A program made the translations under genes and the position numbers. A model generated the notes under the pieces. It had not been told where the DNA came from. It saw only the letters and a list, made by a program, of their open reading frames with translations, and did no database searches. From a virus: a DNA stretch of 31,464 nt. The DNA lies in the IMG/VR virus record IMGVR_UViG_3300047558_000066, positions 1 through 31,464 of that record, one strand, 5' to 3'. Shown in pieces: positions 1-31,464 of this stretch (within the stretch, counting starts at the first letter, position 1; each line of letters opens with the position of its first letter).

Positions 1-3000
1 CAACACTGTCGCCATCACTTAGAATACGAACTGTTAGTGTTTCGTTGTCACGAATAACAGCCATGTCTTGATGTGCTAGTGGCACTAAGTTCTGATTGAG
101 AACGAAGTTTTCATCGCCTAGTGTTAGTGGTTGTGGTACTGTGCCTGCTTTGTATGCTTTGAATTCACGAGCGTTAGGGTTCAAGGAGATAGTTGAGCCA
201 ACTTCCCACTCCTGTTGTGCCCACGCTAAGAACTCTTTGATCATTAGATTCCAGTCTACCTGATCAGTGCCGCGTAGATTGTCGAATATTACGCCGTGTT
301 CTGCTTGCCAACGACCATAGTTGCGAATGAACTCTGATACGCCTTGTGTAGTGTAGAACTCTGTGCCGTAAGCGATAGGAACAGTAGATGTTGGGTCATA
401 CACTGTTGATAGTTCAACTGATGCTCGATTGATTGTAATCTTCTCATACAAGCCTGCTTTAGGCTCTACTGTGTGAAAGTACGGATCAACTAAACTGTTG
501 CCCCAAACTTGATAACCAGAGTTAGTCTTTTGAATGATAACGCTTGAATAAACTACTGTATCAACAGGTACATCATCATACAATAGGATGCTGTAACTGT
601 CGTCAGGAATCACTAAGTTAGTTTGTGTAGCACTTGGTGCTGTATTCTCAGTTAGGAAACGCAAGAATTGTTTGTCAGAGAAGCCGCCGATCTTGTAGAT
701 CATACGAACATCTGTGTTTTGTAGAGCAGTCTGTACTTGTTCTTGACCACTGTTGCCGTGACGCTTGATGTAGTCAACTACCCAGTTCATATAACTGTGC
801 TTAGCAGTGCCAGCACCATATACTGTTAGTTGTCGTGGGTCTAAACGATAGCGGTCGTTGAATACAAACTGCTGTAAGTCTGAGTTGTACTTGTATGTGT
901 CTAAGTCAGCACATAGGTTGTAGAAGTCTGCCGGTCTGAATGTTGATAGTAGTTTTACTAAGTCAAATGGCCATGTTGATGAACGACGATATGCTGCCTC
1001 TGTTGGGCCCATGTCGCCTACTGTCCAGTCACGATTGAATGTTAGACTGTCGTAGTTGCCGACGATGCGCTCTAGTGGGTCAACTAGTTCGCCTAGTTCG
1101 TTGACAGGTAGTGCGTCTAGTAAGCCTGGACGAACAAAGCGTTGATTTACGATTGGGTTGCCGTCGTTCCAGATCAAGCCGTCAGCAATGTCTTGCCACA
1201 TTACTTCGTTGCCTGATGTGTATGGCGCAACGCCGTAGCGTGATTCCCACCATATTGGCTTGTCTGCTAAGCCTAGCATTTGCCATGGTTGACGGGCTGG
1301 GTCTACTGTGTCATAGAACCATTGATAGATACCGCGCCAGCCGCCTTGCTTCAACAAGCCGCCTGATAGTTTGTTTGTGCTCTTGCCGAAGTTGTAACTG
1401 AACTTGTCGTTGCGGATAAATGTTTGCTTGCGCCAGTTACTGATTCTGTTTCTACCAACCCATGATAAGAAGTTCTTAGTGTACGCTGGTAGTAGTTCTT
1501 CAAATGTGTAGTGTGTTTTTCTCCACTCGCCTGGGAAGATATCAGCGTAACCGATTGCGGCTGGCTGAGCGATCTTTAGGTTGTTGAAGATACGAGTTTC
1601 AAATTCTAGAAGGGCGATGTCACGGAAGTCATTGAACTTGCCGTCAACGAATGTGCCGTAGAGTTTTGTTAGACTGCCATCGTGACCTTGAATCATGTAG
1701 ATTACTGTGTCAAGTTGTTGCTCGGTAACTACACGAGGAGCAAACGCTTGATACAAACCCAACTTTGTTGGTGTGTTAGGAACATAACTGCCCCATGTCT
1801 GATTGTATTCACGAACTGTTACTGTTGAACCTCTTGTGATAGCACGAGTTAGCAGTAGTGATGAGTCTGTTGTGCTAACAGTGTAATCACGGCCGCGTAG
1901 TAGTTGCTCTGTGCTACCTGAAGTTGTAGTTAGATAAACTGCTAGACCGTAGTAGTTTGCTGTAGTGTAATCATACACACGAGATAGTTTGAATACTGCG
2001 GTAGTAACATCTACTTCGTATGTAACAGTTGAAGTTTTGTAAGGGCTACCACTAACGAGCATGTCTGACCAGTAGAACGAATTCTTTTCATTCTTTGTGC
2101 TAGAGATGCGGTAGATGATATCGTCTAAGATTTCAGCTGGGCTTTGACGAACGCTGTAATCACTTGCGGCGGCTAGTTCAACAATCTTTGCTTTGTAGTC
2201 GCTGTATTCTACAGCACTGTGCTGTAGGGCATGAACTAGATTGAACTGAGGATTGCGCAAGAATGTAGCAGGTAGCACTAGACTTGCTGAGTTTTGAACG
2301 ATGGAAGTGCCGTAGCGAGTTAGATCGCCTGCTTCACTAAAGTTGTTGATGCCGTTAGGAACGCCAGTCAAGCCTGGTGAGTTTCTGAAAATACTGCCGT
2401 AGTAGTTGTTCAAGTCGCCGTTAGCAACTGACTTTAGTTGCTCGTTGAACGGGTTGTTAGTCATGTTAGACGGAATCTGGAACTTAGATGTTGGGCTAAC
2501 TTGCTCACTGATGAAAAGAACTGATACTTGATCGCCTGCTGATAAGTCGGTGTAGAACACGATGTTTGTAATGTTCTTTTTGGTGTCACGATAAACAATG
2601 TAATCTGCGGTAGAAATAAAGTCGCCGTTCTTGTAAACTTGAACTGGTGACCATGAACTTGTTTGTTCACTTACTAATACATCAAGTGTTACCATAGCAG
2701 TAGCGATAGTAATGTCCTGTACATTGATTTGATATTGCTGACTTTGAGCGACTGATTCAACCCAGCCGGTGCGCTTGATTGTTGCACCGTTGACTGTTTG
2801 ATGAATGAAACCGTCACTGATGTTCTTGGTTACTGTAGCGCCAGCATTTGTGTAAGTGAATGTATCACTGTTGAGATTGACTGTGAATAAGAAGTCGCCT
2901 GTGTTTGCTGGGCTACTGTATTCAACTGAGAAGCCTAGTACAGCATCGTTAGTTGCTGTTGAACTGCCGATAGTGTAACTGAATAGTTTAGTGCCCCTGA

Positions 3001-4615
3001 ACGCAGAGTTTGTGTATGTAGAGAAACTTACGCCGGTAGCATCAAACGCATCAAATAGCGGTGCTTGATTGATAGCAGTTTTCTTTTGACTTTCGATCCA
3101 GCCTGTTTCGCCAGTTGGAGTTGTGCCCCAGCGCCATGCTGTGCCTAAGTAGTCACCAGGACCTTGAGCAATGTAAATTTGTGAATCAGTGTCAACTGTC
3201 ACACCGACTACCGGTGTTAGAGAGATTTTCTCTACGTTGTTTGTTTTGATTACTTTGACATCGAATACTGTTTTGCGAATACGCTCGTCTTCATCTGCCG
3301 CGAATACAATACGGGTGCCGCTACCAAGTTCAATTTCACTTTCGCCTACGATGCGCAGGTTATATTCGCCTTGTGTTACGTTGACTAGTGGTGCGCCGCC
3401 TTCGTATGTACTTGTACTAACTGCGATTGAGCGTTGTACGTGGTCAACTTGACGAACATAGTAAGTTGTGCCTGCTGTTAGACCGGTAGGTAATTTACCA
3501 GACAATGCTGTGAATGTTACCGGCATGTCTTTGACTAGGTACGTTGTATCGTTGACAATGATACCAAAGTCTGTGACTGAGCGTGATGTGCGAACTACTG
3601 ATGATAAGACAGAGAACGAACTTGCGCCGTTTACGTTCTTCATAGCATTAGTTTCACGTGTATCTAAGAAGTTGACGATACCTGCGCTGATTGTGCCACT
3701 GTCGAACATACGCAAGTCACTTTGAAACTCGATGATTGGGCGTGAGGCACGAGTTTGTGTGTTGTATTGGTTTGCTGTTACATAACCGTTGTATTCGAAG
3801 TGTGTATCGATAACGTTTTGGTGGAACCAGCGGTTAGAACGACTCCATGCGTTACGATCCGCACTTGCGCGGTCGATTGTAATGTAGTCAGGCTGAATAG
3901 GAACATAGAGCGTGATACTCCAGTCTGTTGTATCGTATGGATCATTGTCCCAAGGAATGTACATACCACCGCCGGTAATTTCTGTACATAGCATCTCAGT
4001 AACTGCGATTAGTTCGATTGATGTGCCTACGCCTTGAACATAGTACGCCTTGTTTCGATACGCTTCTTGCTTGACGTTACTGCCCAAGTCGATCTTTAGG
4101 CCGTTGATCAGAGTTAGACCGCTAGGCGTTGTGTATGTTTTCTGACCGATGATTTGCGTAACGTCTAGGGTATCACTTAGCTTGATAGCGTCAGGGCCTA
4201 GAGGTAGCCAGTAGTATTGAGAGAAGTTTACTGCTTTGTCTAGGTTGATGAAACTGTCCCAGCTGTATAGCTTGTTAGTGAATAGTTTGTTGTGATCTTG
4301 GGCAGTCCAGCCTTGATTACGCAGGGCACGAACGATGCCTGGGTAGTCAATGAAGTCTGTAGTTACAGAGGTATCTTTCTTCTGGAAAGTAACGGCAGGG
4401 TCGAACTGATAGTCTGAACGCTCTTTAGTAGGCTCAACTACATACTTGTCTGTTGGAGAAATAGCATAGCCATGTCTGTTGCCAATGTAGCCCTGGACAG
4501 TTTTCATGTCCGGTTGTGATGTTAGAACATCTAGCGTTGCGGCTAGAAATTGCTGATTTGTCTCGGTCTTGAAGATTGATGGGAGAAAATCTAGTGTTCT
4601 GACTTGTTGTGCCAT
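1..4615 (-). CDS. Very large baseplate/tail structural protein in the gp7 position (3' end outside window)
   Basis: The minus-strand frame opening at ATG 4615 (MAQQVRTLDFLPSIF) stays open to base 2, giving at least 1538 residues with no stop, so the gene is cut by the window edge. It follows gp6 directly, the place T4 keeps gp7, the baseplate wedge initiator (about 1030 aa). Stretches near residues 370-400 (PTGLTAGTTYYVRQVD) and 570-590 look like small beta-rich modules common in phage tail proteins. The remainder is Tyr/Asn/Thr-rich with many Trp, as in baseplate proteins. A late-promoter motif lies 31 nt upstream and no strong Shine-Dalgarno site is visible. Structural baseplate role is well supported by context; equating it with gp7 is inference, as I could not align it. 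Confidence 0.7.
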   Translation of the reverse strand, partial: MAQQVRTLDFLPSIFKTETNQQFLAATLDVLTSQPDMKTVQGYIGNRHGYAISPTDKYVVEPTKERSDYQFDPAVTFQKKDTSVTTDFIDYPGIVRALRNQGWTAQDHNKLFTNKLYSWDSFINLDKAVNFSQYYWLPLGPDAIKLSDTLDVTQIIGQKTYTTPSGLTLINGLKIDLGSNVKQEAYRNKAYYVQGVGTSIELIAVTEMLCTEITGGGMYIPWDNDPYDTTDWSITLYVPIQPDYITIDRASADRNAWSRSNRWFHQNVIDTHFEYNGYVTANQYNTQTRASRPIIEFQSDLRMFDSGTISAGIVNFLDTRETNAMKNVNGASSFSVLSSVVRTSRSVTDFGIIVNDTTYLVKDMPVTFTALSGKLPTGLTAGTTYYVRQVDHVQRSIAVSTSTYEGGAPLVNVTQGEYNLRIVGESEIELGSGTRIVFAADEDERIRKTVFDVKVIKTNNVEKISLTPVVGVTVDTDSQIYIAQGPGDYLGTAWRWGTTPTGETGWIESQKKTAINQAPLFDAFDATGVSFSTYTNSAFRGTKLFSYTIGSSTATNDAVLGFSVEYSSPANTGDFLFTVNLNSDTFTYTNAGATVTKNISDGFIHQTVNGATIKRTGWVESVAQSQQYQINVQDITIATAMVTLDVLVSEQTSSWSPVQVYKNGDFISTADYIVYRDTKKNITNIVFYTDLSAGDQVSVLFISEQVSPTSKFQIPSNMTNNPFNEQLKSVANGDLNNYYGSIFRNSPGLTGVPNGINNFSEAGDLTRYGTSIVQNSASLVLPATFLRNPQFNLVHALQHSAVEYSDYKAKIVELAAASDYSVRQSPAEILDDIIYRISSTKNEKNSFYWSDMLVSGSPYKTSTVTYEVDVTTAVFKLSRVYDYTTANYYGLAVYLTTTSGSTEQLLRGRDYTVSTTDSSLLLTRAITRGSTVTVREYNQTWGSYVPNTPTKLGLYQAFAPRVVTEQQLDTVIYMIQGHDGSLTKLYGTFVDGKFNDFRDIALLEFETRIFNNLKIAQPAAIGYADIFPGEWRKTHYTFEELLPAYTKNFLSWVGRNRISNWRKQTFIRNDKFSYNFGKSTNKLSGGLLKQGGWRGIYQWFYDTVDPARQPWQMLGLADKPIWWESRYGVAPYTSGNEVMWQDIADGLIWNDGNPIVNQRFVRPGLLDALPVNELGELVDPLERIVGNYDSLTFNRDWTVGDMGPTEAAYRRSSTWPFDLVKLLSTFRPADFYNLCADLDTYKYNSDLQQFVFNDRYRLDPRQLTVYGAGTAKHSYMNWVVDYIKRHGNSGQEQVQTALQNTDVRMIYKIGGFSDKQFLRFLTENTAPSATQTNLVIPDDSYSILLYDDVPVDTVVYSSVIIQKTNSGYQVWGNSLVDPYFHTVEPKAGLYEKITINRASVELSTVYDPTSTVPIAYGTEFYTTQGVSEFIRNYGRWQAEHGVIFDNLRGTDQVDWNLMIKEFLAWAQQEWEVGSTISLNPNAREFKAYKAGTVPQPLTLGDENFVLNQNLVPLAHQDMAVIRDNETLTVRILSDGDSV

Positions 4616-4646
4616 AGTAGTTACTTACCTATAAATTGTTATAGAG

Positions 4647-4654
4647 TATTTATC
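4647..4654 (-). promoter_or_regulatory. Late promoter motif for the gp7-position gene
   Basis: GATAAATA on the minus strand, in the wider context CGCTGATAAATACT, which is identical to that before gp6. T4 gp55-dependent late promoters have TATAAATA. A 7-bp hairpin (CTAAGAT/ATCTTAG, 4675-4697) over the gp6 stop codon precedes it; a T-run follows only about 10 nt later, so I do not call it a terminator. Confidence 0.75.
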
Positions 4655-4693
4655 AGCGAAAAAACCGATGATTTCTAAGATGGCACCTGAATC

Positions 4694-7600
4694 TTAGCGA
4701 TTCATGTTAGAGGCATTTAGCGATGTGATTACTACGATATCGTTTGTGGTGGCAGCATTTACGAAGATTTCGTATGGCGCTGACTTGATTTCGTACATAT
4801 CGCCGAACTTTTTAGACGGATCAGCCGGTACCAAGATAGTACTGCTGATTAGTCCGCCTAGTTCTGAGTGTAGATAAGCACTCAATTCTGAGAAGTAAAA
4901 TGTGTCGCCAAAGTTCCAGTTAGCAATGTCAAAGTACTTGTTCATTGCGGCCAGAACGCTACTGCGGATCTGCGTATCACTGGCTGTTGTTGAACTGCCC
5001 TTGACTACTTTGATCGTTGCTTGTAGCGCAGGATCAGCTTTGGAGCCGAAAAGCGGCTTGAATGTTACGCTGTTTAGAACAACGCTGTCACTCAACATCT
5101 TGTATTCGTTGAGGCCGTTATACGCTAATTGTAGCTCTGTTAGAGTCGGTTCGTCTGGCTTAGTGATTGAGCCGGTCGTATCTGTTACCCAGTTTGAGTA
5201 ATTAGTATAATACGCCTGAGTCACTAGATACAAGTCAATAATGTTAGTTGTAGCAGGGTCAATACGAGTTGTTTGGCCGCTGTTGTGACGATACTGGAAG
5301 TGTAAGCCGCCTAAGCCTGGCTCTACCTTGTAGTTGCTTGTTACGTCTGTTAGATACAGCACTGCTGGGTAAGTCGCTGGTAGTTCTGCTGACTGATAGA
5401 AGCGGTTGTTGACTTTAGCGCCGCTAACCGCGTCAAGTTGCTCAACTGAAGTTGTAGCGTATGTGAATGTGTATGCGTCTACGATAGATACAACAGTGAA
5501 CTTGCCGTTGTAAGCCGCCGTCGTTGCTGATGTGCCTGCGCCTGAAATTTCGACAGTCAAGCCTTCTGACAGCAAGTGTGCGATCAGACTTGTAGCAGTC
5601 ACGTTGTAGGCGGTTGAACCTACTTCGTGCGTAGCAGATAGTGTGACTGTTAGCGCATCTTCAGCAAAGAATACAGAGCCGGTAGCATATTCGTACACGT
5701 TGTCGTTAGCTTGTGCTAAGGTCTTGATGTATGCGCTTTCGTAAACAACTGTTGCTGGCGGTAGCACTTCGGTGATTGTTGTGCCGTTTGTTTGTGTAAC
5801 TACGCTTGAGAAAACACTTGTTGCCGACGTAATTGTAGGGTTAGTGACTGTTGTATTGGTACGAGTCTTGACAAGTTCAACGAATACGTCAGGGTCTTCA
5901 TTGTATAGACTTGTCTGATTGATCGCTGATACTGATACGCGGAAGTCGTCTGAGAAACCGTCGCTTTGAATAGGCTGACCTACAACATAAAGCGGCACAT
6001 CACGAGTTGCTTCTTTGATTGTGACTGTATCTGTCAGCACTTTGCCGGTCTTAGGATCGAATACTTTATTTGCGTTGTTGAACAGGAAGCGAACTTCTGA
6101 AACGCTTGAGAAGTAGTAGTCAACGTTGCGAATAGAGACAACATAAGCATTGTCTGAGGCATTGTAGGTGAACTTTACAAGATAGTCGGCATACACTGGT
6201 GTAGCAGTGTAAGCAGGAACTTCTTTGAGACTCCAGCGAATATCTGTTACAAGTTTTCTATGGTCGAACTGTAGAACAAAGTCTTTTTGTAATCTAATGT
6301 TCTGAATAGCCTCAGTGCGAACTGATTGATCTACGTTTGTGCTAAACTGAGGGATGATCTTAGCAATCTTAGTATTGCGTGGTACGTAGCCGCTGAGCGT
6401 GATCGGACCAACGCCCTCAGACAAGTTGCCGATGCCGTAGTTATAGCCGTCGCCCACTACGTTCTCTACTGCTACCCAGATGTATTTTTTACCGGTGTCA
6501 CGTGAAGTGATACGATTGCTTTCGTCAAAGAACTTTGTAGAATCTACAGGCACAAACTTTACAAGGGCGCCCTTAGTTAGATACTTTGTCTCTGAACTAC
6601 TGAATGAGCCGGTTGACTGTGGTACTTCTTCGTATTGCTTACCAGTTGATGATACTGTTTGCTGTGTGAAAAAGAAACCGTTGACTTTTGAGCCATCAAT
6701 CGCAGTCAAGTGCCACTTGTAGTCTGTTAGACTTGTATCAACAGCTTGATAGTAGGTATGATAGTATTGTAGCGCGGCAGTTTGCGATAACAAGTTTGCT
6801 AACGTTGTATTGATAAACTCACTTGCGTAGAATACGTTGCTTGCTGAGAATGTTGTTTGATACGGTTGATTATCAAACGTTAGGGCGCCGTCTGCCGCAA
6901 ATACGTTCGTTGAACTATACTTGCCGGTCGGGTCTAACAAGTCCAAGTTACGAGCAACCCCGATTGATGTGCGGTTCACTGCTTTTGACTTGATGATACT
7001 ATTGTATAGTGTGTACGGGAAGTTTGTATAGTCCTCGCCGTTGACCATACGATTCTGTGTGTAATAACGAGCGGGCGCACGTTCTTTGATGTTAGCAAGA
7101 GTTTCACGAGTTAGTGCTGTGCTGTTAGGTGTTTGTAGCGATAGGGTAACTGTGAGAGTCTCAGTCTTGCCTGAGCGACTGATGTAGTCAATCGTTGCTG
7201 AGATGCCGTTCATTTCAGCAGGGTTGATCGTGTATTGTAGGGCGTTGCTACTGCGAACTAAGGTTCTGTAAGAGCCGACCGGAATGTCTGAGAACACGCC
7301 GTCGCCGAATACAAATGTGATTTGATCGTTTGCTCTGCTTGTGATACTGTAAATTGTGCGGGTCTTAGAGCCGTTGACTGATGCTGTCGCATACACGCTA
7401 GGAACTTCTGTCCATAGAGTATCAGTTGTGTTTGCTGATGATAGTGACCACAACCACACATCGTTGTCGTTGATGCCTTGAACGTTGATGTCCTGAATGT
7501 TGTTTTGAATTTTTTCAGCGAACGAGAAGTCAAGTTGTTGTAGAGAGCCCTGCTTGAAATAAAAGAAGAAGCCCGTGTTTGCGCTGCCGTAGCCTAGTTT

Positions 7601-8329
7601 GTCGTTTCTGTAAAGAACGTTGAACTGGCCCTTTGGTGAAGGTGGCACTTCATACAACTTTGTTGAGTTTAGACTTGTTGCGCTTACTAGTTCAAATGAG
7701 GTAGAAGCGCCGTTGATTGTTGTTTGAAATGTTACGATAGGCAATCTTGTAGCAGGAATATTGATTGTGTATTCGTCTGTTTTTACATCTGAGATTGTTT
7801 GACTGTTGCCTGGCTTGCCGATGCGCTGACTTGTTAGTAGCGCCGCGTTGATGATTGTATTGAACTGATCCTGCCAGTTAGCGTTGCCTGGATCGTTCCA
7901 TAGAATTGGGGTATTGCTTAGATTGTAGCCGTTTGAGTCTGTGATGTTTTCAGTAGTTTTTACGGAAGTAACTTTGATAACGCCCTCGGCCGCTTTGTTG
8001 CGCTTAGGCGTGTAACCTACAAGATTGGCCAACTTTACAACACTATCACGGCGTTCGGCTGTATCAAGGAAGTTTTCACGAGCGTTCAAATCACCACGGA
8101 ATGCTAGGGCCTGGCCCATGTAAGCGATAACGTCAAGTAGCGCAACGAATTCACTAGACTCAATGTAGTCGTTGAATGTCTCAGGATAGTTGCGAGTTAA
8201 GTAGTCAATGAAGTTCTTGCGTAGGCTTTCGTAGTCATAACTCTGAAGGTCAGCCGAGCTGTATGCTTCATAAAGTTTAGTCCAGTCTTGTACGCCAAAG
8301 AGTCTTGCTTGTCTTGAGGTTGATGCCAT
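4694..8329 (-). CDS. 6: Baseplate wedge protein gp6 (long form, 1211 aa)
   Basis: Structural subunit of the baseplate wedge; gp6 dimers link neighbouring wedges around the hub in T4. The first 110 residues carry the recognisable gp6/baseplate-J-type start: DWTKLYEAY, then a helical segment with NYPETFNDYIESSEF, LLDVIAYMGQALAF and LANLVGYTPKR. At 1211 aa it is nearly twice T4 gp6 (660 aa). Part of the extra length lies in the C-terminal half, including a beta module near residues 895-960 (YNGKFTVVSIVDAYTFTY, the FCCH-like pattern of many phage virion proteins). It follows gp25 by 47 nt, with its own late promoter and a weak GGGA-type ribosome site before ATG 8329. Confidence 0.9.
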   Translation of the reverse strand: MASTSRQARLFGVQDWTKLYEAYSSADLQSYDYESLRKNFIDYLTRNYPETFNDYIESSEFVALLDVIAYMGQALAFRGDLNARENFLDTAERRDSVVKLANLVGYTPKRNKAAEGVIKVTSVKTTENITDSNGYNLSNTPILWNDPGNANWQDQFNTIINAALLTSQRIGKPGNSQTISDVKTDEYTINIPATRLPIVTFQTTINGASTSFELVSATSLNSTKLYEVPPSPKGQFNVLYRNDKLGYGSANTGFFFYFKQGSLQQLDFSFAEKIQNNIQDINVQGINDNDVWLWSLSSANTTDTLWTEVPSVYATASVNGSKTRTIYSITSRANDQITFVFGDGVFSDIPVGSYRTLVRSSNALQYTINPAEMNGISATIDYISRSGKTETLTVTLSLQTPNSTALTRETLANIKERAPARYYTQNRMVNGEDYTNFPYTLYNSIIKSKAVNRTSIGVARNLDLLDPTGKYSSTNVFAADGALTFDNQPYQTTFSASNVFYASEFINTTLANLLSQTAALQYYHTYYQAVDTSLTDYKWHLTAIDGSKVNGFFFTQQTVSSTGKQYEEVPQSTGSFSSSETKYLTKGALVKFVPVDSTKFFDESNRITSRDTGKKYIWVAVENVVGDGYNYGIGNLSEGVGPITLSGYVPRNTKIAKIIPQFSTNVDQSVRTEAIQNIRLQKDFVLQFDHRKLVTDIRWSLKEVPAYTATPVYADYLVKFTYNASDNAYVVSIRNVDYYFSSVSEVRFLFNNANKVFDPKTGKVLTDTVTIKEATRDVPLYVVGQPIQSDGFSDDFRVSVSAINQTSLYNEDPDVFVELVKTRTNTTVTNPTITSATSVFSSVVTQTNGTTITEVLPPATVVYESAYIKTLAQANDNVYEYATGSVFFAEDALTVTLSATHEVGSTAYNVTATSLIAHLLSEGLTVEISGAGTSATTAAYNGKFTVVSIVDAYTFTYATTSVEQLDAVSGAKVNNRFYQSAELPATYPAVLYLTDVTSNYKVEPGLGGLHFQYRHNSGQTTRIDPATTNIIDLYLVTQAYYTNYSNWVTDTTGSITKPDEPTLTELQLAYNGLNEYKMLSDSVVLNSVTFKPLFGSKADPALQATIKVVKGSSTTASDTQIRSSVLAAMNKYFDIANWNFGDTFYFSELSAYLHSELGGLISSTILVPADPSKKFGDMYEIKSAPYEIFVNAATTNDIVVITSLNASNMNR

Positions 8330-8350
8330 GTTGTTATTCCCGTGATTTAG

Positions 8351-8358
8351 TATTTATC
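8351..8358 (-). promoter_or_regulatory. Late promoter motif for gp6
   Basis: GATAAATA on the minus strand, 21 nt before the gp6 ATG, again within CGCTGATAAATACT. The shared extended context before two adjacent genes supports a real promoter family rather than chance AT-rich sequence. Confidence 0.75.
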
Positions 8359-8376
8359 AGCGAGAAAATAGGCGTT

Positions 8377-8823
8377 TTAGAGTTGCGATGCTACGCCAGA
8401 CATAGCATCCAAGGTGATTGCTACTTTCGCAAAGTCGCCTGACGGGTTGAATGACACATCCATGCCTACGATAACTGAGTTTTCGTATGAGTAAAGTTCA
8501 AGTGACTCTAGGTTGATTCTAGGATCTTGGCCAACTACTCTGCGGACCTCACGCTCAATCTCTTCTCTGACATCTGCGGTGTTAGGTTCAAAAATATAGC
8601 TCCAGATGGTGGTGCCGTATGATGGCTTGCCAGGCTTGTCGCCCTGCTTGATGTTGAACGCATTGAGTAAGTCACGAATAACTAACTCTTTATCCGTGAT
8701 TAGTGTCTTTCTATTAGCAACAGGGCGAAGAGGCGTGTCTGTGATACTGCCAGTTGCGCTGGAAGTAAATTCAGATAGTGGAGTGTTGACGTCCTGTGTA
8801 GAAAAGCCTTTGTAGATTGCCAT
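8377..8823 (-). CDS. 25: Baseplate wedge protein gp25
   Basis: A 148-aa protein of the gp25/GpW family, a sheath-initiator-like part of the baseplate wedge. T4 gp25 is 132 aa. Family features are visible: KTLITDKELVIRDLLNAFN early on, then KPGKPSYGTTIWSYIFEPN and EEIEREVRRVVGQDPRI in the middle, followed by the conserved beta end (VIVGMDVSFNPSG). The ATG at 8823 lies 8 bp downstream of the previous gene's stop codon, and the gap is almost wholly occupied by a late-promoter motif. There is no room for a Shine-Dalgarno sequence on a transcript begun there. Confidence 0.93.
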   Translation of the reverse strand: MAIYKGFSTQDVNTPLSEFTSSATGSITDTPLRPVANRKTLITDKELVIRDLLNAFNIKQGDKPGKPSYGTTIWSYIFEPNTADVREEIEREVRRVVGQDPRINLESLELYSYENSVIVGMDVSFNPSGDFAKVAITLDAMSGVASQL

Positions 8824-8828
8824 AATGA

Positions 8829-8836
8829 TATTTATG
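8829..8836 (-). promoter_or_regulatory. Late promoter motif abutting the gp25 start
   Basis: CATAAATA on the minus strand, overlapping the stop codon of the upstream 673-aa gene and ending 5 nt before the gp25 ATG. By the T4 spacing (start about 6 nt after the motif) transcription would begin at the A of the ATG. Confidence 0.6.
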
Positions 8837-10853
8837 CCGCTAGAGTGCCGCCGCCTTGCTTGACCGCGTCATATTTTTCTTGTGCTACTTTTAGGTCAGC
8901 AAGTGCTTTTTCTAAGCCTTCCTTAGCTTTAGCAACATGCTCTTCTGCGCCCTTGACATTGCCCCACATCTTGACTGTTAGAGATACATTCAATTCTGAA
9001 CCTCTGACTTTAGACTGTGCGTTTTCTAGGTCTTCAAGTGCTGCCTTCTGCAGTTCTGTCATAGCATTAGTGTCGGCATTAACTGGCGGACTCTTTGCGG
9101 CATTATTGAACATTGATGTAGGAATTCGTGGGTCGCCTAGTAGTTGGCCAATCTTTGCTTTGACTTCTGCTACTGGGTTAACTGCTTCGGCCGCAATAGG
9201 TGATTTGATGCCACTAGCAGAAGGAATAGCTCCCATAGTTGACTCAACTTGCGCCATTAGACCACCAGCAAGTTTCTTCAAACTGTCAGTGCTTGCACCG
9301 TTAGCGATGCCACCACTGCCGCCAAGCAATGACTTCAATGAGTTTGTTGTATTAGTCACCAAGCTACCGCCTAAGTCTTTTGCTTTTGCTATCAAGTCGC
9401 CAGCGCCAGCACTTGAAATAAGTGAACTTGCTTGACTACTGCCTGTAGTTGATTTGCTTAGTGTAGTGAATAGTGAACCGGCACCGCCAGGAAGAGCGTT
9501 TAAGCCACTAGTTGCTGATGTAGTAATGCCTGTTTTCTCTATGATTGATGATAGTGAAGGCGTTCCTGTGCCGCCGTTCAAGCCTGGTAGAGATAAGCCA
9601 GCGTTGCCCGCTAGTGATTTTGCTAAGCCGGTAACTTGTGAAGAAGTAACTACGCTTTCTTTGTTAGTTCCTAGATTGTTTAGTGTTGCCTCAATATTAG
9701 TAGATGTTCCGCCAACACTAGACGATAGTGATGATGTAAATGAAGACAGTGATGATTTGATGCCTGATGTATCAATGCCCGCTGACTTAGCAAACGCTTC
9801 GCTTGCTTTTGTCATTTTTTGTTTTGCGGCTGCCATCTTTTTCTCTGCGTCGGTAATACGAGCTAGGTCTGATTCTTCGCCTGTTGTTCTGTAATCTCGT
9901 TTAGCGGCATAGTATTCGTCTTCAGCGGCAGCGTATTCTGCTTTGGCACTGTCATAGTCACCAGCGGCTGCTGTTGTTGCTGGGTCTTGCTGTTCTTTTC
10001 TAATCGACTTACCAAGAATGTTTTTTACACCGCCGGTCATACTACCGAATGAACCTTCTACCGACGAGAACGCTGACTCTAGTGTTGACTTTAGATCGCC
10101 GCCACCGCCTAATGCGCCCAAACTTGTTTTCAATCCACCGCCGATGCCGCTTAGTGAGTCGCCTAAACTGCCCGCAAGTTTGCCGCTTGCTAAGTTGTCT
10201 TTGAGACTGCCCACGACACCTGAAATAGAAGAACTGTCAATTTTTGATAGTGCGTCGGTGATGCCGCCGCCTCCGGCTGAGCCAAATAATCCCTTGACTT
10301 TATCAACACCCATAGCGGCCGCGGCCAAAATAGGTCCGCCTGATTGTAGAGAGTTTTCTTTGCCCGTCAAGATGCCTGCGCTTGCTAACTCATTTGCTGA
10401 TTTTGTAACTACTGTTTGAACAATGCTTACTTGCTTTGTTGCGTTACCTACTAAATTTGATGCTGATGTTACGCCTGCTTCGCCCGTTGTAGTTGCGCCG
10501 ATAGCATCACTTGCGCTCATGCCCTTGCTGATTAGGGCAGATATGTGACTACCGGCACCAGGAGGAAGCACACCGCCAAATTCAAGTTGTTTAGCAGTTA
10601 GACCAGTAGCACCGCCGATAACACCGGCCGCTTTCTTTGCCGCATCTGTTAGTGATTGAGCATTTACTGCCATCTGAGCAGAGATAGCTTTTACTGCTGT
10701 TGGACTAACAACATCACTTGATGTTGTAGGGTTAGGCATTGTATTAACTTCGGCATCGGACGCAGGGTTAGCTGGTGCCGCTGGCGTGTTTGTGTTTAGC
10801 GCATCTAAGGCTGACTTAGTATTCGTAAACAATGAAGAAATAATCATGCTCAT
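8832..10853 (-). CDS. Gly/Ser/Ala-rich putative tail structural protein
   Basis: A 673-aa protein I do not recognise. It is dominated by Gly, Ser, Ala and Leu, with repeated short motifs such as GGG, SLLGG and SSAGAGD. Two charged, coiled-coil-like segments stand out: about 295-355 (DSAKAEYAAAEDEYYAAKRD) and about 600-665 (HVAKAKEGLEKALADLKVAQ). No signal peptide or catalytic motif is evident. The ATG overlaps the stop of the gp5-like gene as ATGA, so translation is probably coupled; AGGA lies about 10 nt upstream. Its place between the spike and gp25 suggests a baseplate or hub component made late; this is inference from context only. Confidence 0.6.
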   Translation of the reverse strand: MSMIISSLFTNTKSALDALNTNTPAAPANPASDAEVNTMPNPTTSSDVVSPTAVKAISAQMAVNAQSLTDAAKKAAGVIGGATGLTAKQLEFGGVLPPGAGSHISALISKGMSASDAIGATTTGEAGVTSASNLVGNATKQVSIVQTVVTKSANELASAGILTGKENSLQSGGPILAAAAMGVDKVKGLFGSAGGGGITDALSKIDSSSISGVVGSLKDNLASGKLAGSLGDSLSGIGGGLKTSLGALGGGGDLKSTLESAFSSVEGSFGSMTGGVKNILGKSIRKEQQDPATTAAAGDYDSAKAEYAAAEDEYYAAKRDYRTTGEESDLARITDAEKKMAAAKQKMTKASEAFAKSAGIDTSGIKSSLSSFTSSLSSSVGGTSTNIEATLNNLGTNKESVVTSSQVTGLAKSLAGNAGLSLPGLNGGTGTPSLSSIIEKTGITTSATSGLNALPGGAGSLFTTLSKSTTGSSQASSLISSAGAGDLIAKAKDLGGSLVTNTTNSLKSLLGGSGGIANGASTDSLKKLAGGLMAQVESTMGAIPSASGIKSPIAAEAVNPVAEVKAKIGQLLGDPRIPTSMFNNAAKSPPVNADTNAMTELQKAALEDLENAQSKVRGSELNVSLTVKMWGNVKGAEEHVAKAKEGLEKALADLKVAQEKYDAVKQGGGTLAA

Positions 10854-12274
10854 TTAGGAATTCCTTTACCTGCCATAGGCCATGGGTGATGCGTCGGTGC
10901 TCTGCTTACTACACTTTCAAAACCTTCAGGTGCTGGGCAAATCCAACCTACCTTTGGTGATTTTGCTACATCTGTGTATGCTGTTTGCGTGATAGGATCA
11001 ACTTCAGGAGCAGTTAGACCACTACCGCCGGAGTTCAAGTTGACTTTTGAGCCTACGATAGCAGTAGTACCACCAGCTTCGAAGCCTGCTTTGCCATCCG
11101 CTTTCATAATCATTGAGCCTGCGATGTTGAAAGAATAGTTTGCTGCCGCATACCCTTGAAATGAAGCACCCGTTCTGAAGGTCATATCTCGTTTGCTTTC
11201 AACCTTCATCTTGCCGCCAGCAAACATTTGTAGGTCTTTGCCCGCATGAATGTTTACATTTTTATCTGCGTGTAAGTTAATATCGCCTTCTGTTCGCACA
11301 TTGAATGAGTTCATTGAAAAGATATCAATGGTGCCTTCTTTGCCTAACTCGATCCAAGAATCGCCGTTTGAGTGAATGATGAATAAGGTTTGATCCGTGT
11401 CGTGCATCATGATTTGATGACCAGCACTTGTGCGTAAGCGAACTAACTGCGATTCGCCATACAAGTCACCATCGTCCATAACAAATGAGTGTCCGCCAAC
11501 TCTGCCCACTACTTTTAGTTTTTCAGGGTCTGCTGTTGACGCTGCAAATACTAAGTCTCTGGTAGTGTATCCGCCCTCATAAATTGCGCTGCCTGGTGTT
11601 GACATGCCAAATACTTTACTTGGACTCTCACGCTGAGCACTTGAAGTAATTGTGCCGCGAACAGGATCTCTGATAAGACCTTGACGCTCAATGATTGATG
11701 CTTGATAACTGTGAACAGGTTTTGCTTCGTCGTAAATCGTGCCGCTTTGCTCTACGCTTGGGTTATTTGCGTTGACTTCTGTTGTTGGTAGTCTATCTAC
11801 GCCGCCGTATGTTGTTGCTTCAGTTGAGTTTGGCACTACTTTACTTGATGCGCCGATAGCGGGAACCATAGAGATTTGACCTACTTTAGGTACGCAACCT
11901 ATGTAGAAGCCGTTGCCGTCTTTGTCAATGCCATCAATAAAAATACAAACAACTTCTGTGCCGATGTCGGGCGCAGTTGCCCAGAAACCATAGCTGTTTG
12001 GGTTACCAATGAAGCCACCGTCGCCTGTTGCTTTGCCGTTTCCAGAGAATAACCCAATGAACGGACTCAAGTAACGAACTTTCTTCCATGATGAAGGATC
12101 ATCTGGATCAGTAGAGCCAAACGCCGCCACATACACTTGAAGAACGCCGCTCTTAGTATCATCAATATTATTTTTAACAATACCGATAACTGGAGAAGTC
12201 ATTGACGATGAACTTCTCTTAGGGTTATCTATATAGTTTGGGTTATTATTCAGTGATGGGCTATCGTTTGCCAT
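10850..12274 (-). CDS. 5: gp5-like baseplate spike protein lacking a lysozyme domain
   Basis: A 474-aa homologue of the T4 cell-puncturing spike. Residues about 27-130 form the gp5/VgrG-type OB-fold (SPVIGIVKNNIDDTKSGVLQVYV, then GFWATAPDIGTEVVCIFIDG and GNGFYIGCVPK). From about 295 to 415 there is a repetitive beta-strand pattern (DINLHADKNVNIHAGKDL, then GKMKVESKRDMTF), as expected of the trimeric beta-helix needle. T4 gp5 (575 aa) carries lysozyme between these parts; here I see no lysozyme-like sequence in the linker. AAGGA sits 8 nt before ATG, and the gene lies 9 nt after the hub-like gene, so they are probably one operon. Confidence 0.85.
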   Translation of the reverse strand: MANDSPSLNNNPNYIDNPKRSSSSMTSPVIGIVKNNIDDTKSGVLQVYVAAFGSTDPDDPSSWKKVRYLSPFIGLFSGNGKATGDGGFIGNPNSYGFWATAPDIGTEVVCIFIDGIDKDGNGFYIGCVPKVGQISMVPAIGASSKVVPNSTEATTYGGVDRLPTTEVNANNPSVEQSGTIYDEAKPVHSYQASIIERQGLIRDPVRGTITSSAQRESPSKVFGMSTPGSAIYEGGYTTRDLVFAASTADPEKLKVVGRVGGHSFVMDDGDLYGESQLVRLRTSAGHQIMMHDTDQTLFIIHSNGDSWIELGKEGTIDIFSMNSFNVRTEGDINLHADKNVNIHAGKDLQMFAGGKMKVESKRDMTFRTGASFQGYAAANYSFNIAGSMIMKADGKAGFEAGGTTAIVGSKVNLNSGGSGLTAPEVDPITQTAYTDVAKSPKVGWICPAPEGFESVVSRAPTHHPWPMAGKGIPK

Positions 12275-12283
12275 TTATTTTCC

Positions 12284-14812
12284 TTATGGTTCTTGTGCTT
12301 GTTGATCTAGGCGTCTAGGGTCATTAGCACTGCCTCGACCGGCGTTGCCTTCATAACCAGGCACATAAGCGTCACCCGTTTGATTTTCTTCGTCATTCTC
12401 TAGTCTGCCCTCATCGCCAGAGCTTTCGCCCGTCACTAGTAATTCTTCATCAACAATAATACATTCTAATGTCTGATGAAAGACTCCCTTGCTTAGAGTT
12501 GATTCAACTTGCTGAACTGCGAATACCATGCCTTTGATTCCAGCATCACGAGCTTTTGTAGTTTGATAAAATTGTAGTCTATCAGTAACATCAAGTAAAC
12601 CATTATTGAACGGTGTGCCATCTTTCATACTGTAATCAGTTGCCATGTTGAAAATCATTTGAATTGTTACTTGACCGCCGAATGGGTTGATTGAACCGTC
12701 GATACTTTGAAACTTGTCCACACTTGTTGATTGACTTACACCGCTTGATGTGACCAAGAAATCAGGGTCGCCCATGATTTTTATTTTTGCTATGCCCTGA
12801 TCAGAGGGGCTATAAAGTTGACCGCGAACGCTTTCATTTATTTCAGCACCTTTGTTCAAGCCTGGTCCGCCTTTATCGCCGGCAACAGTGTTTTCATGCG
12901 CTACTGGTGCGCTACCTGTTCTGTTAGGCAAGTCTTCAGCGTTTGTGCTAATTGCCGCAGTCACATAGTACAAGCTGTTGTATTCTTGAACATAAGATAT
13001 CACTTCTGTGTTTTTGCCAGTGAACCAGTAGTTGTATTCTTTGAACGGACCTGGCCAAATTCTAGCATTATCAATGTAGTTTGTTCTAATGTAGTAAACA
13101 TCATACGGACGAATTTGAAACTTGATATCATAAGTCCATGCTTTGTTCTTATTGATGCCCTTAGCAGTAACTACAGGATTCACTGAATACCACTCTAGTG
13201 CTTTTAGAGCAGTGCGTGAAATGCTTTCTGCTTCGATGTCTTGTGTCTTTACTGTATTGAGGGCATCTGTAATAAACTTACTCTTAGTAATAATGCTATC
13301 AATAACTGATGTAATCTTTTGGCCGCTTTTTACACTTACTGCTGACTTAGTAGTATCAAAACTTGTAGCGCCAAAACTATCAGAAATGTCTACTTGATCT
13401 GAAGACTTTGACTGATCAGGCGCTACCGTCACATTACTAAATGTAGTATCGTCAACTAATCTTGCTTTAGCGATTGCGCTGTTTTCGTCAGGTTTGCCAT
13501 CTTTATCTAAAAATTCAAAATCAATTTCGTAAGTTAGGTCTGTTAGTTTCTTGTCTGCTTTATCTTCAATAGAATTGTTGATAACTTGTGCTAAGCCCTT
13601 TGATGAGCGATTAGAGCCGCCGACTAAGATTTCTTCTACAGTTGAGCCGCTGATTGTAAAGTTTTGTGTGATTGTGCCGTTCATGTTACCGTATGCGACT
13701 TTCTCGCCTACGATTGTTGCCGCACAATCATATGTGACCATCTTGCCGTCGAGTTTGAACTTCATTTCGCTAATCTGTAGCGGGAAGTAGCGTTGTAATA
13801 CTGCGTTTTCATCTCCGTCACCGCCGCCGTTTTCGTAGCCTTCGACTTCCGGACTGCCGCTTGTGATAATCTTACCGTTGATATCATAGCCATAGAACTT
13901 GATGCCCATGATGTAGTGCTGTGTGAAACCGCTTGCTTCAAAATCAGGCGGCTGAGATTGCATGATAGGGCTACTTTTGTTTAGTTCTCGACTAGCTCGG
14001 GAAACATCTCTAAGGAATGTAAATCCCATAGGTTCATGAATTTTGAATGATACTTCTGTTAGTAACGATGCTTGATTCTTGCCGCCTGGTAGAATAGACT
14101 TGATTGTTACATCGTCAATGAAATAGTCAAGACCTTCTTTGCCTGGACCTAGCGTTCCATCAAGTGTAATCAGTCTGTCTTCCATCTTGTTGTTGATGCC
14201 GCCGCTTTGAGCGATAACATAAACACCTTTGCCGCTGCCTTTTAGTTGACTCATCTCACCGGTTTCAGTGAATGTGTTGAACGCTTCGGGCGTGACCATG
14301 TAAAGAGCAACGCTGTATGCCCAGCTACTAAACTTGCTTAGTGGGTTAGGTTTTCCAGGATTAGGTCCTGTTGAAGTTGTTTTCTTTGTTGAACTACCAG
14401 AAGAAGATGATTTTGTTGCGCCGCCGCTAGTTGCGCTTGTGCTACTCTCGCCAGCATCATCTTTCTTTTCGTTTTCTGCTTCTGTATTGACATTTGAGGC
14501 AGCAGGAACACTTGTTTGTGAATCAGATGTTGATGCGGTGTCTTGCCCGTTATCGTCTAGGGCTGTTTTTAGTCTTTCTCTAGCTTGCGCTAAATCATCA
14601 TTTGCTTCAGCAAGACTTGCTTCAGCTTTAGCTAACTTGCTTTTGATTTTTTCTAAGATAGCAGGCTGAGCGTCAGGATCACCAGCATCAATCGCGGCTT
14701 GATAAATCTTCAAATCGTTTTGAATAGTCAAGACTTTGATTTGATAAGATGTGACTCTGCTCTGATACAGATTCACATCTTGTTGCGCTTGATTGTATTC
14801 AGCCATTCCCAT
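12284..14812 (-). CDS. Large baseplate hub-like structural protein
   Basis: An 842-aa protein. It opens with a coiled-coil region (residues 1-95, many Gln/Lys/Ala heptads), followed by a Ser/Thr/Lys/Gly-rich linker to about 160. From about 160 it resembles hub proteins of distant T4-like phages (KFSSWAYSVALYMVTPEAFN, then a DYFIDDVTIKS stretch, then FKIHEPMGFTFLRDVSRAS). Near residues 715-790 a second conserved part (TDYSMKDGTPFNNGLLDVTD) precedes an acidic disordered tail. The first ATG (14812) has GGAAAA upstream; a second ATG two codons on is also possible. Position just before the spike fits the role of T4 gp27, the hub ring carrying gp5. Hub assignment is inference from pattern and order, not a confident alignment. 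Confidence 0.6.
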   Translation of the reverse strand: MGMAEYNQAQQDVNLYQSRVTSYQIKVLTIQNDLKIYQAAIDAGDPDAQPAILEKIKSKLAKAEASLAEANDDLAQARERLKTALDDNGQDTASTSDSQTSVPAASNVNTEAENEKKDDAGESSTSATSGGATKSSSSGSSTKKTTSTGPNPGKPNPLSKFSSWAYSVALYMVTPEAFNTFTETGEMSQLKGSGKGVYVIAQSGGINNKMEDRLITLDGTLGPGKEGLDYFIDDVTIKSILPGGKNQASLLTEVSFKIHEPMGFTFLRDVSRASRELNKSSPIMQSQPPDFEASGFTQHYIMGIKFYGYDINGKIITSGSPEVEGYENGGGDGDENAVLQRYFPLQISEMKFKLDGKMVTYDCAATIVGEKVAYGNMNGTITQNFTISGSTVEEILVGGSNRSSKGLAQVINNSIEDKADKKLTDLTYEIDFEFLDKDGKPDENSAIAKARLVDDTTFSNVTVAPDQSKSSDQVDISDSFGATSFDTTKSAVSVKSGQKITSVIDSIITKSKFITDALNTVKTQDIEAESISRTALKALEWYSVNPVVTAKGINKNKAWTYDIKFQIRPYDVYYIRTNYIDNARIWPGPFKEYNYWFTGKNTEVISYVQEYNSLYYVTAAISTNAEDLPNRTGSAPVAHENTVAGDKGGPGLNKGAEINESVRGQLYSPSDQGIAKIKIMGDPDFLVTSSGVSQSTSVDKFQSIDGSINPFGGQVTIQMIFNMATDYSMKDGTPFNNGLLDVTDRLQFYQTTKARDAGIKGMVFAVQQVESTLSKGVFHQTLECIIVDEELLVTGESSGDEGRLENDEENQTGDAYVPGYEGNAGRGSANDPRRLDQQAQEP

Positions 14813-14849
14813 AAATTATTTTCCAATCCAATGATTTGATTTGTTATTC

Positions 14850-14857
14850 AATTTATA
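14850..14857 (-). promoter_or_regulatory. Possible late promoter for the hub-like gene
   Basis: TATAAATT on the minus strand, overlapping the stop codon of the gp53-like gene and 37 nt before ATG 14812. It keeps T4's first T but differs at the last base. Confidence 0.45.
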
Positions 14858-15152
14858 GTCCTAACGAATTCACAACGCTATCTTTTGATGGTAGATAGAT
14901 ATAAGTTCCGTTGACAAAATCAAATAGAGGATCTTTTAGCGTGTTAGGGTTACGTTGAGCAAACACCCACCACAATCTACTGTCACCATATAAGTCGTTT
15001 GCTAACAAGTCAGGTCTGTGATTGTAGGTTGCGTTGATCATCCAATAAGTATCACTAGAACTAGCGGTGATTGGGCGATTGCTCATAACGTCCAAATATT
15101 GGCCGTTTACTGTTCCTGTATTTTTGTATGGACTAGTTGATGGATATTTCAT
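14853..15152 (-). CDS. 53: Baseplate wedge protein gp53-like
   Basis: A 99-aa protein with the LysM-like gp53 signature: INATYNHRPDLLANDLYG, then SRLWWVFAQRNPN, then LKDPLFDFVNGTYIYLP. In T4, gp53 (196 aa) completes each wedge and helps join wedges around the hub; this version is short, as in many distant relatives. I chose ATG 15152 over the longer frame beginning with GTG 15158, because GGAGG lies 10 nt before the ATG. With that start the gene overlaps the previous stop by one base (TAATG), indicating coupled translation. Confidence 0.85.
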   Translation of the reverse strand: MKYPSTSPYKNTGTVNGQYLDVMSNRPITASSSDTYWMINATYNHRPDLLANDLYGDSRLWWVFAQRNPNTLKDPLFDFVNGTYIYLPSKDSVVNSLGL

Positions 15153-17077
15153 TACCACATGCCTCCGCCGTTGCCGGGATTAGTGCTTCCTCTTAGTAGA
15201 TCGCCTTTAGCATATGCTTCTAAACTAAACTTATTACTTGCGGCATATCTAGTTATCATTGGGTTGAATGTCAATGAAATTGATATTTTTGTAGGTACAC
15301 GAGTCACGCCTGCGCTTGATACTGTGTTCTGTGCAGCGCCGCCTGAAGTAGGTGTGCCGCGTGTTGTTAGACCTGCGCCGAATAGTCGCATTACACTATT
15401 GATTGCTCCGCCGATTGCGCCTAGCTCTCTGCCGAAACCTGGTTGCTGAAACGGGGTTAGACTTGCGCCGTTGATGCCGGTAGTGCCGCCGTTAGGATAA
15501 GCGTTGATATAGTCAACATCGTTAGGCAGGGTGTATGTAAAGTTTGTTAGCACGACAGGGTGATTGTCAAACTGATACTCGCCGAGGCCGCTCAAATAGA
15601 GCAGTGGCGGCGGCACACCGCGGTTCTTGTCTTGACCGTAGAACATTTTTGTAGCACTGCGACAGAAGTGAATAACAGCAAGCATGTAGTTTGCTTCAGT
15701 AATGTCTTGTGCTGTAAAGTCGCCCGTGACTGTGATGTTTTCTACAGCACTGCCTTGATATGTGTACAAGTTGTAGTTGCTATGAGTCAATGATGTGGTA
15801 TCATACTTTGCTGAGTATGCTACTGAGATTGATGGCGTGTATGGGAAAATAATTCCCTTGCCCTTTAGCGGCGCTAAGATGCCTGGGTTAGGTGCGTTGT
15901 AAAGATAATCACTTTGCGGTGCGAGTTTGATTCTGAAACGCCAGTCAGGTGCTGATACGAAGGGAACTGGCGCCGCTACGCCTGTGCCTGCGGCTTGACC
16001 TCCACCACCAGCGGCTGCTTCTAAATCTGCGTCTGTAGGTTGAGAGTCATTGTTGTATGCGTCTTCGGCATCTTGTCTTGCTTTTTCAAACGGGTCTTCG
16101 TCAGGATCAATGTCTGCTTGTTCATTTGCTGCCACGCCTTCATTGTATGCGGCTTCAGCATCTTGTCTTGATTGTTCAAACGGGTCTTCGTTAGTATTTA
16201 CGTCTTGTTGCTCATTGCCAGCTTCAGATGCTATTGTTGATTCACCGTTGTAAAAATAAGGGTCGGCGTTTTGATCAACCGTTGAGTCTTGTGCTATGTT
16301 CTCGCCTTCGCCTGGTGTGCCGTTGTTATTGTTTGAGTCAGCTTGACTTGCAGCAGTGTCGCCGTCAGGTGCTGTTTTCTTGGCTTCTTCTACTTTTGCC
16401 GCAGCTTGTGTTTGAGCGGTTGTAGTAGTTGTAGTTTCATTTGCGCCAGGCGTTGTTGTCGTGGTGCCTGGCGTTTGTTCTATTTTTGCGGCATTAGCTT
16501 GATCGTTTAGCTTAGTTGACTCTGAGCGAAGGGCGGCAGCTTTTTCTGCTCTTTGTTCAGGAGATAGCGACTTGATCTCATCATATTTTTCTTGTGAAAT
16601 CTCACCGTTTGCTAACTTTTTATCAAGAGTGCCACCTGGTCGCTGAGCAAAATTAGAGTAAAGATTTGCTTCTTTTGATACTGAATCTGCTTGTTGCTTT
16701 AGAGCAATACTGGCAGGCGTATCAACTTCTACGGCTCGTTGTGTTGTTTGTGAGCCACCGCCGCTAACAGTTACAGTTTCAGTTGTTTGTGTGTTTACTG
16801 GTTGCTGTTTTGCGGGAGCAGACGTTTCGAGGTTTTTATAAAATGCGTTGCTCTCTGCTTGTTCGGCTGCTGTTGGTTTTGCATAATCTACCCCAGCAAC
16901 TTTACCGCTACCGATATTCACTGCCTCAAACTTACCGTCCATGCCGACGCCAATAGCAGTATCATCGTAGCCCGCAGTTTTGATGGCCGCCGCAATCTGA
17001 GCGTCAGATGCGCCGTTCTTTTGCATCTGATTCAGTTGAGATACTAAAGCTGATGTTGAGATTTTATCAGTTGCCAT
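15152..17077 (-). CDS. Tail-tube cap/baseplate protein of the gp48/gp54 type with a long disordered N-terminus
   Basis: The C-terminal 260 residues carry the conserved part: PDWRFRIKLAP, then IIFPYTPSISVAYSAKYD, then TEANYMLAVIHFCRSATKMF, PPPLLYLSGLGEYQF and NDVDYINAYP. This pattern is typical of baseplate/tube-junction proteins of T4-like phages (T4 gp48 is 364 aa, gp54 320 aa). The N-terminal ~380 residues are low-complexity (Gln, Thr, Glu, Asn, Ala) and include two near-identical DPFE units. The longer open frame to 17134 is rejected: it would span the late promoter at 17103-17110, whereas ATG 17077 (MATDKISTS) has AAAGGAC upstream. It is the first gene of the leftward late operon. Which of gp48 or gp54 it matches is not settled. 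Confidence 0.65.
   Translation of the reverse strand: MATDKISTSALVSQLNQMQKNGASDAQIAAAIKTAGYDDTAIGVGMDGKFEAVNIGSGKVAGVDYAKPTAAEQAESNAFYKNLETSAPAKQQPVNTQTTETVTVSGGGSQTTQRAVEVDTPASIALKQQADSVSKEANLYSNFAQRPGGTLDKKLANGEISQEKYDEIKSLSPEQRAEKAAALRSESTKLNDQANAAKIEQTPGTTTTTPGANETTTTTTAQTQAAAKVEEAKKTAPDGDTAASQADSNNNNGTPGEGENIAQDSTVDQNADPYFYNGESTIASEAGNEQQDVNTNEDPFEQSRQDAEAAYNEGVAANEQADIDPDEDPFEKARQDAEDAYNNDSQPTDADLEAAAGGGGQAAGTGVAAPVPFVSAPDWRFRIKLAPQSDYLYNAPNPGILAPLKGKGIIFPYTPSISVAYSAKYDTTSLTHSNYNLYTYQGSAVENITVTGDFTAQDITEANYMLAVIHFCRSATKMFYGQDKNRGVPPPLLYLSGLGEYQFDNHPVVLTNFTYTLPNDVDYINAYPNGGTTGINGASLTPFQQPGFGRELGAIGGAINSVMRLFGAGLTTRGTPTSGGAAQNTVSSAGVTRVPTKISISLTFNPMITRYAASNKFSLEAYAKGDLLRGSTNPGNGGGMW
16053..16190. 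repeat. Two 48-bp direct repeat copies inside the tube-cap gene
   Basis: Copies at 16053-16100 and 16143-16190, starting 90 bp apart, with only a few mismatches. They encode DPFEQSRQDAEAAYN and DPFEKARQDAEDAYN (residues about 296-312 and 326-342), so this is an in-frame intragenic duplication in the disordered part of the protein. Confidence 0.85.
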
Positions 17078-17102
17078 GGGTGGTTGTCCTTTTACTAAAT
17101 AG

Positions 17103-17110
17103 TATTTATC
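17103..17110 (-). promoter_or_regulatory. Late promoter heading the leftward tail operon
   Basis: GATAAATA on the minus strand in the context GGCGATAAATACT, 25 nt before ATG 17077. It lies back-to-back with the sigma70-type promoter of gp55, so early rightward and late leftward transcription diverge from this 115-bp gap. Confidence 0.75.
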
Positions 17111-17144
17111 GCCACCAAAACCGCTGTTTTTCATCCATTTTCTA

Positions 17145-17172
17145 TTGACTTTAGATATGGATGTTGTATACT
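17145..17172 (+). promoter_or_regulatory. Sigma70-type (early) promoter of the gp55 gene
   Basis: TTGACT at 17145-17150 and TATACT at 17167-17172 with a 16-bp spacer. Predicted transcription start is near 17179, leaving a leader of only about 14 nt without Shine-Dalgarno sequence before ATG 17193. Confidence 0.7.
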
Positions 17173-17192
17173 AATGTTTTACAACTACATTT

Positions 17193-18092
17193 ATGAGTCT
17201 AGCACCTAAAAAACCCGTCAACTATCTAAACAACAAAGACATTCTCAAAGAGATACACCTAAGCAAAAATACATATTGCTCCTACTCAAAACCAGAGTAT
17301 CATCAGTATGATTTTATCGTGGATTACGAAGATAACAGTAATCTAGAAGCTAGTTTAGAGTATGCCTCCAGCGAAGAAGTCATCAAAAAAGCTAAGGAAA
17401 CTCGTGCCTTACGCAACGATATTGAGCAGAATTTGCCTAAGGGCACTACTGATCCTGAGTCTATTGATACTACTGATTTGATCTTTAGAGTCATGACCTG
17501 GGATCATATTCCTATGGCTCCTAAGGCTCCAAAAAAGATTGCCAAGAAGAAGTCAGCAAAAGACATCTTTGATTTTGACGAAGAGGAAGACATTTTTGAG
17601 GAATTAGAAGCAGTTGCTCCAGTCAAGAATGTTGACGACTTAGTTCATGTTCGTGTCAACTTCCCGCCGTTTCAACATTTCAAGTTCAATCGTGTTGGCA
17701 GTCTAGTTTGCGTCGGCAAATCACACTGGGAGGGCGATATGAAGACCGGCGAGTTTGCTCGTGACAAAGGTCAGATTACAAATAAACTAGCCCGCATGTA
17801 TTTGAAACTGTGCGAGAAGTATGGTACAAAGTGGAACTGGCGCGGCTACTCATACAATGATGAAATGCGCGGCAGTGCTATCTTACAGTTGACTTATGTT
17901 GGTCTACGATTCAACGAGGCAAAGTCAAACAATCCGTTCGCTTACTTTACCGCAGTGCTAAACAACTCTTTCTGTCGTGTTCTCAACACTGAGAAGAAGA
18001 ATCAAAGTATTCGTGACGACATTATGGAATACAACGGCCTCGCTCCATCTTTCACCAGACAATTCGCAAACGAATACAAAGCGCAGGAATAA
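17193..18092 (+). CDS. 55: Late-transcription sigma factor gp55
   Basis: Sigma-family protein that directs host RNA polymerase to late promoters. The diagnostic part is at about residues 205-285: LARMYLKLCEKYGTKWNW, RGYSYNDEMRGSAILQ, then NNPFAYFTAVLNNSFCRVLN and EKKNQSIRDDI, a sigma region-2-like sequence matching the T4 gp55 pattern (YVDEM, NPFAYFT, EKK). T4 gp55 is 185 aa; this protein is 299 aa because of an N-terminal extension (KPVNYLNNKDILKEIH at residues 8-23) and a charged stretch around 108-140 (many Lys, then DIFDFDEEEDIFEEL). The structural genes of this window carry the matching GATAAATA motif, whereas gp55 itself has a host-type promoter, as expected of a gene expressed before late genes. 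Confidence 0.9.
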   Translation: MSLAPKKPVNYLNNKDILKEIHLSKNTYCSYSKPEYHQYDFIVDYEDNSNLEASLEYASSEEVIKKAKETRALRNDIEQNLPKGTTDPESIDTTDLIFRVMTWDHIPMAPKAPKKIAKKKSAKDIFDFDEEEDIFEELEAVAPVKNVDDLVHVRVNFPPFQHFKFNRVGSLVCVGKSHWEGDMKTGEFARDKGQITNKLARMYLKLCEKYGTKWNWRGYSYNDEMRGSAILQLTYVGLRFNEAKSNNPFAYFTAVLNNSFCRVLNTEKKNQSIRDDIMEYNGLAPSFTRQFANEYKAQE

Positions 18093-18113
18093 CGGTTTGG
18101 TTGTTCTTATTCC

Positions 18114-18143
18114 AAAAGCAGTTGACTTTGTTGACTGCTTTTT
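18114..18143 (+). terminator. Possible weak terminator/attenuator after gp55
   Basis: Perfect 9-bp stem AAAAGCAGT/ACTGCTTTT with an 11-nt loop. Most of the T-run is inside the stem, so as an intrinsic terminator it is weak. A 7-bp hairpin (GGAATAA/TTATTCC, 18086-18113) sits just before it across the gp55 stop codon. The stem overlaps the -35 region of the next promoter. Confidence 0.4.
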
Positions 18144-18151
18144 GCTATAAT
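18122..18151 (+). promoter_or_regulatory. Sigma70-type (early) promoter of the gp47-gp46 operon
   Basis: TTGACT 18122-18127 and a perfect TATAAT 18146-18151 with an 18-bp spacer. Predicted start is near 18158, giving a leader of about 22 nt with no Shine-Dalgarno match before ATG 18180. A second TTGACT at 18131 is too close to the -10 box to serve. Confidence 0.75.
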
Positions 18152-18179
18152 ACTTGTTACTGTAACTACGACTATATTA

Positions 18180-19196
18180 ATGAGTAATTTATTTAAAAAA
18201 GCAGCGGTTTTTACCGACATTCACTTTGGACTAAAGTCAAACTCAATTCAACACAATACTGATTGTGCTAATTTTGTGGAATGGTTCATTCAAACTGCTA
18301 AGGCTGAAGGCTGTGAAACTTGTTTCTTCTTAGGTGACTATAATCACAATCGTGCGGCTATTAATATTCAAACTCTACAGTTTGGTTTACGTGCGCTTGA
18401 ACGTTTGAGTCAATCATTTGATCAGGTATTCTTTATCGCTGGCAATCACGACCTATATTTTCGTGACAAGCGTGATGTTCATAGCGTTGAATGGGCAAAA
18501 CACTTACCTAATGTCAGAATTATCGATCAATGGTTCGAACAAGATGATGTTATTATTGCTCCTTGGCTATGTGGCGAAGATTGGAAAACACTTGAACATA
18601 AACAAGGCAAATATTTGTTTGGTCACTTTGAGTTGCCTCATTTTTATATGAACGCAATGATTCAAATGCCCGATCATAATGAACTTCAAGCTAATCACTT
18701 GAAAAACTTTGAAAGTGTGTTTTCAGGTCATTTTCATAAGCGTCAGCAAAAAGGTAATATTACCTACATTGGCAATGCGTTTCCTCATAACTTCGCTGAC
18801 GTTGATGATGATGAGCGAGGCATGATGGTTTTAGAGTGGGGCACTGAGCCTGTATTCTATAAATGGGATGCCGCACCAAAATTTAGAATCTTTTCACTGA
18901 GTTCGATTCTAGAAGAACCAGAAAAATTGCTTGTTCGAGACAGTTATGTTAAAATTAATCTTGATGTTGATATTTCATTCGAAGAGTCTACTTTTTTACG
19001 AGAATCTTTGGTTCCACAGTACGGACTGCGTGAAATGAGTTTGATTCCTGTTCGTGCTGATTTAGAAACCGACTCTACCGATTATACTAATGTAGTGTTT
19101 GAATCAGTTGATACTATCATTCAAAAACAAATTGAAGACTTGCTAGACGGCAGTTACGATAAAAAACTATTGTTGGAAATTTACCGCTCACTATGA
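18180..19196 (+). CDS. 47: Recombination endonuclease subunit gp47 (Mre11/SbcD-like)
   Basis: Metallophosphoesterase nuclease that with gp46 processes DNA ends for recombination-dependent replication and, in T4, host DNA breakdown. The five phosphoesterase motifs are intact: DIH (D13, H15), GDYNHNR (D53), GNHD (N89-D91), GHFE (H149) and GHFHKR (H184, H186). The length (338 aa) equals that of T4 gp47 within a residue or two. The stop overlaps the gp46 start by 4 bp, so the subunits are translationally coupled. gp55-gp47-gp46 order is common in T4-like phages. Confidence 0.95.
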   Translation: MSNLFKKAAVFTDIHFGLKSNSIQHNTDCANFVEWFIQTAKAEGCETCFFLGDYNHNRAAINIQTLQFGLRALERLSQSFDQVFFIAGNHDLYFRDKRDVHSVEWAKHLPNVRIIDQWFEQDDVIIAPWLCGEDWKTLEHKQGKYLFGHFELPHFYMNAMIQMPDHNELQANHLKNFESVFSGHFHKRQQKGNITYIGNAFPHNFADVDDDERGMMVLEWGTEPVFYKWDAAPKFRIFSLSSILEEPEKLLVRDSYVKINLDVDISFEESTFLRESLVPQYGLREMSLIPVRADLETDSTDYTNVVFESVDTIIQKQIEDLLDGSYDKKLLLEIYRSL

Positions 19197-21280
19197 TTAC
19201 ATTGAAGACGCTCAAACTCAAAAACTTTCTTTCTATTGGTAACGTAGAACAAACTATTGACTTTGATAATAAGGATTTAACTCTAATTCTAGGTGAAAAT
19301 CTAGATTTGGGCGGCAATGACGCTGGTAGTCGTAATGGCACGGGCAAAACGTCTATGCTACAAGGCTTATCATATGCTCTGTTCGGTAATGCTATTAATA
19401 GCATCAAAAAAGACAACCTAATCAATAGAACAAACGAAAAGAACATGGTCGTTTCTATTGAATTTTCAGTAAAAAACGTAGATTACAAAATTGTTCGTGG
19501 TCGCAAACCAAATATTTTGAAATTTTACATAAACAACAAAGAACAAGAATTTAGCGACGATTCTCAGGGCGATAGCCGCGAGACACAAGATGCGATTGAG
19601 CACGTGTTAGCCATGAGTTCTACGATGTTTCAGAACATTGTGGGCTTGAACTCTTATACTACGCCATTCTTGTCAATGAAGGCAAGCGATCAGCGTGAAG
19701 TTATCGAGCAGTTGCTAGGCATCACTCTCTTATCAGAAAAAGCAGAGAGAATCAAAGAACTAAACAAGTCGATTAAGGAAGAAATCTCGGCCGAAGAGGT
19801 CAAAATTCGCTCAGTTGAACAATCTAATGCTAGAATCACTGAGCAAATTGAAAGTTTCAAACGCCGACAAGTTTTGTGGCAAAAGAAGTATGATAGCGAT
19901 TTACATCATTTAGTTTCCACGTATGAAAAGTTAACTGCGCTAGATATCGAAGCAGAAATTCAAGCTCATGCCGCACTAGGCGCATACAATGAGCTAAAGA
20001 AACAGCACGAAGCGTTCCAATCCATTTCCACACGACAAATCGCATGGAAAAATAAAATTTCTAAAGAAATAAATGGTTTGGAATCGTCACTTGCGGATCT
20101 AAAAGCTATCAACGTTACTGCAGAACTACAAGCACACAAGGATTTAGCGGCTTGGAATGAAAAATCTAAAAAGATTGTTGAGCTACAAAAGTATATCGAA
20201 CGTTGCTTGAGCGATGAAGCAAAAGAACAAAAACTTATCGACAAACTTAAGGCAGAAGTCGAAGACTTGAAGGCGCACAAGTGTTATGCTTGCGGACAAG
20301 ACTTCCATGATGACAATCATGCTACTGTTTTAGCTACTAAAGAGAAGGCACTACAAGAAGCCGCCCTACAAGCACTCGCTATCAACACTCAGCTACTTGA
20401 ACATCAAGATTCGCTGAATCAGTTAGGCGTGTTAGGCGATAAACCAGTCACGCACTTCAAAACTGAAGCGGAAGCTGTTCGTTTGAGTAGCGAAATTGCT
20501 AATATTGAAGCGCAGATCATCACTAAGCGTGAAGAAATTGATCCATATGCTGAGCAACTAGCAGAATTCACGTTGCCTGAGCTAGGCGAACAACCTGAAA
20601 CACATTATCGCACAGTTGAAGAAGCTATTGCGCACAAAACTCGTATTTCAACTACGGAACAGCAACTTGTAGCTAAAAATGAAGAAACTGACCCGTATAG
20701 TGAGCAAATTGCTGAAATGGAACAGCAAGCTATTCAGCAAATCGATTACACTACTATCGACGCTCTCAATCGTCAGTTCTCTCATCAGAACTATTTGTTG
20801 GATTTACTAACAAATAAGAAATCTTTCGTTAGAAAACGCATTATTGAGCAGAATTTGTCGTATTTGAACACTAGACTAGATCACTATCTAAACGCAATCG
20901 GATTGCCGCATAGTGTAGTGTTTCAAAATGACTTATCAGTTGAAATTACAGAACTAGGTCGTGACTTAGACTTTGATAATCTCTCACGTGGTGAGCGAAA
21001 TCGTCTAATTTTGGGTCTAAGTTTCGCATTCCGTGATGTTTTTGAGAATTTGTACAATCCTATCAATTTGTTGATGATTGACGAACTCGTTGACAACGGT
21101 ATGGACTCGGTTGGTGTTGAAAATAGCGTTGCTATTCTAAAGGATCTAACTCGTCGCCGAAACAAGTCAGTATGGTTAGTCAGTCACAAAGACGAATTGG
21201 TCAGTAGAATCGATAAAATCATGAAAGTCGTGAAAGAAAACGGTTTTACGACCTATGAAATGTCAACTGACGCAGAATAA
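19193..21280 (+). CDS. 46: Recombination endonuclease subunit gp46 (Rad50/SbcC-like)
   Basis: SMC-type ATPase partner of gp47. Walker A is GSRNGTGKT at 45-53. Long coiled-coil arms (about 180-355 and 375-560) flank a Rad50 zinc-hook CYAC (C364, C367), which dimerises such molecules through a shared metal ion. The ABC signature LSRGER lies near 597 and Walker B with catalytic Glu (LLMIDE) near 625, followed by a D-loop-like region and a conserved SHKDEL switch-His segment near the end. At 695 aa it is longer than T4 gp46 (560 aa), the excess being in the arms. All catalytic elements appear intact. Confidence 0.95.
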   Translation: MITLKTLKLKNFLSIGNVEQTIDFDNKDLTLILGENLDLGGNDAGSRNGTGKTSMLQGLSYALFGNAINSIKKDNLINRTNEKNMVVSIEFSVKNVDYKIVRGRKPNILKFYINNKEQEFSDDSQGDSRETQDAIEHVLAMSSTMFQNIVGLNSYTTPFLSMKASDQREVIEQLLGITLLSEKAERIKELNKSIKEEISAEEVKIRSVEQSNARITEQIESFKRRQVLWQKKYDSDLHHLVSTYEKLTALDIEAEIQAHAALGAYNELKKQHEAFQSISTRQIAWKNKISKEINGLESSLADLKAINVTAELQAHKDLAAWNEKSKKIVELQKYIERCLSDEAKEQKLIDKLKAEVEDLKAHKCYACGQDFHDDNHATVLATKEKALQEAALQALAINTQLLEHQDSLNQLGVLGDKPVTHFKTEAEAVRLSSEIANIEAQIITKREEIDPYAEQLAEFTLPELGEQPETHYRTVEEAIAHKTRISTTEQQLVAKNEETDPYSEQIAEMEQQAIQQIDYTTIDALNRQFSHQNYLLDLLTNKKSFVRKRIIEQNLSYLNTRLDHYLNAIGLPHSVVFQNDLSVEITELGRDLDFDNLSRGERNRLILGLSFAFRDVFENLYNPINLLMIDELVDNGMDSVGVENSVAILKDLTRRRNKSVWLVSHKDELVSRIDKIMKVVKENGFTTYEMSTDAE

Positions 21281-21318
21281 ATTTTTTTAACACACACGGA
21301 CACTAATAAGTAGAGCAC

Positions 21319-21834
21319 ATGGCAAGTAAAAGTAAGATTAAAGGCAGTAGTTGGGAGCGTGATTGCGCAAAATTCCTAACTGAGCTATATGGAGCAACAT
21401 TTATTCGTAATATTACGGGTAGTGGCGCATACATCGGTGGTAAAAACATCACTCGTAAAGCAAATCTTACTGAGGGTCAAATTCGCAGTAGCAAGGGCGA
21501 CATTACGCCGCCTGATGACTGGGATCAGTTCAACGCTGAAGCCAAAAACTACGGCGAACTCGACTTTCACAACTTCTATGTGGGTTGTAGGCAACTAGAT
21601 GTGTGGTTAGAACAACTAATCACAGTCGCCGATTCAAATGACTTTAATATACTCATGTTTAAGATCACACGAAGAGGTAAATATGTTGCCGTTCAACCTA
21701 ATCAACACTTAACTTTTGTAAATTATACAGTGTATAATAGCAAGACGTTAGGTCAGTGGTACATCACTGATTTTGACGAATTCTTTGCTAACAATAGTAA
21801 AGTTGTTGAATCTCTATCTAAATCACTAAAATAA
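21319..21834 (+). CDS. PD-(D/E)XK-type nuclease, Holliday-junction-resolvase-like
   Basis: A 171-aa protein with the motif layout of small PD-(D/E)XK nucleases: an N-terminal helix with conserved Glu (SSWERDCAKFL, E13), an RNITGSGAYIGGKN segment, then the core GDI (D61) and EAK (E74, K76). This arrangement is seen in archaeal-type resolvases and in uncharacterised nucleases of T4-like phages. It lies 38 nt after gp46 in the same direction and may act on recombination intermediates together with gp47/gp46; that partnership is inference. Only a poor ribosome site (AGTAGAG) precedes the ATG. It could instead be a restriction-like or repair nuclease. Confidence 0.75.
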   Translation: MASKSKIKGSSWERDCAKFLTELYGATFIRNITGSGAYIGGKNITRKANLTEGQIRSSKGDITPPDDWDQFNAEAKNYGELDFHNFYVGCRQLDVWLEQLITVADSNDFNILMFKITRRGKYVAVQPNQHLTFVNYTVYNSKTLGQWYITDFDEFFANNSKVVESLSKSLK

Positions 21835-21841
21835 AACTATC

Positions 21842-21930
21842 GTTCGAACCACCGAGATAAAGGGGTCGATCTACTACAATTAGGTTTATATCAATACTGT
21901 TCGAACTGGCGAGATAAAGCGGTCGATCTA
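21842..21930 (+). repeat. Two tandem 32-nt covarying hairpins
   Basis: Copies at 21842-21873 and 21899-21930, starting 57 nt apart, in the 128-nt gap between the nuclease and the 92-aa gene. Both share GTTCGAAC at the left, an invariant loop GAGATAAA and GTCGATCTA at the right. The stems differ but stay paired: ACC(A)CC with GGGGT in copy 1, ACT(G)GC with GCGGT in copy 2. One pair flips from C-G to G-C and another becomes T-G. Outer TCG/CGA pairs extend both. Conserved loop plus compensating stem changes indicates a functional RNA element (protein-binding operator, processing site or similar). Confidence 0.75.
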
Positions 21931-21962
21931 TTCAAAATTAAATTCCCCATTTTTATCAAAAC

Positions 21963-22241
21963 ATGGCAAAGTTAGATTATCAACGTATTTCACGTGAAAA
22001 AATGCTAAAGACTAAACCAATAGTCAGTGATAAGCATGATTCTAGAAAACATATCGTCGATGATGACAAGCCAGTAAGTCTAAATGGTCCAGAATATGTA
22101 TTGAAGTTTGGCAAGTATAAGGGCAAAATGCTCAAAGACATACCAGATGAATATTTACATTGGACTATTATGAATGTTGATGATTCTACTGTTAATATGT
22201 TCGTCCGCGAACTACAACGCAGAGATCCTTCATTCAGATGA
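21963..22241 (+). CDS. DUF3820-like small protein
   Basis: A 92-aa protein whose C-terminal half has the DUF3820 pattern: LKFGKYKGKMLKDIPDEYLHW, in which the FGKYKG, DIP and YL-W residues are the family hallmark. The N-terminal 45 residues are charged and less ordered. Function of the family is not established; it occurs in phages and bacteria and is sometimes annotated as a putative quorum-sensing-regulated protein. No Shine-Dalgarno sequence is visible before the ATG (TTATCAAAACATGG). It sits between the tandem hairpins and the long structured non-coding region, and ends just before the latter begins. Confidence 0.7.
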   Translation: MAKLDYQRISREKMLKTKPIVSDKHDSRKHIVDDDKPVSLNGPEYVLKFGKYKGKMLKDIPDEYLHWTIMNVDDSTVNMFVRELQRRDPSFR

Positions 22242-22827
22242 TACTGCCGTATCCGTTATGAAAATAACGTAAGGGTTCAATCAAAGCGAAAGCGCGGACC
22301 CAGTCGATAGTCTGAACAATTAGTTCATACTGACTGAAGGTGAATATATTCACCAATAGAAACGTTGACCTGGCAACAGTTAAGCCGGCGGAGAAAGACC
22401 AAAGTGGCATACTGACCTCAATGTTCAAAGCATTGGGCTCATACACAACCTGTCTATAAACGAACAAGCCCCATGCGTAAACTCGGATGGATACACGGCA
22501 TCAATACCCCACTGCGGTCATATTATTGTGTATAAATTTGGGTTCTATCGGTGCTTCGGCGAACGTTCTACCTTGGTTGTGAAAAATAGCAACCGAACAG
22601 AAGAAAATTACAGGGGGGAGACCTTGAGCTACGTCTGCGTTATTTACAGCAGATGTGGTTCAAGTGTTTATGTTTCGCCTCGTTTCACTCGCCGAAACTC
22701 GCTGTCGTTCCGCTTCGCTTAGAACGACACGAATCGCTGAAGCAAAAGAAAATAGGTCAGAAGGCTCTGAAAGAGCCAATGATAAGACGGAACGGAACGA
22801 AGTGGAGTTCCTCTTCGAATGAGAGGA
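22242..22827 (+). ncRNA. Candidate large structured RNA (about 590 nt, many hairpins)
   Basis: The only long gene-free stretch in the window. I find at least 13 local helices. Examples: CGTTAT-GAAA-ATAACG (22254-22269); GGGTTC/GGACCC enclosing GC-GAAA-GC (22273-22301); AGTC/GACT enclosing TGAAC/GTTCA (22302-22335); GGTGAA-TATA-TTCACC (22339-22354); CTCAATG/CATTGGG with one wobble (22417-22437); ATACAC/GTGTAT (22491-22533); GTTC/GAAC around a GC-TTCG-GC hairpin (22542-22564); GGTTG/CAACC (22573-22596); a 16-bp stem with a 10-nt loop (22623-22664); GTTTCG/CGAAAC (22672-22698); an 8-bp stem TGTCGTTC/GAACGACA (22703-22729); GGCTC/GAGCC (22763-22777); GGAAC/GTTCC (22794-22811). GAAA and TTCG loops occur in plus-strand polarity, so the RNA is probably plus-strand. 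Ends are approximate. I could not assign a family. Confidence 0.6.
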
Positions 22828-23040
22828 TTAAAAGAAAGGAAGTTTTGTCTTCTTAGTAGTTTCCATATTGCCATCGATTATCTCATTGATGGCTTTGATT
22901 TCTTCATTAGTCATGTTCATGGCATCGGAATAGCTAACACCACCACGCATATACCAAGTTAATTGAATAACATTCTTGCGGATGTTATATATGCTTTGGA
23001 CCATTTCCTTGGTCAACTTCTCAACTTGGTCCATAGTCAT
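22828..23040 (-). CDS. Small tail-assembly-type protein downstream of gp26
   Basis: A 70-aa protein, second gene of the short leftward gp26 operon, 11 nt after gp26. It is helical and charged, with a central WYMRGGVSYSDAMNMTNEE and a basic TTKKTKLPFF end. I associate the YMRGG-SY-DAM pattern with small proteins encoded next to gp26 in T4-like phages, probably tail-assembly factors or chaperones, but a specific function is not established. Two in-frame ATGs (23040, 23034) are possible; neither has a good ribosome site, so coupling to gp26 translation is likely. Confidence 0.65.
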   Translation of the reverse strand: MTMDQVEKLTKEMVQSIYNIRKNVIQLTWYMRGGVSYSDAMNMTNEEIKAINEIIDGNMETTKKTKLPFF

Positions 23041-23051
23041 GTAGAGAAGTC

Positions 23052-23876
23052 TTAGGCGAAAAAATCAGTGAAATTTAGTTGTAGTGGTTGCTTGTAATCG
23101 TGACCGCAGTTGACACACTTGATTGAGATAGGCTTAGTGTCATTTTGTTCACGCAACTGCGCACTATATTCTCTGATAGCCTTTAGGGATTTGCTATCAC
23201 AGTTTACAAGAAACTCTTTGATGAATACTTTATCATTGACCATAGTTTCTGGCGTCTTGATATAGTCAATACACTGAGTAACAATATCATTGGTCAAGTC
23301 GTTCATTTTGTTGATGCCGTCTTCAAGCATCTTTTTCTTTTGTTCTTCGCCCTCGACAGAATCTAATGTAGCAATGATACGTTGAACTTCAAACTGCTTG
23401 ATACTGTTTCTGTTGATTTCAGCATATGTAAGAGGGCGAAACTTAATCTCTAACGGTCCTACAGTTAGGCGCTTTGAGTAATCAATGTCTTTCTTTTCCA
23501 TTAGTAGCGCAGTTAGATTGATGCCATACTTGCCGTCTTCTTTACAAGACGGGCAGTCGCTTTCCATCTCATAGTCTCCCTCAATACTGGCCGCTCTGAT
23601 AGCAATAATAACTGCTTCAACGTCAATATTGTTTAGTTGCCATGGATTTTTGATTGCTGGTATGCAGTTTTTGATAACTCTAACTACAGCATCGCCGTTG
23701 AACAGGGCGTCTGGAGTTCTGATAGCAATCTCATCTAAGTTGGTCATTGGATAGACTGCTAACTCGTCATTTTCCGGAACTTCTACAACTTCAGCACCAT
23801 AGTGTTTGCCTCCGGATGGTAGCTTGAAATACAGTGATGGAGTGCGAAAATACTGCTTTAGTGGGTTGTTAGACAT
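23052..23876 (-). CDS. 26: Baseplate hub protein gp26
   Basis: A 274-aa member of the T4 gp26 baseplate family (T4 gp26 is 208 aa), needed for hub assembly. Family-like features are the start SLYFKLPSGGKHY, the LDEIAIRTPDALFNGDA segment and four Cys in two knuckles: CPSC (108, 111) and CVNC (254, 257), likely to bind one zinc ion. The final LNFTDFFA is also typical. AAAGGA lies about 6 nt before ATG 23876. It is encoded on the minus strand, apart from the main baseplate block and divergent from the tape-measure-like gene. Confidence 0.85.
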   Translation of the reverse strand: MSNNPLKQYFRTPSLYFKLPSGGKHYGAEVVEVPENDELAVYPMTNLDEIAIRTPDALFNGDAVVRVIKNCIPAIKNPWQLNNIDVEAVIIAIRAASIEGDYEMESDCPSCKEDGKYGINLTALLMEKKDIDYSKRLTVGPLEIKFRPLTYAEINRNSIKQFEVQRIIATLDSVEGEEQKKKMLEDGINKMNDLTNDIVTQCIDYIKTPETMVNDKVFIKEFLVNCDSKSLKAIREYSAQLREQNDTKPISIKCVNCGHDYKQPLQLNFTDFFA

Positions 23877-23908
23877 AGTGATCCTTTGAAAAATGGGTAT
23901 TTTGAACG

Positions 23909-23916
23909 AATAAATA
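23909..23916 (+). promoter_or_regulatory. Probable late promoter of the tape-measure-like gene
   Basis: AATAAATA, preceded by CG and followed by CAATACC, 27 nt before ATG 23944. It matches the TAAATA core shared by the other late motifs. Confidence 0.55.
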
Positions 23917-23924
23917 CAATACCC

Positions 23925-23932
23925 TATTTAGA
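23925..23932 (-). promoter_or_regulatory. Probable late promoter of the gp26 operon
   Basis: TCTAAATA on the minus strand, 48 nt before the gp26 ATG. It faces the opposite way to the plus-strand motif only 8 bp to its left, so the two would fire over each other. Confidence 0.5.
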
Positions 23933-23943
23933 GTCCAAAAACT

Positions 23944-26472
23944 ATGTCCGATAATATTGATGCGCAACGATTACAAGAAGCTATGGAAGCGTTTGTTCAG
24001 ACGCTTCATAATGGAGCATCTGGTGTAGAGACAGAGGCCAAACGCTTGGAGCGTGAAGCTAAGGAATTATCCGATACTCAGAAGCGACTCCAAGAAGAGT
24101 TTGATAGTATGTACAATTCTACATCAAAGGTCACTACTGGCATGACCGGTTTGATGAAGGGCATAAAAGACGGCGGTGGCTCATTCGCTGTTCTCAATGA
24201 CGTTGTTGGTCTGGCAACAAAAGCGGTAAGTGGCATATTGAGTATTGCCCCAGTCATTGGCGGTGCGCTAAAAGCACTTGGCGAAGCCGCTGGTGATGTT
24301 ACTAAAATGATGATCGACCAGTATCAGCAAAGCTGGACAGCATACAAAGATATTGCTAACGTTGGCATCGCTGACAGTTTTGAACACACAAGAGAGATTG
24401 TTTTAAATACTGGTCTAACTTTCAACGAACTAAGCAAAACACTCAAACCATCATCAAAAGCCCTATCAAACTGGTCTGGCACTGTATCAGGCGGCACTAA
24501 AGCATATCAACAAGTATCACGTGACTTAGAAAACGTTCGCAAAGATTTCAATGCGCTAGGCGTAAGTGCTACAGAATTTAGTGAAATGCAGTTGAAGTAC
24601 ATGGAGCAAGAAGGTCGCATGGGTCGTCAGAACCAGCGAAACTTGTCTTCAAACACACAAGAATACATTGAAAAGCTAACAACTCTAAGCAAGATGACGG
24701 GCATGCAAGCTAAAGACATGCAAGCCGCCCGTGATCAAGCAATGAGTGAAACTCGCTTCCGCTCACGACTAGACTCACTAAACAAAGAACAGCAAGAAGC
24801 CCTTCATGACATGAATGCCATGATTCAGCAATCTTCGCCTGAGTTAGCGCAAGGTTTCAGAGATTTAGTTGCGGCAGGTGGTGTTGCTACTACCGATGCG
24901 GCAAAAACATTGGTTCAACAAACTGGCGGTCAAGCTATCGTAGAAGTTAGAAAGATGTTGGGCAAGTCAAACCCTAACATGAATGATGTTCTAACTGGAT
25001 TGAACAATCTAAAAGACGCGGCCGGTAAAAGTTACAAAAACTTACGTGGCGTTGCTCAGTATGCTGGTGATGCTAACGTTACGCTACAAGGCTTAGGCAA
25101 AAACAGAGACTTTGCTACATCTGCTCGTTACATGGCAAGTGACGTTGATAAAGTTCGCAAGAGCATGAAAGCAAACGTTGACGGTACTAATGCTCAGACA
25201 AAAAAATTATCAGAAACAGAAATGAACTTGCGTGACGCTTCTATCAAGTTGTCACTATTCGCTACAAATGCTGAAATTGTCAACACTGCTATGGAGACAA
25301 TGAGCGAAGGTTTAGACTGGATCTCAGAAAAGCTGTTTGAACTCAGTGGTCAAGAACTACCAGAAGATTTCAAAGCACGTAGAGATGAACGCAAAGCAAT
25401 CGTTGAAGCCAACAAAGCTCGTAAAGAACTGACTAAAGCTGAAAAAGATGCTGAAAAAGATCAATCAGGCATCGACTGGGGCGCAAGTGCTGGTGAAGGC
25501 GGCATGGGAGGTTATGGTAGTAGTGCGCAACAAGAAGTTGATAAAAAACGTAGAGACCTTGAAGCGGCAGAAGAAAAAGCTAAAAAAGCGGCTGCTAAAA
25601 GACAAGAAGTTGCGGGCAAAACTCCACAAGAAAAACGTGCTGAAGCACTCAAGAACGCACAGTCAGCAACAGGCGGAACTTCCGGTGGCGGCGGTACTTC
25701 CGGAGGTGCACCTCAAGCCACACCAGCGCCAACGACACCAGCCGCACCAACGTCAGCTGCAACAACTGCACCAGCCGCACCAGCCGCACCAGCAGGCGAA
25801 GACGGCCAAGGCAAAAAAGACAAATCAAAAGATGCGTCAGCCCAAGCAGACAAAGTATCTCAAATACTGCGTGACGAAAAAGCTCTACAAGCATTGTTTA
25901 GTTTCGCAGGCGGTATCTCCGGCAACTTTGACAACTTCAAACGCTTAGATGAAGATATGAAAAAGCGTCTTGTATCAGCGGCGCTTGACTATCAAGATCA
26001 AGGCGGCGGCAAACTTAGAATCAATGCTGGTGCTAGAAGCTACGACGAACAAGTAAAGATTGCTAGTGGTCCTAGAGGAAAATGGGCCGCGCCTCCTGGC
26101 ACAAGTCCACACGAGAAGGGCCTAGCAGTAGATATTCAAAACTACAACGACAATAAAGCTATCGACGCCTTGACAAAATATGGTCTAACAAACCAAAAAG
26201 TAGCAGGCGAACCATGGCACTTTCAGAAAATATCGGCTAGAGAAGGCTTCGAAGGCTTCGTTGAGGGTCCGCAGGAAGGCTACAAGCCAGACATTGAGTT
26301 GCACGGTAGAGAAAAGGTCAAAATTGAAAAAGAGGGCGAGAATTCTACAGCAGAACTCATAAAAACTTTCAAAGAATTGATGACCGCTATGCTAGAAAAG
26401 CAAGACGATATGCTTGAGCACCTAGAAACCAGTGCTTACAACTCTGAAAAACTTGTTCGTGCTACTGTCTAA
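23944..26472 (+). CDS. Tape-measure-like tail protein with a C-terminal M15 peptidase domain
   Basis: An 842-aa protein. Residues 1-480 are mostly helical with heptad-rich stretches; a hydrophobic Gly/Ala segment at about 85-120 could insert in membrane, as in tape-measure proteins. A Pro/Ala/Thr/Gly linker covers about 575-625. Residues about 665-770 form a D,D-/L,D-carboxypeptidase-type M15 (VanY-like) domain: SPHEKGLAVD gives zinc ligands H723 and D730; GEPWHF gives catalytic Glu E756 and zinc ligand H759. The domain should cut peptidoglycan stem peptides and so help the tail through the cell wall. No clear Shine-Dalgarno site. Tape-measure identity is inference from shape and neighbours; the peptidase domain is clear. 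Confidence 0.8.
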   Translation: MSDNIDAQRLQEAMEAFVQTLHNGASGVETEAKRLEREAKELSDTQKRLQEEFDSMYNSTSKVTTGMTGLMKGIKDGGGSFAVLNDVVGLATKAVSGILSIAPVIGGALKALGEAAGDVTKMMIDQYQQSWTAYKDIANVGIADSFEHTREIVLNTGLTFNELSKTLKPSSKALSNWSGTVSGGTKAYQQVSRDLENVRKDFNALGVSATEFSEMQLKYMEQEGRMGRQNQRNLSSNTQEYIEKLTTLSKMTGMQAKDMQAARDQAMSETRFRSRLDSLNKEQQEALHDMNAMIQQSSPELAQGFRDLVAAGGVATTDAAKTLVQQTGGQAIVEVRKMLGKSNPNMNDVLTGLNNLKDAAGKSYKNLRGVAQYAGDANVTLQGLGKNRDFATSARYMASDVDKVRKSMKANVDGTNAQTKKLSETEMNLRDASIKLSLFATNAEIVNTAMETMSEGLDWISEKLFELSGQELPEDFKARRDERKAIVEANKARKELTKAEKDAEKDQSGIDWGASAGEGGMGGYGSSAQQEVDKKRRDLEAAEEKAKKAAAKRQEVAGKTPQEKRAEALKNAQSATGGTSGGGGTSGGAPQATPAPTTPAAPTSAATTAPAAPAAPAGEDGQGKKDKSKDASAQADKVSQILRDEKALQALFSFAGGISGNFDNFKRLDEDMKKRLVSAALDYQDQGGGKLRINAGARSYDEQVKIASGPRGKWAAPPGTSPHEKGLAVDIQNYNDNKAIDALTKYGLTNQKVAGEPWHFQKISAREGFEGFVEGPQEGYKPDIELHGREKVKIEKEGENSTAELIKTFKELMTAMLEKQDDMLEHLETSAYNSEKLVRATV

Positions 26473-26477
26473 CCTAC

Positions 26478-26485
26478 GATAAATA
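26478..26485 (+). promoter_or_regulatory. Late promoter motif abutting the portal start
   Basis: GATAAATA ending 7 nt before the portal ATG and starting 5 nt after the previous stop codon. By T4 spacing the transcript would start 1-2 nt before the ATG. Confidence 0.7.
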
Positions 26486-26492
26486 ATACACG

Positions 26493-28259
26493 ATGTCAAC
26501 ATACAAGAAACGCTTTTCAAACCCTAGTGGTACCCTTAGTCCAATTTCAGGCGCCCAAGCAGGCAACTGGAACAACAGTGCTGGTTCATCTACAGGCTAC
26601 ACTAACGACTTTGCGTTTAGAAACTATGGCAGTCGTCTACCAGAAGTTTACACTGGTCACCCTAACCGCGTAGAACGATACAATCAATATGAGATGATGG
26701 ACGTTGATCCCGAAATCAACGCTTGCTTAGACATTCTAAGTGAGTTCTCAACTCAACAAAACGAGCACAACAAGACACCGTTTGATATCACATTCAACGA
26801 AGATCCTACACAAATTGAAGTCGAGCTAATCAGCAAGCAACTCAAACAGTGGTGTAAACTAAACGAATTCGACACTCGCATCTTCAAAATCTTCAGAAAC
26901 ACAATGAAGTACGGCGATCAAATCTTCGTTCGTGACCCTGAGACATTCAAGCTATACTGGATTGACATGACCAAAGTAGTCAAGGTCATTGTCAACGAAA
27001 GCGAGGGCAAAGAGCCTGAGCAATACGTCTTACAAGATATCAACATCAACTTACAAAACTTAACAGTCGCACAAAAATCTACGACTGACTTAGGTATGAA
27101 CCCTGCTATGGGCTTCGGCGGCACTGCTGGCGGCGTTGGTGGTCAAGGCTACACAACACCTCAAGGTAAGCAAGCAAGCGGCGGCTCACGTTTTACACTC
27201 GGCATCAACGAGAACGCAATCGATGCTACACACGTTGTTCATCTATCACTAACAGAGGGCTTAGACCGCTACTGGCCATTCGGTCAGTCAGTCCTAGAAA
27301 ACATTTTCAAAGTATACAAGCAAAAAGAATTGCTCGAAGACGCTATCCTAATCTATCGTGTTCAACGTGCGCCTGAGCGCCGCGTATTCAAAATCGACGT
27401 TGGTAATATGCCATCACACATGGCTATGGCATTCGTCAATCGCATCAAAGATGAGATTCATCAGCGTAGAATTCCTACAGCACACGGCGGCGGCTCAACA
27501 GTAGATGCTACATACAATCCGCTATCAATGAACGAAGATTACTTCTTCCCAGTCAACAGTGAAGGCCGCGGTTCAACAGTAGAGATGCTACAGGGCGGTC
27601 AGAACTTAGGCGAGATTGATGACTTGAAATACTTCAACAACAAGTTAGCTCGTGGTTTACGTATTCCAAGTTCATATCTACCTACAGCACCAGACGAAGC
27701 AAAAACACCACTAAGTGATGGTCGTGTTGGTACTGCTATGATTGAAGAATATCGCTTCAATCAATACTGTGAACGCTTACAGAACTACATTTCTCGTAAA
27801 CTAAACGAAGAATTCAAACTATTCTTGCGCTGGAGAGGCTTCAACGTAGATACAACCCTATTTGATTTGAAGTTCAACGCACCTCAAAACTTTGCTTCAT
27901 ATCGTCAAGCAGAGCTAGATACAGCACGTGTAAACACATTCCAAACAATGGCACAATTACCATACATGAGCACTCGTTTCTGCATGGAACGCTTCCTAGG
28001 CTTATCACAAGAAGAGATTAAAGAGAATCAGAAGTTGTGGCATGAAGAGCGCACTGAGCCTGACGATTCAGATTCCGCAGCAAGCGGCAGCGATTTACGC
28101 AGTATTGGTATCTCTAGTGGCGATATTGAAGGCGATGAAGAAGTCGCTGATGAAATTGAAAACATGGATCAAATGGGCGGCCAAGAAGGCATGGAGCAAA
28201 TCGCACCAGTAGGCGGCCCAGAAGCAGGTGGCATGCCTCCACCAGCGCCACCAATGTAA
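26493..28259 (+). CDS. 20: Portal vertex protein gp20
   Basis: Dodecameric portal through which DNA enters and leaves the head. T4-type portal sequence is plain: NRVERYNQYEMMDVDPEINA, LDILSEFSTQ, then FRNTMKYGDQIFVRD, and a C-terminal half with RAPERRVFKIDVGNMP, PLSMNEDYFFPV, GRGSTVEMLQGG and LPTAPDE. Length 588 aa versus 524 in T4; the extra is a Gly-rich insert at about 205-230 and an acidic Gly/Pro/Met-rich C-terminus. There is no Shine-Dalgarno sequence; a late promoter is almost in contact with the ATG. Leads the rightward head cassette. Confidence 0.96.
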   Translation: MSTYKKRFSNPSGTLSPISGAQAGNWNNSAGSSTGYTNDFAFRNYGSRLPEVYTGHPNRVERYNQYEMMDVDPEINACLDILSEFSTQQNEHNKTPFDITFNEDPTQIEVELISKQLKQWCKLNEFDTRIFKIFRNTMKYGDQIFVRDPETFKLYWIDMTKVVKVIVNESEGKEPEQYVLQDININLQNLTVAQKSTTDLGMNPAMGFGGTAGGVGGQGYTTPQGKQASGGSRFTLGINENAIDATHVVHLSLTEGLDRYWPFGQSVLENIFKVYKQKELLEDAILIYRVQRAPERRVFKIDVGNMPSHMAMAFVNRIKDEIHQRRIPTAHGGGSTVDATYNPLSMNEDYFFPVNSEGRGSTVEMLQGGQNLGEIDDLKYFNNKLARGLRIPSSYLPTAPDEAKTPLSDGRVGTAMIEEYRFNQYCERLQNYISRKLNEEFKLFLRWRGFNVDTTLFDLKFNAPQNFASYRQAELDTARVNTFQTMAQLPYMSTRFCMERFLGLSQEEIKENQKLWHEERTEPDDSDSAASGSDLRSIGISSGDIEGDEEVADEIENMDQMGGQEGMEQIAPVGGPEAGGMPPPAPPM

Positions 28260-28262
28260 TCA

Positions 28263-28270
28263 GATAAATA
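28263..28270 (+). promoter_or_regulatory. Late promoter motif abutting the 74-aa gene
   Basis: GATAAATA ending 7 nt before ATG 28278, the same geometry as at the portal gene, and just after the portal stop codon. Confidence 0.65.
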
Positions 28271-28277
28271 ATATATC

Positions 28278-28502
28278 ATGCTATTACTCGAATTCTACCA
28301 AGGTCAAGTTCCTGAAGGCTATCAAGATATTGATAGCGATAAATCTGCGCCTAAGTGGAAAGAGGGTCGTAAAACTAAACTTACACTAGGCATGCTTAAT
28401 AAAATGCGCAGAATGAAAGACGTTCAGACATTTGAAAGAGCAAATGACCTCAAAAAAATCAGACAACAATATAAGCCACCAGAACAAGCACCTAGCTTAT
28501 AA
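28278..28502 (+). CDS. Small basic protein between portal and prohead core genes
   Basis: A 74-aa protein, short acidic N-terminus and basic helical C-terminal two thirds (KLTLGMLNKMRRMKDVQTFE, then KKIRQQY) ending in a Pro-rich tail. T4 keeps small prohead core genes (67, 68) in this place. I recall similar small proteins next to gp20 in T4-like phages but cannot assign a function. It has its own promoter motif, no ribosome site, and a strong terminator directly behind it. Confidence 0.7.
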   Translation: MLLLEFYQGQVPEGYQDIDSDKSAPKWKEGRKTKLTLGMLNKMRRMKDVQTFERANDLKKIRQQYKPPEQAPSL

Positions 28503-28521
28503 ATAGTACTTTAGAGACAAA

Positions 28522-28557
28522 AACGCTAAAAAATCGTCTTTTTAGCGTTCTTTTTTT
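28522..28557 (+). terminator. Strong intrinsic terminator
   Basis: Perfect 11-bp stem AACGCTAAAAA/TTTTTAGCGTT with a 6-nt loop (28522-28549), followed by CTTTTTTT. It ends the portal plus 74-aa unit, so the core/protease/scaffold/capsid genes need the separate late promoter just downstream. The A-run on the left arm would give some activity in the other direction too. Confidence 0.88.
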
Positions 28558-28564
28558 GTCTATC

Positions 28565-28572
28565 GCTAAATA
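28565..28572 (+). promoter_or_regulatory. Probable late promoter of the prohead core-to-capsid operon
   Basis: GCTAAATA, 36 nt before ATG 28609 and 8 nt after the terminator T-run. Unlike the portal motif it leaves room for a normal leader, which has AGGAGA as ribosome site. Confidence 0.55.
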
Positions 28573-28608
28573 AATTACAAATGCCATTTAACCTACAGGA
28601 GAATAATA

Positions 28609-29454
28609 ATGAGCGCACAAAAGTTTGAAAAACTCATTGATCTAATCATCAATGAAGACCAAGAAAAAGCAGAACAATTATTTCACGAGATCGTCGTTGA
28701 GAAGTCACGTGAAATCTATGAATCAATCATCGCTGAAGAAGACCTAGAAGAAGGTGCTGATGAAGACCTAGAAGAAGGTTTAGAAGAAGAGCAAGATAAT
28801 CTAGAAACAGAAGAAATCGCTGAAGAATTCGGTGACGAAGAAGGCGAAGACTTAGGCGTTGAAGGCGACGAAGAAGATTTCGGCGCCGAAGAAGATTTCG
28901 GCGATGAAGCAGACCTAGAAGCCGGCGATGAAGAAGGCGAAGGCGACATTGAAGACCGCGTTATTGACCTAGAAGACAAGCTAGACCAGCTAATCGCTGA
29001 TTTCGAAGCTGAAATGGGCGGCAGTGACGAAGGCGAAGAAGACTTCGGCGGCGCTGACGAAGAAGGCGGCGAAGTTGCTGATTTCGGTGACGAAATTGCT
29101 GCAGGCGACGAAGGCGACGAAGTTATGGAAGCTGTTCAACTAAAGAAAGTTACAGTAACACATGGTGACAATGGTGCTCAACCAAAGAGCCCAACACTAC
29201 AAAACCCAAAGCGCATTGAAACAGGCGGCAAGCCAGTTAAGTTTGACGGCAGTGAAACAGTACCAACAGGTGCTAAGAAGCCATCAAACGCTTACTCAAA
29301 GGGCGAAAAGACTGATGACGCTGGCAACGTAAACAAAGTTGGTGGCAACGCAGGCAAACTAAAGCCAGCAGTTAAGCCAACAACATCACAAGCTAGTGGC
29401 GTAAACAACAAGAGTGTAGTTGGCGAGTCTCGCACAGCTAAGCGCCGCATCTAA
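28609..29454 (+). CDS. 67: Acidic prohead core protein, gp67-like
   Basis: A 281-aa protein with a helical N-terminus (KFEKLIDLIINEDQEKAEQL, FHEIVVEKSREIYESI), an extremely acidic Glu/Asp/Gly stretch (about 44-180) and a basic, disordered Lys/Thr/Asn/Pro-rich C-terminus. The helical-then-acidic plan matches T4 gp67 (80 aa), an internal prohead core protein cut up by gp21, but this one is 3.5 times longer. EVMEA, at the border of acidic and basic parts (about 173-177), resembles a gp21 cleavage site (hydrophobic-x-Glu). Good Shine-Dalgarno AGGAGA, 7 nt spacing. The gp67 match is inferred from order and composition. Confidence 0.7.
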   Translation: MSAQKFEKLIDLIINEDQEKAEQLFHEIVVEKSREIYESIIAEEDLEEGADEDLEEGLEEEQDNLETEEIAEEFGDEEGEDLGVEGDEEDFGAEEDFGDEADLEAGDEEGEGDIEDRVIDLEDKLDQLIADFEAEMGGSDEGEEDFGGADEEGGEVADFGDEIAAGDEGDEVMEAVQLKKVTVTHGDNGAQPKSPTLQNPKRIETGGKPVKFDGSETVPTGAKKPSNAYSKGEKTDDAGNVNKVGGNAGKLKPAVKPTTSQASGVNNKSVVGESRTAKRRI

Positions 29455-29467
29455 GGAACATAGGGAA

Positions 29468-30112
29468 ATGGCATTGTACCTACGTGAAAATCTGACTTAC
29501 AACAACGCTGGTATCATCGTTGAAAGTGAGCAGGGCGATCATGGAAAGTCCTTCTATATGAAGGGCATTTTCATCCAGGGCGGGGTAAAGAACGCAAATG
29601 AGCGTGTTTACCCTGTCTCGGAGATCGAACGTGCCGTTGAATCCTTAAACGAACAAATCAGAGATGGTAACTCCGTATTAGGCGAAGTCGATCATCCTGA
29701 TGACCTCAAAATCAATTTGGACCGTGTATCTCATACTATCGAAAGTATGTGGATGGATGGACCCAATGGTCAAGGTAAATTAAAAATTCTACCAACTCCT
29801 ATGGGCGATGTTATCGCTAAGATGCTAGGTGCTGGTGTAAAACTCGGTGTCAGTTCACGAGGCAGCGGCAACGTTGACGAAATGACTGGCAAGGTCAGTG
29901 ACTTTGAAATTGTCACTGTGGACATTGTAGCACAGCCAAGTGCGCCTAATGCTTACCCAAAAGCAATTTACGAAGGTCTAATGAACATGAAGAATGGTCA
30001 TAAGATTATCGAAAATCTAAAAGGCGACCGCAACAGTGCGAGTGTTCAGCGATACTTGCAAGACGAAGTAGTTCGTCTTATCAAGGATCTAAAAATCAAC
30101 AAGGGGAATTAA
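29468..30112 (+). CDS. 21: Prohead core protease gp21
   Basis: Serine protease that matures the prohead by cutting scaffold and capsid proteins after Glu. 214 aa, nearly equal to T4 gp21 (212). Key parts: LGEVDHPDD with the likely catalytic His (H76) and LGVSSRGSG with the nucleophile Ser (S129 or S130); VDIV (D152) may complete the site. An in-frame ATG at 29420 would add 16 residues and run into the previous gene; I prefer ATG 29468 with AGGAACATAGGGAA upstream and a 13-nt gap. It lies directly before its main substrate, the scaffold gene. Confidence 0.95.
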   Translation: MALYLRENLTYNNAGIIVESEQGDHGKSFYMKGIFIQGGVKNANERVYPVSEIERAVESLNEQIRDGNSVLGEVDHPDDLKINLDRVSHTIESMWMDGPNGQGKLKILPTPMGDVIAKMLGAGVKLGVSSRGSGNVDEMTGKVSDFEIVTVDIVAQPSAPNAYPKAIYEGLMNMKNGHKIIENLKGDRNSASVQRYLQDEVVRLIKDLKINKGN

Positions 30113-30114
30113 GC

Positions 30115-31212
30115 ATGTTTGATGCAATCAAACCACTACTTGAAAGCGGCCTCGTTAACGGTGAAACTGCCCAAGCTATCAATGAAGCATGGGAAGCAAA
30201 GCTAAACGAAGCACGTGAACAAGTTCGTAGTGAACTCCGCGAAGAGTTTGCTAGAAAATACGAACATGACAAGAACGTTATGGTCGAAGCCCTTGACAAG
30301 ATGGTAACAGAAGGCCTTCAAGCTGAAATCAATGAATTCCAGCAAGAGCGCCAAGCAATGAACGAAGACCGCGTAAAAGCACAAGTAAAGCTACGTGAAA
30401 ACGCAAGCAAGTTCAATGAATTCATGGTTAGTAAGCTAGCCCAAGAAATCAAAGAACTACGTGCTGACCGTCAAATTCAACTCGAATCACGTGAGAAGCT
30501 AGAGCAATTCGTTGTTCAAGCCCTAGCTCGTGAAATCAAAGAGTTCGAAACTGACAAGCGTGCAGTTGTTGAAGCTAAAGTGAAATTAGTAGCTGAAGGC
30601 CAAAAACAACTAGAAGCTCTAAAAGCTAAGTTCATCAGTGAGAGTGCTAAGAAACTAAACACTGCTGTTACAGGTCAACTCAAAGGCGAAATCAGCCAGT
30701 TGAAAGAAGACATTAAGAGTGCTCGTCAGAGTGCCTTTGGTCAACGTCTATTTGAAGCGTTTGCTGCCGAATTCAGTGCTACTCACCTAAATGAGAAAGC
30801 TGAAACTCGCAAGCTAATGGCTCAACTAGAAGAAGCTCAAGTTCAACTAGCAGAAAGTAAAAAACAAATCGATTCTACTAAGCAATTAGTTGAATCAAAA
30901 GAACGTGAAGTTCGCATCATCAAAGAGTCAAATCTACGTGAAAAAGCAATGGCAGAATTGCTAGGCACCCTAAACGAAGAGAAAGCTCAAGTAATGAAGA
31001 ACTTACTAGAAAGCGTACAGACACCAAAGCTAAAGTCCGCTTTCGATAAGTATCTACCAGCAGTACTAAACACTGTTGTTGAGACAAAGCCTGCTGCAAA
31101 GAAGGCAATGATCAGCGAGAGTATTGAAGTAACTGGTGATAAATCTGCCGTTAAGACTGAAGTTGAAGGAGATGATAATCTCGTAGACTTCAAACGCTTG
31201 GCAGGGCTTTAA
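30115..31212 (+). CDS. 22: Prohead scaffold core protein gp22
   Basis: A 365-aa, almost entirely helical, Glu/Lys/Ala/Gln-rich coiled-coil protein in the invariable place between gp21 and gp23. It forms the core on which the capsid assembles and is then digested by gp21. T4 gp22 is 269 aa; the excess is more coiled coil. MISES near residue 330 and several L-x-E or M-x-E sites are plausible protease sites. The start, two bases after the gp21 stop, has AAGGGGAA as ribosome site. Ends VDFKRLAGL. Confidence 0.92.
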   Translation: MFDAIKPLLESGLVNGETAQAINEAWEAKLNEAREQVRSELREEFARKYEHDKNVMVEALDKMVTEGLQAEINEFQQERQAMNEDRVKAQVKLRENASKFNEFMVSKLAQEIKELRADRQIQLESREKLEQFVVQALAREIKEFETDKRAVVEAKVKLVAEGQKQLEALKAKFISESAKKLNTAVTGQLKGEISQLKEDIKSARQSAFGQRLFEAFAAEFSATHLNEKAETRKLMAQLEEAQVQLAESKKQIDSTKQLVESKEREVRIIKESNLREKAMAELLGTLNEEKAQVMKNLLESVQTPKLKSAFDKYLPAVLNTVVETKPAAKKAMISESIEVTGDKSAVKTEVEGDDNLVDFKRLAGL

Positions 31213-31241
31213 AATCGACATATCTACAGGAGAAACATAAA

Positions 31242-31464
31242 ATGTCAAAAGTACTATTAGAGAGCCGTTGGGGTGAAACCAAAGAAGCCCTCCTAGAAGG
31301 TCTCAAGGGCACAAAACGCTCAACAATGGGTGTTATCTTAGAAAACACCAAAAAGCAACTACTAGCTGAATCTTCAGCCGGTACAACAACTGCTGGTAAC
31401 ATTGCTACACTAAACCGTGTAATTCTACCAGTTATCCGTCGTGTAATGCCAACCGTTATCGCTA
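31242..31464 (+). CDS. 23: Major capsid protein gp23 (5' end only)
   Basis: The first 74 codons of the major head protein, cut by the window edge. The N-terminus (MSKVLLESRWGETKEALLEG) is the cleavable prohead part; LLAE followed by SSAGT at residues 40-48 is a gp21-type cut site (after E43). NRVILPVIRRVMPTVIA then matches the conserved start of the mature capsid protein. Strong ribosome site ACAGGAGAAA. It is placed 29 nt after gp22, the universal T4-like order. Confidence 0.95.
   Translation, partial: MSKVLLESRWGETKEALLEGLKGTKRSTMGVILENTKKQLLAESSAGTTTAGNIATLNRVILPVIRRVMPTVIA

Follow-up and report, generated by a model that had tools for sequence, protein, structure and literature searches.

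We find that the viral DNA analysed here (31,464 nt, hereafter the window) almost certainly carries a conserved RNA at positions 22339-22827. Comparison with related sequences shows that this RNA, which we call type A, is non-coding, that it is read from the + strand, that selection acts on its base pairs, and that its relatives and RNAs of other types share one genomic slot. Our preferred reading, to which we give a little less than an even chance in the absence of expression data, is that a structured non-coding RNA acting in trans is encoded by a gene of its own at 22339-22827, perhaps beginning at 22244. Linkage to a promoter and a number of three to five copies per genome are established for type C only, there too by sequence analysis.

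Results

Coding content and folding of the locus

The candidate region (22242-22827, + strand) lies between two stop codons, and most related loci have a gap with few ORFs at the syntenic position. On its 5′ side is the stop of a 92-aa protein (21963-22241, +) matching ExoX-like_C and DUF3820/QSregVF_b; on its 3′ side is that of a convergent 70-aa ORF (22828-23040, − strand), syntenic in most relatives, which precedes the baseplate-hub gene (T4_baseplate, phrog_150; 23052-23876, − strand) that we used as the anchor to find relatives. A first-pass annotation, made from the sequence alone, had placed the region between a DUF3820-like gene and a gp26 operon. The family matches add ExoX-like_C for the upstream gene and identify the downstream protein as a baseplate hub. 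Further upstream, family matches identify a PDDEXK_15/RusA-like nuclease gene (21319-21834, +), and gp46/gp47 recombination genes adjoin the RNA copy in the window. Searched as a query, the 92-aa DUF3820-like protein found no relative. An 842-aa ORF adjoining the hub gene (23944-26472) has no PHROG match.

The ORFs of the region reach at most 64-77 aa, and searches of PHROG and Pfam with them gave no match; protein coding was therefore rejected, and the coding signal that would have refuted an RNA was not found. The region folds strongly on the + strand (MFE −196 kcal/mol against −156 ± 5.5 for shuffles; z −7.2, 0/20), whereas three coding stretches from the same window, taken as controls, gave + strand values of z −2.0 to +0.6. 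The first-pass description of a hairpin-rich stretch without a credible ORF is thus borne out. The signal is stronger in the 3′ half (22534-22827, z −8.3 alone, as against −2.9 for the 5′ half), and the family core 22339-22827 has a z of −5.0. The reverse strand folds less strongly (z −4.2). The alignments contain G-U pairs, which would be A-C on the opposite strand, so that the RNA is read from the + strand, the polarity first proposed.

The RNA would be about 490-590 nt long, its 5′ and 3′ ends within the window being undefined. A sigma70-like promoter (TTAACT-18-TATAAT, 21709-21738, +; TTGACA-18-TATAAT in the relative L091) lies inside the upstream nuclease gene and is a possible source of transcription, although it is a weak candidate, as promoter matches in the window are no more numerous than in shuffles. 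Two 43-nt direct repeats (TTCGAAC...GAGATAAAG.GGTCGATCTA; 21831-21873 and 21888-21930, +) precede the RNA in the window's lineage. Their 15-nt core is confined to the RNA locus in a 184-kb relative, and it occurs once in L095.

Type A relatives and their helices

Relatives were gathered through the hub protein, which gave 80 IMG/VR loci; blastn of the RNA itself had not reached the slot. Several of these loci, plus more sequences found with two DNA patterns, make up type A. For the 5′ domain of type A we built a covariance model (R3) on nine sequences, leaving out the window and L087. It matches the window at 22357-22503 (36.3 bits, E 3.2e-7), which makes the window a member of type A, and also matches L087 (E 1e-6). 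Compensatory changes are found in 7/19 pairs of the type A helices; the number of cells with both sides changed was reached in 0/500 shuffles, and sliding controls were far lower. Covariation among homologues from the same slot, by which the first-pass annotation could be judged, is therefore present at a level that shuffled controls do not reach. Such controls do not correct for the relatedness of the sequences, and covariance-model E-values are rough.

In an alignment of 11 type A sequences the family core extends over 22339-22827 (+ strand, as are all the helices below). Upstream of it, the lineage-specific hairpins GATAC/GTATC, CGTTA/TAACG, GGGTTC/GGACCC and AGTC/GACT (22244-22335) are known from the predicted fold only; they are absent from L087, L091 and L098 and, being without homologue, have no covariation support. 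The 16-bp stem at 22623-22664, likewise a feature of the predicted fold, is not common to L088, L093, L095 and L101, where unrelated sequence stands in its place. Both were left out of the family core because they are absent in relatives. An RNA extending over the whole of 22242-22827, as first proposed, is therefore sustained only in that the region is non-coding and folded, with a core starting at about 22339, and the 16-bp stem that had been singled out is present but lineage-specific.

The core opens with a hairpin, GGTGAA/TTCACC (22339-22354), replaced in relatives by ACAGGT/ACCTGT or AGTC/GACT. The 5′ domain matched by R3 (22357-22503) follows, with covariation in alignment A6 and the stems P1 (22370-22374/22384-22388), P2 (22396-22399/22452-22455) and P3 (22404-22406/22444-22446). 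The most conserved type A block is P6 (22540-22573), an internal-loop hairpin with a GC-UUCG-GC tip and a closing stem GGGU/ACCU (AGAGU/ACUCU in L101), which has a 33-nt match to L014-L019. Next come the hairpin GGTTG/CAACC (22575-22594), instead of which L088 has another (CCAGA/TCTGG), and a G6 run (22613-22618) kept in 11/11 type A sequences. Individual pairs are supported in the hairpin GUUUCG/CGAAAC with its UCGCUUCGCUC-like loop (22672-22698), where both sides are changed in 5/6 pairs across five type A variants (0/500 shuffles). The 8-bp stem UGUCGUUC/GAACGACA (22703-22729), already pointed out in the first-pass annotation, shows a compensatory change in L098, which is 95% alike in the 3′ half and in which CGTAC/GTACG replaces CGTTC/GAACG. 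Two further hairpins rest on the alignment: GGCUCU/AGAGCC (22763-22777; GCCAG/CUGGC or GUCAUC/GAUGAC in relatives) and, at the 3′ terminus, GGAAC/GUUCC (22789-22811), beyond which the end of the RNA is not defined.

Recombination at the type A locus

Compared with the window, L087, L091 and L098 are 97-100% identical in the upstream nuclease gene and the repeats and 95-99% identical in the 3′ half of the RNA, and their 5′ half has been replaced. The hub gene is shared at 98% between L087 and the window; it is not shared by L091 and L098. As judged from these alignments, the type A RNA locus is a recombination hot spot in the window's lineage. The replaced 5′ half of L087 still scores with the type A model, which implies that the architecture was kept. 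The DUF3820/ExoX-like gene (21963-22241) and the 5′ half of the RNA are missing together from these three relatives, between flanks 97-100% identical, as if exchanged jointly.

No other contig matched an exact pattern made from the 5′ domain of the window, and the window RNA had no blastn match among 50,697 phage records; with types A and B against the same records, there was one chance match only. Type A is present in one copy per contig, in contigs of up to 184 kb.

Other RNA types in the same slot

By its hub protein, the window belongs with the Rak2-like jumbo myoviruses, in which the slot lies between gp46/nuclease genes and the baseplate-hub operon. Most of the ~80 loci have there an ORF-poor gap of ~410-820 nt, between the upstream nuclease gene and a small ORF, and this slot holds at least three RNA types: A (the window), B (metagenomic) and C (cultured phages). 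Most loci that do not carry type A carry type B, which has a supported core with changes on both sides in 19/37 predicted pairs. Scanning viral contigs for a 20-nt motif of type B gave at least 120 matching stretches. The RNA is found once per contig, in contigs of up to 524 kb, and the type B pattern had no match in 84,980 species genomes.

Cross-searches with the models R1 (type C), R2 (type B) and R3 gave no convincing link between the three types, and neither R2 nor R1 matched the window, which thus does not qualify as type B or type C. A likeness between B and C (GUUGC ... GCAAC with a crossing stem, forming one pseudoknot) was noted by eye only. If borne out, these observations suggest that a genomic slot can stay fixed and occupied by an RNA even when the sequence of that RNA is exchanged beyond recognition. 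In L003 (3900-4650) the slot holds what is apparently a fourth sequence type, with weak similarity to type A hairpins.

Type C in cultured jumbo phages

Type C is carried by 121Q, PBECO4, Munch, CBB, BF and XaC1, and by RaK2 outside the slot. A gap of ~680-840 nt without annotated genes is found at or near the slot in 121Q, Munch, CBB, XaC1 and BF; the RaK2 hub slot has only 365 nt between genes and no copy. Matches to the Munch gap occur at 254 places in 58 phage records, in most cases 4-5 per record. With R1 we counted four copies in 121Q, five each in Munch, CBB, XaC1 and BF, and three in RaK2, all on the + strand of the record, and PBECO4 carries about four; no convincing copy was obtained in PA5oct, Atu_ph07, XacN1 and SCTP-2. 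The five Munch copies all lie in gaps between annotated genes (in the other genomes only the flanks of the slot copy were inspected). The part matching the Munch gap is annotated as hypothetical proteins in some other records.

Two pseudoknots covary in type C. Its 3′ crossing pseudoknot is paired in 100% of cells, with both sides changed in 7/10 pairs, and its 5′ domain has such changes in 20/31 pairs. For a second pseudoknot the sequences' own pairing exceeded that of all permutations (0/2000), but it is not clear in four XaC1 copies. All 25 type C copies inspected (25/25) have, upstream of the core, a TG[A/G][A/G]AC-like element followed by TATAAT/TATACT, the first element being less regular in a few. 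This putative promoter is close to a second promoter class of CBB, which has the −35 element TGAAACG and whose examples mostly precede a region with many genes for DNA synthesis (PMC5259590).

In five genomes the type C copies are spaced more evenly than expected by chance (P for variance 0.0015-0.026), but common ancestry means that these genomes are not independent. Copies of the same slot group together across BF, CBB and Munch (e.g. BF2-CB2-Mu2, BF3-CB3, BF4-CB4), and those of 121Q and of XaC1 group genome by genome, a pattern that suggests old slots plus within-genome exchange. The RaK2 copies L199 and L203 share long identical stretches despite a distance of 88 kb, which suggests gene conversion.

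Discussion

Relation to known RNA classes

GOLLD is often found near tRNA islands, GOLLD and ROOL form an RNA-only nanocage of several chains, and ROOL has a size similar to that of the new RNA. At gathering score no Rfam family, GOLLD and ROOL included, matched anywhere in the window; nor did any match 21780-22950 when E values up to 10 were admitted, and only chance matches were obtained at E up to 5 with the type B and C loci (ten related loci and five cultured phages). The Rfam models of group I and group II introns, HEARO and RNase P did not match either, although highly derived members could be missed. Unlike a group I or group II intron, the loci examined are intergenic and interrupt no gene. 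A category of large elaborate phage RNAs with unknown function already exists, with GOLLD and ROOL, and GOLLD has a constant 3′ part and a variable 5′ part (PMC12286853). The resemblance to these RNAs that had been remarked on at the outset lies in size and phage origin and, for type A, in a constant 3′ and an exchangeable 5′ part; it is a likeness of form rather than of shown function. The new RNA is shorter than GOLLD, is multi-copy in its type C, and shows no tRNA-island neighbourhood within the 31-kb window, in which ARAGORN found no tRNA or tmRNA. With ROOL it shares its standing as a phage RNA of unknown function with pseudoknots; its conserved sequences are others, and it has a fixed place by gp46 and the baseplate hub instead of tRNA islands.

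In the jumbo-phage and structured-RNA literature available under open licence, supplements excluded, we found no description of these RNAs. Within that literature we rate types A, B and C as a new RNA class, because no known family matches any of them and because a dispersed multi-copy arrangement such as that of type C is unreported there for GOLLD or ROOL. The first-pass suggestion of an undescribed structured RNA, neither GOLLD/ROOL nor an intron, is thus supported by the lack of Rfam matches and by the covariation.

Possible functions

If the RNA acts in trans, it would be made in the middle (DNA-replication) phase, for which there are no expression data, would fold compactly, in type C with pseudoknots, and may act as a scaffold or binding partner, either of phage or host proteins or of further copies of the same RNA. 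The clustering of type C copies by slot in some genomes and by genome in others is expected if all copies must fit one partner. However, their even spacing suggests a position-dependent rather than a purely trans role, and types A and B have only one copy per contig, which also speaks against action in trans. Since the three models do not cross-match, the case for carrying type C features over to the window depends on synteny; the promoter evidence, in particular, comes from type C and is weak for the window, whose own candidate is no better than shuffles.

The best rival to action in trans, which we nonetheless consider rather unlikely, is a replication-origin RNA, that is, a transcript that folds, remains hybridised to the template strand downstream in an R-loop and serves as the primer for DNA synthesis. 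Such RNAs have precedents. ColE1 RNA II is a folded plasmid transcript that forms an R-loop on its template and primes DNA synthesis, and at the T4 origins oriF and oriG an unwinding region accompanies a middle promoter. Any comparison of the new RNA with these concerns a possible function only and rests on a structured transcript or a middle-type promoter near replication and recombination genes, with a G-run; there is no known sequence relation, and origin activity is not shown for it. The even spacing and kept orthologous places of type C would fit an origin, as would a promoter class found mostly upstream of a region with many DNA-synthesis genes, the gp46/gp47 genes and tandem 43-nt repeats beside the window copy, and the G6 run kept throughout type A. 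Against this, the GC-skew change is positive at 4/5 CBB copies but not consistent in XaC1, AT-richness downstream of the copies is inconsistent, types A and B are single-copy even in very long contigs, and RaK2 lacks the slot copy. The fuller proposal is that jumbo-phage genome replication is started by structured RNAs of a new class, whose copies are evenly spaced and promoter-driven and whose pseudoknotted transcripts act as primers, with types exchangeable in the slot; it must be called unlikely.

Action in trans is also to be weighed against a role in cis, as a structured 3′ or 5′ untranslated region, a processing site or a barrier between convergent operons. Types A and B do lie directly 3′ of the nuclease gene and face a convergent gene, and 4/5 Munch copies stand just before a gene on the same strand. 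We find this improbable, as the slot copy has no same-strand gene downstream, the RNA far exceeds the size and conservation required of a terminator and contains no terminator-like site in the window, and type C copies have their own promoter. A ribozyme, a degenerate self-splicing intron or a mobile element could account for large size, pseudoknots (in type C), invariant unpaired bases and dispersed copies; against this, Rfam gave no group I, group II, HEARO or RNase P match, and the copies are old and slot-conserved and, where examined, intergenic. We hold this reading highly improbable. Finally, a recombination hot spot might be thought to leave mere debris with chance hairpins and no function as RNA, an explanation contradicted by covariation in all three types and by synteny and to which we attach very little credence.

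If the RNA gene is real, three to five copies of it, large and conserved, are present in cultured jumbo phages of E. coli, Salmonella, Klebsiella, Pectobacterium and Serratia, and the function of large phage RNAs, a question open since GOLLD and ROOL, becomes testable in laboratory hosts. The hub-slot gaps of 121Q, Munch, CBB and BF, and the gaps around all five Munch copies, contain no annotated gene.
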